Source: an uncultured Planctomycetales bacterium | GTDB lineage: Bacteria > Planctomycetota > Planctomycetia > Isosphaerales > Isosphaeraceae | Assembly (NCBI GenBank): GCA_903926465.1 | Contig: CAIYJE010000067.1 | Coordinates: 124,001 to 188,000 of the forward strand | Direction of reading: 5' to 3' | DNA: 64,000 nucleotides | Notes under the pieces: generated by a model | What the model was told of the DNA's origin: nothing | The model's input: the letters and a program-made list of their open reading frames with translations, nothing else | The model's database searches: none | Translations under genes and position numbers: made by a program | In this document: one piece after another, positions 1 to 64,000 of the stretch | Numbering within the stretch: position 1 is the stretch's first letter | Layout: each line of letters begins with the position of its first letter

Positions 1-984
1 GAAGGCGCTTACGCGGTGTTCCAGGTTGGAGCGCGAGAACCCATGCTGATCTTCCACCAGGTGCGCCAGCGCTTCATCGAGCCAATCTTCCTCGTCGCGG
101 TGATCGTCGGTACCTGGGGCATCCAGGACTTTCCTGGAAAACACCACCGCGTGGGTGTATTCGTGAGCCAGAATGGTTCGCAGGTGTGGGCCGGTCTTCA
201 AAGCTGCGTTCAAATATAGAATGTCGCAGCCGTTCCCCAGCGGAGCCCGGATCTTCCGGTCAAAGTCCGCGCCCCTCACAAAGCCATCGAGGGGCTGCCG
301 ACCGGAAGCGAATCTCCCAAGCCAGCCGGTTAACAGCACGGTGAATCGACCATCCTGATCAACGTCTCTGGCCGTTCCAAACATCCGGTTGGCCTTGGGC
401 CAGACCTCCCGATCAAAGGTCGCAACCAGATCGCGTAGAGTGTCGGCCGAGACCTGGCTCTCGTCTTCGGTGGCTACGTAAACCTGCACATGCAGACCCA
501 CGGCCCTGAGGCGAGCTGTTACCGCGGCGTAGTTGCCTGGGCTCGCCGGGTCACCATCTTTCACCAGTAAAGAAAACGTACGTTCGGACGGGGGCAGGGG
601 AGGCGGCTCAATAGTGGTTGATGAAGCGGGCGACGCCGAACGTTCGCGGTTTGGTCGGGCGGGGAGTGTCGCTTCCGTGGGGGGCGTCCAAACGCTCGAT
701 GGGCGGGCTGTGAGCCGGATTGGAAATGGACCACCCTTGTGAGCAAACGCCGACGAGACAACCAGGTACCTGCCTGCAGACTCGGTGCCAGCCAGGCTGA
801 ATTGGGCCCGACCCCCTTCCACCTGAATGGCCGTGACCTGGGGCCGTTTGAGCGCATTCTCCGGTCCCGTGGTTGGTTCCGCGCGATGGACCGGCCAGGT
901 GATCAGGACGGCAAGCACGAAAACCGGTAAAACACCCCCGGTTTTCGATTGCAACCTATTCCGATGGCGGTGCTTGCGGCGCAT
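1..984 (-). CDS. Secreted HEXXH (gluzincin-like) peptidase, C-terminus beyond left edge
   Basis: An uninterrupted frame of 328 codons runs from an ATG at 984 to the window edge, so the C-terminus is missing. The N-terminus is strongly basic (MRRKHRHRNR) followed by a hydrophobic stretch (VLPVFVLAVLI) near residues 21-31, which reads as a signal peptide or anchor. Residues 274-278 are HEYTH, and about 24 residues later WLDEALAHL supplies a candidate third zinc-ligand glutamate, the pattern of gluzincin metallopeptidases. The middle (about 60-190) is proline-rich and shows no family I recognise. Substrate unknown. It is divergent from the tRNA-Leu gene. The frame and motif are read directly; the peptidase function is inferred from the motif. 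Confidence 0.75.
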   Translation of the reverse strand, partial: MRRKHRHRNRLQSKTGGVLPVFVLAVLITWPVHRAEPTTGPENALKRPQVTAIQVEGGRAQFSLAGTESAGRYLVVSSAFAHKGGPFPIRLTARPSSVWTPPTEATLPARPNRERSASPASSTTIEPPPLPPSERTFSLLVKDGDPASPGNYAAVTARLRAVGLHVQVYVATEDESQVSADTLRDLVATFDREVWPKANRMFGTARDVDQDGRFTVLLTGWLGRFASGRQPLDGFVRGADFDRKIRAPLGNGCDILYLNAALKTGPHLRTILAHEYTHAVVFSRKVLDAPGTDDHRDEEDWLDEALAHLVEDQHGFSRSNLEHRVSAF

Positions 985-1186
985 CCTGAACCCCAATCCG
1001 CCGTGGCTTGCAGACTCATCTCACACGATCAGGATTATCGGTTCTTTCGTTACGATCGCTTCAGCCGAAACATTTTGGAGGGCCGTCGGCCGCAACTCTG
1101 GGGTAGATATGTGCGATCGCAACGCCCAGAACAGGCTGTCCGATTCAGGTCACCGAAGAATCACAGACCAACTTTTCGCCGGGTCC

Positions 1187-1216
1187 TTGACTCAAGCCGG
1201 CCGAATTACTAATAAT
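1187..1216 (+). promoter_or_regulatory. Candidate sigma70-type promoter of tRNA-Leu
   Basis: TTGACT (1187-1192) is followed after 18 nt by AATAAT (1211-1216). The predicted start lies about 50 nt before the tRNA. A small TCTGGC-TTCG-GCCAGA hairpin (1235-1250) sits in the leader. Inferred from consensus match only. Confidence 0.45.
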
Positions 1217-1270
1217 AGTCGATCTCGAATGTGGTCTGGCTTCGGCCAGATATCATGATTCGGTTTGCAC

Positions 1271-1356
1271 GCCGGAGTGGCGGAATTGGCAGACGCGCCA
1301 GCTTGAGGGGCTGGTCCCCGTTTACGGGGGTGCTGGTTCAAATCCAGTCTCCGGTA
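1271..1356 (+). tRNA. tRNA-Leu (anticodon GAG)
   Basis: An 86-nt cloverleaf. The acceptor stem GCCGGAG pairs with CTCCGGT (G1:U72 wobble), discriminator base A1356. The anticodon stem CCAGC/GCTGG encloses TTGAGGG, giving GAG. A long class II variable arm (TCCCCGTTTACGGGGG region) and a TTCAAAT T-loop confirm a leucine tRNA. The CCA end is not encoded (TTG follows), so it must be added post-transcriptionally. Confidence 0.95.
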
Positions 1357-1376
1357 TTGCTTTTGGGATCCCTCAT

Positions 1377-1408
1377 CAGAAAGCCCGCTCGAAAGAGCGG
1401 GCTTTCTG
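1377..1408. terminator. Bidirectional intrinsic terminator between tRNA-Leu and the sirtuin gene
   Basis: A perfect 14-bp inverted repeat, CAGAAAGCCCGCTC / GAGCGGGCTTTCTG, with a GAAA tetraloop. It lies 20 nt after tRNA-Leu and 3 nt after the stop of the convergent sirtuin gene, and T-rich bases occur at the stem ends on both strands. Confidence 0.85.
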
Positions 1409-1411
1409 TAT

Positions 1412-2248
1412 TTACGAGATCAGCCGATCGATGGCTTCAAGAGCTGCCGCGGCCCCAAGTGGCAGGCCCATATGCCGGCCATTGGGAACCTCAGGCTCGC
1501 GGGGATTGATTCGGATCAGGGTGCCTTGGTGCTCGCGTGCGAATTGCTCGCAGGTCATCCGGACGCTGGGAATGGCCGTACCCGCGCCACATTCGATGAT
1601 GACAGCCTGGCCCGGACGGAGTTGATTCTTCCAGCGCTCGAATCGGTGTTCCTGCTCCAGGGTCCGTCGCTCATCCCAGGATCCATCGCCAAACATCAGG
1701 ATGTTGGGCCGCGTCAGGCCGTGGCAACGTGGACACGCAGGGAGCGGTGAGTGCGCCCGCATGCTGGTTTCGTCGATTTCTAGATCGACAGCAGGGGCTT
1801 CGAAGATTCCGACACCGCACTGGTTCAGGCATTGCATCCAGCGAATGGTGCCGTGGCATTCCACCACGCGCTCAGGACTGAACCCTGCCTCCTGGAACTG
1901 GCCATCCACGTTCGAGGTGAAAACGAACCCGCCCTGGCTCATCCGTTCGGCCCAGCGGGCGAGGACTGAAAAGCCAGAGTGCGGCCGAGTGGCGCGGTAA
2001 AGGTTGAATCGGTGCCCGTAGAAGCCCCAGGCCAGTGCCGGATCATCGCGAAACCAGCGGGGATTGGCGATAGCGGCGAACTCCAAGCCGAGCGCCTGGT
2101 AACGCGGGTAGGCACGCCAGAATCCCTGGGAACCTCGGAAGTCTGGCAGGCCTGAATCAACTCCCATGCCAGCCCCCGCACCAATCAGCAAGGTATCGGC
2201 TGCCGCGATGATGGCTGCTGCGCTCTCGATTTCGCTCTGATGCCTCAT
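1412..2248 (-). CDS. SIR2-family NAD-dependent protein deacylase
   Basis: Predicted sirtuin removing acyl groups from lysine while consuming NAD+. The 278 residues show the NAD-binding GAGAGMGVDSGLPDFRG block (23-39), a TSNVDGQ motif (111-117, equivalent to the usual TQNID), the catalytic histidine in ECHG (H132), and two cysteine pairs (C140/C144 and C172/C175) for the structural zinc. It is slightly longer than the compact bacterial CobB form and has S/V substitutions in the TQNID block, so it may belong to a divergent sirtuin subfamily. It is monocistronic and converges on tRNA-Leu, with which it shares a terminator. Family call is firm; the preferred acyl substrate is unknown. Confidence 0.9.
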   Translation of the reverse strand: MRHQSEIESAAAIIAAADTLLIGAGAGMGVDSGLPDFRGSQGFWRAYPRYQALGLEFAAIANPRWFRDDPALAWGFYGHRFNLYRATRPHSGFSVLARWAERMSQGGFVFTSNVDGQFQEAGFSPERVVECHGTIRWMQCLNQCGVGIFEAPAVDLEIDETSMRAHSPLPACPRCHGLTRPNILMFGDGSWDERRTLEQEHRFERWKNQLRPGQAVIIECGAGTAIPSVRMTCEQFAREHQGTLIRINPREPEVPNGRHMGLPLGAAAALEAIDRLIS

Positions 2249-2571
2249 CGTCTTTGGGCTCCAGTGGTTTTCCGATTAGGGTATGAGTTGCGAGATCAAA
2301 CAGCCCCAAGAGAGACAGCCAAAAACAGGTGTCTCTCTTGTATCGCCAAGGTTCCGCGTTTTTGTATTAAGGAATTGATTCCTTCAGGAACGAAGCTGCG
2401 ATTATCATTATGGTTAGATCCACGGATGGCAATAAGATTGCTTTTGAGCCCATGGAAGTTATTCTCTCCTACGTCCTGAGCCACAATTCATAAGGCTGAG
2501 GCCGTAATCACAGCAGCCCTGCTTTTGTTTGATGGTGACAGGGGATGACCGCGAGATGAGGAGGCACAGAT
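2249..2571. other. Intergenic region, no gene seen
   Basis: AT-richer than its surroundings, between the divergent sirtuin gene and the two-gene module at 2572. No tRNA, terminator or coding signal found. It presumably holds the promoters of both sides; the only clear element is AGGAGG about 8 nt before the ATG at 2572. Confidence 0.5.
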
Positions 2572-3012
2572 ATGGCAACAGGGGATCTCAGGGCGACAAG
2601 CCTACCGCGAGAGATTAAAGATTGGCTGGAGCAACTGAAGGAGTTGGTAGACAACGTCAAGGGGTGGGCGGAGGCAGCAGGCTGGGAGACCCGCCAGACC
2701 TGCAGGGACGTTTTCGAAAAGGAAGGTAGCTGCTACGAGGTTCCGGTTCTCGTGGTAAATCGTGACGAGTCCGAGGTTTCCCTTGTTCCTGTCGACCGCA
2801 AGGTTCCAGGGTCCGACGGCCTGGTTGCCCTCTTTTTGATGCCAGATTTCGATGACGTAGCCAGCTTTTACATGGAAAAAGGCCAGTGGTTCTTTCGCTA
2901 CGCCTTTCGCAGCGTCTCGACTGAGACTCACTCGACGAACAAAACCGAGCGGTTTCCATTAACCGAAGAAACCCTGGCTCGCGTCCTCAACGATATCGCC
3001 GCCTATGCCTAA
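2572..3012 (+). CDS. Hypothetical protein, first gene of a HEPN-linked pair
   Basis: A 146-residue soluble protein with a good AGGAGG ribosome-binding site before the ATG. I recognise no family. An amphipathic, charged N-terminal part (about 10-55, with REIKDWLEQLKELVDN) suggests helix; the middle (55-115) is beta-like, with alternating hydrophobics and FFRYAFR; the last 25 residues look helical. No signal peptide or membrane segment. Its 3' end overlaps the next gene by 8 nt (ATG at 3005, TAA ending 3012), implying translational coupling. Because HEPN proteins are often paired with a neutralising partner, it could be that partner, but nothing in its own sequence proves this. Confidence 0.65.
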   Translation: MATGDLRATSLPREIKDWLEQLKELVDNVKGWAEAAGWETRQTCRDVFEKEGSCYEVPVLVVNRDESEVSLVPVDRKVPGSDGLVALFLMPDFDDVASFYMEKGQWFFRYAFRSVSTETHSTNKTERFPLTEETLARVLNDIAAYA

Positions 3013-3559
3013 GCTCTACAGCATCCGCTTCCAGATTCAAGAAACGCTTTCGGAGTATAAGAAGCCGTTTCAAAACCGGGACTGGCTCCGAGTCCGCGAG
3101 GTGCCTGTCCCAGGTTTTGAAATTGCCTCTAAGGTTACCCTCACGGCGCTGAGTCGATTTCAGGCGGGAATCCAGGCCGACCAGCCTGGCCTCTCGCTGG
3201 ACAGTGGGACGGAGTCGCACCATTTACAACAGGCGATCGAGAAATTGGAAGGCACCTACCTGATCCGAATGTGGGCTATCTTCGAGGCAGCTTGGGTGTC
3301 ATTCTGGAGGCAACGTACAGGCCAAACGGGCAAGATCAAGGTATTGCATTTGATGCAGTGGGCGGAAGGCGTTCAGGCGGGTCATAAGGCTGCCAACGAC
3401 GTTACGGACGAAGTTAATCTCGTTCGCCTTTATCGGAACTTCTTGGTCCACGGCGACCACCCAGCCCCTCGCGTGCCTATTGAGGACGCCAAAAGGTTCC
3501 TCAGCAGGCACCTTGTAAAACTTCCCGACGAGTGGCCTGGAGCCGATGACGACGATTGA
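3005..3559 (+). CDS. Putative HEPN-domain protein
   Basis: A 184-residue, mostly helical protein. The C-terminal half contains RLYRNFLVHG (141-150): R144-N145 with H149 forms an Rx4H motif of the kind that marks catalytic HEPN ribonucleases and related abortive-infection or toxin proteins. The preceding helices (about 75-105, IRMWAIFEAAWVSFW) fit a HEPN-like bundle. The first 70 residues are unassigned and the C-terminus is acidic (DDDD). No Shine-Dalgarno sequence precedes its ATG, which lies inside the upstream gene, so coupled translation is likely. HEPN membership rests on this short motif and helical context; alternatives are a non-catalytic DUF4145-type or RiboL-PSP-like protein. Confidence 0.6.
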   Translation: MPKLYSIRFQIQETLSEYKKPFQNRDWLRVREVPVPGFEIASKVTLTALSRFQAGIQADQPGLSLDSGTESHHLQQAIEKLEGTYLIRMWAIFEAAWVSFWRQRTGQTGKIKVLHLMQWAEGVQAGHKAANDVTDEVNLVRLYRNFLVHGDHPAPRVPIEDAKRFLSRHLVKLPDEWPGADDDD

Positions 3560-4061
3560 CCGCGCGATCCGTAACACGATTTACGGCTCCCTATCAAGAG
3601 CATTTGTCCCGAGCAATTCGCGCTTCTTTGCGTTCAAGAAACCTTTGGAATAAGCCTGGTTAAGATCAGGCCGTCGCTCCTATTCCGTCTGAGACACGTT
3701 TTTGAATGATGCAGAGATTGACGGTACAAAAAGGTATGGCTATAGAAAAGGATCCTGTAGCAGGCGTCATAGATTAGCCTTCAGGTAAATCGGAAGTCCA
3801 TTTTTTGCCAAACCTTCCGGTGGGGACAGTGGTTCACGATATTGAAGTGGGAAAGAACTGGGTCATGCCTGACAAGACCGAGGGCTCAATGATCAAGATC
3901 GTAGAAAACGTCACCCGGTATCTGGTACCGGGAATAGCGTCCAAGCCTTGAGCTATGTACTTTCATGGCCGATTGGCCTGAATATCCAAATGGTCAAGAT
4001 ACATCGTAAATTACTGCCGGGGGTCAGCGAGTCTCCGCTCGTGGACCCTCGGACCCACCTA
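3560..4061. other. Intergenic region with a possible gene remnant
   Basis: About 500 nt of lower GC with no complete recognisable gene. A frame open from 3778 to the stop ending 3954 (best start GTG 3820; includes VVHDIEVGKNWVMPDKTEG and VTRYLVPG) reads like protein but has no convincing ribosome-binding site. It may be the tail of a decayed gene. No RNA gene or clear terminator seen. Confidence 0.35.
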
Positions 4062-7000
4062 TCACGGTGCGCTCAGGGTGGTCTCGGTCCGTTTCCGGCC
4101 GGCGAACAAAATTTCGACCTCGGGGTCGATGATCAGTTTCACGGGTTTGAAACTTGTGGAGATCTTGATCTCAGCGGGCTTATCTGGAGCCACGCGAACG
4201 ATCAGATCTTCATGCGGTGGCTTCTCGTCCTTCTCGCCCGATTTGGATGCCGCACCAACAACCCGGACCCGAACATCGGCTTCACCGGTGCCGATATTGG
4301 AAAGCCGCGCGCTAACGCTGTAGCTTTCATTAACACTCAGGACCGCGGAATCTGAGACTTCGAATTCAGGGAGCGCCTTGCCGTAGATCCACTGGTTCAC
4401 GTAGGCATCAAATTTCGCCAGGTCGGGTGCATGCGGCCGAAGGCTCTCAATCAGATCTTCAATCAAGGGGAAATCTAGCCCTTCGGGGGTCTCTACCCCC
4501 TGGCGCCACTTCGCCACAAAGTCTTTCATGCCCGCGAGCATGGCATCTTCGCCCATCAGGTTGCGGAGCATCCAGAACACAAGTCCAGCACGCGGGTAGG
4601 TGACAACCGAATCGCCCGGTCGTGAGCCGTCGATCCGGTTGATCGGCCGCTCATTGTCGGCGCTCCGGCCCTCCACGTATTGATGTTCCCAGCGTCTGCG
4701 CAGCGTCTGGCTTTGGGTTTCACCAAGCTCATGATGAACGAGCATCAGAGCGCTGAATTCCGCAAGCCCCTCGCTGATGATGTTGCCGCCCGGTCCCTTG
4801 CCGGGCGTGACGATGTTCCCCCACCACTGGTGGCCAGATTCGTGGGCCACAATGTAGAACGCCACGTCAAGCGTGCCAGTTTCTTGGCTTTGCTGGACCG
4901 GCTTGGACATGAAGCCGATATTTTCTGCGAACGAGATATTGCCAGGGAACCCCTGCGCGTAGCTGGCCAGGCCAGGGAACTGCGTGACGCGCAGGTTCTT
5001 CCAGGGGTACTCGCCAAACCATTGGCTGTAGTTCTTGCGGGCGGCATCGAGCGCTTTGACCATGGTGGGCACGTTGTGCGCGGTCTGTTTGTCATGGTAG
5101 ACGGTTGAGGTGTCGCCCTTGGCGGTTTCGAGTGGGCCGGCCACGATGTTGAAGAAACGGACCGGGTGATCGGTCTCCCAGACAACTCGCTGTCGGCCCG
5201 GCCCGGCCTCTGATGATTCCTTCTCAACGCCAACGCCGTTGATCACCCAGTTCGCCGGCCCTTCGATGGCCAGTTTGACCTGTGTCGACCAGGCTGGTCC
5301 GAATCCAGGGTCAACCGTTCGCTTCCAGTGATCGAGCGGATACTCTTTGGCATCTCGGCTATTCTTTTCATCCACGCCAATTCCGTCCAAGAAGCCGGGT
5401 ACCGGTAGGAAGCTGGGGCTGAAGCTGGTGAGAACGACGCCAGACGGCAATACAAACTCACCGGTTCCGCCGCCGCGCTTGGTCCAACCCTTTGGAAACT
5501 GCCCTTTTAGCTTGAAGTGAACCTGGACGGTCTCATCTTTACGCAAGGCGCTGGTAGGCTTGACCACAAAGAGATTGTTCCGGTTCTCAATGGACGGGAG
5601 CGGTTGGTCCTTCTTGGCGGGATCGGTTGCCACACCATCCACGGTCCAGTCTGAGGTCTCGAAATGGAACCCAACGGTGAGCGGGATCTCGGCCATCGGC
5701 TCTTTGTGAGGATTTCTTAGCAGGTAGTTCCCTTCGACCTCGATTGAACGTGACTCTGGGAAGAGCTTCACCTCGGCGTCCACCGTATCGAGCGCTGGTG
5801 AAGGGGCACCTTGCCAGGTGTTGGAATTCCGTTTCCAGTAGGCTTTTTCCGCGTTAAGGGTGGGGCTACCCTGAAACCCATTGCGCACGGCAAGTCCGGT
5901 GTAGCTCGCGAGCACAATCAATGGAATTGCCGTGATTCCCGGCACAATCAACGCCCGCAATAATGGCAGCGGCTTGATCCGATCGGCAATCGCTCGGAGG
6001 TCCGGTTGCCTGCGGGGCCAGATGGCAAGCGCCGCCACAATTAACAATGTGGCAAGCGCAAGCACGGTCAGACGGTTCGCCACAATGGCGTTCCACATGA
6101 AGCTGAGTCGGTCAAGCTCGCTCCACTGCACGGCGCTCCACATGTGCCAGGAGGTGAGCCAGTTCAGCCAGCCAAACTGGGTAGCAAAGCCGGTGGCCAG
6201 CAACGTCCCGAGTGCAACGCCGTAAACGATGAACCGATTCCGTAGCAGGGCATACAGGAACGTGGTAAACGCGCACCAGAGAATCAGGGTGGGGACCAGC
6301 AAAATTCCCAAGATCAACAATAACACCGGCAATTCCAGAGGGATGGGAATGCCGGTATTCCATGCCTGCATGGCCAGAACGATGGCAATTGCCGCAGACG
6401 CGCAGGCGATGATGATCAGCGCAAGTAAGGCGTTCGCGAGTACCTTGCCAGCAAGAACCGATGCCGATGGCACCGGCGTGGCCCGAAGGATCCCGCTCAG
6501 TCCGCAGCGCTCCTCACGCACCAGACTCTCGACCGTATAAAACAGTGTGAGCAGGCAGAGGAGCAGAGTCAGTGTGTTGAAGGCACCGGCAGAGGCGAAG
6601 CCGGTCGTCAGCAAAACTTCGGTATCGAGTGGCCCCAGCCGCATCAGGCTTGTGCCCCAGGTCTGAAGCAGGATCAGCGGCCCGAACAGCCACACGCCCG
6701 GAGAACGGAGCAGGGCCCGCGTTTCGTGTCGCAGAACATGCAGTGTGGAACCTAGAAAACCTGGAACCCGTACGGTGGTCGCGGGGTTGCCGCCACGGGC
6801 CGCAATGGCCGCGTGTTCGGTTTCGGTGGAGACCGTCTGACCTGCTTCCGCCAGAAGTCTTTGCGTGTCTCCCACTCGCAGGTCGGCATGCTCGCTGCGT
6901 TCAAGTCGCCGGCCTGTCATCCAGACGGCAAACAGGCCGAGCGCAACCAGTAACAGTCGGCTGGCAACCATCAGCAGATCTGGGGAAATCTGTGACGAGT

Positions 7001-7733
7001 TGTAGAAAATCACGCCACGATCTTCCTCAAGATACGTGCGTGCAAACCATCGAAATCCGGTGGGGTCAATCGCCTGCATCAGTCGGTCAACCCAGCGCGG
7101 CAGCCACTCGGGATTGAATTCCCAGAGGAAGAAGATTCCGCCCACCACAATGATCACCGGGAGCGCAAAGACAAGCACCGGCTGCCTGGTGCGTACTCCC
7201 AACCACATCGCAATACCACCTACAAAGACGCTCAGCGGTAAGGCAAAGAGCAGCAACGGAGTCAGATAGTTCCAGAGCTGGAAACCCACACGCACCCGTT
7301 CGTTGACGTCAATCGGCCAGAGTTGATAGAGCCCAATCTGAACCAAAAACCACGCGGCCAGGATGACAGCAATGGCCCCCACAGCCCCCAGAAATCGTGA
7401 AAACGCATACTCCACGTGCGAGAGTGGAGTTGCGGATAGAAGTCGGTTGATTTTCCGGTCGAAGTCATGCAGCAGCGGCATTCCGCAGGCCACCGCCACG
7501 AAGAACGGCAAGATGAGTGCAAAGATGATGACATCAGCAAACGCAAGGTTGAATGCGCCATTGATGGCCAGCTTGGCGCCGCCGGTATCGGCCGATCCAG
7601 ACCGAACCTGAACACCACCGGCCACCAGGCCAAACGTCATGAGCGAGAGCAGCAAGAACATGATGATGTTCAGCGGCCGTTTCCAGAACGTGGCAAGTTC
7701 GAGCCTTGGGAACGTGAGTAGGCGACCGATCAA
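4062..7733 (-). CDS. ABC-2-type permease fused to an M1-family (aminopeptidase-like) domain
   Basis: A very large membrane protein (about 1223 aa). The first ~600 residues hold two sets of roughly six transmembrane helices, the ABC-2 permease pattern. The remainder is extracytoplasmic and ends in an M1-like metallopeptidase module: HESGHQWWG around residue 963, followed by SEGLAEFSA with the third zinc-ligand glutamate. I did not find a clear GAMEN exopeptidase motif; a diverged NISFAENIG occupies the expected place. The start chosen is TTG at 7733, which overlaps the stop of the upstream ATPase gene (TTGA); an in-frame ATG at 7799 would overlap that gene by 70 nt. Such ABC/M1 proteins are annotated in several bacterial phyla, but their transported substrate is unknown. 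Confidence 0.88.
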   Translation of the reverse strand: MIGRLLTFPRLELATFWKRPLNIIMFLLLSLMTFGLVAGGVQVRSGSADTGGAKLAINGAFNLAFADVIIFALILPFFVAVACGMPLLHDFDRKINRLLSATPLSHVEYAFSRFLGAVGAIAVILAAWFLVQIGLYQLWPIDVNERVRVGFQLWNYLTPLLLFALPLSVFVGGIAMWLGVRTRQPVLVFALPVIIVVGGIFFLWEFNPEWLPRWVDRLMQAIDPTGFRWFARTYLEEDRGVIFYNSSQISPDLLMVASRLLLVALGLFAVWMTGRRLERSEHADLRVGDTQRLLAEAGQTVSTETEHAAIAARGGNPATTVRVPGFLGSTLHVLRHETRALLRSPGVWLFGPLILLQTWGTSLMRLGPLDTEVLLTTGFASAGAFNTLTLLLCLLTLFYTVESLVREERCGLSGILRATPVPSASVLAGKVLANALLALIIIACASAAIAIVLAMQAWNTGIPIPLELPVLLLILGILLVPTLILWCAFTTFLYALLRNRFIVYGVALGTLLATGFATQFGWLNWLTSWHMWSAVQWSELDRLSFMWNAIVANRLTVLALATLLIVAALAIWPRRQPDLRAIADRIKPLPLLRALIVPGITAIPLIVLASYTGLAVRNGFQGSPTLNAEKAYWKRNSNTWQGAPSPALDTVDAEVKLFPESRSIEVEGNYLLRNPHKEPMAEIPLTVGFHFETSDWTVDGVATDPAKKDQPLPSIENRNNLFVVKPTSALRKDETVQVHFKLKGQFPKGWTKRGGGTGEFVLPSGVVLTSFSPSFLPVPGFLDGIGVDEKNSRDAKEYPLDHWKRTVDPGFGPAWSTQVKLAIEGPANWVINGVGVEKESSEAGPGRQRVVWETDHPVRFFNIVAGPLETAKGDTSTVYHDKQTAHNVPTMVKALDAARKNYSQWFGEYPWKNLRVTQFPGLASYAQGFPGNISFAENIGFMSKPVQQSQETGTLDVAFYIVAHESGHQWWGNIVTPGKGPGGNIISEGLAEFSALMLVHHELGETQSQTLRRRWEHQYVEGRSADNERPINRIDGSRPGDSVVTYPRAGLVFWMLRNLMGEDAMLAGMKDFVAKWRQGVETPEGLDFPLIEDLIESLRPHAPDLAKFDAYVNQWIYGKALPEFEVSDSAVLSVNESYSVSARLSNIGTGEADVRVRVVGAASKSGEKDEKPPHEDLIVRVAPDKPAEIKISTSFKPVKLIIDPEVEILFAGRKRTETTLSAP

Positions 7734-8677
7734 GCGGCACCTCCGATAGCGGCGGGAGCCGCGTGGGAGAGTGCGGCGGGAACCTCGTGCGTTGGGCACC
7801 GCATCAGGACCAGGTAGGCATCTTCGAGCGTGCCTGGGCTGGGCTGGAAGCCGGCGGGAGGGGTGCCATGGTCCGCCACAAAAATCCGCACACGGTTGGT
7901 GCGTCCTTCCACCAGCACCGCACTCAGCACGCGTTGCTGTCTGGAGAATCCGGGAAGGTTCGCATCTTCCACATACCCTTCGTAGATCCGTTCAGCAACT
8001 GCGTGCCGGGCTGCATGGGGCGTGGTTTCAGCCACAACCTCGCCCGAGCGAATGACGGCCAGTCTTGGGCATAAGGTGGAGACGTCATCCACGATATGGG
8101 TTGAGAGCAGCACAACTCGGCCCGCGCTCATCTCGGCAAGCAGGCGGTAGAACCGCTGGCGTTCTTCGGGATCAAGGCCAGCCGTTGGTTCATCCACAAT
8201 GAGAACCCGGGGATTCCCGGCAATGGCCTGCGCCAGCCCCAGGCGCTGACGCATACCGCCCGAGTAACCTCCCACCTTGCGCTTGGCGGCATCTGTCAGG
8301 TTGACCCTTTCGAGCAGTTCATTGGCCAGGGTGCGGAGCCCTTTTGGCCCGGTAACCCCTTTCATTCTGAGCAAGAATTCGAGCATGGCCCGGCCCGAGA
8401 GATCGGGATAAAACCCGAAGTCTTGCGGTAGGTAGCCAAGCCGCTGGCGCATGTATCGTGGATTGGCCACCGTATCAACACCATCCAGCAGGACCGTTCC
8501 TGCGGTCGGTTCGATCAGCCCGGCCACAATGTTCATGAAGGTCGATTTGCCGGCCCCGTTGGGGCCAAGCAGGCCGTACATCCCTTCCGGGATCTCCAGA
8601 TCGACACCACGAAGGGCACAGACTGGGCCAGGGTGGATCTTCACCAGTCCCAGAATCGAAAGTGGAGCGGCGTGCAT
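7730..8677 (-). CDS. ABC transporter ATP-binding protein (partner of the permease/M1 fusion)
   Basis: A 315-residue ATPase that should drive the permease encoded immediately downstream, whose TTG start overlaps its stop codon. Visible: Walker A GPNGAGKST (38-46), Q-loop LPQDFGFYP (about 83-91), signature YSGGMRQ (138-144), Walker B VLIVDEP (158-164) and the switch histidine in LLSTHIVDD. The last ~95 residues are an accessory domain seen in ABC-2 exporters. It lacks membrane segments. First gene of a two-gene operon. Confidence 0.93.
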   Translation of the reverse strand: MHAAPLSILGLVKIHPGPVCALRGVDLEIPEGMYGLLGPNGAGKSTFMNIVAGLIEPTAGTVLLDGVDTVANPRYMRQRLGYLPQDFGFYPDLSGRAMLEFLLRMKGVTGPKGLRTLANELLERVNLTDAAKRKVGGYSGGMRQRLGLAQAIAGNPRVLIVDEPTAGLDPEERQRFYRLLAEMSAGRVVLLSTHIVDDVSTLCPRLAVIRSGEVVAETTPHAARHAVAERIYEGYVEDANLPGFSRQQRVLSAVLVEGRTNRVRIFVADHGTPPAGFQPSPGTLEDAYLVLMRCPTHEVPAALSHAAPAAIGGAA

Positions 8678-8842
8678 GGTGACCTTGGCTCTAGTCTTGG
8701 GATGTCGATCGGTTTGGAATCAGGAGTCGGAATTCATCTCTGTTCATCCAGATCATTCGTCAGGCGCATCCCAATATTCACGAAATGCGTTAACAAAGCG
8801 GATGGAGCGGGCAGAGCATGGATGCTTGCGGGTTCGCTTGTT

Positions 8843-8864
8843 CAAAACGAGGACCGGCTCCTCG
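8843..8864 (-). terminator. Intrinsic terminator of the DUF1501/PSD1 operon
   Basis: On the minus strand CGAGGA-GCCGG-TCCTCG is followed by TTTTG, about 50 nt beyond the stop codon at 8913. Confidence 0.6.
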
Positions 8865-8912
8865 CGGGTCTGGAATCAGTTCCCGTGTTGAAATGTTCTG
8901 TGATCTGAGCGC

Positions 8913-10361
8913 TCAGGCAAGAATCTTCTCAACCACGTTGCCGGCCACGTCGGTCAGGCGGAAGTCTCGCCCTTGGTATTTGTAGGTGAGCCGGAGGTGA
9001 TCAAGACCTAGCTGGCGCAGGATTGTGGCATGGAGGTCATGGACGGAAACAACGTCTTCGATTGATTCGTAGCCGAGTTCATCGGTGGCACCATGGGAGA
9101 TCCCCCCTTTGATGCCGCCGCCGGCCATCCACATCGAGAATCCCTTGATGTGGTGGTCCCGACCGTCTCCTTGCGCCATGGGCGTGCGCCCGAACTCGCC
9201 CCCCCAGGTCACAATGGTGTCTTCCAGCAAGCCACGCTGCTTGAGGTCGATCAGCAACGCCGCGCTGGCCTGATCCACTTCCTGAGCGGTGCCGGCCACG
9301 TGCTCTTTGATGGCACCATGGTGGTCCCAGTCTCGGTGATAGAGCTGGATGAAGCGAACCCCGCGTTCTGCCAGCCGTCTGGCCAGCAGGCAGTTGGCAG
9401 CGAATGAGCCATCGCCGCCGCGCGTACCGTAAAGCTGGAAGACGTGTTCCGGCTCGTCGGAAAGGTCCAGCAAATCGGGTACGCTCATCTGCATCTGGAA
9501 GGCGGTTTCGTAAGCACCAATGCGCGTCTGAATCTCGGGGTCGTTCAGAACGCCTTCGCCCGCGCGGTTCAGGGTTTCAATCGTCGAGATCACGTCATGC
9601 TGCCGGGCGCGGTCCACGCCGGCCGGGTTGCCGGCGTACAAGACGGCATCTCCCTTGGAACGAAACTCAACGCCCTGGAACCGGCTGGGCAGAAAACCGC
9701 TATGCCACTGGCGTGCCGCAATGGGTTGAGCCTGGCCGTACTTGCCGGTGGAGGTGAGCACCACATAGCCAGGCAGGTTGTCGGCCTCTGATCCCAGGCC
9801 GTACAGAACCCAAGAGCCCATCGCCGGCCGGCCAGAAATTGTGGTGCCGGTGTTCATAAACGTGTGAGCTGGGTCATGGTTGATGGCATCGGTGAACATG
9901 GATCGAACGATGCAGATGTCATCAGCCATCGCTCCGATTTTTGGCAGGACCTCCGAGAATTCCAGGCCCGACTGGCCAAATTTGAGAAACTTATGCTGGG
10001 GGGCGTAGCAAACCAGTTTTGCTCCCTGCAACTGGGCGATTGGCTTACCCTGGGTGAACGACTCGGGCATCGCCTGGCCGTGCATGGCGGCCAGTTTGGG
10101 CTTGGGGTCCAGGGTTTCCAGGTGGGATGGGCCGCCCGCCATGTAAAGCTGGATCACCCGCTTGGCTTTGGGGACAAACTGAACCGGGCTGGCGAGCGGG
10201 TTGGGCACATCCGCGGCCCTGGCGGTAGACCTGCCAGCGCCGACCATGGCGGCCAGCGCCGCGGCCCCAACGCCGTAGGCGGTTCCCCGGTTCAGGAAGG
10301 TACGGCGATTGAGCAGACGCTGAAGTTCTTGAGGATTCAGGTCGGGCGTTTGTCGTGCCAT
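8913..10361 (-). CDS. DUF1501 (sulfatase-like) exported protein
   Basis: A 482-residue DUF1501 protein, a family with an alkaline-phosphatase/sulfatase-like fold that is greatly expanded in planctomycetes. The N-terminus has a twin-arginine-type signal (NRRTFLNRG, then the hydrophobic AAALAAMVG), indicating folded export by the Tat system. VTWGGEFGRTP and DHH near residues 385-410 are typical family motifs. It begins 4 nt after the PSD1 cytochrome gene, so the two form one operon. Such pairs are widely conserved in this phylum and are suspected to act on polysaccharides or their breakdown products, but no reaction is established for this protein. Confidence 0.93.
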   Translation of the reverse strand: MARQTPDLNPQELQRLLNRRTFLNRGTAYGVGAAALAAMVGAGRSTARAADVPNPLASPVQFVPKAKRVIQLYMAGGPSHLETLDPKPKLAAMHGQAMPESFTQGKPIAQLQGAKLVCYAPQHKFLKFGQSGLEFSEVLPKIGAMADDICIVRSMFTDAINHDPAHTFMNTGTTISGRPAMGSWVLYGLGSEADNLPGYVVLTSTGKYGQAQPIAARQWHSGFLPSRFQGVEFRSKGDAVLYAGNPAGVDRARQHDVISTIETLNRAGEGVLNDPEIQTRIGAYETAFQMQMSVPDLLDLSDEPEHVFQLYGTRGGDGSFAANCLLARRLAERGVRFIQLYHRDWDHHGAIKEHVAGTAQEVDQASAALLIDLKQRGLLEDTIVTWGGEFGRTPMAQGDGRDHHIKGFSMWMAGGGIKGGISHGATDELGYESIEDVVSVHDLHATILRQLGLDHLRLTYKYQGRDFRLTDVAGNVVEKILA

Positions 10362-10365
10362 GGTA

Positions 10366-13300
10366 TCAGTACCTTGTGACCGTCTCGTGGAGGTTCAGAA
10401 TGACCCGCATGAGGGATGTGATTGCGGCAAGGTCGGCCTGGTTGACGTCTGGAATGGTGGGGAACTCACCCACCGAGAGCAGTTTGGCGGCCTCTGCGGG
10501 TTGGTCCTGATAGAACTGCCGATGGTTCTGGTACAGGGCTAGCATTGGGCTAATCTCTTCTTCGCGTGGCTGCCGGACCAGAACCAGGCGGAATGCGTGG
10601 TTGAGCCGATCTTTCGGATCGGGGCCGGCCTCTTGAACCACGCGCTGGGCGAGCACGCGAGCGGCCTCCACGTAGGTGGGGTCATTCAGTAGCACGAGCG
10701 CCTGGAGCGGGGTATTGGAGCGGGGCCGATCGACGGTGCATTCCTCACGGGATGGGGCGTCGAAGGCGAGCATGCTCGGGTGCAGGAAGGTGCGGCACCA
10801 GTAGGTGTAGAGGCCGCGGCGGTAGAGGCCAGAGCCGTGATCGGGCTGGTACTCTCGGGTTGGGAAGTTGAGGTAAGACCAGTAGCCGGCGGGCTGGTAT
10901 GGGCGTGCGCTTGGGCCTCCCACCACCTGGGTCAGCAGTCCACTGGCGGCCAGAACCTGATCGCGAACCTGTTCGGCATCAAGCCGGAACCGGCTTTGGC
11001 GGGCGAGCCAGAGGTTTTCCGGGTCGCGCTGACGGAGATTTTCGGAGGCGTTGGACGACTGGCGATAAGTTCGGGAGGTCACAATGGTTCGTACCAGCCA
11101 GCGAACGTCCCAGTGACGGGTCCGGAATTCGGAGGCCAGCCAGTCCAGCAATTCTGGGTTCGACGGCCAGGCTCCCTGGGATCCAAAGTCATCGGAGGTG
11201 GCCACCAGCCCGCGCCCAAACGCCAGTTTCCAGATGCGGTTGACGAACACCCGAGAAACCAGTGGGTTTTCTTCGGAGACCATCCAGCGGGCCAGGTCGA
11301 GCCGGGTTGGGCGGAAGCCGGACGGAACATCCTGGGGTAGGAAGCCTGGAGGTGCGGCGGAAACCACTTCGCCGGTTTCATCGAGCCAGTTGCCCCGGGG
11401 CAGAATCCGCACGACCCGTGGCTGGGCCATCGACTCCGAGACCAAGGTCACGGGCATCGCGGCTTCAACCTGGTTCTTCTGGACCTGCAATGCGCTTTGG
11501 GCGGAACGTGCCTCGGCCAGTTCTGGGGCGATGGTGCGATAGTAGGCCGCCACGCTGGCTATTTGTTCTGGAGTTCGTTTGGCAGGCTCAGTGGCCAGCG
11601 CGGCTTCAATTTCATCGGGCAGCGTGGGGTTGAGCAGCAAGAGCGGTTCCGAGTCTGCCGTGGCACTGATCCGGAATCGGCCCAGGGTGTGCCGCGTGCC
11701 GTGGTTCATCTGGATCACAATTTGCAGCAACGCGGGTGGATGAGTTGACCCAGGCGTGGCCAGTGCAAAAACCGCCTGGCTTGCGCGGCCGGCGCGTGGG
11801 ATAAGGCCCCAGCCGGTCTCAGGTTTGCCGTCCACGGCATGAGCCGCGGGGAACCCTTTCCGGGAATGGGTCTCGGCTGCGCCTGTCCAGGCGGTGCGAA
11901 CACCATCCATCCACAGTTCGACTTCTGAAACGACCGCGTTACCGTTGCCGGCCCGGCCTGGCCCGTTGGCCGGCAGCGAGGGGTCGGGAAGTGCCTCAAT
12001 TCGAAGGCCGGTCATACCGGCCAGGGGCGCAGTTGCAAGGATGGTGTAGCTGGCGTTTTCCGGGCTGGAACCGGACGCAAGAAGAGATCCGTCTGGAGCA
12101 GCGTTGAGAATCGTTCCTTCGGTCGCTTTGGCGGCCAGGATCTGGATTGGCAACCAGCGTGCCTCGCGACTGTTGCGAGTTTCTTCCCAGATCTGAAGGG
12201 CGGCCTGGCGTGCGGGGGTATCGCTCGACGTGGTCCGTTGCAAGCTGCGGAGCATGTCGTCGAGTCTGGCCGCATGCGCAGCCTGGGTGGTGTTGGGGAT
12301 GCGGGTTGGTTCTTGCTCTCCGACGGCCGTTTCCTTGATGTCCGAGAAGTAGGCGGCAAACCGGTAGAAGTCGGCGGTTGTGTAAGGGTCATACTTATGA
12401 TCATGGCACTGAGCGCAGCCGAGCGTGGCACCAAGCCAGACCGTGGAGGCGTTGCGAACCCGGTCGGCTGCGTATTTTGCCTCGTACTCTTTTGCCTGAG
12501 ATCCGCCTTCGCGGGTCGTCATCAGCATTCGGTTGTATCCAGAAGCAACCTTCTGGCTTGTGGTGGCGCCAGGCAGCAGGTCGCCAGCCAGTTGTTCGAT
12601 GGTGAACTGGTCGAACGGCATGTTGGTGGTGAAGGCGTTGATCACCCAGTCTCGGTAGAGCCACACATCCTGGTGGTTGTCTCCGTGGTACCCGATCGTG
12701 TCTGCGTACCGAACCAGATCCAGCCACGACTGCGCCAGCCGCTCACCGTACTGTGGGCTGGCCAGGAGCCGATCCACCATACGTTCGTAGGCATCCACGC
12801 GGGCGTCGTCCAGAAAGGCCGCAACATCCGCAGGGCTGGGAGGAAGGCCGGTAAGGTCCAGGCTGAGGCGTCTGATCAGGGTCGGGCGGTCAGCGTCGGG
12901 TGCAGGCGAGACCCCTTCCCGCTGTAGCCCCAGGGTTACGAACCGATCAATGGGGTTCCGTTCGGTGGCGTTGGTAGGAAGAGCCGGAAGGGCTGAAGGC
13001 TTGATGGGCTCGTAGGACCAATGTCCTTGCCAGGGTGCCCCTTGCTCAATCCACCTGGTCAGAAGCGAGACCTGGGCTTCGGTCAGTCGCTTGCCCGACT
13101 TCGGGGGCGGCATCTGTTCCTCGGCCTCCTCCGAGAGCACTCTGGCCAGCAGTTCGCTGGCGTCGAGTTGACGGGGGATCACCGGAGTGCCCGATTCCCG
13201 ATCCCCAAACAGGCCGTCGCGGGTATCAAGGCGCAGGTTTGCCTTGCGTTTCCCGGGATCGGGACCATGACATTGGAAACAGGCATCCGAGAGGATTGGC

Positions 13301-13398
13301 CGGATATCTCGGTTGAAGTCAATTGCCTCATCCGCGCTGGTGAGTTGACCAGACCAGAGCAAGATCCAGGTAAAGACCAGTTTTCGACCAGGGTTCAT
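10366..13398 (-). CDS. Planctomycete cytochrome / DUF1549-DUF1553 (PSCyt1-PSD1) exported protein
   Basis: About 1010 residues. A signal peptide (LVFTWILLWSGQLTSA) is followed by a PSCyt1 c-type haem motif CFQCH (40-44), then DUF1549 (about 120-340, containing a second CAQCH in CAQCHDHKYDP), a central insert with a discoidin/concanavalin-like feel (about 400-560), and a C-terminal DUF1553/PSD1 domain with NRIWKLAFGRGLV and NTPLQALVLLN. The start was set at ATG 13398 because it opens directly into the signal peptide; 13 further in-frame codons precede it. It is the first gene of the operon with the DUF1501 gene. Probably periplasmic and redox-active; its substrate is unknown. Confidence 0.93.
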   Translation of the reverse strand: MNPGRKLVFTWILLWSGQLTSADEAIDFNRDIRPILSDACFQCHGPDPGKRKANLRLDTRDGLFGDRESGTPVIPRQLDASELLARVLSEEAEEQMPPPKSGKRLTEAQVSLLTRWIEQGAPWQGHWSYEPIKPSALPALPTNATERNPIDRFVTLGLQREGVSPAPDADRPTLIRRLSLDLTGLPPSPADVAAFLDDARVDAYERMVDRLLASPQYGERLAQSWLDLVRYADTIGYHGDNHQDVWLYRDWVINAFTTNMPFDQFTIEQLAGDLLPGATTSQKVASGYNRMLMTTREGGSQAKEYEAKYAADRVRNASTVWLGATLGCAQCHDHKYDPYTTADFYRFAAYFSDIKETAVGEQEPTRIPNTTQAAHAARLDDMLRSLQRTTSSDTPARQAALQIWEETRNSREARWLPIQILAAKATEGTILNAAPDGSLLASGSSPENASYTILATAPLAGMTGLRIEALPDPSLPANGPGRAGNGNAVVSEVELWMDGVRTAWTGAAETHSRKGFPAAHAVDGKPETGWGLIPRAGRASQAVFALATPGSTHPPALLQIVIQMNHGTRHTLGRFRISATADSEPLLLLNPTLPDEIEAALATEPAKRTPEQIASVAAYYRTIAPELAEARSAQSALQVQKNQVEAAMPVTLVSESMAQPRVVRILPRGNWLDETGEVVSAAPPGFLPQDVPSGFRPTRLDLARWMVSEENPLVSRVFVNRIWKLAFGRGLVATSDDFGSQGAWPSNPELLDWLASEFRTRHWDVRWLVRTIVTSRTYRQSSNASENLRQRDPENLWLARQSRFRLDAEQVRDQVLAASGLLTQVVGGPSARPYQPAGYWSYLNFPTREYQPDHGSGLYRRGLYTYWCRTFLHPSMLAFDAPSREECTVDRPRSNTPLQALVLLNDPTYVEAARVLAQRVVQEAGPDPKDRLNHAFRLVLVRQPREEEISPMLALYQNHRQFYQDQPAEAAKLLSVGEFPTIPDVNQADLAAITSLMRVILNLHETVTRY

Positions 13399-13516
13399 GG
13401 TGATTGATCCCGGGGCAGCGTCCGCATGAGGTAGCACACCGTCTTTTCTTAACCATGAATTCTAGGTCATGCGGCCCAGGATCCCAACCCTTATTCTTCT
13501 GAGAGCGATGGGGAAT

Positions 13517-14461
13517 TCAATCGCGCATTGCCGCATGGCAGGCCGAGCAGGACTTGCCGATGTTGGCAAGTGAGTCCGAGATCCGGTCTGGGTGTGGTTT
13601 TTCCGTGCCCAAGGCTTTGATAAGTTGCTCGATGGCGGAAATCGTCTCACTGGTCCTCTGGCCGAATTCTCGCTTTTTTTGTGGGTTGGGCTGTGACATT
13701 GATTCGGCTCGACTCGCTTCTTGCAAAGCTTCCAGCAGGAGCTGAGCTTTCCGAGTGGGATCGTGCGCCGCCTCATTCCGTCCGGCTACCAGGTTTTTTT
13801 TGAGCTGGTCGTGAAGTGTGTCAATTTCCACCATCCGCTCCACGAGGTCGGGGACTCTGGCTGTTTCCGGCAGGTCTTCAGGTTTGACGTGGGCCAGTTC
13901 TTCGGGCCCGGGCAGGTTTGCGCGGCAGCCGCTCTGGTAAAGGCCCGGGTAGCGATTGGAGGTTCCCACCTGGAGGAGCCATTGGTTTGCAACCGTTTGC
14001 GACCAGCCAAGTTCGGCACGGGCCAGCAGGGCAGCGGCAGCAGGCCCGCGGTGCTGGCCGTGGTGGCAGTGGATAAAGACTGGGCCTGAACTTTCCTGAA
14101 CGGCGCGTACCAAACGCGCGCTTTGATCTGCGGAAATTCCGTCGTAACCGATGGGCAGATGGACAATTCGCAGGCCCAGTTTTTGGATGGCCGCCACATC
14201 AGGCCGGGCACCATCCACACGGATGATGGTGGCTACGCCGAGCTTCTTGAGTGACTCAAGCCCTTCAATCCCTTCGGGCGTACCACCTGAATACAGGCGA
14301 TTGTCCAGCTTGTAGAGGTGAGAGAGCCCAGGCACTGTCAGTGATTGTCCGGGGCCGGAGCTCGGTTGGGGTTCATCCCAGGCCGCAACTCCGGGGCGGA
14401 AAGCTGCGCAAGTTAAAGTCCAGAGGCTGAATAAGATTGCTAGAGCCGGGGTGCACCGCAT
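13517..14461 (-). CDS. Exported dual-specificity-type phosphatase with C-terminal CxxCH (cytochrome-like) tail
   Basis: A 314-residue exported protein. ATG 14461 opens into a signal-like segment (PALAILFSLWTLTCA). Residues about 45-190 form a cysteine-phosphatase domain: the P-loop HCHHGQHR (131-138) gives C132 and R138 of the CX5R signature, with a possible general-acid region GYDGIS at 106-111. A charged helical linker (205-290) leads to a C-terminal CSACH (305-309), a c-type haem-binding motif at the end of a cytochrome c'-like helix. The gene starts 42 nt beyond the terminator of an initiator tRNA, and its first ~45-50 codons were duplicated upstream. The phosphatase motif is clear; covalent haem attachment is inferred. 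Confidence 0.8.
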   Translation of the reverse strand: MRCTPALAILFSLWTLTCAAFRPGVAAWDEPQPSSGPGQSLTVPGLSHLYKLDNRLYSGGTPEGIEGLESLKKLGVATIIRVDGARPDVAAIQKLGLRIVHLPIGYDGISADQSARLVRAVQESSGPVFIHCHHGQHRGPAAAALLARAELGWSQTVANQWLLQVGTSNRYPGLYQSGCRANLPGPEELAHVKPEDLPETARVPDLVERMVEIDTLHDQLKKNLVAGRNEAAHDPTRKAQLLLEALQEASRAESMSQPNPQKKREFGQRTSETISAIEQLIKALGTEKPHPDRISDSLANIGKSCSACHAAMRD

Positions 14462-14502
14462 GGGGGGTGACCTCAGGTTGATGACTTCCCAAAGCAGAGA
14501 CC

Positions 14503-14530
14503 AAAAAAAGCCCACCTCGAAAGGTGGGCT
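14503..14530 (-). terminator. Intrinsic terminator after tRNA-Met copy A
   Basis: On the minus strand AGCCCACCTT-TCG-AGGTGGGCT is followed by TTTTTT, 3 nt after the tRNA. The same hairpin and T-run follow copy B. Confidence 0.9.
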
Positions 14531-14533
14531 GAA

Positions 14534-14606
14534 TTGCGCCGACAGGAATCGAACCTGCGACCTCCAGGTTATGAGCCTGGCGAGCTAACCGCTGCTCCAC
14601 GGCGCA
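14534..14606 (-). tRNA. Initiator-type tRNA-Met (CAT), copy A
   Basis: A 73-nt cloverleaf: acceptor TGCGCCG/CGGCGCA, D-stem GAGC/GCTC, anticodon stem CCAGG/CCTGG around CTCATAA, T-stem GCAGG/CCTGT with TTCGATT loop, discriminator A, no encoded CCA. The A11:U24 pair and the GGAGCAG...GGTTAGCTCG layout match formyl-methionine initiator tRNA rather than elongator tRNA-Met. It carries a U1:A72 pair where many bacterial initiators have a C1:A72 mismatch, and only two of the usual three consecutive G:C pairs in the anticodon stem (A29:U41). Initiator identity is therefore likely, not certain. Confidence 0.9.
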
Positions 14607-14611
14607 CTTCT

Positions 14612-14640
14612 TTTATACTTGTTCGCCCCTGCTTCGTCAA
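14612..14640 (-). promoter_or_regulatory. Promoter of tRNA-Met copy A
   Basis: On the minus strand TTGACG (14640-14635), a 17-nt spacer and TATAAA (14617-14612), ending 5 nt before the mature tRNA. Near-consensus sigma70-type elements at ideal spacing, conserved in position in copy B. Confidence 0.8.
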
Positions 14641-14664
14641 GATCAATGACCAAGGCTGGGTGCA

Positions 14665-14796
14665 GTTGCGCTGTCAGCGTTAGACAGGGGCCCAAACGGT
14701 TTTGAGCTCATTCCAGACGGCAGATCAGCGGCTGGAGGCAGCGTGAGTCGCGGCTCAAAGGCTAAATAATACCGCGAGATCTGGGGTGCACCGCAT
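14665..14796 (-). pseudogene. Decayed duplicate of the phosphatase gene 5' end
   Basis: Minus strand from ATG 14796 reads MRCTPDLAVLFSL and then a stop, against MRCTPALAILFSLW in the intact gene at 14461. The alignment continues without gaps to codon ~31 (A19-A20, W28 and E30 shared) through stop codons at positions 14 and 24, then with one 1-nt shift through shared AACCG, GGCCCC and CTGACAG blocks. It ends where the promoter of tRNA-Met copy A begins. It cannot encode a protein. Confidence 0.85.
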
Positions 14797-14838
14797 GGGG
14801 GGGTGACCTCAGGTTGATGACTTTCACAAGCATATACC

Positions 14839-14866
14839 AAAAAAAGCCCACCTCGAAAGGTGGGCT
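14839..14866 (-). terminator. Intrinsic terminator after tRNA-Met copy B
   Basis: Same AGCCCACCTT/AGGTGGGCT hairpin and T-run as after copy A, 3 nt after the tRNA. Confidence 0.9.
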
Positions 14867-14869
14867 GAA

Positions 14870-14942
14870 TTGCGCCGACAGGAATCGAACCTGCGACCTC
14901 CAGGTTATGAGCCTGGCGAGCTAACCGCTGCTCCACGGCGCA
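14870..14942 (-). tRNA. Initiator-type tRNA-Met (CAT), copy B
   Basis: Identical over all 73 nt to the copy at 14534-14606, including U1:A72, A11:U24, CAT anticodon and discriminator A. Own promoter and terminator, so both copies are probably transcribed. Confidence 0.9.
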
Positions 14943-14947
14943 CGACG

Positions 14948-14976
14948 AGTGTACTTTTTCACGCCTCTGTCGTCAA
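14948..14976 (-). promoter_or_regulatory. Promoter of tRNA-Met copy B
   Basis: On the minus strand TTGACG (14976-14971), a 17-nt spacer and TACACT (14953-14948), ending 5 nt before the tRNA. The -35 equals that of copy A; the -10 is weaker (TACACT against TATAAA). Confidence 0.75.
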
Positions 14977-15163
14977 GTTTTATTTGAGTTCTTATTCGCG
15001 AATCGAATTCGCAATCGGCTCTTCTTACGCACGAAACGCCTGGAAACTCAGGCTGTTCGCGGGTCCAAAAGATGTTTTCGGCCAAACCGATGTTCCATCA
15101 GAGGTCTCCCCGCGCGGTTAGAATATAGGAACTCTACCCCCGGCTTTCCTGGTGGACCTTGAA

Positions 15164-15961
15164 ATGAATACTTCAGGCGTTGAAACGCTGAAATCTTCGA
15201 TCGCCCCGATTCGTGATGCATTGCTGGCTCATCCCGTCTACGGCCAGATTGAAGACGTGGAAAGCCTGCAACTGTTCATGCAATCTCACGTCTTCGCCGT
15301 GTGGGACTTCATGTCCTTGCTGAAAGCGCTTCAGCGCACGGTTTGCTGTGTAGACGTGCCCTGGGTGCCACCGGCCAACGTCACGGCCTGTCGACTCGTG
15401 AACGAGATTGTGCTCGGCGAAGAGTCTGACGAGGATGGGCAGGGGAACTTTGCAAGCCACTTTGAACTCTACCGCAACGCGATGCAGCAATGCGGTGCCA
15501 ATGTCGGACCGATCGATCGGCTTATCAACGCGATACGAGGCGGTCTGGATGTTTCGGCGGCGCTCGATTCCGCAGGAGTCGCTCCCGGCGTTCGAGAGTT
15601 TGTGACCACCACGTTTGAAAGCATTCAAACGGGCGATCCTTGTAGAATAGCCTCGGCTTTCACCTTCGGCCGGGAAGATCTGCTGCCCGATGTCTTCCGT
15701 CGAATTCTGGAAAGCCCAGAGATGTCCAGGAAAAGTGAGTGGAACGGGTTCCGCTACTATCTGGACCGACACATCGAGCTGGATGGCGGCGAGCATGGAG
15801 CCAGCGCTGAGCGCGTAGTCGAACGGCTGTGCGGGCAAGACCCCGCGCGCTGGGCGGCGGCCGGGGAAGAGGCGGCACGCGCTCTCAAGGCCCGGATTCG
15901 GCTATGGGATGCCGTCAATGAACAGATCGCGGCCAGCCGTAGCATGAGTGCAAGATCATGA
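15164..15961 (+). CDS. DUF3050 family protein (haem-oxygenase-like helical fold)
   Basis: A 265-residue soluble all-helical protein matching DUF3050. Typical features are SLQLFMQSHVFAVWDFMSL (about 32-50), the acidic VNEIVLGEESDE (about 80-91) and FYYLDRHIELDG-like FRYYLDRHIELDGGEHG near 195-210, where histidine and acidic residues could bind metal as in haem-oxygenase-like oxidases. Reaction unknown. ATG 15164 was chosen; an in-frame GTG lies four codons upstream. It converges on the permease gene, with only 2 nt between the two stop codons. In-frame residues are read directly; metal binding is inferred from the fold family. Confidence 0.82.
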   Translation: MNTSGVETLKSSIAPIRDALLAHPVYGQIEDVESLQLFMQSHVFAVWDFMSLLKALQRTVCCVDVPWVPPANVTACRLVNEIVLGEESDEDGQGNFASHFELYRNAMQQCGANVGPIDRLINAIRGGLDVSAALDSAGVAPGVREFVTTTFESIQTGDPCRIASAFTFGREDLLPDVFRRILESPEMSRKSEWNGFRYYLDRHIELDGGEHGASAERVVERLCGQDPARWAAAGEEAARALKARIRLWDAVNEQIAASRSMSARS

Positions 15962-15963
15962 CT

Positions 15964-17349
15964 TCATGTGCTGGTTTCAGGCGTAGTCGATGAGCTGGAA
16001 ACGGGCGTGAAAGTCCAGGTTTGAACCGCGCCCGCCAGCAGCAATAAGAAAAAGCAGATCATGACCGAACGCTGGGAACTCCAAGAGCCAATCAAAAAAC
16101 TAACGCTCACGGCCGCCAGAGCGGCGGCGGTGACCAGTGGCAGCAGCTTTTGCCACCATGCCAGAGCGCCACGTGTGAACGCCGCAGTGATTGCAACCAG
16201 CAGGTAACAGACCAAAAATCCCAAGACCGCGAACGAGCCCGTGCTATCAAACATTTCGGTAGCTTTGAGACCCGCCATGGAAAGCAAACAGCAAACCAGA
16301 ATTACGATCAGGCTACAGGCCGTTAGAGCATTGGCCGGTGTATGGAGTCGGGCGTCAATCACGCCCAGCTTGGCCGGAAGGTATCCCCGCTCCGCCAGTG
16401 AGAAGGCGACCCGACCCATGGCCATGAGGTTGGCGAGCGTGGCCCCAAAGAAGCAGATGAACGCCCCCAGGCTGATCAGTCCTCCGGCAACCGGACTGCT
16501 CAACTGATCGGCAAGCAGAATCAGGGCGTTACTCTTGCCGCGCTGGTCAATTGTCAGCCATTCCAAACCCACCCCCAGCACGTAAGCCCAGAACAGAAAC
16601 AAGCCGCCAGAGATCCACACCGACCAGCGCAAGGCACGTGGCACGGCTTTCAGAGGATCTCGTGTTTCCTGCCCCAAGGTTGCGGTGCTCTCAAACCCCA
16701 CAAAGCTGAGGATCGCCAGCATCATCCCTTTCTGCAGGGTATCAAACGGATGGAGCATCTCTGGTACTGTCAACAGTTCGGTAGGATCTTTGCGCCCCAG
16801 CAGAATCAGGGCGCACAGTGCCAAGATCACGATCACGGACAGCGATTCTGTGCCCAGCATGGTCATGGCCGAAAGCTGGACATCGCGGCGAGCCAGGGTA
16901 TAACACAGCAGTCCACCCACCAGAAACCCAGCCGCCGGCCAAACGCCAAAACCGAGCCGGCGCGAGAAATGGTCCAGGTACAGCCCAAACACCGTCAGGC
17001 AGCAGAGAGCGTTGCCTGCGTAGCCCAGCAGTAATGTCCAGGCCGCAAGGCTACCTTGTCGGTCGCCAAACCGATCTCGGACATAGCCGGCAATTCCGTC
17101 CGCGGCGGCGGGCACTTTCTTGAAAGTGATGAGGGTCTCGGTCACCAGCAGAATCATCAGTAATGCCGCCGCATAGCAAATCCAGGTTCGGCCGCCAACC
17201 AAGCTCACAACCTGGGGAATATTCACCATGGCTGTGCCGGTCAGCCCAATGGCGGCAACTCCCTGAGCTGTCACCGCAACCGTACCCAGGCAGCGTCGGA
17301 ATGATTCGGATGACTGGACCGGTCCGGAATCGGTGGACTGAGGTGTCAT
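15964..17349 (-). CDS. APC-superfamily amino acid permease
   Basis: A 461-residue polytopic inner-membrane protein with about 12 hydrophobic segments and the APC-family signature regions: an N-terminal GLTGTAMVNIPQV segment in TM1 and FVGFESTATLGQETRDP after TM6, the usual conserved Glu/Arg loop. Predicted to import an amino acid or polyamine by proton coupling; the substrate cannot be assigned. It is the third and last gene of a minus-strand group with the FAD oxidoreductase and the photolyase-like gene (gap 80 nt), which may be fortuitous. Confidence 0.88.
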   Translation of the reverse strand: MTPQSTDSGPVQSSESFRRCLGTVAVTAQGVAAIGLTGTAMVNIPQVVSLVGGRTWICYAAALLMILLVTETLITFKKVPAAADGIAGYVRDRFGDRQGSLAAWTLLLGYAGNALCCLTVFGLYLDHFSRRLGFGVWPAAGFLVGGLLCYTLARRDVQLSAMTMLGTESLSVIVILALCALILLGRKDPTELLTVPEMLHPFDTLQKGMMLAILSFVGFESTATLGQETRDPLKAVPRALRWSVWISGGLFLFWAYVLGVGLEWLTIDQRGKSNALILLADQLSSPVAGGLISLGAFICFFGATLANLMAMGRVAFSLAERGYLPAKLGVIDARLHTPANALTACSLIVILVCCLLSMAGLKATEMFDSTGSFAVLGFLVCYLLVAITAAFTRGALAWWQKLLPLVTAAALAAVSVSFLIGSWSSQRSVMICFFLLLLAGAVQTWTFTPVSSSSTTPETST

Positions 17350-17429
17350 GATTCGGTACCTGAATCAGAAACGTGTAGGAAGTTCGACCCGGAATTGCAT
17401 CCGGTACCTTTCGTCGAAAACACTCGACC

Positions 17430-18401
17430 TCATCGGCCAAGAATCTGTTCTGCGCAGGCCAGACCGCTCTGGAACGCTCCTTCAAGCTTTCCAGCCGCGC
17501 ACCAATCGCCGCAGGCCGCCAGTCTGGTTGTTTGATCGAGCAAAGCAAGGTCCTTGAGCGGTTGGGCCGGAGCGGCATAGAGCCAACGATGAAGTGACTC
17601 GTGGCTGGGGGTCGCCAGGTCAATGTCAAACGCCTGCTCAGCAGCCTCTCTTATCGCCTGACAGACGGAGCTGGCCGGGTCTTCTTGGTGAGCCTGCGCC
17701 CAGGCGTGGTTGGACTGAATGACCAACGCGGTGGCCGGTGGCCGGCCTGGCTTGCTATGGTTCCTGGCCGCCCAACCTAAGACCGGGTGATCACATTGGA
17801 TCCCATCAGCGGGTAGTTCAACGTTTTCTGAAGGGGCGATCATCAGGCTCAAGCAAGGAAGCATATCAACATTAGCAAGACGGCTTGCCAGCGGTCCGTG
17901 ACCACTCAGCAAGTGAGCACCCTGCGCGGGTGGCGTGCTGCAAACCACCCACTCAAATGGGCCGTAACTGTGTTCGAGTGTATCTTCGAGCGTCCAGCCT
18001 GTGGCCGTGGCGTTCAATCGCGTGATCTGGACGCCTGTCTGTACGGGAAGTTGTAACGCCAGCGCCTGGCAAATCGAATTCATGCCGGGCACACCAACGA
18101 GGCGCGGTGTGGAAGGGTGTTCCGTGGTGATCCGGTTTCCTTCAAGGCGCGCAAACCTTGCCGCCCAAGGCGCGAAGCAGTCGGCCGGTAATTCGGAATT
18201 CAGGAAGGCCCGAAAGGCGGGATCACGAACCGTGAAATACTGAGCACCATGATCGAACACCCAAGAGTCGCTGCGCCGGGTCGAGGTTCGTCCTCCAACA
18301 CCTCGGCCCTTATCAAAGACCTGAATGGCAACCCCTGCGCTTTGAAGCTGCCGGGCCACCGTCAGTCCGGCCAGTCCAGCTCCGATGATGGCAACACGCA
18401 T
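17430..18401 (-). CDS. FAD-dependent amine-oxidase-like oxidoreductase
   Basis: A 323-residue flavoprotein. The N-terminus MRVAIIGAGLAGLTVA is a Rossmann dinucleotide fold (GxGxxG at 7-12) and FDKGRGVGGRTSTRR (34-48) is the second FAD motif of amine-oxidase/RenA-like proteins. The C-terminal RLAACGDWCAAGKLEGAFQSGLACAEQIL closes the FAD site. It begins 36 nt after the photolyase-like gene, and the two are probably co-transcribed; oxidoreductases of this type are often neighbours of photolyases in other bacteria. Substrate unknown. Confidence 0.87.
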   Translation of the reverse strand: MRVAIIGAGLAGLTVARQLQSAGVAIQVFDKGRGVGGRTSTRRSDSWVFDHGAQYFTVRDPAFRAFLNSELPADCFAPWAARFARLEGNRITTEHPSTPRLVGVPGMNSICQALALQLPVQTGVQITRLNATATGWTLEDTLEHSYGPFEWVVCSTPPAQGAHLLSGHGPLASRLANVDMLPCLSLMIAPSENVELPADGIQCDHPVLGWAARNHSKPGRPPATALVIQSNHAWAQAHQEDPASSVCQAIREAAEQAFDIDLATPSHESLHRWLYAAPAQPLKDLALLDQTTRLAACGDWCAAGKLEGAFQSGLACAEQILGR

Positions 18402-18436
18402 AAAAATCGTCTTGTCTATCTATGGATTCAAAGGTG

Positions 18437-19732
18437 TCAGGCTTGTATTCCAAGAGCTTGCAGAGTCTGTGGAATCTTTTCTTTGAATGGGAAGAAACCG
18501 GAAGTGGCGTGGGGCCAAAATCGATTGTCCCAGGGGCGTCTGATCATGGACAGCAGGATTCCCTCTTGCGCAAGGGCCGCCCGTAGCGGGGCCATTTTCT
18601 CACATGTGGGGCCCTGCGGTGGGTACGCGGTGACGATTTGCTGGATGCCTTGGCGTACCGCCCACTGGGTCACCGAATCTTCCCAGGATCTGCTATCCAA
18701 GCGTTCCGTGGATCTTCCGAGGCTTTCTGAAGCCCTGCTCAGGGCATCGTCCATCGCGGCCGAGGTGAAATGGGTTGCCGCTTGCCCCACAGGAAGTTCT
18801 GAGCGAAGCCGGCTGTCGACAATTCCAGCCACCGCTTGAACCTGGGCCAGGTCCAGTCCCAGGCTTGCCGGATCGAGATCCTCTTCGGTAATCAGTAGGC
18901 CATACTCAGCCCCAGGCAGGGCCTCGGCTGGCGGCAGCAACCTGGGAGCTGGTAGCGGTGGACCAGCCACAGGGTTCGCAACGCGGGCCAGCGGTTCTTT
19001 GGGATGGAACCGTCCCGAGGTAAAGCGATTTATGTTTTCGGCCTGTGCCAGATAGGTCTTGCCACGCGTCTGAAGGCCGGCCACCCAGCGCCAGGAGAGT
19101 GTATTGGAGGCTGGATCACCGTCTAGCAGGTGTCGATAGAAGAAGTCTGCACCCAGTTCCCAGGGAAGCCCAAGGGTGAAGATCCAGAGGCTGGCAAACC
19201 ACATTCTGGCGTGGTTATGCAGGTAGCCGGTTTCCAGCAGTTCGCAAGCCCAGACATTCATGCAGTCGATCCCGGTCTTGCCGGTAGTCGCCTGTTCCCA
19301 GCGGTCTCGTAAGACCGAGTCCTGATCCATGGAGGCCAGAGTCTGATGCACGCGAAGGCGATAGTCGGTCCATACCGTCGGACGTAGCTCAAGCCAGCCT
19401 TTCCAGTACGTGCGCCAGCAAACTTCCTGCAAGAATTTTTCAGCGTTCGAAAAGCTTGTCTGTTTCAGGACCTCTTCAACAACCTCGTGTTCGAGGATGA
19501 GTCTGTGCCTGAGATATGGTGAGAGCGTAGAGACGTTCGATCTGTCTGAGGGGCCGTGATCAAAGTTGCGAGTTGCAGCGTAGGCTTGCCCTGCGCTTGG
19601 CAGGAAGCAATGAAGTCTGCGAAGTCCTTCCGCTCTGCTGGATTCCCAGGGGGCCACAAGCAGTCCTATCTGGCTTAAAGTGAGGGCGGATGCCATGCGG
19701 TTGCCGGCATTGGTTGAACTGTATTGTCTCAC
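18437..19732 (-). CDS. Photolyase/cryptochrome-like FAD-binding protein with apparently permuted domain order
   Basis: A 431-residue protein. Residues ~35-245 are the helical FAD-binding half of photolyases: SPYLRHRL (71-78), RTYWKGWLE (107-115), LHNHARMWFASLWIF (171-185), GDPASNTLSWRWVAG (205-219) and NINRFTSGRF. In ordinary photolyases this half is C-terminal, after an alpha/beta domain. Here an alpha/beta-like region (about 275-431: YGLLITEEDLDP, VAGIVDSR, IQQIVTAYPPQGP, and a G-F-FPFKEKIP end resembling the VFTPFWK end of the usual N-terminal domain) follows it. Probable role: light-dependent DNA repair or light sensing. Which lesion or chromophore it uses cannot be read. Confidence 0.78.
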   Translation of the reverse strand: MRQYSSTNAGNRMASALTLSQIGLLVAPWESSRAEGLRRLHCFLPSAGQAYAATRNFDHGPSDRSNVSTLSPYLRHRLILEHEVVEEVLKQTSFSNAEKFLQEVCWRTYWKGWLELRPTVWTDYRLRVHQTLASMDQDSVLRDRWEQATTGKTGIDCMNVWACELLETGYLHNHARMWFASLWIFTLGLPWELGADFFYRHLLDGDPASNTLSWRWVAGLQTRGKTYLAQAENINRFTSGRFHPKEPLARVANPVAGPPLPAPRLLPPAEALPGAEYGLLITEEDLDPASLGLDLAQVQAVAGIVDSRLRSELPVGQAATHFTSAAMDDALSRASESLGRSTERLDSRSWEDSVTQWAVRQGIQQIVTAYPPQGPTCEKMAPLRAALAQEGILLSMIRRPWDNRFWPHATSGFFPFKEKIPQTLQALGIQA

Positions 19733-19742
19733 GGTTCAGGAA

Positions 19743-19789
19743 AAAGAGACAACCGGAGTCCTGAGCCGTGGCTCAAAACTCCGGTTGTC
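19743..19789 (-). terminator. Intrinsic terminator of the regulator gene
   Basis: On the minus strand GACAACCGGAGT / ACTCCGGTTGTC (19789-19748) with an inner GAGCC/GGCTC stem is followed by TCTTTTT, about 70 nt beyond the stop at 19858. Confidence 0.75.
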
Positions 19790-19857
19790 AGGAAAAGCGG
19801 GGATGGAAACGCCTGAAAGCAAGTGCTGAGTCAGGCGGTTTCCGGGATCGACTTGGA

Positions 19858-21375
19858 TCAGTTGGTCCAGACCGGTTCCTCGAAGATCAGACCGTACTTC
19901 TTCATCTTCTTGTAGAGGGTGGTCCGGTTGATGTCGAGAACGCGTGCGGTTTCCTGACGGTTCCAGTTCAGGGCTCGGAGTGCTTCGAGAATCAGACGCT
20001 TTTCTGGTTCTTCAAGAGCTTCTTTGAGCGGCAGGATGACCTGCTTGACGGCGGCGGGGCTGGCCGAACCGTAGGAAAGTGGCGGGGTGCCAAAATCAAT
20101 ATGGTTCAGTTCAATCCAGTGTCCGCGGCACCTGGCAACGGCCTGTTCCATCACGCGCTTGAGTTCCGCCACGTTTTCTGGCCAGTCGTGGCTGGTGAGG
20201 CGTCGGCTGGCATCGGGGCTGATGCCCAAGATCGTCTGCTTGCGTTGCCGAGCCGCCTGCTGAAGGAAGTGCTCTGCAAGTCTCAGGATATCCTGGCCAC
20301 GGTGCCGGAGTGGTGGCAGCTTCAGGGTGACGGAGCTCAACGCGTAGAACAGGTCAGGACGGAACTGGCCACGTTCCACCAGTGGGCCAAGTTCCTGGGA
20401 AGTGCCAATCACCAGACGGCATTCCACCCGAATGGTCCGGTCCATTCCGTGGACCTGGTAGTCACCGTCTCTGATGGCGCGAAGCAAGAGGTTTTGCTGG
20501 TTTGCGTCCAGGGACGACACATTGTCAATGAACAGGGTTCCGCCGGCTGACTTGGCAATGAGACCGGGCTCATAGTGATCATTGACCACCCGACCGAAGA
20601 GCTCGACTTCAAAGCTGCCGCTGATTGCGGTCTGGCAATCGTAGTAGAGGAACGCGGAATCGGTCCCACTGCTGCGACGGTGCAGGATGCGAGCGAGCAG
20701 CCGTTTACCGGTACCGTGTTCGCCCTGAAGCAACACGGTCGATCGCATGGAACCGATGGCGTTGACCAGTTCGAGCACCTGGCCGATGTTGGGGTCATTC
20801 CCCAGGAAAAGTGGCTCAGGGCTTTCGTACACAGGTGGCCCGGTCATCCGAGCGGACAGATTGAGATTCTCTCCGTAGTTCATGTTCATGCCGGGCTCGG
20901 TTGCGCCGGACATGCCAGACATCTCGGTCCAAGGCTGGGGTGATGACGAGCCAGTGGCGTCGAATCGCTGATGATTCATGGGGCCGGCGGGAGGAACCGG
21001 AACACGCGAAGGCATGCCGGCAGACGTTGCCTGAACCACGGCGGCACGCAGTTGGTTGGCGGGCACCGGGAACGCGATGCAGGCCACGGCTCCGCGCTGA
21101 TTGGCGTCTCGAATGGTATCAGGGCGTGGTGAACGTCCAAAGACGACCACGGAGGTCTGCGGATACTTTCGGCGAATCAGGCCGAGCAACTCGGTTACTT
21201 CCGAGAGTTCTCGCTCGTATCCAACGAGCACCACCTGAATCGGCGTGGTTTCCAGCATGCGAGCGGCAGTGCGGTCGGTCTCTGCTTCGTCGATGCGGTA
21301 GCCCATGGTCTGCAGCATGGAGCTGACCATGGAGCGTATGGAAGGATTCGGATGAACGATGAGGAGCCGGGTCAT
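19858..21375 (-). CDS. Degenerate NtrC-type regulator: pseudo-receiver, AAA+ and Fis HTH
   Basis: A 505-residue protein with the order of a sigma-54 activator but altered key positions. Residues 1-120 look like a receiver (LLIVHPNPSIRSMV) yet lack the acidic pair (HPN at 8-10) and the phosphoacceptor (VLVGYE near 50-54). Residues 121-185 are a Pro/Met-rich linker. The AAA+ domain keeps Walker A GEHGTGK (218-224) and FRPDLFYALS (338-347), but the GAFTGA loop expected near 261-270 is replaced (GRVVNDHYEP) and Walker B reads LFIDN instead of LFLDE. A Fis-type helix-turn-helix (about 465-498, WNRQETARVLDINRTTLYKK) is intact. It probably binds DNA without classical sigma-54 activation. Confidence 0.85.
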   Translation of the reverse strand: MTRLLIVHPNPSIRSMVSSMLQTMGYRIDEAETDRTAARMLETTPIQVVLVGYERELSEVTELLGLIRRKYPQTSVVVFGRSPRPDTIRDANQRGAVACIAFPVPANQLRAAVVQATSAGMPSRVPVPPAGPMNHQRFDATGSSSPQPWTEMSGMSGATEPGMNMNYGENLNLSARMTGPPVYESPEPLFLGNDPNIGQVLELVNAIGSMRSTVLLQGEHGTGKRLLARILHRRSSGTDSAFLYYDCQTAISGSFEVELFGRVVNDHYEPGLIAKSAGGTLFIDNVSSLDANQQNLLLRAIRDGDYQVHGMDRTIRVECRLVIGTSQELGPLVERGQFRPDLFYALSSVTLKLPPLRHRGQDILRLAEHFLQQAARQRKQTILGISPDASRRLTSHDWPENVAELKRVMEQAVARCRGHWIELNHIDFGTPPLSYGSASPAAVKQVILPLKEALEEPEKRLILEALRALNWNRQETARVLDINRTTLYKKMKKYGLIFEEPVWTN

Positions 21376-21650
21376 AGGTTAGCTCTATCCAAGGGAAATC
21401 ACTGGGGGGGAAAACTACGGTGTGTTCATCCTTGAATGCTTCAGCTCATGCGGAAGCAAGAAGTCCTGGTTTGAGCCATCTCAGGGAGTACAGAGATCAA
21501 CGCGTTGAGTGAGCAAATCCACACAGAAACGATGAACCTGGGACTCTTTGTTGTGAATCGTTACCGTTGCAGTGGATTTAGGTCATATTCGGAACCTCGT
21601 CAAAACGATTGGCGGTGAGAATGATAAACACGGAGAAAGTCAGGGCAGGT

Positions 21651-22535
21651 TCAGGCTCTCGGATGAGAGACCTTGAAAACCTCGAGCAGTCGTTCGCGAG
21701 TAACATGTGTGTAAATCTGGGTGGTGGTCAAACGCCGGTGCCCAAGCAACTCCTGCAGGCTTCGCAGATCGGCGCCATGGTCTAGCAGGTGAGTGGCAAA
21801 ACTGTGGCGTAATGCGTGGGGGTTGAGTGGTTCCTTCAGACCTGCCAGGCGTCCGTATTCCTCAAGTTGCCGGGCCACGCTTCGTGCGGTGAGACGATTG
21901 CCAAACCGGTTCAGAAAAATGGCCGTTTCCGACACGGTGCAAGGCCGTCGTACCTGGAGCCAGCGCTCGATCCAGCCGGTCGCCTCTTCGCCGATCGGGC
22001 TCAGGCGTTCTCGACGTCCTTTGCCTCGGACGCGAAGCAACATTTGGCCTTTGTCGAGATCGTTCAGGTTCAGCCCAACCAGTTCGCTGACCCGCAATCC
22101 ACCACCGTAAAGCGTTTCAAACATCGCGCGATCACGAATTTCGGCCGGTTCGGTTCCATTCACCGACTCCAAGAGCCGAATCACTTCATCCACGCTCAGG
22201 TGGCGGGGTAATCTGGTGGCTTGTCTGGGATTGCGAAGCCCAAGCGCAGGGTCTGAGGCCACAAGCGATCGCTGCCTCAGGAATTTGTAGAACGACCTGA
22301 GCGAAGCTAGACGCCTGGCGATCGTCCCGGGGGAAAGCCCCTCACGGTTCAGCCACGCGACGTAAGCTCTGAGCTTCTTGGAATCCACGGAAACCGGATC
22401 AATGGCGGCGGCCGTGTTTTCTCCCAGGTATTCCCCGAATGAGGCGAGATCACTCGTATAAGAGCGCAAGGTGTGGGGCGAAGCATTTCGCTCGCTCCGC
22501 AGGTGCTCAATAAACGCGAGTGTGGAGGGGAACAT
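21651..22535 (-). CDS. xerC: Tyrosine recombinase of the XerC/XerD type
   Basis: A 294-residue site-specific recombinase; by family it resolves chromosome dimers at dif. An N-terminal SAM-like core-binding domain (1-90) precedes the catalytic domain with R148 (YGGGLRVSEL), H240-x-x-R243 (HALRHSFATHL), H266 (LLGHRRL) and nucleophile Y275 (QIYTHV). Length and motifs match XerC/XerD rather than phage integrases, and no mobile genes or attachment sites surround it. Single gene; the C/D choice cannot be settled from one gene, so the symbol is provisional. Confidence 0.85.
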   Translation of the reverse strand: MFPSTLAFIEHLRSERNASPHTLRSYTSDLASFGEYLGENTAAAIDPVSVDSKKLRAYVAWLNREGLSPGTIARRLASLRSFYKFLRQRSLVASDPALGLRNPRQATRLPRHLSVDEVIRLLESVNGTEPAEIRDRAMFETLYGGGLRVSELVGLNLNDLDKGQMLLRVRGKGRRERLSPIGEEATGWIERWLQVRRPCTVSETAIFLNRFGNRLTARSVARQLEEYGRLAGLKEPLNPHALRHSFATHLLDHGADLRSLQELLGHRRLTTTQIYTHVTRERLLEVFKVSHPRA

Positions 22536-23240
22536 GGGATTTTCGACCGAACGATGGGAAGGATTTGACGTTCGTAGGCAGCCAGCCAGCAGGTGTGTGC
22601 TGGGAACTGGCTTAAACCCGAAGGAGTGAGGTGAGGCAGGGAGGCGTGAGGCGATCTTTCACACGGAATACAGAAGAAACGTTGAGCTGTGACAAACTTT
22701 TTGAAAAAGATTCTCACCACGACCAACGCCAGACCCGGATTTCGTGAACCTCAATGGCTTCCCTGTTTACCTGAACCTCCTGAACGTCGTAATTTTACAT
22801 CTCACTGTTTAATATACACCGTTTCCGAAAACGTGCCGTCGAATCGTGCCTAACCGGAAAAAATTTCTCAGATCGCCAAGTCGTAGCCAGGTTAAATCTC
22901 TGGTTTAGGCGGAATTTGCCTGAGAACGGGAGCCAAGGTTTGGCTTTGTCACGTTGAATCGAATTGGTTTTTGCTATGTATAGCTTGGTAGGTGGAGCCT
23001 TGGATGGCTCCCTGTCAGGACCGCCTGGTTGGGATCGTCTGTGGGGGCTCGGGGCCTGTTCAGGCGATGGTGGCGGAGTGGAGTGCACCTGACCAAAGAA
23101 GGGCTGTAGCCGCGCACACTGACACTGATCGGCGCGGATGATCAGGGGAGTTGGCGGCCGATCAGCCTGGATCCGTTTGGGAATCGATATTCAGGTCCAG
23201 ACAGCCTGACTGGGGGCCTGAAACGTCCGGGCTTTGCGAT
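22536..23240. other. 700-nt intergenic region, no gene assigned
   Basis: Between the divergently reading neighbours xerC (start 22535) and the 3' end of the kinase gene. It holds an AT-rich stretch (22780-22880) and a GGAGCC/GGCTCC hairpin (22993-23010). Short open frames here have no family signal. I looked for the 4.5S, 6S, tmRNA and RNase P core motifs and found none. Confidence 0.4.
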
Positions 23241-24959
23241 TCAGTCACCCGGGGCCGGGGACTGCTCGAATTCCAGAAAGTCATCCAGGGTCTCATGGGG
23301 GTCGCGATTCATTGGCAATTCGATGGTGAATGTCGTTCCCTGGCCTGGAATGGACTCAACGTGAATCTGCCCATGATGCTCTCGGACGATCTTTTCGGAG
23401 ACCGGTAAACCCAGACCGGTTCCACGAATCCCTTTGGTGGACGCAAACGCCTGAAAGAGCTGGGGGAGGTCTTCGGGTTTGATCCCCGGGCCGTTGTCTT
23501 GAACTTTGATGTACGCGTGTTCCTGGGTGGCGTCTCTGGAGGTGGCCACTCGGACTCTGGCATTTTCCGATTCGGCGGCCGCGTCAATTCCGTTGGTGAC
23601 GAGGTTAAGCAGGGCGCGATGAATTCCTTCGGAGTCGAAGAGAAACTCGGGCAGGTTCGGGTCGAGGTTGGATTCAAGCTGAACTTTGAATTCGGCCGAG
23701 CGGGCGAGCATCAGTTCGAGGACATCGGCCACCGTGGAGTTGAGCTGGCCAGTTTGGAAGGAAGGTTCTCGTTCCTTGGAGAACGTGAGCATGTCCATGA
23801 CGAGGTCATAAATCTTGGCCTGGTTTTTTTCAACAATTCCCCACCCCCGGCGAATGATGGGGTTCTGGTCTTGGTTCAGGCCCATATCAATGAGGTAACT
23901 ACCGGATTTGAGTCCTTGCAGGATATTTTTGATGTGATGCGACAGCGTGGCCACGGTTTGACCAACGGCGGCCAGGCGTTCGGCCTGAATTTTGGCCTGG
24001 TAGAACCGGGTATTCTCAATGGCAAGGCCGGCCTGATGCCCGATGGCCGCCACGAGCATCAGATCTTCCTGGGTGAATCGTGAACGATCGGACGGGTTCG
24101 GTCGGCTGAGGTTTGCAACGTCTCCCTGGGCATCGGCGTAAAGCACACCAAGAGTGGTATGGCGGCCCTGAATCGGAACGCAGAGGGCTTCCCGGATTGA
24201 GAAGTCGACGATGGAGTGCGAGGGATCGAAGCGGCTATCTGTGAGGGCGTTGGTGGTGATAACTCCCTGGCCGGCCTGGTGCACATGGTCGATGATGGTG
24301 CGGGAGATGGTCAGTCGTTCGTCGGGCGGTGGGGTGTTTCGCCAGCGTACCGATTGAGGCTGGAGGGTGCCGTCCTCATCCAGTAACAGGAGTGCGGCTC
24401 GGTCGGCGGTCACAGATTCGAATACGAGCTGAAGGATTCTGGGTAACAGTTCCTCAACGTCATCAATATGACTGATGGCCTGGGTGGCGCGGTACATGAC
24501 CGAAAGATGGGCCAGTTGCGTTTTGAGCCATTCGCTGGTGGCCCCAGAGGTGTGCAGGAGATTTTCAGGGCCAAATTCCACGGACCGGATGATGGCCGAG
24601 TGATCATCCGGGTGTGCCTGACTCAGGAAATCGACGCGGGCGGTCAGGTCTGGGTTGTGGTCAGGCCCTGGTTCATAAACCAGCAGGGTGGATCCAATCT
24701 GAATCCGGTCGCCGGCTTCGAGTGGTGCGGTGTCCACCGGTTGGCCGTTCAGAAAAGTTCCGTTTGCCGAGCCAAGATCGACCACACGATATCCAGGGCC
24801 GTCGGTGCTCCTGACCTCGGCATGTCGTCTTGAGACTTCCTGATCGAAGAGTCGGATGGTGTTGGATTCGTCGCGACCGAGCCGTGTCACTGGCTGGTCT
24901 AGCGTGAACCGCTTTCCGAGATCAGACCCCTGGATGACGAGAAGGGAAGCCACGATCAA
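23241..24959 (-). CDS. FHA-GAF histidine kinase
   Basis: A 572-residue soluble sensor kinase. Residues 1-100 are an FHA phosphothreonine-binding domain (RLGRDESN 26-33, SRRH 43-46, GSANGTFLNG 63-72). A GAF domain covers about 150-320. The dimerisation/phosphoacceptor box ATLSHHIKNILQG places H341 (or H342) as acceptor, and the HATPase domain shows TNGIDAAAE, DNGPGIKPEDL and GLGLPVSEKIV. No membrane segment, so it reads a cytoplasmic signal and perhaps a Thr-phosphorylated partner, linking Ser/Thr kinases and two-component signalling. No response regulator with intact phosphoacceptor lies nearby; the degenerate regulator at 19858 is the nearest candidate. Confidence 0.9.
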   Translation of the reverse strand: MIVASLLVIQGSDLGKRFTLDQPVTRLGRDESNTIRLFDQEVSRRHAEVRSTDGPGYRVVDLGSANGTFLNGQPVDTAPLEAGDRIQIGSTLLVYEPGPDHNPDLTARVDFLSQAHPDDHSAIIRSVEFGPENLLHTSGATSEWLKTQLAHLSVMYRATQAISHIDDVEELLPRILQLVFESVTADRAALLLLDEDGTLQPQSVRWRNTPPPDERLTISRTIIDHVHQAGQGVITTNALTDSRFDPSHSIVDFSIREALCVPIQGRHTTLGVLYADAQGDVANLSRPNPSDRSRFTQEDLMLVAAIGHQAGLAIENTRFYQAKIQAERLAAVGQTVATLSHHIKNILQGLKSGSYLIDMGLNQDQNPIIRRGWGIVEKNQAKIYDLVMDMLTFSKEREPSFQTGQLNSTVADVLELMLARSAEFKVQLESNLDPNLPEFLFDSEGIHRALLNLVTNGIDAAAESENARVRVATSRDATQEHAYIKVQDNGPGIKPEDLPQLFQAFASTKGIRGTGLGLPVSEKIVREHHGQIHVESIPGQGTTFTIELPMNRDPHETLDDFLEFEQSPAPGD

Positions 24960-25259
24960 ACCTCGCCAGAGCAGTCTTCAAATTGCGATCAACTTCGGAT
25001 GAGCCGTGCACAAGACAGTATACTCCCTGGCTTGGTAATCATCAGTTCCAATCGTGCCCTGGGGCAGGCTTGGCTTCCTGTTGGGAGCCAATCTCCGGTC
25101 CCCGCATCCGAGATTCGGTTACAGTGGCTAATCGTCTGGCGGTCTGGCTTTGTACCAAACCGCCGCTCGTCATCACGCTCGGTTCGAATTTCATCGTATT
25201 GACAGGAATTGCGAGCAACCGAAAATAGAGTGGATGGAATTGCTTTCAAGGAGAATTTG

Positions 25260-25568
25260 ATGCCGCGGTTCATCAAGGTTGCTACGCTTGAGGAACTTGC
25301 CGCCTCTGGAGCCCTGGAGCTTGAGCATGAGGGGCTCATTCTTGCGTTATTCCGCCAGGGAGATGAAGTGATTGCACTGGATGGCATGTGTCCGCATCAG
25401 GGAGGACCTCTGGCTTCGGGTGAAATCCGAAATTCGGTGCTCACCTGTCCCTGGCATGGCTGGCAATTTGACCTGAACAGTGGTCGTTGCCTGACGGCCC
25501 GGTCCATTTCCCAAGCCCGTTATCCCGTGCGGGTCGAAGGATCAGACATTTTGGTGGAGTTGCCGTGA
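25260..25568 (+). CDS. Rieske [2Fe-2S] ferredoxin-like protein
   Basis: A 102-residue single-domain Rieske protein of the NirD / dioxygenase-ferredoxin type. The cluster ligands are C44-P-H46 (CPHQGG) and C63-P-W-H66 (CPWHGWQF). No signal peptide, so cytoplasmic electron transfer to an unidentified oxygenase or reductase; none lies next to it. ATG 25260 was selected over an upstream in-frame start because AAGGAG sits just before it. Followed 73 nt later by an acetyltransferase gene on the same strand. Confidence 0.92.
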   Translation: MPRFIKVATLEELAASGALELEHEGLILALFRQGDEVIALDGMCPHQGGPLASGEIRNSVLTCPWHGWQFDLNSGRCLTARSISQARYPVRVEGSDILVELP

Positions 25569-25641
25569 GCTTCCTAGGTTCATCGCCCCACATTGCTGTC
25601 GGTTCGTTGGCCAAGCTTTGCCATGAATCCGAGTCTGTTCA

Positions 25642-26640
25642 ATGTCCCCTGGTCCGGACTCTGCCGTGATTCGGTATCGCCCATTTCGAAATGATGATGC
25701 TCCCGCACTGGCGAGGTTGTGGAACCAGGGTTTACCCCAACAGCACGTTCTCCGCCCTCTGAGCGGTCACCAATTCGATACCCTGGTGATCAGCCAGGCC
25801 ATTTTTGACCGGTTTGGGCTGATTCTGGCCGAAGACTCGGACTGCGGACCCGTTGGTTTTGTGCATGCGGGTTTCGGTCCTCTGGATCTTGAGGGAACCA
25901 GGCACACACTGGATTCTTCGCTGGGCACCGTGGCGATGCTTTGCATCGATCCTGCTGCAACCGAATCCATTGCCCCCGAGTTACTCGCGATCGGCATCCG
26001 GTATCTACGCAGCCGGGGGGCCAGCGTGATCTATGCAGGCGGCCAAGCTCCACTCAACCCGTTTTACTGGGGTCTGTATGGGGGGAGTGAGTTTGGTGGA
26101 ATCCTGAGCGAGCATCGGACCTTCCGGGAGACCGTTCAGCAGGCTGGGTTTGAGCCGGTCTCCAAGACGACCATTCTGGAACTGGACCTGACCGCTGGTG
26201 AGATCCGTCACCCCCGGATCTTTCTCACGCGCCGGGATTTCCAGGTAAAAGTCGAAGAAGACGCGCTGCCCCCAAACTGGTGGGAGGCTCAGTCACTGCA
26301 CAGATTTCATCCCAACAAATACACGGTGACCGCCAAGGATGGTGGGCCGGTTGTGGCCGAGGCCTGGACATTTGAAATGGGGGCGGAGCTTCCGGCCGCC
26401 GACCGATTGACCAGGCGTGGGCTCTTCCACTTCGTAGTTGTCCCGAGCCACAGGCGGCGAGGCATTGGACGACTGCTACTGGCGGAATGCCTGAAACATG
26501 CCCGATCTCAAATGGTCGACCGATTTTGCGTCCAGACCAGTTCGACCAATGATCCCGCGCTGGCACTTTACAAGGGCGCTGGCTTTTCTGGTTCGTCGGA
26601 ATCCGTGCTGTACCGGTTAAAGGGAGGGCTTTCTGGCTAA
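25642..26640 (+). CDS. Tandem-GNAT acetyltransferase
   Basis: A 332-residue protein built of two GNAT-like halves. The first (8-170, starting VIRYRPFRNDDAPALARLW) is degenerate in its acetyl-CoA loop; the second (about 190-330) has VVVPSHRRRGIGRLLLAECL, the R-x-x-G-x-G/A pyrophosphate-binding loop, and TNDPALALYKGAGF, the usual C-terminal motif. This layout resembles mycothiol-synthase-like double GNATs, but the substrate is unknown. Weak link to the Rieske gene upstream by short spacing. Confidence 0.8.
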   Translation: MSPGPDSAVIRYRPFRNDDAPALARLWNQGLPQQHVLRPLSGHQFDTLVISQAIFDRFGLILAEDSDCGPVGFVHAGFGPLDLEGTRHTLDSSLGTVAMLCIDPAATESIAPELLAIGIRYLRSRGASVIYAGGQAPLNPFYWGLYGGSEFGGILSEHRTFRETVQQAGFEPVSKTTILELDLTAGEIRHPRIFLTRRDFQVKVEEDALPPNWWEAQSLHRFHPNKYTVTAKDGGPVVAEAWTFEMGAELPAADRLTRRGLFHFVVVPSHRRRGIGRLLLAECLKHARSQMVDRFCVQTSSTNDPALALYKGAGFSGSSESVLYRLKGGLSG

Positions 26641-26804
26641 TCCATTCCTGGTCGCTCGGTGCTTGACTGCCGGGCCAGACTACACGCTTGAGGTTGATTC
26701 TGCGCCTTTTTCGCCACAATTGAACTGAGCAAGAATGGCTCCGCACGAGCCCTGGCTCAGGCTTAGACCGCACAATCTGGATTCCAAACTGGGGGAACTG
26801 AACC

Positions 26805-27119
26805 ATGGGGCGACCACGAAATCTCCGAGACATGCGTCAGGAACACGAGGCCGCGGTAGCACGCGGACTGATCTCTGATGAGCCTGGAACTTCCCGCGGT
26901 TCCCGTAACCCTTCGCTGACTCCCAAAACTCGGCCAGCTCCCGCGGCGGCCCCTCAGCGCATGAAACTGGTCTGGCAAGTTTGCGATATTGGTGGCCGAA
27001 CCGTGGCCAGCTACGGCTACACCGATAAAGCCGACGCCGAGGCGCACGCGGCTCGGCTCAAGACCCAGGGCAAAGGAAACCACTTCGTTCGATCCGAAAA
27101 AGTGCCCATGGAAAAATGA
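26805..27119 (+). CDS. Small basic hypothetical protein
   Basis: 104 residues, basic, soluble. N-terminal MGRPRNLRDMRQEHEAAVARGL is helical and charged; a Pro/Ser-rich linker (28-52) precedes a compact C-terminal part (LVWQVCDIGGRTVASYGY followed by a helix DKADAEAHAARLKT and NHFVRSEKVPME), which reads like a small beta-alpha-beta unit. I do not recognise the family. GGGG(A)ACTGAACC precedes the ATG and codon use matches the neighbours, so it is probably expressed. Confidence 0.6.
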   Translation: MGRPRNLRDMRQEHEAAVARGLISDEPGTSRGSRNPSLTPKTRPAPAAAPQRMKLVWQVCDIGGRTVASYGYTDKADAEAHAARLKTQGKGNHFVRSEKVPMEK

Positions 27120-27143
27120 GACTTTCGCAACCCGGAGGCTCGC

Positions 27144-27980
27144 CTAGCACTTTCCGGTCTGTTCCAGGGTTTTCTGAGGTTCGTCACTGACGTAATTCGG
27201 TTGCCAGTTTTTTAACAGATGGTCAAATGGCCAGGAAAGCCAGGTGGCGGTTTTGGCCAAGACCCAGGCCCGCCAGGTGGGGAACCAGATCACAGACCGC
27301 CGATCCAGGCCCGCCAGAATTCCCCGCACCACACGTTCGGTTGGTTCTGCCGCACGCTCACGGCGCAAGGTGGCATGCCGCCCAGCCGCAACACTCGCAA
27401 ATTCACTGGCCGTCCGTCCTGGGCAAGCCGCCCACACCCGAACCCCCGTCCCATGCACCTCCCCCTGAAGTGATCTCACTAGCCCCAGCACCGCGTGTTT
27501 GGTGGCCACGTACACCGAAGATTCAGGGATTCCGAACACGCCCAAGACCGAGGCTATCTGCACGATCTGGCCTTGGCCCCTGGCCGTCATCGAGCCGAGC
27601 GCCATGCGTGTGAGATCAATCAACGCAATCACGTTGGTTTCAACTTCCCGCTCAAGGCTTTCCAAACTCTGGCCTTTCAGAGGGCCGTAATAGCCAAGCC
27701 CAGCATTGTTAAATAAAACCTCACAGCCGCCAGGCAACTGTTCGGCCTGGTTCCACAGTTCCGCTCGAAAGGCGGAATCATTCAGATCTCCGGCACTGGT
27801 TCGGACCAGCCCAGCAGGGCACTCGGAGACTAACTCCTGAAGCCGGTCGGCCCGGCGGGCCGTTGCCAGCACCACGGTCCCATGATCCCTCGTCAACTGA
27901 TGGACCAGCTCACGGCCAATTCCCGCAGAGGCTCCCGTGACAAGGGCTGTCCTGGGTCGAGGCTTTGAAGGCATGTCCAT
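27144..27980 (-). CDS. Short-chain dehydrogenase/reductase
   Basis: A 278-residue classical SDR: TGASAGIG (15-22) binds the NAD(P) cofactor, NNAGLGYYG (about 91-99) is the structural NNAG motif, and the catalytic S...YVATK (YxxxK near 160) is present. The C-terminal ~50 residues contain a hydrophobic helix (WRAWVLAKTATWLSWPF) that may associate with membrane. Substrate unknown. It converges on the small hypothetical gene and is divergent from ilvB. Confidence 0.9.
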   Translation of the reverse strand: MDMPSKPRPRTALVTGASAGIGRELVHQLTRDHGTVVLATARRADRLQELVSECPAGLVRTSAGDLNDSAFRAELWNQAEQLPGGCEVLFNNAGLGYYGPLKGQSLESLEREVETNVIALIDLTRMALGSMTARGQGQIVQIASVLGVFGIPESSVYVATKHAVLGLVRSLQGEVHGTGVRVWAACPGRTASEFASVAAGRHATLRRERAAEPTERVVRGILAGLDRRSVIWFPTWRAWVLAKTATWLSWPFDHLLKNWQPNYVSDEPQKTLEQTGKC

Positions 27981-28175
27981 TTCCTGTGAAGATCATCGGA
28001 ATATGAGCGTTTTACCGGATGGTTTTGAGCTGCGCACGGAAGGTCCAAAAAACCTGTTCACCAGATCGTCGCAGTTTGGTTGTCGATCATCCAACCTATG
28101 GCGTAGAATATCGTGCTGCGGTTAACCGTGCTCGGTTGCCCTCACTTTTTTCCTTTACGTTTCGAGGATGTTCTT

Positions 28176-29954
28176 GTGTCCACTACCGACCGCCTTGCTG
28201 AGTCGCTGAGCCAGAGCCATTGGACGCCCAAGACCGGCGCTGAGGTGCTGGTAGCGAGTCTTGTACGGCACGGGGTGGAGGTGGTCTTCGCCTACCCGGG
28301 CGGTGCGAGTATGCCGATGCACCAGGCTCTGACCCGGGTCCGAGATAAGGTGCGCACCATTCTGCCCAGGCACGAACAGGGGGGGATCTTTGCAGCTGAG
28401 GGGTATGCTCGGGTCACGGGCCGGACGGGGATTGTCATGGCAACCTCTGGTCCTGGCGCTTTGAACCTGGTGACCGGTCTGGCCGATGCCAAGCTGGATA
28501 GTCTGCCCATTATCGCAATCACCGGTCAGGTCCCAACCAAGGTGATTGGTACCGATGCGTTTCAGGAAACGCCGATGGTCGAGGTCTGCCGGGCCATCAC
28601 CAAGCACCATTACCTGGTCCAGAACGCTCGAGACATTCCCAGAATTGTCAAAGAGGCGTTTCACATTGCCAATTCCGGTCGACCTGGCCCGGTTCTGATC
28701 GATGTTCCCAAGGACATTCAGAATACGCTGGTGCCCAACGCCGATCTCGATCCGCCGATGGATCTGCCCGGCTATCGACTGCCGAGTCCACCTCGGACCG
28801 AGGTGATTGACGAGGTTGTGGCGGCCATCCGCCAGAGCAAGCGTCCGATCATTTATTGTGGTGGCGGCATCACCTCCATGGACGCTGGTCACGAAATTCG
28901 GGAACTTGCCGAGAAGGCTGGCATTCCGGTGGCCATGACCTTGCAGGGGTTGGGTGCGATCCCCAGTGATCATTACCTCTCGCTGGGCATGCTGGGGATG
29001 CATGGCACGGTTTACGCAAACAATGCGGTCAACGAGGCCGACCTGCTGCTGGCCCTTGGGGTTCGGTTTGATGACCGGGTAACCGGCAAGCTCTCCGAGT
29101 TTGCCAAGCACGGCCGGATTGTTCACGTAGACATCGACCCGTCCGAGATCAACAAGAACAAAACCGCGAACATCGAAGTGCATAGTGATGTGAAGTCATT
29201 CCTGACCGCGCTGCTGCCGAAGGTTGAGCCGAGCGACTCCGGCGATTGGCTTCGCCAGGTCGATGCCTGGCGCGCCAGCGACCCAATGACCTACGACCAG
29301 CGTGATGACGCGATCATGCCGCAGTATGTCCTTGATCAGTTCTCAAAGCTGGCCAAGGGGAACTTCCTGATGACCACCGGCGTGGGCCAGCATCAGATGT
29401 GGGCCGCGCAGTGGACTAACTTCCAGAGGCCCCGAACCTGGGTAACCTCGGGTGGGCTGGGTTCGATGGGCTTTGGTCTGCCGGCCGCCATGGGAGTTCA
29501 GGCGGCTTTCCCAGACGCGCTGGTGGTGGATGTTGACGGTGACGGTAGTTTTGTCATGAACATCCAGGAACTGGCCACGGTCTTCTGTGAAAAGCTTCCG
29601 GTCAAGGTGATCCTCCTCAATAACCAGCACCTGGGCATGGTGGTCCAGTGGGAAGATCGGTTCCATGCCGGCAACCGCGCCCATACCTACCTGGGACCCG
29701 TGGATCATCCTGAGGCCATTGGTGAAGGTTCTGGTGCTCTGCCGGAAGTCACCTATCCAGACTTCGTGACGATTGCCAAGGGCTTTGGAATTGCGGCTCG
29801 CCAGATCCGCAAGAAGTCCGAAGTCATCGACGCGCTCAAAGAGATGATCGCTCATCCCGGGGCCTACGTGCTGGACATCATGGTGCCTTACCAGGAACAC
29901 GTTCTGCCGATGATTCCTGCAGGCGGTACCTACAAAGACATCATCAAGAGCTGA
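28176..29954 (+). CDS. ilvB: Acetolactate synthase, large (catalytic) subunit
   Basis: A 592-residue thiamine-diphosphate enzyme making 2-acetolactate or 2-aceto-2-hydroxybutyrate, the first common step of branched-chain amino acid synthesis. Features: [13 protein letters not shown] with the catalytic glutamate region [17 protein letters not shown], an FAD-associated middle domain, and the C-terminal ThDP motif GDGSFVMN...[11 protein letters not shown] 28176 is the chosen start because GAGGATG precedes it and the product then begins at a normal distance from the conserved domain; an upstream in-frame ATG would add 21 unlikely residues. No small subunit gene (ilvN) or ilvC follows; ilvD lies 1.7 kb away on the other strand. 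Confidence 0.95.
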
Positions 29955-29983
29955 GCGTTCTCGGTTTCTTGTGGGCAACTTTT

Positions 29984-30031
29984 CCACCTTGGTTCGATGT
30001 TGGAAGACTTCGGACCAAGGTGGTTTCGTTT
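29984..30031 (+). terminator. Intrinsic terminator after ilvB
   Basis: CCACCTTGGT / ACCAAGGTGG stem (29984-29993 with 30014-30023) followed by TTTCGTTT, 30 nt beyond the ilvB stop. Confidence 0.6.
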
Positions 30032-30106
30032 ATGGCTCTGGTAGGTGGCTCTCGACTTGCGGTGAGGTCTTGGGTCGTACGTTTTCAGAAGGGATTCGGA
30101 TTGGAG

Positions 30107-31384
30107 ATGGTAGGAACGGATCCCCGTCATGATCCCTACGAGGCGCTGAGATCGCCTGGTTTCCGGCGGTTGTTGAGCGGATCGATGCTGGCCACGATTG
30201 CCGCCGAGATTCAGACGGTGGCGTTGGGCTGGGAGATCCTGAGACGTACGAATTCACCCTTTGCACTCGGCTTGGTGGGCCTGGTGCAGGTGGCTCCCGT
30301 GATTTTGCTTTCTCTGCCTGCTGGCCACATCGCTGACCAGTTTCCACCGCAGCGCATTCTGATGGCTGCGCAACTGACAACCGCACTGATGTCGCTGGCG
30401 ATTGCCGGTTGTTGTGCCATCGGTTCGCCCGTTTCCTGGATCTACGTTTTTCTGGCGATCTCAGCATGTGCCACGGCCATGGCGTTACCTTCGCGGTCTT
30501 CGCTACTGCCACGCGTGGTACCCATGCAGGCGTTTGCGAATGCAGTGAGCTGGCGCACCTCTGGCTGGCAACTTGCGGCGATTGCCGGGCCGGGCCTGGG
30601 CGGGATCGGGCTGGCCCTGGTTACCACAGTGGTGCCACTGATCCTGATCTCATCCAGCCTCTTCATTGTAGTGGCGTTTATCTTGGGCGGGATTCGGCCT
30701 CGCGAAGTTGAAACCAGACGAGAGCCAATGAGCATTCAATCGCTACTGGCGGGAGCCCGATTTGTGCGCTCGGATTCCCGGATCTTGGGTGCGATCACGC
30801 TGGACCTGTTCGCGGTACTGCTGGGTGGGGCGACCGCGCTCTTGCCTTTATTTGCTCGTGACATTCTGGATGTCGGCCGGATGGGGCTGGGATGGCTGCG
30901 TGCTGCACCGCCGCTGGGCGCCACCATCATGGCGCTGGTCATGGTTCACCGGCCGCCGTTAAAGCGGCCTGGTCGGGTACTCTTGTTCTGTGTCGCAGGC
31001 TTTGGTGCGGCAACGATCGTCTTTGGTCTATCCAGGAACCCAATCCTCTCGTTTGCCATGCTCATGCTCACCGGCGCGTTTGACAACATCAGCGTCGTGA
31101 TTCGGGGCACGCTGGTGCAACTGTTAACGCCAGACGCCATGCGCGGTCGGGTGGCGGCTGTTAACAGCGTGTTTGTGTCGCTCTCCAATGAGTTTGGGGC
31201 GTTCGAGTCGGGCCTGACAGCTTCGTTGTGGGGGCCGGTCGGATCTGTGGTTGCTGGAGGCTTTGGCTGCCTTGGTGTGGTGCTGGGCGCCACAATCTTT
31301 GCCCCAAGCCTGCGTGATATTGGGCCGCTGGTTTCAGAGGCTGAGCGGCAGAAAGATCTGCGGCCAGCCGCGAAAACCGGTTGA
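30107..31384 (+). CDS. MFS exporter (EntS-like, MFS_3 group)
   Basis: About 425 residues with roughly 11-12 transmembrane helices. The opening (DPYEALRSPGFRRLLSGSML, then QTVALGWEIL) and the A-loop LPAGHIADQFPPQRIL are characteristic of the enterobactin-exporter-like MFS group. It probably exports a small molecule; the substrate is unknown. ATG 30107 is preferred; TTG 30101 is equally possible and an earlier ATG at 29969 would lie in the ilvB terminator. Separated from ilvB by that terminator, so transcribed on its own. Confidence 0.85.
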   Translation: MVGTDPRHDPYEALRSPGFRRLLSGSMLATIAAEIQTVALGWEILRRTNSPFALGLVGLVQVAPVILLSLPAGHIADQFPPQRILMAAQLTTALMSLAIAGCCAIGSPVSWIYVFLAISACATAMALPSRSSLLPRVVPMQAFANAVSWRTSGWQLAAIAGPGLGGIGLALVTTVVPLILISSSLFIVVAFILGGIRPREVETRREPMSIQSLLAGARFVRSDSRILGAITLDLFAVLLGGATALLPLFARDILDVGRMGLGWLRAAPPLGATIMALVMVHRPPLKRPGRVLLFCVAGFGAATIVFGLSRNPILSFAMLMLTGAFDNISVVIRGTLVQLLTPDAMRGRVAAVNSVFVSLSNEFGAFESGLTASLWGPVGSVVAGGFGCLGVVLGATIFAPSLRDIGPLVSEAERQKDLRPAAKTG

Positions 31385-31568
31385 CGAAGCTCGATCGGTT
31401 CACGATTGGCTTGGGTACAAATCAACCCCCAAGAGCTAGCCGAGGACGGCTGTTTTGCAGGTGAATAATAATTGTGAACCGCTATAGATAAGCCGATTTT
31501 ATATGCGGGTAGAATGCGTCAGTAAGCAATCTCAGTTGTGAGCTGAACTCACAGGCTGTGCATCAACG

Positions 31569-31604
31569 AAAACAGCCCATCCAGATGTCTGGACGGGCCG
31601 TTTT
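31569..31604. terminator. Bidirectional terminator between the MFS gene and ilvD
   Basis: AAAAC-GCCC-TCCAGA / TCTGGA-GGGC-GTTTT hairpin with single mismatches, with T-runs on both strands, between convergent genes. The rest of the 31385-31686 gap shows nothing else. Confidence 0.75.
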
Positions 31605-31686
31605 GATAAGCCATGATGGGAGGCCTGGGAGTGGTGATTGCTGGAAACAGAAATTGCCAGCTCCCAGGTCGGTTGCCTTGGCGGCG

Positions 31687-33366
31687 TCAGACAGGGCGAG
31701 TGATGGCCCCTTCGCTGGCGCTTGAAACCAGGCAAGCGTACTTGGCGAACACGCCGGAGGTGTACCGGGGAGCGCGAGGTTTCCAGTTACTCAGGCGGCG
31801 GCTGATCTCATCGGCGCTAATGAGAACGTCGAGCTTGCGGCCACCGATATCGAAGCGGATGCGGTCGCCTTCATGAACCACGGCAATGGGGCCCCCTTTG
31901 AACGCTTCAGGGGCAATGTGGCCGGCCATGAGCCCCCGGGTGGCACCGCTGAACCGACCGTCTGTGAGCAGTGCGACCGATTCTCCGAGCCCGGCACCAA
32001 CGAGTGCCGCGGTCACTCCCAGCATCTCACGCATGCCTGGGCCGCCCGCCGGCCCTTCGTAGCGAATCACAATCACGTCGCCAGGCTCAATGGCGCCGGC
32101 GACCACGGCCTTCATGGCATCTTCTTCGCATTCAAACACCCGTGCTGGGCCTTCGTGCACAATTCGCTCGTGGCCGACCAGTTTGACAACGCAACCTTCG
32201 GGGCTGAGGTTGCCATGCATGATCGCCAGGCCGCCGGTCTTCTTCACGGGGTTGGCAAGCGTATGCACCACGTCTTGACCCGGTTCCTCGGTGGCCGAGG
32301 CACATTCTTCGGCCAAGGTGTGGCCGGTGGGCGTCATTTGCGAGCCGTCAATTTTGCCACCGGCGATCAGACGCGAGGCGACCAGCCTGGTTCCGCCGGC
32401 CCGGTCCATATCCGCAGCCACATACTTGCCGCCCGGCTTGAGGTCGGCCAGCACGGGGGTCCGTTCGCAAATCCCGTCGAAGTCGTCGATATTCAGGGGC
32501 ACACCGGCCTCGCGGGCAATGGCCAGCAAGTGCAGCACGGCGTTGGTAGATCCACCGGTGGCGGCCACGCCAGCAATGGCGTTGTCGAATGCCAGGCGGG
32601 TCAGGATCTTCTTGGGCAAGAGTCCACGCCTGAGCTGATCAACGACCGTTTTGCCAGCTTCGAACGCGGCCTTCTGCTTCCGTTCGTCGGTGGCTGGTGG
32701 GCTGGCGCTTCCCATGGGCGAAAGCCCGAGGAATTCGAGAGCCAAGGCCATGGTGTTGGCGGTGAATTGACCGCCGCATGCACCTGCGCCGGGGCAGGCC
32801 ACGTTTTCGAGTTCGAGCAGGTCGGCGTCGGTGATCTTACCGCGGGCGTGGGCTCCCACGGCTTCGAAGACATCCTGAATGGTCACGTCTTTGCCGTGAT
32901 ACTTGCCAGGCGCAATCGAGCCTCCGTAAAGGACCAGGCCTGGCACGTCTAGCCGGATCAGGCCCATCGCGCAGCCGGGAATCGTCTTATCGCAGGCGGA
33001 CAGACCGATAACCGCGTCAAAGTAATACGCCCGGCCGGTCAGTTCGATGGAGTCGGCGATGACTTCGCGGCTGATGAGGCTCGCCTTCATCCCTTCGGTC
33101 CCCATGGTGATCCCGTCACTGATCGCCACGGTGTTGAATTCCATTGGCGTGCCGCCGGCCTCACGAATGCCGGCCTTCACATGCTCGGCGAGTTCGCGAA
33201 GGTGGTAGTTGCAGGGCATTGCCTCGATCCAGGTGTTGGCAACACCGATAATTGGCTTGGAGAGCGCCTCATCGTCAAAACCGATGGCCTTGAAGTAGGA
33301 TCGCGCTGGGGCACGTTCCGGTCCGTCGATCAGGTGGCGGCTACGGTGGCGAACGTCAAAAGACAT
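31687..33366 (-). CDS. ilvD: Dihydroxy-acid dehydratase
   Basis: A 559-residue IlvD/Edd-family enzyme dehydrating 2,3-dihydroxy acids to 2-keto acids, the third common step of isoleucine/valine synthesis. Iron-sulfur ligands are visible as C52 (MPCNYH), C125 ([10 protein letters not shown]) and C197 ([11 protein letters not shown]). The C-terminal [20 protein letters not shown] is the family signature. Full length, cytosolic. It converges on the MFS gene; ilvB is 1.7 kb away, so the pathway genes are near but not in one operon. Edd/dehydratase alternatives are unlikely given the exact motifs and length. Confidence 0.95.
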
Positions 33367-33751
33367 GGGATAACCGTTTGGGCTTGGGTCAGGAAAGGGC
33401 GTCGGATTGTGACGCCTGGGGAACTTGCGGGAGAGCAGTCAGAGCTCCCGGATTTCTACCCTCGTTCGAGCGCACTCAGAGGCTTTGATGGTAGCCCGGT
33501 TTGAGCCGGTTGGCCAGCGATGAGCGGGAACCAGACGCACTGTCGGCCAGAATTGCTCCCTTCCGTGCTGGTGAAAACGGTGGTTCCGGGGTCGTCCCAG
33601 GAAGGAACGACTTTGGGGGCCCGACCAAACGAGGTGGTGCCCTGGTTCGTTTCCGCTGTATGCTTTTTGAAGTTGAACGGAGTTTGGGGGCAGGCGTTGC
33701 GACCGGTTTTGAATGATTTCTGGACTCCAATCCGTTAGCCGGGAACTCAAA
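33367..33751. other. Intergenic region between divergent genes, no gene seen
   Basis: Lies between ilvD (start 33366) and the small membrane protein gene at 33752; should contain both promoters. No RNA gene, repeat or riboswitch recognised. Confidence 0.4.
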
Positions 33752-33925
33752 ATGGTCCGTATTCTGTGTTTGCTTGCCATTTTTGTTGGGGTGGCCATCT
33801 TCTTCGGGGTTTCTCTGGTGCGACGAGCGCAGAGGCCGCCCCGATATGTGCCTGTGCGTGTTGAGGCTCAGCGGCCCCAGGGTGAAACTAGCCAGAGCTT
33901 GAGTGTTGGTGAGCCTGCTCGCTGA
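33752..33925 (+). CDS. Small single-pass membrane protein, hypothetical
   Basis: 57 residues: MVRILCLLAIFVGVAIFFGVSLVRRAQ is one hydrophobic helix followed by positive residues (N-out/C-in by the positive-inside rule), then a polar tail with proline and glutamine. No family recognised. Ribosome-binding site is weak (GGGAAC). It precedes hisS by 132 nt on the same strand. Plausible but not certain. Confidence 0.5.
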   Translation: MVRILCLLAIFVGVAIFFGVSLVRRAQRPPRYVPVRVEAQRPQGETSQSLSVGEPAR

Positions 33926-34057
33926 TTCGCCCGGTCTTGCCGTGAACCAGGGTCGGTCATTGGGATTTCCCGGTGTAGACTCAACTCTCACTGGTGAGCG
34001 TGTGGTAACATACTTGCCCAATTCGCATGGAGATGAGTTAAGAGGGTTCACTGGCCA

Positions 34058-35410
34058 ATGATTGACCCACGTGTAGCGAGTGGACTGCGAGATTTGCCAC
34101 CGGCTCAGGCGGTACCGCGTGAGCGGATGCTCAAGGTTTTGCGCGAGGTTTTCGGCCGGTTTGGTTTTTTGCCCATCGAAACGCCGCACATTGAACGGGT
34201 TGAGGTGCTTACGGGCAAAGGGGCCGGATCTGACGAGGTTTTGCGTCAGATTTTTGACGTGACGAACAAAGGGGGAACGGCCGGCGAACTGGCGCTCCGG
34301 TTTGACCTTACGGTTCCCCTGGCTCGGTTCATTGCAAAGCATGTTGAGCAGCTTGGCACGCCGTTCAAACGCTATGCGATTGGCTCGGTCTTCCGGGGCG
34401 AACGGCCGGCCAAGGGGCGGTTCAGAGAGTTCACCCAGTGTGATTTTGACACGGTCGGTTCAGAGAGTGTGGTTTCGGACGCCGAAACGGCTCAGGTGAT
34501 CCATGATTCCTTGCAGGCGATGGGTGTGCCCTCGTTTGTGATTGCCATCAATAACCGGCGAATCCTGGACGGCCTGCTTGAGACCTTTGGGGTGGAGAGC
34601 CGCAAGGCTGCGGTTTTGCGCTCGCTGGACAAGCTGGCCAAAGTGGGCCGCGAGGCCGTGCTTGCAGGGTTGCATCGTGGCGAGGCGGAAGGTGGAGCGG
34701 GGCTTGCAGAAACTCAAGCGGAAGGGGTACTGCGGTTCGTGGAGTCTGGCCGGGGTGGGTTAGAAGTTCTGGATGCGGTGCAGGGGACCCTGGGTTCGAA
34801 CCCAAGCGCAGCGGCCGGCCTGGAGAACCTCAGGGCGGTTCTGGGGCTTTTGGCCGCCGCTGGCGTGCCTGAAGGACGGGTGGTAGTCGATCTTGGGCTG
34901 GCTCGGGGCCTTGACTACTACACGGGCATTGTCTTTGAGACCACGGTGACCGGCTGGGAGCGGTTCGGGAGCATTGCTTCTGGTGGACGCTATGACAACC
35001 TGGCTTCGCTTTTCACAACCAGGCGGCTGCCAGGTGTTGGGGCGTCGATCGGCCTGGACCGGTTACTGGCCCTGCTTGAAGAGGCCGGCTGGCTTGGCGG
35101 TTCCATTTCCACTGCGCCGGTGCTGGTGGCTCAATTTCCAGGGACCGAGCTGTCGGTGGTATTCTCGGCAGCCGCTCGCCTCCGCACGGCTGGGGTGGGT
35201 GCCGAACTCTTTCCAGAGCCAATCGCCATTGGCAAGCAGATGGGGTATGGCTCAACCCGTGGGCATCGCTTCGGGCTGATCATTGGTCCTGACGAGGCGA
35301 CAGCCGGAGTCTTCAATCTCAGGGACTTGAAGACGCGTCAGGAGCGGAAGGGGCTCCCGCTGGCTGATCTGGAAGCGATTGTGGCGAGCGCACTGAACGA
35401 ACCGGCCTGA
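34058..35410 (+). CDS. hisS: Histidyl-tRNA synthetase
   Basis: A 450-residue class II synthetase charging tRNA-His. Motif 1 region (EVFGRFGFLPIETPHIE), motif 2 (FRGERPAKGRFREFTQCDFD), the histidine-binding motif RGLDYYTGIVFE and motif 3 (GVGASIGLDRLLAL) are present, followed by the anticodon-binding domain (about 355-450). The 'FDLTVPLARF' and 'FTQCDFD' wording resembles the eukaryote/alphaproteobacteria-type HisRS more than the E. coli type. It lies 138 nt before hisZ on the same strand, so tRNA charging and histidine synthesis genes are neighbours. Confidence 0.95.
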   Translation: MIDPRVASGLRDLPPAQAVPRERMLKVLREVFGRFGFLPIETPHIERVEVLTGKGAGSDEVLRQIFDVTNKGGTAGELALRFDLTVPLARFIAKHVEQLGTPFKRYAIGSVFRGERPAKGRFREFTQCDFDTVGSESVVSDAETAQVIHDSLQAMGVPSFVIAINNRRILDGLLETFGVESRKAAVLRSLDKLAKVGREAVLAGLHRGEAEGGAGLAETQAEGVLRFVESGRGGLEVLDAVQGTLGSNPSAAAGLENLRAVLGLLAAAGVPEGRVVVDLGLARGLDYYTGIVFETTVTGWERFGSIASGGRYDNLASLFTTRRLPGVGASIGLDRLLALLEEAGWLGGSISTAPVLVAQFPGTELSVVFSAAARLRTAGVGAELFPEPIAIGKQMGYGSTRGHRFGLIIGPDEATAGVFNLRDLKTRQERKGLPLADLEAIVASALNEPA

Positions 35411-35548
35411 TCCAGGCCGAGCCGAAAGGGCCGCAAGGACTTTTTTGCGAGCAGAGTGGCTGTGCGGACGAGGTTCCGACACTTTGAATCGTGGACTTCC
35501 CATCTTCCTGAGACCGAAATCCTTTGCGAAGGCCGGGCGAACCGTACC

Positions 35549-37159
35549 ATGACCGAGATTGAACGAGCGAGACAGGGTAGACCGACGAATCAGCTTCCCC
35601 AGGAGCGTCGGATACCCGCGCCCCGGGGAACGCGCGATCGATTTCCGGCCGAGCAGAAACGGCTGGAGGCCATCCAGCAACAGCTCCTGCACGAGTTCGC
35701 GAACTCGGGATTTGAGAAGCTGAGCACGCCAGTGCTTGAGTTCACGGAACTTCATGAGCGAAAGAGCGGGGCCGCGATTGTGTCTCGGCTGGTCGAATTG
35801 GCCGACGATCGCGAGGGCCGGCTTTGTCTACGTCCGGAACTGACGGCTGGGGTGGTCCGTGCCTATGCGGCCCAGGACCACACGGTGGAAGTGCCCTGGC
35901 GTGTGAGTGTGGCGGGTCCAGTTTTCCGTTCAGGCCCAGTCAGGCCCGGAGTCGATCGTCAGTTCCAGCAGGTTGGGGTGGAATTGCTGGGCGGCCCTGG
36001 CCCGGTTGCAGATGCTGAGATCATTTCGCTGGCCGATCGTTCCACGCGTGCGCTCGGGCTACCGGGCCCCACCATCCGTATTGGCCATGTGGGGTTAATT
36101 CTGGAAATTCTGGAGCGGTCTGGATTGCCCAAGGCCGCCCAGTCATCACTGGTCGAAATTTTGAGCGAGGCGGCCAGCGAGGGGGCCGATATTCGAGCCG
36201 TCGATCGTTCGCTCAACCAGCTCTCGAACTGGCTTGGGACCGAGTCTGATGACGAAGGGCAGGCGGGGCCGTATGACGGGCATGGCCCGACCCCGGAAAT
36301 TGCCAGGCTTTTTGACCACCTGGTGCCGAATGTCGCAGGCCGACGAACCGGCCCTGAGATCATGCAAAGGATCTACCGAAAGTGGGAACTCCGACGCTCG
36401 CTTCGGGAAGCGCTCGCCAGAATTCACTCCCAGGTAGAGGCGATTGCCAAATTGCGGGGGCCAGCCGCCCGGGTTCTGGTTCAACTGGAGAGCCAGTTCC
36501 AGGAGATGGTGCCAGCCGCGGTCGCTGAACTCCGTCTGCTGGTTGCGCTGCTTCAAGAGTCGGGAACGGACCCGTCGCGGATTGAACTCGATCTTGGGTT
36601 TGGTCGGGGGATTGGTTTCTATTCCGAGATGGTCTTTGAGCTGACCGTGCCAACTGCCGAGGGGCCAATCGAGATTGGTGGTGGCGGCCGTTATGACGGT
36701 CTTTCCCGGGTCTTTGGGTCAGGCCAGGATGACCGTGGCGTTGGCTTTGCGTTTGGTGTGGAACGTCTTGACCGGGCGATGGGTTTACTCAAGGTTTCGA
36801 TCCCAGGTGGGCGTGCCACTACGGGAGGCTGTCTTGTAATGGCCCCTGGACCTTATGTGGCCGAAGCGGCCCGGCTGGTGGTTGACCTGCGGCTCGCTGG
36901 CCGAGGAGTGTGGGAGGACGGTGGTCCGATCATTGGTCCTGAACAGGTTGAGGGCGAGTGTGAGGGTGCGATCAGGCAAGCGCAAACACGTGCGGAACGC
37001 CTGGGGGTATCGACCCTGATTGTGGTGGGTGGACGTCGGATTGATACCCAGTCGGTGCGCTGGTTTCAATCTCAGGAGCGGGGCTGGGCTGAATTGCCGG
37101 CTGCCCCTCCGATTTTCCTTGCCAGTCAGAAAACGGTTGCTGAAGGGGGCCAGGTATGA
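35549..37159 (+). CDS. hisZ: HisZ-like ATP phosphoribosyltransferase regulatory subunit
   Basis: A 536-residue paralogue of histidyl-tRNA synthetase; as HisZ it would regulate HisG. The catalytic-fold motifs are altered: motif 2 is FRSGPVRPGVDRQFQQVGVE, the histidine loop is GRGIGFYSEMVFEL and motif 3 is GVGFAFGVERLDRAM. It is longer than usual HisZ (about 390 aa) because of an insert (around 190-300) and a C-terminal ~100 residues (about 430-530, GCLVMAPGPYVAEAARLVVDL...VSTLIVVGGRRI) that resemble the HisRS anticodon-binding domain. Start ATG 35549 gives a normal N-terminus. Its stop overlaps the hisG ATG (ATGA at 37156). It could alternatively be a second, divergent HisRS. Confidence 0.85.
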   Translation: MTEIERARQGRPTNQLPQERRIPAPRGTRDRFPAEQKRLEAIQQQLLHEFANSGFEKLSTPVLEFTELHERKSGAAIVSRLVELADDREGRLCLRPELTAGVVRAYAAQDHTVEVPWRVSVAGPVFRSGPVRPGVDRQFQQVGVELLGGPGPVADAEIISLADRSTRALGLPGPTIRIGHVGLILEILERSGLPKAAQSSLVEILSEAASEGADIRAVDRSLNQLSNWLGTESDDEGQAGPYDGHGPTPEIARLFDHLVPNVAGRRTGPEIMQRIYRKWELRRSLREALARIHSQVEAIAKLRGPAARVLVQLESQFQEMVPAAVAELRLLVALLQESGTDPSRIELDLGFGRGIGFYSEMVFELTVPTAEGPIEIGGGGRYDGLSRVFGSGQDDRGVGFAFGVERLDRAMGLLKVSIPGGRATTGGCLVMAPGPYVAEAARLVVDLRLAGRGVWEDGGPIIGPEQVEGECEGAIRQAQTRAERLGVSTLIVVGGRRIDTQSVRWFQSQERGWAELPAAPPIFLASQKTVAEGGQV

Positions 37160-38187
37160 TCGAGCCGATCCGGATTGCGGTCCCCTCCAAGGGACATCTT
37201 TGTGACGGAGCCTTGGAGCTGCTGAAGAACTCGGGATACCGAGTCCGCCGGGCCAGTGACCGCCAGTATGAAGCCACGATCAGTGGCCACCCGCGGTTCC
37301 ACGTCGTATTCATGCGTCCCACCGACATTGTGGATCAGGTTCAGGTTGGGCGTTGCCACCTGGGCATCACGGGGATGGATGTCTACGCCGAGCATATCGA
37401 CGAATCGGCTTCCAGCGTGGTGGTAGATTCAGACCTGGGTTACGGTGGCTGCCGTTTGGTGGTGGCGGTACCGGAGAGCTGGGTTGATGTGGACCACATG
37501 CTGGATCTGGTTGAACTCACGCATGACTTTCGTGAGCAGGGGCGGATGTTCCGGGTCTCGACCAAGTATGCGCATTTGGTACGAGCGTATTTTCGGAAGT
37601 GGGGCATTTACCATTACCAGTTGATAGCTTCCGATGGTGCCTTGGAATTGCACCCTAGCCTGGGGATTGCGGACATTATTGTCGATTTGACGAGTTCGGG
37701 CACAACGCTGAAGGATAACCGGCTCCGGGAGCTGGAGTCTGGAATTGTGCTCGACTCTGCGGCCTGTTTGATTGGGCATCGGGAGTCTTTGCGTAGTTTG
37801 GTGGCCGAGGGTGATCAGGGACCCGTGGCACTTTTACTAGATGCCCTGGATGGGTTGCGTGCGTCGGAAGGCTCGCTCCATCTCGAGGTGGTGGGTACAA
37901 CCACCGGCGCGGAAGATTCGCAGGATACAGCGTCTCGGGTGGCGGCCTGCCTCGGAGATCACGGTGCGCAGCATGTGTTCCGAGGGGCCGTGTGGGATTC
38001 CGACAGCAGGGCGGGTTGGCGAGTGACGGCTCTGATTACCAACCGGCAATTTGTTCAATGCAAGCGACGTTTGTTTGCGCTTGGGGCCAGCCGTGCCGTA
38101 GGGCTTCCAACCCGCTTCGTATTTGATCGTTCGAGCGTGCCCACGTTTGATCGTCTGGCGGAAGCACTCAAGGCCGATCCAGCCTGA
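37156..38187 (+). CDS. hisG: ATP phosphoribosyltransferase, extended form
   Basis: A 343-residue enzyme for the first step of histidine synthesis (ATP + PRPP). RIAVPSKGHLCDGALELL and the PRPP loop DLTSSGTTLKDNRL (about 176-189) identify it. Short HisG (~210 aa) needs HisZ, whereas long HisG (~300 aa) carries its own C-terminal regulatory domain; here a tail of ~110 residues (about 235-343, GWRVTALITNRQFVQCKRRLFALGASRAV) resembles the regulatory ferredoxin-like fold, although HisZ is encoded directly upstream with a 4-nt ATGA overlap. That combination is unusual. Translation is probably coupled to hisZ. Confidence 0.9.
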   Translation: MIEPIRIAVPSKGHLCDGALELLKNSGYRVRRASDRQYEATISGHPRFHVVFMRPTDIVDQVQVGRCHLGITGMDVYAEHIDESASSVVVDSDLGYGGCRLVVAVPESWVDVDHMLDLVELTHDFREQGRMFRVSTKYAHLVRAYFRKWGIYHYQLIASDGALELHPSLGIADIIVDLTSSGTTLKDNRLRELESGIVLDSAACLIGHRESLRSLVAEGDQGPVALLLDALDGLRASEGSLHLEVVGTTTGAEDSQDTASRVAACLGDHGAQHVFRGAVWDSDSRAGWRVTALITNRQFVQCKRRLFALGASRAVGLPTRFVFDRSSVPTFDRLAEALKADPA

Positions 38188-38984
38188 ATGGGATTGGCCG
38201 GGTGATGGTGGGCGGATGGGGGCAAGGGACTACCGTTGCTCGTTCCATTGAGTCTGGTGAAAGCAGGCTCGCCAAAATCATGGGTCAGTACGGGGACGAC
38301 AGCTGGTTCGAAGTCGCCCGTGCTGACGTTGCGCGCTCAAGGACTCTGTGGGTCAAGCCGTTGAGAAGCGGTTTGGAAACCGAGATCGCTTGACGTTTGC
38401 GCGGGCCTGAGCAGTCGTTGAACGGATGGGTGGCAGAATGTGGCTAACTAGCCTTCTTTGTGCAGGCGGATAGGTCGACCTAATCCGATGGATTGTCCCG
38501 TTTTTTTGAATTTGAGGAAAGTCGAGACGGAAGTGAATCGAAAAGGTCGCGAATTTCGGAGCAACAATAGGGTCGGTTGAAACGTTCTCCAATTCCAGAT
38601 GGTTCCGTGTTGCTGCCTGAATTCTCAGGGGTCTCTGCGGAAACAATGACCAGGTGAGTTGAGTTTGTAGAGTTGTTCAACCCCGTGGATCCAATAAGGC
38701 ATCCATCGGTCTTGATCACAAAGTGGAACGCGGTTTGATCCGTGGCTGATGTTTGCTCAGATTCATGATCAAATAGTACTGGCATGATCATCTATAGGAA
38801 TATAGGTGTGAATTGCTGTTTGCAGCGGCCGTTTTCTTACTTGCATCCTTGATCTTGCCCCAGGTCAGTAACTCGGCATTGTGTTCATCTGCCTGCGCGG
38901 GCAGCCGCCCAGCCGTCCAGATTTCGTGTCGATTCTGGGCTCGTTGAATCTGTTTACTTGCACATTGATTACAGGACATTTTAC
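38188..38984. other. 800-nt gene-poor, lower-GC region
   Basis: No recognised gene. Two weak open frames exist: 38202-38393 (+, 63 codons) and 38480-38791 (-, 103 codons, starting MIMPVLFDHESEQ). Neither has a convincing ribosome-binding site or family signal. The 3' end holds the promoter and ribosome-binding site (AGGACAT) of the stress protein at 38985. Confidence 0.35.
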
Positions 38985-39938
38985 ATGCCTACGCTTTTTG
39001 GCCTGTTTGATGACGCCAAGGCTGCCCAGAAGGCTGCCGATACTCTGGTTGCTCACGGAATTGCCAAGGACCACGTCCATGTTCTGACCAAGGCCGACCA
39101 TGCTGGCCTGGCTGACCTCAAGAACTCGCTTGAGGCTGATGACGTTCACTTTTACACCGATTCCGTGAACGACGGCGGCACGCTTCTGGTGGTGGATGCG
39201 CTTCAGAAGCAGGTCGGTGATGTTGCCGAGACCCTGCACAAGTACGGCATGGTCGATGTTGAGCATCGTGCCGCCGAGTACGCCAAGATGCATGGTAAGA
39301 AGGCGCTTCGTGAACACCAGGAAGAAGATTACGTTCTTCCTGTCATCGAGGAGAGCCTTGAGGTTGGCAAGCGAGCTGTTGAACGCGGTCGGGTTCGCGT
39401 TTACAACCGCATTACCGAGCGGGCCGTAGAAGAGAAGGTTGGTCTTCGCGACGAGACGATTCACGTTGAACGTCGGGTTGTCAATCGCCCGGTCGATATT
39501 ACGGCCGACCTCTTCCAGGAGCGTTCGTTCGAGGTCGTTGAGATTGACGAAGAAGCGATCGTGTCCAAGGTCGCCCGTGTGATTGAAGAAGTTGTGGTCA
39601 GCAAGGAAGTGGCAGAGAACATCCAGACCATCAAAGACACGGTTCGTCGGTCCGACGTTGAAATCGAAAAGGTTGCGGCTGTTCGCACGTTCGACGATTT
39701 CCACGGCGACTTCAAGACCTACTTCACGAGCCATCTTGAGAAGTCTGGCCACAAGTTCGACAAGTTCCTGCCTGCTTTCAAGTTTGGACACACGCTTGCC
39801 AACAGCGAGAAGTTTGCCAAGCTGGATTGGGCCCACCTGGAAGCTGGTGCCAAGAAGACCTGGGAAGAGAAGAATCCAGGCACGTGGACAGCTTTCCATG
39901 ATGCCGTCAAGCACGCCTTTGAAAAGGCACGTGCCTGA
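38985..39938 (+). CDS. DUF2382 (YsnF-type) stress protein with N-terminal general-stress domain
   Basis: 317 residues in three parts: an N-terminal ferredoxin-like general-stress domain (1-95, TLFGLFDDAKAAQKAADTLV), a charged linker (96-115), the DUF2382 domain (about 117-235: VLPVIEESLEVGKRAVERGRVRVYNRI, a typical opening), and a C-terminal module (about 240-317, with FKFGHTLANSEKFAKLDWAHLEAGAKKTWEEKNPGTW split by short loops) that recurs beside DUF2382 in other bacteria. No membrane segment. The family is linked to general stress tolerance, but the molecular function is unknown. A hairpin terminator follows, and a second DUF2382 gene comes next. Confidence 0.85.
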   Translation: MPTLFGLFDDAKAAQKAADTLVAHGIAKDHVHVLTKADHAGLADLKNSLEADDVHFYTDSVNDGGTLLVVDALQKQVGDVAETLHKYGMVDVEHRAAEYAKMHGKKALREHQEEDYVLPVIEESLEVGKRAVERGRVRVYNRITERAVEEKVGLRDETIHVERRVVNRPVDITADLFQERSFEVVEIDEEAIVSKVARVIEEVVVSKEVAENIQTIKDTVRRSDVEIEKVAAVRTFDDFHGDFKTYFTSHLEKSGHKFDKFLPAFKFGHTLANSEKFAKLDWAHLEAGAKKTWEEKNPGTWTAFHDAVKHAFEKARA

Positions 39939-40078
39939 GCGGAAGCTTGCACGTATCCTCTGTCGAGCGGACAGCCCATGCGTGTACTTGACGCGAGCCC
40001 CGGTTTTGGAACAGTAGCCTGCCTGGTACGCTAGCCAGGCTGCGTTTCTGGCTCACAAGTCGCACGATTGTTATCTTC

Positions 40079-40116
40079 GACCGCGTCGCAGGCAGGCTGT
40101 CTGCGACGCGGTCTTT
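40079..40116 (+). terminator. Intrinsic terminator after the first DUF2382 gene
   Basis: GACCGCGTCGCAG / CTGCGACGCGGTC (13 bp) followed by TTTG; a smaller GCCTGG/CCAGGC hairpin lies at 40021-40040. Confidence 0.65.
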
Positions 40117-40191
40117 GTAGAATTTCTGTTCGGACTTTCCAGACCCTCAGGGTCCAATCAAGAAATCATCGCACTCAAAGGTTGTCGTTCC

Positions 40192-40884
40192 ATGATCATC
40201 GTGCGTGAAGACGGGCAACGAGGCAAAGTTGTCAAACGAAAGGCGCAGAAGGGATTGCCCGCTGAGCTGATCTTGGAATTTGAGGATGGATCGCAGTTGG
40301 CCATCACAGAAGATCATCTTGAGATACAAGAGGATGGCAATGCGCGGCTTTTGCTGAATCGGCCATCGCTTGCAAAGGTGCATCGGATCGAATTAAAAGT
40401 TGATAAAGACCTGGTGATTCCTGTTGCGGTAGAAGAACTTGTTGTCGAGAAGCGCAGGGTTGAGACCGCCAAGGTTCGCTTTAACACCCGGGTTGAGAAG
40501 CGTGAAGAAGTGGTGGATGAGCCGCTGCTTCATGAACAGGTGTCGGTTGAGCGGGTTGTGATTGATCGCGAGATTCAGGGAGCGGTTCCCACAACTCGAG
40601 AAGAGAACGGCGTTTTAATCATTCCCATTATCGAAGAAGTTCTGGTGGTTACGAAGGTTCTGCGTTTGAAGGAAGAGTTGCACGTCACGCGGCATCGCTC
40701 TCAAGTGAGCAAGCCTCAGCGTTTGGAATTGCGCAGGGAAATCATTGACGTGGTTCGAATTGCGAACAATCAGACCCAAGAGGTTCCGGTTTCTGTTTCT
40801 GTTTCGCAAACGGTTTCAGATCAGCCAACCTCGAAGGTCGAAACCGAGGTTCCACTCAAACCGAAGAAGAAGCCGAAAAAATAA
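40192..40884 (+). CDS. DUF2382 (YsnF-type) stress protein, short form
   Basis: 230 residues. The first ~75 form a small beta domain (IVREDGQRGKVV ... ELILEFEDGSQLAI) of the PRC-barrel-like kind often put in front of DUF2382. The DUF2382 region (about 82-195) repeats V-x-V/E-K-R/E heptad-like patterns (VEELVVEKRRVETAKVRF, LHEQVSVERVVIDREI). The tail is basic (KPKKKPKK). It shares the domain but not the N- and C-terminal modules of the gene 250 nt upstream. Probably a paralogous stress-response gene transcribed from its own promoter after the hairpin at 40079. Confidence 0.8.
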   Translation: MIIVREDGQRGKVVKRKAQKGLPAELILEFEDGSQLAITEDHLEIQEDGNARLLLNRPSLAKVHRIELKVDKDLVIPVAVEELVVEKRRVETAKVRFNTRVEKREEVVDEPLLHEQVSVERVVIDREIQGAVPTTREENGVLIIPIIEEVLVVTKVLRLKEELHVTRHRSQVSKPQRLELRREIIDVVRIANNQTQEVPVSVSVSQTVSDQPTSKVETEVPLKPKKKPKK

Positions 40885-40924
40885 CAGACCACTCTTGATC
40901 AAGTGGATCATTGTGAGAATCCAT

Positions 40925-40956
40925 ACGTAGGATAGCCGCCCCCGGCTATCCTACGT
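40925..40956. other. Perfect 14-bp inverted repeat between convergent genes
   Basis: ACGTAGGATAGCCG / CGGCTATCCTACGT with a CCCC loop, between the second DUF2382 gene and dnaB (convergent). It lacks a T-run, so it may act as a factor-assisted terminator or mRNA end-stabiliser rather than a simple intrinsic terminator. Confidence 0.6.
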
Positions 40957-41077
40957 GATCAATGGTCCCAGCCTGGAGTTCTTGCCTGCTTCCGTCGGCA
41001 TCAACGTGCAGATTGCACTCAGGCTCGGTCCTGAAGTGCATGACCAGGGTAATGGGTCGGCAGGGGTTGGAACGGCT

Positions 41078-42517
41078 TCAGAACGTACCCATATCAATGG
41101 GACCGGCATCTGCGGCCAGGTTCTCGAATCGCATGAAGTTCTTCAAGAATGAGAGTTTGATCGTATCGGTCCGACCGTTACGATTCTTGGCCACAATCAA
41201 CTCGGCCGTTCCTGGTGAGTCATTGGCATCATAATACTCGGGGCGGTGGAGCAGCAAAACCAGGTCCGCATCTTGTTCGATGGCACCAGACTCACGAAGG
41301 TCGGCCATACGGGGACGACGATCTTCACGGTTCTCAACCGCTCGGTTGAGCTGAGAGAGAGCCACCACCGGCACATGGAGTTCGCGTGCCAGTGTTTTGA
41401 GCCGACGACTGATTTTGGCAATTTGCTCCTGACGGCTGTCGCGGTTCTCACCAGACTCTGGCTCGATGAGCTGGATGTAATCCACCACAATCATTCCGAC
41501 ATTCTGCCGGAGCTTGAGCCGTCTTGCGTTCGCCGTGATCTGCATCATGTTTCGCGAGGGCGTATCGTCGATGAAGATCGGAGCCGTACGCATCTCCTCA
41601 TAGGCGCGACTCAGCATGGTCATTTCTCGCGCACCCATTCCTCGGCCTTTGCGCAGCTTGTCGCCATCGACCTTGGATCGCGAACAGAGTAATCGCTCTG
41701 CGAGCTCGATTTTACCCATTTCCAGGCTGACGAACAGAACTGCCGATTTCTGCTCAAGTGCGGCATGCTCACAAACATTGAGAGCGCACGCCGTTTTACC
41801 CATACTCGGACGGGCGGCCAGAATAATGAGCTGAGAACCTTGGAAACCGCTGGTGATCTCGTCCAGGTCATAAAAACCGGTCGAAACACCAGACACCGGT
41901 TGCTTCGCCTCGGAACGCGTGGCGATCCGGTCCATCGCCTCGGTCACCACATCACGCAATTCCGAGGTTTCACCGGTCGAGCTATCTTCCGCAATCTGAA
42001 AGATCCGGCGCTCCGCAGACTGAAGCAGGTCCTCGGCCGAGTGAGAGTTGGAATACCCTTCCCGAAGAATCTCATTGGCACTCTCAATGAGTTGCCGTGT
42101 CAGAGACTTCTCACGCACAATGCCAGCGTAGTATCGCGTATTGGCGGCATGCGGAACCGCATCAAGAATCTCGTCGATCGCCTCGTCGCCACCAATCTTC
42201 TCGAGTAACGAGAGCTTCTTCAGTTCCTCAGACAGAATGATTGCATCGACAGGCCGGCCCTCGTCATAGACCTCTCGAATGATCCGGTAAAGGATCTGGT
42301 GGCTATCGCGGTAGAAGTCGTCGGGCTTGAGAATCGGGACCACGTCGTGGAGTACCTGGTTATCCAGGAGCAATCCACCAATCACCCCGACCTCGGCTTC
42401 GAGATTCTGGGGGGGTAAACGATCGTCGAGCAGGTTGGCTGAGGAGGCCGCCTTGCTTCGTCGGGACCGCTCTCCGCCATTTCCGTTTGGCTGGCCCTGC
42501 GAGTCGTTGAAAGCCAT
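41078..42517 (-). CDS. dnaB: Replicative DNA helicase DnaB
   Basis: About 479 residues, the hexameric replication-fork helicase. N-terminal helical DnaB domain (about 30-140, NLEAEVGVIGGLLLDNQVL), then the RecA-like core: Walker A ARPSMGKTA, Walker B MIVVDYIQLIE, VVALSQLNRAVENREDRRP and the ESGAIEQDADLVLLLHRPEYY C-terminal motif. No intein. ATG 42517 was chosen because GGGAGGG precedes it; upstream in-frame codons lack one. Last gene of the rplY-to-dnaB cluster, separated from rplI by about 390 nt holding a hairpin and a short repeat. Confidence 0.95.
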   Translation of the reverse strand: MAFNDSQGQPNGNGGERSRRSKAASSANLLDDRLPPQNLEAEVGVIGGLLLDNQVLHDVVPILKPDDFYRDSHQILYRIIREVYDEGRPVDAIILSEELKKLSLLEKIGGDEAIDEILDAVPHAANTRYYAGIVREKSLTRQLIESANEILREGYSNSHSAEDLLQSAERRIFQIAEDSSTGETSELRDVVTEAMDRIATRSEAKQPVSGVSTGFYDLDEITSGFQGSQLIILAARPSMGKTACALNVCEHAALEQKSAVLFVSLEMGKIELAERLLCSRSKVDGDKLRKGRGMGAREMTMLSRAYEEMRTAPIFIDDTPSRNMMQITANARRLKLRQNVGMIVVDYIQLIEPESGENRDSRQEQIAKISRRLKTLARELHVPVVALSQLNRAVENREDRRPRMADLRESGAIEQDADLVLLLHRPEYYDANDSPGTAELIVAKNRNGRTDTIKLSFLKNFMRFENLAADAGPIDMGTF

Positions 42518-42656
42518 GGAGTGCCCTCCCTGTGTTCGTGGAGGAGCGGATCTAGCGTTCCGAATGCTCAGATCGAGCGAACTCCACGAGAAACCAGATG
42601 CAAAGGTATCAGAACTCAAAAAAGATATGAGTGGATCGGATCGTTAATAGATCGTT

Positions 42657-42682
42657 CATCAATCAATCAATCAATCAATCAA
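42657..42682. repeat. (AATC)n tetranucleotide microsatellite upstream of dnaB
   Basis: Five full AATC units (42661-42680) with partial units on both sides, about 140 nt upstream of the dnaB start in the leader or promoter region. Not in a coding frame. Confidence 0.85.
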
Positions 42683-42862
42683 AAACAGAACTCGTCAGGA
42701 GGCTTATCGGAATAAGACGGGAGCTTGAATACCAGAACCGAGATACCAGGCCAAAATAGAAACAGGCTTGAGTGCAGGATTCCTGCGGATGATCAGCAGT
42801 CAGAATCGCATGTTACCAGGGCAATTCGGTCAAGATCCGAACGCCATGTCCCATGTAGAACA

Positions 42863-42890
42863 GGGGGGGCAAGTGAGCCTTGTCCCCCCC
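42863..42890. other. G7/C7 hairpin after rplI
   Basis: GGGGGGGCAAG / CTTGTCCCCCC hairpin, 20-47 nt beyond the rplI stop. No T-run on the minus strand, so it is more likely a mRNA-end or attenuation element than a full intrinsic terminator. Confidence 0.55.
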
Positions 42891-42909
42891 GGGATTCATC
42901 GTAGGGATA

Positions 42910-43515
42910 TCAGCTCGCTGGGGTTTCTTCGGTGTGCGAAGGAACCACCCACAGCTTGACTTCGCTGTTGATGTCCAGGCCCAGATTGAGGCTGATCGTA
43001 TAAAGACCGAGTTCCTTGAGCGGACCTTCGATCCGAACGTGTTCTTCGTCGACTGGGAAATTGTCTTTCCGCAGTGCGGCGGCGATCATGGCTGCGGACA
43101 CCGAGCCATAGAGATGGCCTTCAGCGTTGGCATTGGCCTCGATGGTGATCTGACGCTGGGCGATCTGAGCGGCGAGATTCTGGAGGTCGGCACGCTTGGC
43201 TTCTTCGAGCTGGCGAAGCCGTTCGCGGTGCTTCTCAACAATTCGCAGGTTATGCGGGGTGGCAAAGGTGGCCAAGCCCTGAGGAATCAGGTAGTTGCGG
43301 GCGAATCCAGGACGAACCTTGACGAGTTCTCCGGCCTCACCGAGCTTATCTACGTGATTGGTGAGAAGAATGTGCTGGTACCCATTCTTGGTACGCATCG
43401 GGTGGTTCTGGCGGCGTTCAACGCCTGGCTGCCTGACTGGCTGCGGGGTGGCGGCTGCTTTGCCTTTGGACTTGGATTTCGACTTGGCCGCAGCCTTGGT
43501 CGTTGTCTTGGCCAT
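42910..43515 (-). CDS. rplI: Ribosomal protein L9 with basic N-terminal extension
   Basis: About 201 residues; bacterial L9 is usually ~150. The canonical N-domain begins near residue 45 (HILLTNHVDKLGEAGELVKVRPGFARNYLIP), then the connecting helix and C-domain (about 130-190, AEGHLYGSVSAAMIA). In front lies a Lys/Ala-rich, probably disordered extension (TTTKAAAKSKSKSKGKAAAT). ATG 43515 was chosen; the extension is in frame with no alternative internal start at the canonical position except M40. L9 binds 23S rRNA at the base of the L1 stalk. Sits in the replication/translation cluster after ssb. Confidence 0.9.
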   Translation of the reverse strand: MAKTTTKAAAKSKSKSKGKAAATPQPVRQPGVERRQNHPMRTKNGYQHILLTNHVDKLGEAGELVKVRPGFARNYLIPQGLATFATPHNLRIVEKHRERLRQLEEAKRADLQNLAAQIAQRQITIEANANAEGHLYGSVSAAMIAAALRKDNFPVDEEHVRIEGPLKELGLYTISLNLGLDINSEVKLWVVPSHTEETPAS

Positions 43516-43671
43516 GATCCTCGAGACTCCTGTCACTCAACGAATCGCTGCGCCGCGGGCCCCGAGCCCATGATAGTCAGTCGGCACGGCATCTTGGGGA
43601 ATGGAAAAACCGGGAAGTCGCTCGGTGGGAGCGGGATCGACCAGAGTGATCAATCCCCGGCGGATAAAAGG

Positions 43672-44193
43672 TCAGAACGGGATATCGTCTTCGGCCTCGG
43701 AAGGGTCGGGTTCGCGAACAGGTCGTCGGGCGGCCGGAGCCGCACTGGCCGGTCGAGAGCTTGGCGCTGGTCGATAGTCACTACTGCGGCGGTCTGAACC
43801 ACCGCGAGGTGCGGGGGCTTCTTCGTCTCGGCCTTGGGCACTTTCTTCACGACGTCCCTTGGGGTCAAGGAACTGAACGCGATCAGCCACAACCTTCACT
43901 TTGCTTCGCTTTTCGCCAGAGGTCTTGTCTTCCCAGGAATCCATTCTAAGGAAACCTTCGACATGGACTCCACTACCTTTGGTCAGGTACTGGCAACAAT
44001 TCTCGGCCTGACGGTTCCAGACGGTTACATCAATGTAGAGAGTCTCTTCACGCCGCTCTCCTTCGTCGCCACCGGAAAGGACACGGCTGGTTGCCAGCCG
44101 TAGATCCGTGACCGGTGCACCGCTTGGTGTGTAGCGCAGTTCAGGATCCTGAGTCAAACGACCGATCAGGAAAACCTTGTTTAAGTCGGCCAT
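43672..44193 (-). CDS. ssb: Single-stranded DNA-binding protein
   Basis: 173 residues: an OB-fold (1-110, MADLNKVFLIGRLTQDPELR ... RREETLYIDVTVWN ... GEKRSKVKVVADRV), a low-complexity Arg/Ser/Pro linker (about 115-160) and the acidic protein-interaction tip AEDDIPF. The normal SSB layout. ATG 44193 fits the family start exactly. It lies between rpsF and rplI, where rpsR is often found in other bacteria. A strong terminator after rpsF means ssb needs its own promoter (128-nt leader). Confidence 0.95.
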   Translation of the reverse strand: MADLNKVFLIGRLTQDPELRYTPSGAPVTDLRLATSRVLSGGDEGERREETLYIDVTVWNRQAENCCQYLTKGSGVHVEGFLRMDSWEDKTSGEKRSKVKVVADRVQFLDPKGRREESAQGRDEEAPAPRGGSDRRSSDYRPAPSSRPASAAPAARRPVREPDPSEAEDDIPF

Positions 44194-44320
44194 GGAGAGC
44201 ACTCTCACGCCTTGGGATTCTAAGCAGGAACGATGACCAGGGTTGTGATCCCAGAACATCGAGGTCAGCTGCAAAGCCGGCCCAGGCATATGATACAAAC
44301 GGACAGGTAGCCAGGGAACG

Positions 44321-44370
44321 AAAAAAATCAGAAAGACGAGGTAAATCTTACCTCGCTGTCTTTCTGAATC
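44321..44370 (-). terminator. Strong intrinsic terminator between rpsF and ssb
   Basis: On the minus strand TCAGAAAGAC-GCGAGGTAA / TTACCTCG-GTCTTTCTGA-type stem (one bulge) runs into TTTTTTT, starting 6 nt after the rpsF stop. Confidence 0.88.
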
Positions 44371-44375
44371 AGACT

Positions 44376-44786
44376 TCAGTCGTCACGACGACGGCGACGT
44401 GGCCGCTCTTCGTGCTCTTCTTCCATCGGCATATCTTCAGATTCAACGCTGGGGGTTGAAGACATTGCCTGGGTCACCAGGTGTTCAACTAGTTTCGGAT
44501 GAACCTTGAGGATCAGATCTCGCACGATCAGTTCGTTCAGGGTGCAGTCGTGCTCGATATCCTTGATGGTGTTGCTTTCGGCCTTGAAGTAGGTCAGAAG
44601 GTACGAGCCCTTCTTATGTCCTTCAACCGGGTAAGCAAGTCGTCGATCATCCCACTGGCGGCTGGCGACGATCTCGGCATTGTACTTGGCAAGGATTCCG
44701 TGAACCTGGGTCACGGTATCCTCCCAGTTCACAACAGCCTTGGTGCTATCCAGCAGGAACATCCCCTCGTAATGGTTCACGGGCAT
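44376..44786 (-). CDS. rpsF: Ribosomal protein S6
   Basis: 136 residues matching S6: NHYEGMFLLDSTKAV at the start, the central ASRQWDDRRLAYPVEGHKKGSYLL, and a Glu/Arg-rich tail (about 115-136, EEEHEERPRRRRRDD) reminiscent of the modified S6 C-terminus. Part of the 30S platform, where it pairs with S18. Its usual partner gene rpsR is not in this cluster. Preceded by pth with 67 nt between. Confidence 0.95.
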   Translation of the reverse strand: MPVNHYEGMFLLDSTKAVVNWEDTVTQVHGILAKYNAEIVASRQWDDRRLAYPVEGHKKGSYLLTYFKAESNTIKDIEHDCTLNELIVRDLILKVHPKLVEHLVTQAMSSTPSVESEDMPMEEEHEERPRRRRRDD

Positions 44787-44853
44787 AACTCAGAATCCTT
44801 GCGTCGATAGTCGAGTATGGTTTCGTCGGCAGTGGTGGCTTCAGGTCATCGGA

Positions 44854-45456
44854 TCAAGGGGAGGCGGAGCCGTTGAACCGATTCATTGCGGCATCAATCC
44901 CCTGATCGGCCCAGACGGCAATGGCTTGAGTCGCCAAAATGAGGGCATCGTCCATCATCGGTTTTTCAGTCGATCGAAACCGGGACAGAACAAAGTCCGC
45001 AGCGTCAATCGGTCCGCGTTCCCCAATCCCAATCCGGAGGCGAGCGAAGTCACTCGTACCAAGCTGGGTGATGATGTCTTTCAATCCCTTTTGGCCTCCG
45101 TCTGAACCACTGGGCCGTAACCTCAACTTGCCCAGCGGGAGGCTCAAATCATCGCACACAACCAGCAGGTCGGTTGGGTCGAGTTTGTAAAACTGGAAAG
45201 CCTGCCGGACAGACCGGCCGCTCAAGTTCATGAAGGTTTCAGGCTTCAGCAGGAGAATTTTGTGGTACGCGATCTCAGTCTCTGCCAGGAAACCATCAAA
45301 TTTTCGCTGAAAGCTACTAGTTGATGGGTTGCGGGCAAGCTGGTCGATGATCTCGAACCCCACGTTGTGGCGGGTTCCCTCGTACTTTGTACCAGGGTTC
45401 CCAAGACCCACAACAAGCTTTTTCCTGGATCGGCCCGGGGAATCGGAGGGGATCAA
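44854..45456 (-). CDS. pth: Peptidyl-tRNA hydrolase
   Basis: 200 residues; recycles tRNA by releasing stalled peptides. VVGLGNPGTKYEGTRHNVGF (15-34) holds N20 and catalytic H30, and VVCDDLSLPLGKLRLRPSGSDGGQKGL is the second signature. Its ATG overlaps the stop of rplY (ATGA, 45453-45456), the normal rplY-pth pairing. Confidence 0.95.
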   Translation of the reverse strand: MIPSDSPGRSRKKLVVGLGNPGTKYEGTRHNVGFEIIDQLARNPSTSSFQRKFDGFLAETEIAYHKILLLKPETFMNLSGRSVRQAFQFYKLDPTDLLVVCDDLSLPLGKLRLRPSGSDGGQKGLKDIITQLGTSDFARLRIGIGERGPIDAADFVLSRFRSTEKPMMDDALILATQAIAVWADQGIDAAMNRFNGSASP

Positions 45457-46097
45457 ACCTCTTCCTTCTTCTCCTTACGGCCAATGATCTCGGGTTGAGT
45501 GACGGCACCCTCGGTGCCTGTGGGCTCAGCCACGGCTTGCTTGGAAACAATGTGAGCCAGAACCGTGTCTGGGTCGACTTCAAGGGCCACGCCTGTGGGC
45601 AAGGTGATGTCTTTGGCGTGCAGCACTTGGTTCAACTGCAAGTGCCCAACCTCAACCTTGATCGAAGCGGGAATTGCCGTCGCTTCGCAAGATACGGTGA
45701 TGCTATGGACGGGCTGATCCAGCACGCCACCCTCGGCAACGCCTTCAGGAATGCCGTGAAGCACGACGGAAACTTCCGTCTTGATCCGCTCGTGAGCACT
45801 CACCCGGTAGAAGTCGAGATGGATGATGTCCCGACCAAGGTGATCCCACTGAACGTTGCGGATCAGCGCCATTTCGGTGGTATTACCGATTCTGAGCTGG
45901 GCCAGATGGTTACCCTTTTTCACAAGGGTCCAAACGTCCTCATGTGAGATCGAAAGCGGGATGTTGGCCTGCTTATGACCGTACAGAATGGCCGGGATTC
46001 GGCCAGCTGCACGAAGCTTGCGTGAAACGCGGGACCCCGTCCCCTTATTCTTGGCCGGATCGCGGGGCTCAACCGAGATAGATACCGCCTCTGCCAT
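45453..46097 (-). CDS. rplY: Ribosomal protein L25, long (general-stress CTC) form
   Basis: About 214 residues: an N-terminal 5S-rRNA-binding L25 domain (about 8-95: RKLRAAGRIPAILYGHKQ, LRIGNTTEMALIRNVQWDHL) and a C-terminal beta domain of the CTC type (100-200), with an acidic Lys/Glu tail. ATG 46097 begins MAEAVSISVEPRD. First gene of the rplY-pth pair, with a possible promoter at 46231-46259. Confidence 0.93.
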   Translation of the reverse strand: MAEAVSISVEPRDPAKNKGTGSRVSRKLRAAGRIPAILYGHKQANIPLSISHEDVWTLVKKGNHLAQLRIGNTTEMALIRNVQWDHLGRDIIHLDFYRVSAHERIKTEVSVVLHGIPEGVAEGGVLDQPVHSITVSCEATAIPASIKVEVGHLQLNQVLHAKDITLPTGVALEVDPDTVLAHIVSKQAVAEPTGTEGAVTQPEIIGRKEKKEEV

Positions 46098-46230
46098 GAC
46101 TGATCGACTAGCCCGGGGCGGGCCCGGACACTCCTGAGAGGTAATCGTGATGCCCGGCGGCCCATCCAAAGGGCCGGCTCCAATGTAACACGCGCAGGCG
46201 CATGCAGCATGGTCAACCGAGATTCGGGAT

Positions 46231-46259
46231 ATTATCTACAAGAACCCTGTTTCCTGCAA
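46231..46259 (-). promoter_or_regulatory. Candidate promoter of rplY-pth
   Basis: On the minus strand TTGCAG (46259-46254), 17-nt spacer, GATAAT (46236-46231), about 130 nt upstream of the rplY ATG. The -10 is good and the -35 weak. Confidence 0.35.
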
Positions 46260-46286
46260 GAGCAGTAACCACAACCATTTTATCGG

Positions 46287-47201
46287 TCACAGGCTGCCCC
46301 AGTGGTCCCAGGTTTCCCACCCAATCGTGGGGGCCTGATCCAGGAAATTCTCGGGGTCAATGGCCGCAGCCAGGATTTTCAACGAATCCAGTAGCCTGGG
46401 TCCCGGCCGAGAGAAGTAGCTATTGCCATCGGCCAGTACAACTCGTGGTCGCAATACAGCCAGTGCCGCAGCTTCCTGACTGTGCGTGAAGTCCGTCCAG
46501 TCTTGCCGGGTTCGGTCCAGCGAAAAGCCGCAAGGGGCTACCAGCAGTATCTCGGGCTTGGCGGAAGAAATCTCGCCCCATGTGCATCGCCTGGACCGTT
46601 CTCCACTTCTGGCCAAAGGTTCATAACCTCCGGCCAGTGAAACGAGGTCCGGCGTCCAATGCCCAGAGGTGAACGGCGGATCAATCCACTCCAGGTGGAT
46701 CAGAACCGGGATTGGGCGTTCCTTGCGACCTTTGATCGTGGCTTCGAACCTGTCAAACCGCGCGCAGAGTTCCCTGGCCTGATCCAGAGCGGCGGGGCTG
46801 AGTAAGCTTCCGATCCGCAGGAACATCTCCTTCACGCCTTTGAGATCGCTGGGATTGACCGTCTCCACGTGGGGACTGCCGGTTAAGCTGGCCGCAATCC
46901 GCTTGACCGACTCTTCGTTGACTGCGCAGACATCGCACTGGGCCTGGGTCAGTATGAGGTCTGGCGCAACATGTGCCAGCTTGGCCTGGTCAAGCGTATA
47001 CAGCGAGCCGCCCTGCTCAGAGACGGCCTGGTCGATTGCCTGTGCGGAGGCCCCGGGATCGATTCGGCTGCTGGTCAGACGGGGGATCAGTTCGGCAATT
47101 GGAGGAAAGTCACACTCGTGCGACACGCCCACCAGGTCGTTTTCATGCCCCAGAGCGCAGACCAACTCTGTAAGAGACGGTAGCAAGCTAACAATCCGCA
47201 A
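46287..47201 (-). CDS. Cobalamin-binding-type (BtuF-like) periplasmic-binding-fold protein without signal peptide
   Basis: About 304 residues, of the TroA/BtuF fold (PF01497). Start TTG 47201 was chosen because it gives MRIVSLLPSLTELVCALG, the typical family beginning, with GGAG before it; the frame is open further upstream to ATG 47339, which would overlap the M16 gene. SHECDFPP and LILTQAQCDVCAVNEESV are the hallmarks of the cytoplasmic 'cobalamin-binding protein' subgroup. No signal peptide or lipobox, and no btuC/btuD permease or ATPase genes beside it. Ligand assignment follows the family and is untested. Confidence 0.82.
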   Translation of the reverse strand: MRIVSLLPSLTELVCALGHENDLVGVSHECDFPPIAELIPRLTSSRIDPGASAQAIDQAVSEQGGSLYTLDQAKLAHVAPDLILTQAQCDVCAVNEESVKRIAASLTGSPHVETVNPSDLKGVKEMFLRIGSLLSPAALDQARELCARFDRFEATIKGRKERPIPVLIHLEWIDPPFTSGHWTPDLVSLAGGYEPLARSGERSRRCTWGEISSAKPEILLVAPCGFSLDRTRQDWTDFTHSQEAAALAVLRPRVVLADGNSYFSRPGPRLLDSLKILAAAIDPENFLDQAPTIGWETWDHWGSL

Positions 47202-47304
47202 GGATGGAAACTCCGGTCGTGGTGCATCATCTAATAAGTAGAGCGTGAAATGGGGAGCGGCTGCGTGCGTGCGTGCTTGGAGCTCTCCCCGTTTTCTACC
47301 GAGC

Positions 47305-48543
47305 TCAGTGGGGAGCGTGCAGTTTGGTGGTCGGGCCAACGGTTACCACGGTGGCTGGCCAAAGCGGCCACTCTTCAAGCACGCGATTGAGGTCTGGGAT
47401 GGTGACCTTGGAAAGGAGTTCCAGTTCATCCTTGACCGTGACGTATTTCTGGCGATACGTCCAGTTCAGGCCGAGGTTCATCATGCGAGCGCCTGGGCGC
47501 TCATTGCGTAAGACATGGCGGGCCATCACCTTGTTACGGGCCCGTTCCAGGTCGTCAGCGGTGGGCGGGTTCGTTTTCAGTGAACGAAAAATGGTGGACA
47601 GCCGTTCCAAGTTTTCCTGGGCTTCCTCTGGACTGCATGAGATGAAGGTGTAGTACGCCCCAGCCTGGTTGTAATCTTGATAAGAGACCTCAGCGCCATC
47701 GGCTAGCCCCGGATCAATCAGGTCCCAGTACAGGCGAGATCCGGTATGGTCTCCCAGAATGGTTGCAAGCAGAGCGGCGGCATAGCGATCGTCACTTTCA
47801 AGCGGGGGGCCATCGCTCACAGCCACCAGAACCATTTGCTGATCGTCGGCCCTGAGCAGCGCTTCAAAAGACAGGGTTCCGTGTGGCTTGGGGAGCTGCC
47901 GATGACTGGAGGAGCCGGTCCAATTGCCTGAATGTTTTCTGGCGAGTTCCAGGATTTCTTCCCAGTTTGACTTGCCGGCCACCGAGAGGACCAGGTTGGG
48001 TGGCCCGTAGTGGGTTTTGAAGTAGCCTCTCATCTGGTCAGGTTGCAGGGCCCCCACAGATTCGAGTGTGCCGAGCACGCTTCGTCCCAGAGGATGGGTT
48101 CCGAAGTGCAGGGCCTTGGCCTTCTCGTAGGCGACGGACATTGGGTTGTCGTCATACATCTGGATTTCTTCGAGAATCACCTGCTTCTCGGTCTCGAAGT
48201 CGTTCGTGCGCAGGCTGGGCCTGAGGATATCGGCCAGAATCTCAAAGGCTTGGGGCAGGTATTCCGGAAGCACCGTCACGTGGTAGATCGTGTCTTCCTC
48301 AGAAGTTTGCGCATTATGCTTGGCACCAATCCGGTCCAGGTCGGTGTTAACTTGGAGTGCATCGCGCTTTTCGGTCCCTTTGAAGATCATATGTTCCAGG
48401 AAGTGGGAGAGCCCCCACTCAGACTGGCTCTCGTCTCGGCTACCGGCTTTGACAAAGAATCCCAGCCCCACGGAGTGAGCCTGATCATTCAGTTCGGCCA
48501 CAACTTGCAGGCCATTTTCAAGAGTCGCGTGATGAAATCGCAC
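47305..48543 (-). CDS. M16-family zinc peptidase, active subunit
   Basis: 412 residues with the inverted zinc motif HFLEH (H47, E50, H51 in GLSHFLEHMIFKGT) and the distal glutamate in FETEKQVILEEIQMYDDNP, i.e. a catalytically complete M16 half-clam. No signal peptide. It follows the inactive paralogue by 41 nt, so the two probably assemble as an M16B heterodimer. Likely degrades or processes peptides; substrate unknown. Confidence 0.92.
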   Translation of the reverse strand: MRFHHATLENGLQVVAELNDQAHSVGLGFFVKAGSRDESQSEWGLSHFLEHMIFKGTEKRDALQVNTDLDRIGAKHNAQTSEEDTIYHVTVLPEYLPQAFEILADILRPSLRTNDFETEKQVILEEIQMYDDNPMSVAYEKAKALHFGTHPLGRSVLGTLESVGALQPDQMRGYFKTHYGPPNLVLSVAGKSNWEEILELARKHSGNWTGSSSHRQLPKPHGTLSFEALLRADDQQMVLVAVSDGPPLESDDRYAAALLATILGDHTGSRLYWDLIDPGLADGAEVSYQDYNQAGAYYTFISCSPEEAQENLERLSTIFRSLKTNPPTADDLERARNKVMARHVLRNERPGARMMNLGLNWTYRQKYVTVKDELELLSKVTIPDLNRVLEEWPLWPATVVTVGPTTKLHAPH

Positions 48544-48584
48544 GGCCAGGGACCTCCACCGGTATTTTCAAGGATTCGATTGGT

Positions 48585-49823
48585 TTATTGGGAGTATTTC
48601 AGGGCTTTGGGGCCAAGGGTTGCCAGAGTGAGCTGGTCAATTGGCAGTTTGACAGCGTGCTGACTGACCGCCTCTGGCGTGAGCGCATCCAAGGCCGCGG
48701 CAATTTCGTTGAGCGATCGAACCCGGCCCAGGTGATACCAGTCTCCGGCGAGCATCGATGCCCGGCTCATGCTGGATTCTTGCTGCATGATGAGCGAGGA
48801 CTTGAGCCCGGCGGTCATGGTCTTGAGTTCCTGGGCATCCACACCGTTGCGGACCAAGCGATCCAGTTCTGCCAGCATCACATCCAGTGTTTCCTGGGCA
48901 CGCTCGGTAGAGGTGCCTGCATGGCACAAGATCAGGGCACGTTCCCGGAACCCTTCGTAGCCTGCGGAGATTGAATAACAAAGACCGCGTTTTTCTCGGA
49001 CTTCGGTGAACAGCCGAGCGGAGGAGTAACCGCCCAGAATGGCAGCCACCGCGCGGGCCAGGTAATACTCTGGATGCGACACGGTCACCGATGGAAACGC
49101 CAGCGCAACCTGGATTTGCTGAGTATCTTTGGTGAGGTGGTGGCGACTCGGCCGGACCTCTCCCAAACTGAGCGTGCTCCGGTGCTGGGGAGCCCAGTCA
49201 CCAAAGAGTTCTTCGACCCGATCTCGCAGTTGGGGCCAATCAATGGCGCCCGCAACGGCGAGAATGGCGCCGTCTGGTCCCACATGGGTCTGGTGGAAGT
49301 GACGGGCGTCTTCGGTGGTGATGGCTTCAACCCCTTCGATGGTGCCGGCTGGGTTGAGGCCGAGTGGATCTGGGAATGCATGCTTGCGTAATTCCACGAT
49401 CACTTTCGAGCCTGGGTCATCTTCCAGCCCTTTCAGGCCCTGGATTGCCAGCGCTTGCAGCGGTTCCAGTTCCTCAGGATCCAGCAGTGGTCGGCGCACG
49501 ATATCCGCGAAGATTGGCAAGCTGTTCAGTAACTGGCTCGCCAGGGTGGCCGCTGAAAGGCTGAGGTGAGCGGTGCCGGCCGAGGCGGCATGGCTAACGC
49601 CGAGCCGATCCAGTTCGTCGATAATCTCGCGACTTTCCCGATCCCCCGCGCCTCGCATCCACCACTCGGCCAGCATCGAGGAGAGCCCGCGACGATTCGC
49701 AGGGTCGTTTGCGGCACCCGCCGGGATGAGCAGACTGAACGCAGCCGATTGGACCGCTGGCATCACCTCTGCCAGAAGTGTTAGACCGTTAGAGAGGCGA
49801 TGGGTCAGGATCTCAGTTGTCAC
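48585..49823 (-). CDS. M16-family peptidase, inactive partner subunit
   Basis: 412 residues of the same fold as the downstream gene but with RRGLSSMLAEWWM in place of the HxxEH zinc site, so it cannot bind zinc. The C-terminal substrate-clamping region is preserved (REKRGLCYSISAGYEGFRERA, with the R/Y pair used by M16B partners). Classic division of labour: one subunit catalyses, the other completes the chamber. Confidence 0.9.
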   Translation of the reverse strand: MTTEILTHRLSNGLTLLAEVMPAVQSAAFSLLIPAGAANDPANRRGLSSMLAEWWMRGAGDRESREIIDELDRLGVSHAASAGTAHLSLSAATLASQLLNSLPIFADIVRRPLLDPEELEPLQALAIQGLKGLEDDPGSKVIVELRKHAFPDPLGLNPAGTIEGVEAITTEDARHFHQTHVGPDGAILAVAGAIDWPQLRDRVEELFGDWAPQHRSTLSLGEVRPSRHHLTKDTQQIQVALAFPSVTVSHPEYYLARAVAAILGGYSSARLFTEVREKRGLCYSISAGYEGFRERALILCHAGTSTERAQETLDVMLAELDRLVRNGVDAQELKTMTAGLKSSLIMQQESSMSRASMLAGDWYHLGRVRSLNEIAAALDALTPEAVSQHAVKLPIDQLTLATLGPKALKYSQ

Positions 49824-49925
49824 GAGAAAACCTCGATTTTTACCGGAAGCTTGGGGACCATTTTGGAGGAAACGTCCCGAATGGCTGTGTGAGGGAACCG
49901 TCGCCGATTGTTTGCCCAGAAACTC

Positions 49926-50456
49926 TCAATCTTCCACGGCCTTGAAGAGTGTCCTGCATTTCAGGAATCCGATCGAGCGGTAAAGCTGAACAGCACCTTG
50001 ATTTTCGGCTGTAACCTCAAGTGTGGCCCTCATCAGGCCAACTTCTCGAAATCCCTGCAAGGCCTGAATCACCAGAGCACGTCCCAATCCCTGGCCTCGA
50101 AAAGGTGCCATTACCCCAACATTCTGAATCGAGCCCAGGCCATTGCGATCAACCACCCCCTGAATTGTGGCCACGCAGCCCTCAGGCGTGGCAATCAACC
50201 AGGTTGCGCCTGGCAAAAACCCTGGCTTACGCCGGATTTCATGCATGAGTCGGCGGCACCCATCAAGCTCACCCAGGCAGGCAAAGACATTGCTATCCAG
50301 TTCTCCGTGAAAACAGCGGTACTTGACCTGGGCGTGGATATCGACCAGATCGTCTCTCCACTGTATCCATGAGTACTCGGTCGGCAAGGCAGGCGTGGCG
50401 AGCCGCCTACCGAGTTCGATCTCCATCCGGAACCGCTTGTAATAGGTGACCGCCAT
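49926..50456 (-). CDS. GNAT N-acetyltransferase
   Basis: 176 residues. The acetyl-CoA loop is NVGVMAPFRGQGLGRAL (about 112-128; R/Q-x-x-G-x-G) and ENQGAVQLYRSIGFLKCR is the C-terminal beta-bulge motif. Substrate unknown. ATG at 50456 or the internal ATG ten codons later are both possible. Separate from the M16 pair by 102 nt on the same strand. Confidence 0.87.
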   Translation of the reverse strand: MAVTYYKRFRMEIELGRRLATPALPTEYSWIQWRDDLVDIHAQVKYRCFHGELDSNVFACLGELDGCRRLMHEIRRKPGFLPGATWLIATPEGCVATIQGVVDRNGLGSIQNVGVMAPFRGQGLGRALVIQALQGFREVGLMRATLEVTAENQGAVQLYRSIGFLKCRTLFKAVED

Positions 50457-50687
50457 GGCTGGAGCAGGATCTCGGCATTATTGGGTAAGGTCGTAATTAT
50501 ACAGGGTTTTCGGTTCGTTCATCAATCAAGCGTTATTCTGGGCGGATTTTCGCCCGCGATTGACGCGCCAGGGGACAGGCCTGACAATGCCGGGTGTTCT
50601 GGTGTGTTTGGTTGAATGTTGGACCCCGATCATTCGCGAAATGCACTGGCCCGTGAGAGTTCACGAGACGATCTGAGAACCTGATCC

Positions 50688-51980
50688 ATGCTTTTTCCAC
50701 CCATTGCCCGCGTAACCCAGACCTTCAAAACTCCAAGCATTCATGATCTGGCCGGTTCGGTCCGCCAGCGTATTTTGGAGAGCGAATTGACCTGCCGGGT
50801 GCCCCGGGGTGGAACCATTGCGGTTGGGCTGGGAAGTCGGGGCATTCTTTCTTTGCCGCCCATTGCCCGCGCGGCAATTGATACGCTCAAAGAGCTGGGG
50901 TACCGGCCATTTGTGGTTGCGGCCATGGGCTCGCATGGGGGGGCAACCGCCGAAGGGCAGCGCCAGCAGCTTGCCGACCGTGGCATCACGGAAGAATCCA
51001 TGGGGGTTGAGATCCGTACCGACATGGACACGGTGGTGGTGGGGACCAGCAATATCGGTCTGCCGATTCACTTTGATCGGAACGCCTACGAAGCCGACGG
51101 TATTGTGCTGATTAACCGGGTCAAACCGCACACAGACTTCCGGGCCCCGATTGAGTCTGGCGTGCTGAAGATGCTGGTGATCGGGTTAGGCAAACGACGT
51201 GGGGCCGAGCAAATCCACCGGCTGGGTCTACGGGGGATGAAGGAGGTTTTGCCCTGGGTGGGAGCCTACCTGGTCAAGAATACCCGTTTTTCTCTGGGGC
51301 TTGCGATCGTTGAGAATGCCGACGACCATCCCGCCGAGATCCATGCCCTTGAGCCTGAAACCATTTTGGAGCTAGAGCCGGGTTTGCTGGATAAGGCTCG
51401 GGCCTTGATGGGGCGGTTGCCGTTCGACCAGATCGACGTTCTGTTGGTAGGCGAGCTCGGCAAAAATTATTCAGGGGCCGGGCTAGATCCGAACGTGATT
51501 GGCCGGCTGATGGTGGAGACCCAGCCAGATTTTGAACGCCCCACGGTGACCAGGCTGGCGGTGCTGGATGTTTCTGCGGAAAGCCACGGCAACATTGTGG
51601 GGGTTGGCTTTGCCGACCTTGTGACCGACCGCCTTTTGAGCCAGATGGAGCCCGAGGCGTTCCGGATCAATGTTTTGACATCTTGCTTCCTGGAACGGGC
51701 GAGAATTCCGATCAGTCTGCCCACGGATCGCGATCTGCTTCAGGTGGCGATTGAGACCTGCTGGAGAGTGGACCCGGCTGAAGCTCGGGTTGTGATCATT
51801 CCCAATACGCTGGAATTGAAAACCTTGTGGGTTTCTCCTGCGCTTGAAAATGAGGTGAGGGAGAATGAGTTCCTCACGCGTGAAACCGAATATGGTGCCA
51901 TACCGATTTCGAGTACTGGCACCATTGATCAGAATTTGCTCTTCCCAGACTCGGTCCAGGGTCGGCGTGCCAGGGCTTGA
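50688..51980 (+). CDS. LarA-like (lactate racemase N-terminal domain, DUF2088) protein
   Basis: 430 residues of the nickel-pincer-cofactor lactate racemase superfamily. AAMGSHGGAT (about 82-91) supplies one conserved histidine, and NRVKPHTDF with VLKMLVIGLGKRRGAEQIH supplies the second histidine and lysines of the cofactor site. LarA proper needs LarB, LarC and LarE for its cofactor; none is encoded here. It may be a racemase or epimerase of another 2-hydroxy acid. Monocistronic, convergent with the sugar-binding lipoprotein gene. Confidence 0.85.
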   Translation: MLFPPIARVTQTFKTPSIHDLAGSVRQRILESELTCRVPRGGTIAVGLGSRGILSLPPIARAAIDTLKELGYRPFVVAAMGSHGGATAEGQRQQLADRGITEESMGVEIRTDMDTVVVGTSNIGLPIHFDRNAYEADGIVLINRVKPHTDFRAPIESGVLKMLVIGLGKRRGAEQIHRLGLRGMKEVLPWVGAYLVKNTRFSLGLAIVENADDHPAEIHALEPETILELEPGLLDKARALMGRLPFDQIDVLLVGELGKNYSGAGLDPNVIGRLMVETQPDFERPTVTRLAVLDVSAESHGNIVGVGFADLVTDRLLSQMEPEAFRINVLTSCFLERARIPISLPTDRDLLQVAIETCWRVDPAEARVVIIPNTLELKTLWVSPALENEVRENEFLTRETEYGAIPISSTGTIDQNLLFPDSVQGRRARA

Positions 51981-52034
51981 TGCTGGATTTCAAACTTGAG
52001 ACTGGCAGTTCCAGCCGCTGGAGCTTGCCAGTTT

Positions 52035-52072
52035 CAAAAAACCAACTTCCAGGCAAGCATTTGCCTGGAAGT
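52035..52072 (-). terminator. Intrinsic terminator of the sugar-binding lipoprotein gene
   Basis: Perfect ACTTCCAGGCAA / TTGCCTGGAAGT stem (52045-52072, GCAT loop), followed on the minus strand by TGGTTTTTTG. A second stem (52001-52032) lies beyond it, toward the convergent LarA-like gene. Confidence 0.75.
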
Positions 52073-52083
52073 GAGGCCGGTCT

Positions 52084-53238
52084 TCATTCTGGGGTTGCCG
52101 CAGGCTCTGGAGTTGCTGCAGCAGGGGTTTGGCCAGCTTTGGGTTGTCTCTCCAGGGCTACGGGGGTGAACCCCTCTTGTTCAGGGCCCGAGGATCTCAG
52201 AAAAGGAACTTCGACCACAAGACTTTCTGGGGTGACTGGCTCTCCGTTCAAGAGTTGCAGGGCCGTAGTGACAGCGCGGCGAGCCAGGATGTTGGTATCT
52301 CTAACTACGTGGCCCGAGATGATATTGAATTCACTGAGTCTCTCAAGTTCCTTCCTCGGTCCTACCACGCCGATGGAAAAACGCTTTTGGCTTTTATCAA
52401 GCTGATCGCGAATCGTGGCTGCGGCGCGAGCGCCCTGGTCCTCGGTTGCAATCAGAATGGCCAGGTCTGGCTGCTCGGCCAGGGCTTTTTTGATGGCGGT
52501 CGCCGCTTCGGCCTGGTACCCCACGAACGCCACATCGGTGAGCAATTCGGTTTGGGCCTCGTCCAGGGCTCGACGAGCAGCATCGATCCGGGCCTGTCCC
52601 TCATCATCATAGGGTCCGTTGTAAAGAACGACCGCCTTGGGATGGTCGCCGTATCCGGCCTTTCGGGCGTCTTCCAGGGTTGCATTGATCAGTTCGGTCA
52701 TTGATTGATCGAGCGAGGCGAACTGAACGATGGGGAATTCGCCGTTCAAAGCTTCGATTCCCTTGCCCGCCAGGACGATTGGCAACGGGCGGCCACGGGT
52801 GGCCAGGCTGAATTCCCGGGCGTCTCTCAGGGTTGCGGCCAGTTCAGGTTCGGCATCGTCGGGGGCTACCAGAATCAGGGCCGAGGCCCCTTTCTTGACG
52901 GCATCCTTGACCGCTTCTGACTGGGCTCCCTTTTCAGATTTGATGACTTCGGAAAGGGCGTTGGACCGAGGCACCAGCAGCCGGGCAGACTGTTCCCAGA
53001 TGGATCCGTCGACAAGCCCTAGGCGAGGAACCACCATCGTAATCGTAGGAACCGATCCATCGGTTTCGTCTGAGACTTCAGTCGAGGCCGTGGGGGCTGG
53101 TAGGTTGGCAGGGGTGTTCTGTTCAGACCCGCAGCCGGTCAGTCCGGCGAACGCGACAACCACAACCAGTACCGGACCCAGCGCCAGGCTTCGCCCTGGG
53201 TTCCTGATGAGCCGAGAAAATCCAGTGGAAGTCGCCAT
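52084..53238 (-). CDS. Lipoprotein with periplasmic sugar-binding (LacI/RbsB-like) fold
   Basis: 384 residues. N-terminal VLVVVVAFAGLTGC is a lipoprotein signal with a lipobox (C36). After a Ser/Thr/Pro linker the rest is a type I periplasmic-binding fold: residues near 67-180 (TITMVVPRLG, ALILVAPDDAEPEL) and 220-350 (LAILIATEDQGARAAATIRDQL, IGVVGPRKELERL). C-terminus is Ala/Pro/Glu-rich. No ABC permease or ATPase gene is adjacent, so it may serve a transporter elsewhere or act as a sensor subunit. Confidence 0.85.
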   Translation of the reverse strand: MATSTGFSRLIRNPGRSLALGPVLVVVVAFAGLTGCGSEQNTPANLPAPTASTEVSDETDGSVPTITMVVPRLGLVDGSIWEQSARLLVPRSNALSEVIKSEKGAQSEAVKDAVKKGASALILVAPDDAEPELAATLRDAREFSLATRGRPLPIVLAGKGIEALNGEFPIVQFASLDQSMTELINATLEDARKAGYGDHPKAVVLYNGPYDDEGQARIDAARRALDEAQTELLTDVAFVGYQAEAATAIKKALAEQPDLAILIATEDQGARAAATIRDQLDKSQKRFSIGVVGPRKELERLSEFNIISGHVVRDTNILARRAVTTALQLLNGEPVTPESLVVEVPFLRSSGPEQEGFTPVALERQPKAGQTPAAATPEPAATPE

Positions 53239-53425
53239 TGCTGCTCAGCCCTCGCCTGCGATGAATAAGACCTGGATCACTTCGTTGGATCGTATGATCT
53301 GCTGTATTCTATCGAGGGCTCAACCCCCGGTCCAAGGAGCGGCTACTGGCTTGCGAATTGTCGGGGCGAATTGGATTCCTGTTGCTGGTAGATTTTGACC
53401 AACCCGACCTTTGGATTTTCCGGAT

Positions 53426-54289
53426 ATGGCTGACCTTTCAGATCGACCCGTGAGACTGCTTGCCCTGGATGTGGATGGCACGCTGCTTGATCAGTCAGGG
53501 GTTTTAAGAGCGGGAATTCAGGAAGTGCTGCAGTCGGTGTCTGATCGAGGCATTCGTGCCGTGCTCTGTACAGGAAGGCGTTATCGACGTGCGGCTGCCA
53601 TTAGCAGGCAAATCGGACTCGGCTCGCCTATGGTTTGCAACTCTGGAGCCCTGGTGAAGGATCCGGTTACACAGCAGACACTCTGGCGAGCCGATCTAGA
53701 TCCCCAGGTGATGGCCGGCGTGCTCGATCATTTCCAGACAAGTGGCTACCCTGCGGTGAGTTTTTCCGACCTCGGGTTAGACTCATACGATTTTTTTGTC
53801 GCCGCCTATCCCTCTGGACGCCCAGACTTTGACGACTACGTGGGCCAGAATTTCAAACATGCACAGGTCGAGCCTGGCTGGCAGCATCAGGCCAGGGTGG
53901 GCGCAACCTCGCACTTCCACGTTTGTGCCATCGGATCGCACCAGGAAATCCTGGAACTGGAACAAGGCTTCCCGAACGAGATTCGCCCGCGCATTCAGAC
54001 TTTTGTCCAGCGTACTCCTCGCTATGTCGGATGGATGTGCGAGGTCATTCGGGCCGACGCCAGTAAATGGACCGCGGTTTGCCAGGTGGCTGACCGCTGG
54101 GGAATCCCCCGCTCGCAAATTTGCGCGGTGGGTGATGACGTGAATGATCGGGCCATGATCGAGCAGGCCGGCCTGGGTGTTGCCATGGCACATGCACCAG
54201 CGTCCGTTCGGTCCATCGCCAACCTGGTGCTTGGCGATACCCGACCCGACGAGCTGGCCAGCTTCCTGGATTCTTTGAGGGCTGGATAA
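53426..54289 (+). CDS. HAD-superfamily phosphatase, Cof type
   Basis: About 287 residues. LLALDVDGTLL (10-20) contains nucleophile D15 and acid D17; CTGRRYRRA (about 49-57) is motif II; DASKWTAV carries the lysine and GDDVNDRAMIEQAG the metal-binding aspartates. The Cof-type cap lies between. Probably dephosphorylates a sugar phosphate or similar small metabolite. ATG 53426 preferred over an in-frame TTG five codons earlier. Confidence 0.9.
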   Translation: MADLSDRPVRLLALDVDGTLLDQSGVLRAGIQEVLQSVSDRGIRAVLCTGRRYRRAAAISRQIGLGSPMVCNSGALVKDPVTQQTLWRADLDPQVMAGVLDHFQTSGYPAVSFSDLGLDSYDFFVAAYPSGRPDFDDYVGQNFKHAQVEPGWQHQARVGATSHFHVCAIGSHQEILELEQGFPNEIRPRIQTFVQRTPRYVGWMCEVIRADASKWTAVCQVADRWGIPRSQICAVGDDVNDRAMIEQAGLGVAMAHAPASVRSIANLVLGDTRPDELASFLDSLRAG

Positions 54290-54381
54290 AAGAGATCAGG
54301 TCGGGCCGGGGGTGGGGTCGCCGGAATCTGCCAGTTCATTCGTTCAGGCAGGCCACGCGGTTGTGCGCTTGATCCGGCCGA

Positions 54382-56004
54382 TCAGAACTCGGGACCGAAC
54401 GAGACGTGAATTCGGCCATCAGGCTCCTGAGTCATGGACAGCACCGGGAGGCGAGACGGGCGTAGCAATGCGCCGAGGTCCGAACGGAGGCGTGGTGCAT
54501 CAATGGCTGTGCCTGTGGGAGGAAGACCTAGCAAACCGGCCGCGTTATAGACGGCGGGAATCTCCAGGGCCCCAACCCTTCCAAAGACCTGATCGATGGC
54601 GTTTCGTCCGATCCCCAGCGATCGGGCTCTGGCGCTGGCTTGGTCCAGCCTGGCGAGATTATCTCTTTGACGCCTTGCCAGTTCTGCCGTCAGGTCACGG
54701 GCAGCGCTTCGCCGCAGATCTCTGGTCAAAAGCAGTGGCTTCACAAGTTCGAGCGAATCTGGCGGGATCCTGCGGAACAGAAGCGCCTCCACCCGAGGAA
54801 GGTGAATTTGTACGGCGGCCAGTTGAAGGCCGATCAGGCCCGCGATGACCGCTCCAGACGGCAGTGCCGGAGAGGCGAGGCCGCTTGCCGTGGCCGGGTT
54901 CAGAATCCGGCCGATCCAGCTACAACAAAACAGCACGGCTCCCACGTGCGGAATGGTGTCATACCAGCGAACCATCCCTCGCAGGCTAAAATAGGGTAAG
55001 TATCCTCGAAATGTCCATTCCACGAAGTACGCCAGGAAAACCATCACCAGGCCGGCGCATTCCAGTGGTAGTGGCCGACCGCCAGTACGGCGGGCCCATG
55101 ACCAGATCCAGAGACCGACCAAGATTCCGGTCAGGACCACGCCCTGAACCATTGTGGTGATGGCTTCCACTCCCAGATTTTGAGCGACAAGATTCTCTGG
55201 AATTGCCTGAAACGTGTGTGTGACCCCGGCCACCAGATTGGTGGACCGATGGTGCGAGGGATCTTTTTGCTGCAACTGCTTGAGCAGAGATTGGCCACCC
55301 AGGGCCAGTGCGAGCGCAACGCCTGCCAGCGTGGTGAGCAGTGGCACAAAAGCCGCCTTGCGAACCGTGGCTCGTTGATCGCATGCCAGATAGATTGCTC
55401 CCACCGGCCCGGCCGCATGGCCGATCGTCCAGAAACCGCCTGCCAGCCAGCCGAAAATTGTCGCCAGTCCGAGGCTGGTCCAGTTGCGATGCCGTTTCCA
55501 GTTCTGAAGGCAGAGCAGGGACAAAACGATGCCTGAGGCCGCCCACAAGGTTTGGCCAGACGAATACCAGGTGGCCGATGACCACAGGACCGAAGTTGTG
55601 CCCAGTAAAAGCATGGCCAGTAGGCCAAGGGATTGCCGGCCGGTCTCCAGGGCGACAAGTCGCCCGGCGGAAAGCATCGTGATTACGAGTGCAAGATAGG
55701 ACACGGCCGCCAGAACAGGTTGTAGCCTTGCCAGCGTCCCAGACACGGCCATCACGGCCCAGGTCAGTACACGCCACACCGGCACGATATGCGTGTTATG
55801 AGGCCTGAAGAGATTCGCTTGCGTTTCGCTCCAGGTCCGTGAACGTGCTAGATATTCAAAGTCGTCACTGTGTAACCGGTAGGTCAGAAGCGAATCCGCA
55901 AATAGGACCGCAGGCAAACAGAGAATCACGAGGATGGCCAGCAGCAGGCCCCATCGAGAAACAGGTTTGGTGCACCAAGATGGGAGTTTTGTATTCAGAG
56001 GCAT
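54382..56004 (-). CDS. Polytopic membrane protein, GT-C-like, paralogue 1
   Basis: 540 residues with ~10-11 transmembrane helices and a soluble C-terminal part (about 420-540). A conserved acidic motif, HSDDFEYLARS (46-56), sits right after the first helix, where GT-C glycosyltransferases carry their catalytic Asp; NLFRPHNTHIVPVWR follows. These are shared with the neighbour at 56313, as is ATWYSSGQTLWAASG. No Pfam assignment possible by eye. It could be a membrane glycosyltransferase using a lipid-linked sugar; function is inference only. It lies 308 nt beyond the paralogue's stop on the same strand. Confidence 0.65.
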   Translation of the reverse strand: MPLNTKLPSWCTKPVSRWGLLLAILVILCLPAVLFADSLLTYRLHSDDFEYLARSRTWSETQANLFRPHNTHIVPVWRVLTWAVMAVSGTLARLQPVLAAVSYLALVITMLSAGRLVALETGRQSLGLLAMLLLGTTSVLWSSATWYSSGQTLWAASGIVLSLLCLQNWKRHRNWTSLGLATIFGWLAGGFWTIGHAAGPVGAIYLACDQRATVRKAAFVPLLTTLAGVALALALGGQSLLKQLQQKDPSHHRSTNLVAGVTHTFQAIPENLVAQNLGVEAITTMVQGVVLTGILVGLWIWSWARRTGGRPLPLECAGLVMVFLAYFVEWTFRGYLPYFSLRGMVRWYDTIPHVGAVLFCCSWIGRILNPATASGLASPALPSGAVIAGLIGLQLAAVQIHLPRVEALLFRRIPPDSLELVKPLLLTRDLRRSAARDLTAELARRQRDNLARLDQASARARSLGIGRNAIDQVFGRVGALEIPAVYNAAGLLGLPPTGTAIDAPRLRSDLGALLRPSRLPVLSMTQEPDGRIHVSFGPEF

Positions 56005-56312
56005 GATTGCCAGGATCTCAAGTTTTCACACGATTCCAACACCATGTCCACTGGAAGGCCTTCAGTGTAACCACCCACGCCAAGAGTTCGACCTACGGTC
56101 AGCCTTTGAGGCTGCGAGCTTGGAACTCAGACAAGGAGTTGGTTCTTATCGCGGTGCACGATTGGATTGCACATCAAAATAATCCCAAGAGACAGGCGGG
56201 GGCGGCTGTCCTACATGCGCAACCGAATCGTGAACCGCGATAAGCTGCGCCGGGTTTGCTGCAATCATTCTGCTTCCTTAACTGCCAGTGAAAGCTTTCA
56301 GCCCCTGCGGCA
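56005..56312. other. Intergenic region between the two paralogues, no gene seen
   Basis: Holds the 5' region of the upstream-starting paralogue 1 and the 3' end of paralogue 2. No terminator or RNA motif recognised. Confidence 0.4.
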
Positions 56313-57932
56313 TCATCTCTCTGGTCCTCCGGCGCGAGGTGGCCAGGGGTCTGAGGGGTCGATCCAGCTCGGTCGAATCTCAGGGACAGGCTCCAAATTT
56401 AGCCGCATGGCACCACTCAGATTGGGTTTTGAGGCTGGCGTCTGATCCGGTGGAAAACTGAAAAGATCCAGGCCGTCGATCCGGGTGAGAGCGGCCGGCC
56501 AGCCGGGTACGCTCACCGGTCCTCGGATGCGCCGGATAGCCTCGCGGCTGATCCCCTGACGCCGAGCCTCAGTGGACACAAGGCCAAGGCGAATCAGTGA
56601 AGTCCTTTGCCTGTCGGCAAGCGTGGAGATTAGCACCTTGGCTCTGAGCGTTTGTAGTTCTGGAATCGGAAATCTTTGAAGCTCTGATGGATTCAAGGCA
56701 GGAGCTTCTGCGATGAATCTTTTTTCAACCCGAGGGGTCTGAAGCACCAGCATGACCGCCATGAATCCCAGCAGGCTCAGAATGGAACGCCACGAGGGTT
56801 GCGTGGGAACCTTAGGTGTTGAATCGACCACTGGGACCAGCCATCCCGCCAGGAATAACGCCAGGCCAACAAGCGGCAGCGTATCATACCAGCCCAGGGA
56901 CCGGAGGTTTTCATAGCTGTAGTGGCTCCTGAGAGCGAAACCAAGCAAATACGCACTCATCAGAAGTGTGAGGCCGGCTGCCTCTAGCGGACGGACGGCT
57001 CGCCGCCCATACCAAGACCAGCACCAGCACAGTGCTAAGCCTGCCGCAAAGAGTACGCCTTGCAGGGGGGTTGTTTCGATGTCGAGTCCCAGGCTGGGTG
57101 CAATCAGTTTTTCCGAGATCGCCTGCGTTGTGTGTGTGAAAGCGCTGAGGACATTAAGGCCGGCGACCTGATTTTCAGCCGAAGGGGGTGTGACGTCTCC
57201 GCTAGATTTCCAAGTGAGCACCGCCAAGGTCAGGAGCAGCAGGCTGGAGAGCGATGCAAGAGCCACGGCGGATCCACGTGCAGTCTTTCGCTTGGCGCAC
57301 AGAACATAGGCGGCAGCGGCATATCCGCTGGTCAGGCCGCCACCCCAGAACACCGTGGCCAGAAGAACGGAGATCAACGCAAGTCCGAGCCAGATCGGAC
57401 CGGGTTTGATCCGGTACCGTTGCAGGATGGCAAGGGTGATCAAACAGCCGGCCGCCGCCCAGAGGGTTTGACCGGCGGAATACCAGATGGTGGCGGGTCG
57501 GATCACCGAATTCAGACCGACAAACGCCATGGCCGCGAATCCGGCACTCATGAGACCCGTTTCCCAGGCCACGACATGTCCAACCAGGAGCAGTACCAGA
57601 ACCAGCGCGCCGTAGTTTGCAAGCAGGGCATTGGAAGCCAGATTACCAGGCGTGCGTGAAAGTAATCCTACTCCGGCTGTGATCAGTCTGAACGCGGGAA
57701 CAATGTGGGTGTTGTGGGGCTTGAACAGATTCGCAAGCGGTTCCTGACCGCTCCGGCAGTCTGCCAGGAATGCAAAATCGTCTCCCTTGAGCAGTGGAGA
57801 CAGCAGGTTACTGGCAAACAGCCAGGCGGGAAGCGCAACCAGCAGCAAGGCGATGAATGGGATCAGGGATCGCCAGGCAGGAGCCGCCAGCCATTGTGTA
57901 AACCCAGCACTTTGTTGAACGCCTTCGCTCAT
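56313..57932 (-). CDS. Polytopic membrane protein, GT-C-like, paralogue 2
   Basis: 539 residues, ~11 transmembrane helices, same plan as paralogue 1: KGDDFAFLADC (49-59) after helix 1, NLFKPHNTHIVPAFR (68-82) and ATIWYSAGQTLWAAAG. The soluble C-terminal region differs more than the membrane core. Its ATG overlaps the recN stop (57929-57932), so it is translated as part of a recN transcript. Same caution about function as for paralogue 1. Confidence 0.65.
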   Translation of the reverse strand: MSEGVQQSAGFTQWLAAPAWRSLIPFIALLLVALPAWLFASNLLSPLLKGDDFAFLADCRSGQEPLANLFKPHNTHIVPAFRLITAGVGLLSRTPGNLASNALLANYGALVLVLLLVGHVVAWETGLMSAGFAAMAFVGLNSVIRPATIWYSAGQTLWAAAGCLITLAILQRYRIKPGPIWLGLALISVLLATVFWGGGLTSGYAAAAYVLCAKRKTARGSAVALASLSSLLLLTLAVLTWKSSGDVTPPSAENQVAGLNVLSAFTHTTQAISEKLIAPSLGLDIETTPLQGVLFAAGLALCWCWSWYGRRAVRPLEAAGLTLLMSAYLLGFALRSHYSYENLRSLGWYDTLPLVGLALFLAGWLVPVVDSTPKVPTQPSWRSILSLLGFMAVMLVLQTPRVEKRFIAEAPALNPSELQRFPIPELQTLRAKVLISTLADRQRTSLIRLGLVSTEARRQGISREAIRRIRGPVSVPGWPAALTRIDGLDLFSFPPDQTPASKPNLSGAMRLNLEPVPEIRPSWIDPSDPWPPRAGGPER

Positions 57933-59626
57933 CGAACTGCGTGTGCCTCCGCCAGCATCGCAAGAGCTTCCTGGCGGGTGGAATCTCCAGCGCCTTCGCC
58001 GCGCATCATGGCCGCCAGCTCTGCGGCCCGCTCAGACTCTTCGAGCTTGCGAATTGTGGTATGGCTGCGTTCGCGACGAACCAGCTTTCGTACAATCCAC
58101 TGGTGTTGCGCATGACATGCCAACTGCGGCAGATGAGTGATACATAGCACCTGGCGGTCTTGTGCCAGCTGGTTCAGTAACCGGCCCAGGACCGCGCCTA
58201 GCCGACCTCCAACGCCGGTATCCACTTCGTCAAAAATCAGCGTGGGTACGTCGTCGACCTTGGCAAGCACGCTCTTTACGGCAAGAGTGACCCTGGAGAG
58301 TTCACCGCCCGACGCAATTTTGCGCAGGGGGCGAGGCGGTTCGCCGGGATTGGGTGCGAAGAGGATTTCGAGTCGGTCGGATCCATGTTCGGGTGGGGCC
58401 GGGGAGGTTGGGTCGGCCGCAAACTCGGACTCCTCCACGGCGATGGCGATGCGTGCGTTGCCGAGGCTCAGCCCCGAGAGCTGGCCACCGATGGACTCAG
58501 CCAGATTGGTACTAACCTTCAGGCGTGCGGCGCTCAGGTGCTGGCTTGCAACCTGCAGGGCTTTCCAAGACTCCTGCAATGCCTTGTCCAGCCCTGTCAG
58601 GTCCACGTCATCTGCTTCAAGTCTGGCCAGCCGAGCCGAGATGTCTTGCTGTTTGGCTTCAAGTTCGTCGGCCGTGCAGCGGAACCTGGTGGAAAACTTT
58701 CGATAGAGAGAAAGCCGCTCTTCGATCTCTTCCAGTCGGCGGGGATCGATATCAATTCGATCGGAGTAAGCCCGGATCTGCCGGGCGACATCACGGGCTT
58801 CATCCGCCATTCGTTCCAGATCCGCAGCCAGCGGGGCCAGTTCTGGATCTGCCTGAAAAACCGGGGCCATCCGGCGAGCCACCTGGGTCAGCCGTTCCTG
58901 GGCAGATCCCTTGGCCTCGTAGAGCAGCGAGTAGCCCTCTTTGGCGGCCTGGCGAAACGTCTCGGCGTGGGCAAGTGTGTGGGATTCACGTATCAGCTCG
59001 TCATGTTCACCGGTTTTAGGCGAGAGCGTGAAAAGTTCGGATTGTTCAAATTCCAGGAGATTTCGCTCTCGAAAGCGTGCTTCCAGGCTGTTCTGGAGTT
59101 TGAGCCGTCGCTTCCGCAGGTTTTCGTGGTTGGTCCGTGCTGTCTGGTACGCCCGCAAAAGAGGCTCATTTTGGCCGAAAGCGTCAACGAGGCGTCGTTG
59201 ATGCTCTGGTTCGAGTAGAGCCTGCCCCTCACGCTGGCCATGGATATCAATAAGACAGACACCCAACCGTTTCAGGATGGCGTTGGTAACTGGCATTCCG
59301 TTGGCCTGACACTGGCTTCGGCCACTGGACGAAACGCGCCGGATGAGGATAAGTTCCGGATCTTCGAGGGTGCCGCCAAGGATCGCTTCCACACGCTGCC
59401 GCAGAGCGGGCGAGGTTATTTCAAAAACTGCCGCGGCGCGGGCTTCTGTCTTTCCGGCCCGCACCAATTGGGAGCTTGCTTTGGCACCCAGAACCAGTTC
59501 CAGGGCGCTCAGGAGCAGGCTTTTACCTGCCCCTGTTTCACCGGTCCAGGCAAGCATGCCTGGCTCCAGTTCAATGCGAACATCTTCCACGGTTGCCAGG
59601 TTTTGAACCGAGAGTTCACGGAGCAC
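57929..59626 (-). CDS. recN: DNA repair protein RecN
   Basis: 565 residues, an SMC-like ATPase for double-strand-break repair. Walker A GETGAGKSLLL (about 31-41), a coiled-coil middle (about 155-375), the ABC-type signature ASGGELSRVTLAVKS and Walker B TLIFDEVDTGVGG, then THLPQLACHA. Length and motifs are canonical. It is followed by the membrane paralogue with a 4-nt overlap, an unusual partner. Confidence 0.94.
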   Translation of the reverse strand: MLRELSVQNLATVEDVRIELEPGMLAWTGETGAGKSLLLSALELVLGAKASSQLVRAGKTEARAAAVFEITSPALRQRVEAILGGTLEDPELILIRRVSSSGRSQCQANGMPVTNAILKRLGVCLIDIHGQREGQALLEPEHQRRLVDAFGQNEPLLRAYQTARTNHENLRKRRLKLQNSLEARFRERNLLEFEQSELFTLSPKTGEHDELIRESHTLAHAETFRQAAKEGYSLLYEAKGSAQERLTQVARRMAPVFQADPELAPLAADLERMADEARDVARQIRAYSDRIDIDPRRLEEIEERLSLYRKFSTRFRCTADELEAKQQDISARLARLEADDVDLTGLDKALQESWKALQVASQHLSAARLKVSTNLAESIGGQLSGLSLGNARIAIAVEESEFAADPTSPAPPEHGSDRLEILFAPNPGEPPRPLRKIASGGELSRVTLAVKSVLAKVDDVPTLIFDEVDTGVGGRLGAVLGRLLNQLAQDRQVLCITHLPQLACHAQHQWIVRKLVRRERSHTTIRKLEESERAAELAAMMRGEGAGDSTRQEALAMLAEAHAVR

Positions 59627-59692
59627 GGGCTCACTCCGTCAGGTTACGGGAAGGGGGTAAAAATTAACCACTTTCGATCAACCGAAGGACGA

Positions 59693-60445
59693 TTAGCGTG
59701 TCAGTCCGAGGTTCCGCACATGAAACGCAACCGCTTCTTGTACGTGGAGATCCCAGTAGGCCCAGTTATGACCGCCTGGAAACTCTTGATATTCATGGGC
59801 AATTTTCATGGCCTGAAGCTGGTCCCGAAACTCGCGATTTTGATCGAGTAGAAAATCTTCGGTCCCGCAGTCGATCCGGAGTGCGGGAATGCGCCCGTGA
59901 TCGAGTATTTTGAGGATGGCGTGTGGGTCTTCGGGCCCAGCCTGGGGCGCGTCACCAAAAACCCTTGAGAAATCCGCACCAATCCGTTGCCCGGAGGCGG
60001 GGTCTTTGACCACGCCCAGGGCGCCGGAATGGGAAGTTACGCTGGCAAACAGTTCTGGATGTTTGAGCGCATTCTTAACAGCACCAAACCCACCCATGGA
60101 TAGCCCACCAATTGCCCGTCCGCCACGTTCGGCCCGCACAGGAAACGTGCGTTCGATCAGGCCCCGCACATCTTGCAACAGGTCGTCTTCGTAGGCGTAG
60201 CCAACCTGTGCATTGGTGTACCAGCCACGGCCGCCATCGGGCATGACTACGACCAGTGGCAACCCTTCAACGTATCGTTCAATACTGGTTCGTCGCGTCC
60301 AGATTGTATGATCGTCAGAGAGGCCATGGAGAAGGTAAAAGGTTGACCACGGGCGTGGAATATCGGGATTGTCGGGGAACACGACGTTGACGGAAGAGGC
60401 TTTCTGAAGCGATCGACTGAAGTACTGGATCGTTGCGAAAGCCAT
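59693..60445 (-). CDS. Alpha/beta-hydrolase esterase (esterase D / S-formylglutathione-hydrolase-like)
   Basis: 250 residues. Nucleophile in GGLSMGGFGAVKNAL (G-x-S-x-G), oxyanion region around YLLHGLSDDHTIWTR, acid in DCGTEDFLLDQN and histidine in FPGGHNWAYWD. The family hydrolyses short acyl esters or S-formylglutathione; without a partner formaldehyde dehydrogenase the substrate is open. No signal peptide. Confidence 0.88.
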   Translation of the reverse strand: MAFATIQYFSRSLQKASSVNVVFPDNPDIPRPWSTFYLLHGLSDDHTIWTRRTSIERYVEGLPLVVVMPDGGRGWYTNAQVGYAYEDDLLQDVRGLIERTFPVRAERGGRAIGGLSMGGFGAVKNALKHPELFASVTSHSGALGVVKDPASGQRIGADFSRVFGDAPQAGPEDPHAILKILDHGRIPALRIDCGTEDFLLDQNREFRDQLQAMKIAHEYQEFPGGHNWAYWDLHVQEAVAFHVRNLGLTR

Positions 60446-60507
60446 GTTTCCATCTCAATCAGGAGTTACGCGGGTCACTGGATATTGAGTTTGGACAGTG
60501 CGCTCGA

Positions 60508-60840
60508 TTACTTGACCTTGGCACCAGGGATACATTCAAGATCGTCTGGCTGCAGGAGGATGACCTTATCACCCGAGGTGGCGGCTAGCAGCATGCCCTG
60601 CGAGGCCTCGCCACGAAGCAGTGCTGGTTCAAGGTTATTCACCACCACGATCAGTCGGCCGACCATATCCTCTGGTTGGTAGTGCGCGCGGATGCCGGCG
60701 ACAATTTGCTTGGTCTCGCCACCCACGTCGATCTGCAAGAGCAGCAGTTTGTCGGCATTGGGATGGGGCCGTGCTTCCAGCACTTTGGCCACGCGAAGTT
60801 CGAGTTTGGCAAAATCTTCGTACTTGATTGGATCGGCCAT
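60508..60840 (-). CDS. Stand-alone tRNA-binding (MetRS C-terminal / CsaA-like) OB-fold protein
   Basis: 110 residues forming one EMAP/tRNA-binding domain: YEDFAKLELRVAKVLEARPHPNADKLLLLQ and VVNNLEPALLRGEASQGMLLAA are the family blocks. In many bacteria the same domain is the C-terminus of methionyl-tRNA synthetase, as a dimerisation and tRNA-affinity module; here it is free. No synthetase gene is within this window. Its start is a good ATG 62 nt before the esterase on the same strand. Confidence 0.9.
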   Translation of the reverse strand: MADPIKYEDFAKLELRVAKVLEARPHPNADKLLLLQIDVGGETKQIVAGIRAHYQPEDMVGRLIVVVNNLEPALLRGEASQGMLLAATSGDKVILLQPDDLECIPGAKVK

Positions 60841-61364
60841 CGGTCTCTCCCACGCCAGGCTCGAACGGGTTGCCCCCCAGTTCGGCCAGAACGGTTGCTA
60901 TTTTAGGTTGATCTGCGAAACAGTGTCAAGAAAAAAACTGAACGAATGTATCGTTCGGCGGTTCTCAGGCCTTGGTGGCCCGACCGAGTCATCGGCGAAC
61001 CGTTTGTTACGACTTCTGATCATAATCTGGAAGCGATCCCTGGTGAATTGCTCAGCGAGCTTACTTTGTTGTAATCAGACAGAGAGCGGAATGCGTTGGC
61101 CCTGAAATTCTTTGATGGCCATCAGGCCCCTGATGTTTTTGGGGCTTGGTTTGTGAAGCGAATCACAAACGAGAAGTCTGCAAAGCGCGTGTGGGTTTGC
61201 AGGACAGGATTTGATGCTATCGGTGCTTGATTGGTGAGTTCGCTAGACGTTTTCGCTGAGGTTGGATCATGCGTCTGACTGGCGTGAGGGCCTTTTCAGG
61301 ACGCATCAACCGCAATCCTGCGAGCTAAGGTTTACCCAGGTACCGAGCGTGTTGGGCCCAGGTG
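60841..61364. other. Intergenic region with an orphan hairpin plus T-run
   Basis: No protein gene recognised. A CATCAG-GCCC-CTGATG hairpin followed by TTTTT lies at 61120-61140 on the plus strand, where no plus-strand gene precedes it. It may end an unannotated transcript, or be chance. Confidence 0.4.
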
Positions 61365-64000
61365 TCAGAGGCTAACGTGGCACGGAGTTTCCTGAGGAGC
61401 GGAGGCGGGGTCATGGAATTCGGTGGTAAAACAGCGTGTGTGTTTAAATTCTCCATTTTCGGTGAACACGCTGGAATAAATGGAGACGGTTTTGATAGAT
61501 CCGTCTTTAGCGATGAGCCGTGCCCTGTACGCGGTCAGAGTTTGGCCATGAATCAAACGGCTGAGAATATCTTCAATCACAGGCGCATCGGCATGAAACT
61601 TTGAGATCGGTTGCCCAACATACTCATTCCATGAGTAGCCGAGAAAGTTTAGCTCGGCTTGATTGGCCCAGATGATGATGCCGTTACCATCCACGCGGTG
61701 CAAAGAGACATTTGCGTTTTCGGCAAAATCGAGCAGTTCCCGCTGGCTTTGCGCGAGTTTGGCCTCGGCGGTTTTCCGTTCCGTGATATCACGGGCAACC
61801 TGGGAAGCACCGATCACGCGGCCAGCCTTATCGCAAATGGGTGAGATACTGACGGAGACATCAATTGGCCGCCCGTCCTTGTGAATTTGCACCATCTCAA
61901 AATGTTCGATCCGTTGACCCAGGCGCAATTTGCTCAGGATCTCCTCCTGCTCATCAGCGCTGCTGGTTGCGAGCAGGCGGATTATGGGCCGACCGATCAT
62001 TTCCTCTGAGGGATATCCGAACAGGTGTTCGGCCGCTCGGTTCCAGCTCTTGATGTTCCCCGCCAGATCCATCCCGATGATGGCATCCTCCGACGATTCC
62101 ACGATGGCCGCCAGGTTCTGGTTCGCTTCTTCCGCCAGACGGCGTTCTTCCAGTGCGGCCCGGTTGGCTTGCAGCGTTTCATTCGCGCTCTTGAGCAGGG
62201 CGTCTTCCGTCTGCTTACGGCTCACGCTTGCGGCAATCATCTTGGCTGCGGAGCCGATGGCGTTCAGGGTCGCTTCCGAGAGTGGAAGCCGTGAGAACAT
62301 GGCAACCACCCCCATCAACCGCCCCTCGACAACCAAGGGATAGCCGGCAAATGCAACCAGGCCCTCCTGGGTTGCCCACTCCTGGTCTCCCACGCGTGGA
62401 TCACCGATGACCTGGTTCGTGAGGTGAGGTTTGCCCTCTTGGGCAATCAGGCCGATCTTGAACTGCCCAACGGGAACCCGAGCATGTGGCCCGTTGGTGT
62501 GGGTATAAAGCCCTGCACTGGCTTGCAATTCCAGGAGGGCGCCATCCTCAGACAGGGTCCAGACCCGTGCGAACGCCGCTCCCAGGTGGCTCACAATGGC
62601 GGCCGTACAAGCCTGGAGCATCTCTTTGAGACTGGATTTACTGGCGAGTACCGAGCCAATTTCCTGCCCCATCGCCAGCAAGCGAACTCGCTCTCGAAGT
62701 TCCAAATTGGCCCGTTCCGTATCGAGCTTGGATTGCTGGAGGGCCTCTTCGGCCCGTTTTCGTTCGATGAATTGCCCAATTTGGTTGCCGAGGTCGGTCA
62801 TCAATTGCAGAACATCGGCTTCTTCAGGGCGAACCCGATGACTGAAGACCTCAATGACTCCGCTGATTTCGTCTTCCACAATAATGGGAAAGGCCGCGGC
62901 AGACTGGATATCGCACTGAATTGCAGCCTGAATTCTGGGAAAATTCTCGTCATGGCGAACCTCGGTAATCCAGGCCGATTTGCGTGCGGTCCAGACCCGT
63001 CCTGGGAGTCCATGTCCCGGCTGAAATTCCAGTGCGATAGAGAGGTCCATGAACTCGGTCATGGGGCACTCGGGGGCGTTCCAGGAGTGAACATACCGTA
63101 AAACCTGAGCCTCGCGGTTCACCACGAAAACCTGCCCTAGGGTCCAGTCAAGCTGTTCGCAGATCGCTTGCAGAATTTGTGGAATTGCCACTTCCACGTT
63201 GTGTGATTCCGCCAGAATATTGCTGATAGCGTAGCGAGTTGCGGTCTGTCTCGCGGTCCGTTTGCGTTCGCTGATATCCCGGGCGATTTTCGAGATGCCG
63301 ATGATTTTCCCTTCCGAATCTCTAACAGGCGAGATCGTCAGAGAAACCGGTACCAGACTGCCGTCTTTACGCCGGCAGTAGGCTTCCTGAAACTTGGGCC
63401 GATCTCCCTGGCTCATCCAGCTCATGGCCTGAAGCCACTGGTCGTCGGTTCCTGTGGGTATAAGCAGATCGAGTGTGCCACCAATGACTTCTTCAGGAGT
63501 GTAGCCAAACAAGACCGTTGCGCCTGGGTTCCAGCTCTGAACGATGCCGTTCAGGTTTGTGCTGATGATGGCAACCTCGGCCGAATTGACAACCTCGGCC
63601 AGATGGAGCCGGCCTTCTTCGGCACGCCGATGAGCTTCTGTGAGTGCCACGCGATCTGTGACGTCTCGGGCCACGGCATAGATTGCCCGCTCCTCGGGCA
63701 CCTGGCGAGCGTTCCATTCCAGCCAGAGATAGTGACCATCGGCATGCCGGTAACGATTCAGGAACTGGATCGCTGGCTGGCCCAGCATCATCTGTTCAAC
63801 CTGAGTCATGGTTTGTTCTCGATCATCGGGATGAACGAAATCGAGAAACGGGCGAGAGGTTAACTCTTCGGTTGAATACCCTAGTACTTGCGTGAACTTC
63901 TCATTGACTCGTTCAAACCGGCCCTGATGATCGGCAATGCCGAAAAGGTCCACAGAAAGGTCAAAGAACCGGACCAGATCTCGTTCAGCCCGGCGCTGTT
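61365..64000 (-). CDS. Multi-PAS/GAF sensor protein, N-terminus beyond right edge
   Basis: 878 codons are visible; the frame stays open to the window edge (upstream residues QRRAERDLVRFFDLS), so the N-terminus is missing. Order: PAS (VDLFGIADHQGRFERVNEKF), PAS (IISTNLNGIVQSWNPGATVLFGY), GAF (about 270-420), GAF (about 440-600), PAS (IIGMDLAGNIKSWNRAAEHLFGY), PAS (VDGNGIIIWANQAELNFLGY), then the stop. There is no histidine-kinase, GGDEF, EAL or HTH domain after the last PAS, so output must come through a partner or through the missing part. No membrane helix seen. Confidence 0.85.
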   Translation of the reverse strand, partial: QRRAERDLVRFFDLSVDLFGIADHQGRFERVNEKFTQVLGYSTEELTSRPFLDFVHPDDREQTMTQVEQMMLGQPAIQFLNRYRHADGHYLWLEWNARQVPEERAIYAVARDVTDRVALTEAHRRAEEGRLHLAEVVNSAEVAIISTNLNGIVQSWNPGATVLFGYTPEEVIGGTLDLLIPTGTDDQWLQAMSWMSQGDRPKFQEAYCRRKDGSLVPVSLTISPVRDSEGKIIGISKIARDISERKRTARQTATRYAISNILAESHNVEVAIPQILQAICEQLDWTLGQVFVVNREAQVLRYVHSWNAPECPMTEFMDLSIALEFQPGHGLPGRVWTARKSAWITEVRHDENFPRIQAAIQCDIQSAAAFPIIVEDEISGVIEVFSHRVRPEEADVLQLMTDLGNQIGQFIERKRAEEALQQSKLDTERANLELRERVRLLAMGQEIGSVLASKSSLKEMLQACTAAIVSHLGAAFARVWTLSEDGALLELQASAGLYTHTNGPHARVPVGQFKIGLIAQEGKPHLTNQVIGDPRVGDQEWATQEGLVAFAGYPLVVEGRLMGVVAMFSRLPLSEATLNAIGSAAKMIAASVSRKQTEDALLKSANETLQANRAALEERRLAEEANQNLAAIVESSEDAIIGMDLAGNIKSWNRAAEHLFGYPSEEMIGRPIIRLLATSSADEQEEILSKLRLGQRIEHFEMVQIHKDGRPIDVSVSISPICDKAGRVIGASQVARDITERKTAEAKLAQSQRELLDFAENANVSLHRVDGNGIIIWANQAELNFLGYSWNEYVGQPISKFHADAPVIEDILSRLIHGQTLTAYRARLIAKDGSIKTVSIYSSVFTENGEFKHTRCFTTEFHDPASAPQETPCHVSL

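Follow-up and report, generated by a model that had tools for sequence, protein, structure and literature searches.

Tandem duplication of an initiator tRNA unit and the start of its neighbouring gene in an Isosphaeraceae genome, and a promoter position that may favour leaderless transcription

If two identical tRNA genes lie close together, were they copied along with their surroundings, and what has kept them identical since? This question is raised by the window, that is, the whole stretch of 64,000 nucleotides analysed here, which carries two tRNA-Met(CAU) genes on its minus strand (Table 1). Both genes were detected by ARAGORN and reach 69 bits each with Rfam. They lie 336 bp apart and share 73 of 73 nt, just as the initial annotation had read them. 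The matching terminators and equally placed promoters that it described were also found: the 33 nt 3' of each tRNA, terminator hairpin and T-run included, do not differ between the copies, and both promoter sequences could be recovered at the same distance from the tRNA. Upstream of the tRNAs, 23 of 35 nt match. At the scale of the locus, two direct repeats are present, one 180 nt long (91% identity) with a spacing of 336 and one 102 nt long (71%) with a spacing of 335. In each of the proposed 336-bp units, the outermost ~60 bases (14306-14365 and 14642-14700) have decayed too far for alignment, and the exact breakpoints can only be deduced from this spacing.

Table 1. Features of the duplicated initiator tRNA locus (window coordinates).
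Feature	Position	Strand	Remarks
Upstream repeat unit, approximate extent	14642..14977	(-)	outer ends deduced from 336-bp spacing
Distal-copy promoter TTGACG-17-TACACT	14948..14976	(-)	-10 end to tRNA nt 1 = 5 nt
Initiator tRNA-Met(CAU), gene-distal copy	14870..14942	(-)	A11:U24, A73, U1:A72
Distal-copy intrinsic terminator, followed by T-run	14845..14866	(-)	
40-nt patch around fragment SD/ATG	14783..14822	(-)	p = 6e-5; gene counterpart 14448-14486
Decayed copy of codons 1-33 of the phosphatase gene	14698..14796	(-)	stops at codons 14 and 24
Downstream repeat unit, approximate extent	14306..14641	(-)	outer ends deduced from 336-bp spacing
Proximal-copy promoter TTGACG-17-TATAAA	14612..14640	(-)	-10 end to tRNA nt 1 = 5 nt
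Initiator tRNA-Met(CAU), gene-proximal copy	14534..14606	(-)	same sequence as distal copy
Proximal-copy intrinsic terminator, followed by T-run	14509..14530	(-)	
Intact gene, CX5R (DSP/PTP-like) phosphatase, 314 aa	13517..14461	(-)	motif and weak Pfam matches

The CAU anticodon, a purine 11:pyrimidine 24 pair (A11:U24) and A73 confirmed that both genes encode initiator tRNAs. An elongator tRNA-Met or a tRNA-Ile(CAU) was ruled out by A11:U24, and the elongator Met gene sits on a different contig of the same genome (G000:C141). The C1xA72 mismatch is absent; the window tRNAs have U1:A72, a known minority type, and therefore represent U1:A72-type initiators, not canonical ones. The anticodon stem contains A29:U41, G30:C40 and G31:C39 and thus two, not three, G:C pairs at these positions. 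Such an AGG/CCT stem, with A:U as its first pair, was seen in 83 of the 85 initiators from the remaining Planctomycetia families, as well as in 19 of the 19 Isosphaeraceae initiator sequences examined. Among the tRNAs of the window's own genome, 43 anticodon kinds were found with one tRNA sequence each, except for CAU (initiator and elongator). The initiator is the only tRNA gene found duplicated in this 207-contig assembly, in which tRNA recovery is incomplete. tRNA-Lys(UUU) and tRNA-Ile(CAU) are missing from the recovered set, which probably reflects incompleteness or scoring limits.

We then analysed the spacer between the two tRNA genes, for which a minus-strand reading from 14796, colinear with the phosphatase gene, had been proposed. 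The fragment translates as MRCTPDLAVLFSL-stop-AATHAASSR-stop-SAVWNE versus MRCTPALAILFSLWTLTCAAFRPGVAAWDE in the intact gene, and W28 and E30 are in register with the gene across two stops. In an in-register shuffle test, 67 of 99 nt were identical (z = 9.6), as were 53 of 84 nt in codons 6-33 (z = 7.8) and 36 of 60 nt in codons 14-33 (z = 5.9); none of 20,000 shuffles attained any of these three values. A shuffle test based on gapped local alignment under harsh scoring, which is insensitive past codon 5, gave a z of 1.7, and the in-register test was used instead. Thus, the proposed colinearity was borne out, and the similarity of the two units extends well past tRNA and terminator. The intact gene comprises a CX5R phosphatase motif, with sub-threshold Pfam matches to DSP-PTPase families, while a weak match suggests that its C-terminus is possibly cytochrome c'-like.

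The two units are adjacent, share the same orientation and remain similar in register beyond the RNA. A comparison with relatives, suggested for deciding between one and two ancestral tRNA copies, pointed to G011, which belongs to another genus and is not the closest possible relative of the window genome: in G011, just one initiator tRNA precedes the homologue of the phosphatase gene (39% identical), and both are read in the same direction. Its downstream ORF fragment resembles the next gene of the window's genome, of the PSCyt/DUF1549-DUF1553 type (translation judged by eye). The in-register repeat and the single-tRNA arrangement in G011 support a tandem duplication of the initiator tRNA together with the 5' end of the gene, as originally suggested. 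The simplest history is one tRNA in front of the phosphatase gene, followed by tandem duplication in the window lineage; the single-copy state of G011 could also stem from recombinational loss of one copy. As an explanation of the whole locus, we consider tandem segmental duplication of the tRNA unit and gene start highly probable.

Since tRNA genes are common integration sites, the two genes might instead have separate origins, for instance through independent insertion or through a mobile element that used a tRNA as its attachment site, with the spacer resembling the gene by chance. However, the spacer is in register with the gene to a degree that no shuffle reached, the repeat spans promoter, tRNA, terminator and gene start rather than just the tRNA 3' end, and 263 bp of spacer are too short for an integrase gene. 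The in-register alignment refutes an attachment-site insertion, and we regard separate origins as extremely improbable. An assembly artefact is unlikely as well, because the copies are ~30-40% divergent outside tRNA and terminator and lie within a 252-kb contig.

According to the favoured tandem duplication, a segment of ~336 bp comprising the whole initiator-tRNA transcription unit (promoter, tRNA and terminator) would have been copied along with the beginning of the downstream phosphatase gene, namely its leader and about 40 codons. The intact gene would have remained downstream of the proximal tRNA copy, while the upstream gene piece would have been truncated at birth and subsequently decayed. 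That the duplication is older than the decay of the fragment, as had been claimed, holds trivially for a piece that was already truncated when it arose, and gives no absolute date. Since promoter, full tRNA and terminator are kept in both units, a doubled initiator tRNA dose is the likely outcome. We infer expression of both copies, with dosage as the trait kept by selection.

The window duplication is one of many in Isosphaeraceae and not a one-off. Tandem initiator genes, in two to five copies, were found in 15 of the 32 Isosphaeraceae genomes with at least 90% completeness. The family displays every stage of spacer decay, from a 219-bp spacer repeated without mismatch (G020) through spacers of roughly 70-95% identity (G026, G009, G018, G031 and G028) to unalignable ones (G034, G013 and G036). 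In most of the other Isosphaeraceae arrays mainly intergenic DNA was duplicated, while the window array clearly includes part of a known gene. At least one tandem initiator pair (G053) occurs in other families of the class, with few candidates scored per genome. In G008 and G025 (L077 and L078), the two tandem initiator tRNAs flank an ORF of ~260-316 codons.

The identity of the tRNA copies had been attributed to selection acting on the RNA part only. Among 19 distinct Isosphaeraceae initiator sequences (73 nt), all stem pairs but 1:72 remain standard, and two-sided stem changes occur at 4:69, 5:68, 6:67 and 49:65. The Tautonia-like genomes G008 and G025 each have two different acceptor stems, both internally compensated and in the same order, and these copies therefore persist without conversion. 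The compensatory changes and the stems of G008 and G025 thus support selection on each RNA. 'Only', though, was too strong, because conversion would also keep the copies identical and because a 40-nt patch around the SD/ATG of the fragment is conserved, for which selection on the tRNA gives no explanation. Could the copies then be identical mainly through conversion or unequal recombination between the repeats, and not through selection on each copy? The tRNA-terminator block, which is the longest near-perfect match, and the start-codon patch are each contiguous, the spacer repeat of G020 is perfect, and the five copies within G026 are all identical, as are those within G009. Nevertheless, in the window identity stops at functional boundaries, with promoter region and coding piece ~30-40% diverged, and G008 and G025 retain their distinct, compensated stems. 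We consider a predominant role of conversion possible but rather unlikely.

Within the 40-nt patch, fragment and gene are the same save for one inserted C, a conservation above expectation (p = 6e-5). In addition, 6 of the 8 differences in codons 1-13 fall on third positions, versus 8 of 24 in codons 14-33. Both features would be compatible with a start region that is still functional and not inert, acting for instance as a regulatory element or as a leader of 13 translated codons. But they come from two sequences with small counts and a comparison picked post hoc, a short conversion tract accounts for the patch equally well, and a terminator precedes the fragment. We judge a retained function improbable, and treat the conserved patch and the third-position bias as a lead from these two sequences.

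With regard to known systems, Nilsson et al. reportedly described initiator tRNA gene amplification in 2006 (PNAS 103:6976, cited in PMC9897764), by title in resistant laboratory mutants. As in those mutants, initiator gene number in the window was raised by amplification; unlike there, the amplification is fixed and recurrent in Isosphaeraceae, a lineage with a U1:A72 initiator. P. fluorescens gains copies of serTGA by tandem duplication (Ayan et al. 2020, PMC7661048), and here too a tRNA gene was copied in tandem, the likely benefit being dosage. However, the P. fluorescens cases are laboratory duplications of 45-290 kb, whereas the one in the window is ~336 bp long and old, with only the tRNA unit preserved. 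The duplication itself is an ordinary event of a known type, and represents a well-preserved case of bacterial tRNA copy gain in which a passenger gene fragment evidences the mechanism. It is outweighed in importance by the promoter layout: the initiator-specific promoter position, together with U1:A72, could be the part that is new.

We compared promoter positions among 70 Isosphaeraceae initiator copies. These represent almost every genus of the family, but they include copies from a single array or from sister species and thus do not count as independent. In 62 of the 70 copies, the distance from the end of a TAnnnT motif, accompanied by TT at -34/-33, to tRNA nucleotide 1 was exactly 5 nt, the promoter position of a leaderless tRNA gene; in 6 further copies it was 6 nt. 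Among other tRNAs, the exact 5-nt distance was found for 1 of 43 in the window's genome and for none of 64 from seven relatives (3 of 43 and 0 of 64 for distances of 4-6 nt), and initiators of other families of the class had TAnnnT at 5 nt in 4 of 85 cases. These controls rule out a close -10 box as a general trait of Isosphaeraceae tRNA promoters. With sigma-70, the distance from the -10 box to the start is usually ~6-7 nt, and for a 5-nt spacing this predicts a start at tRNA nucleotide 1, 2 or -1. Transcription of each copy would then begin at, or within ~1 nt of, the mature tRNA 5' end, a prediction from promoter sequence to which we assign roughly even chances.

A leaderless layout is used for all tRNAs of Nanoarchaeum equitans, which is without RNase P and in which the initiator transcript begins with a purine at -1 (PMC10100707). 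As in N. equitans, the Isosphaeraceae promoter appears to be set for a start at the tRNA end, and nucleotide -1 is G in 61% of the initiator copies. Unlike N. equitans, the window's genome contains RNase P RNA (293 bits), and the close promoter is essentially confined to the initiator among the tRNAs examined. Going by titles, the term 'leaderless tRNA' is applied elsewhere to an archaeal pair and to plant organelles, and we found no report of a leaderless bacterial initiator tRNA in the literature searched, mostly open-access papers. We propose that the initiator tRNA, and no other tRNA, may be made with a 5' leader of 0-1 nt and bypass RNase P in Isosphaeraceae, as well as in a few other Planctomycetia where this apparently would have arisen independently, and that the change from C1xA72 to U1:A72 may be tied to this; we see the odds for this combined proposal as evenly balanced. 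If true, a core tRNA would escape RNase P although the bacterium possesses this enzyme, and the rare U1:A72 initiator type would gain an explanation.

How close is the tie between the 1:72 pair and the promoter? T1:A72 was found in 63 of the 70 Isosphaeraceae initiator copies, and the C1 copies mostly had the -10 box at 6 nt. Initiators of other Planctomycetia are mostly C1 (82 C1 versus 3 T1 among 85). Outside Isosphaeraceae, all three T1 initiators (G180, G051 and G120, each carrying A72) had the close box, versus 1 of the 82 C1 initiators (G195; Fisher's test: p = 4e-5). A 15-base pattern searched class-wide for T1 initiators gave mostly unrelated matches, and only loci with an initiator anticodon loop were used. 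In a survey of predicted bacterial initiators, 66 of 4438 (1.4%) had U1:A72, and 5' processing was noted to be impaired by the C1-A72 mismatch (Ardell and Hou 2016, PMC5143459). The window initiator has the same rare pair as this U1:A72 set; that study makes no mention of Planctomycetes and does not treat promoter position, while here U1:A72 accompanies a -10 box at 5 nt. A start at nucleotide 1 would favour U over C at this position, a start at G2 would leave A72 without a partner, and with a start at G-1 the tRNA 5' end would be one base longer. Recurrent amplification of the initiator gene may offset a cost of such an altered tRNA end.

In other classes of the phylum, five initiators (L257-L261) were observed with T1 opposite T72 (T1xT72) and -10-like boxes at 11-19 nt. 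Since these have an ordinary promoter distance, T1 alone does not predict a close promoter. CCA is encoded in four of these five T1xT72 initiators.
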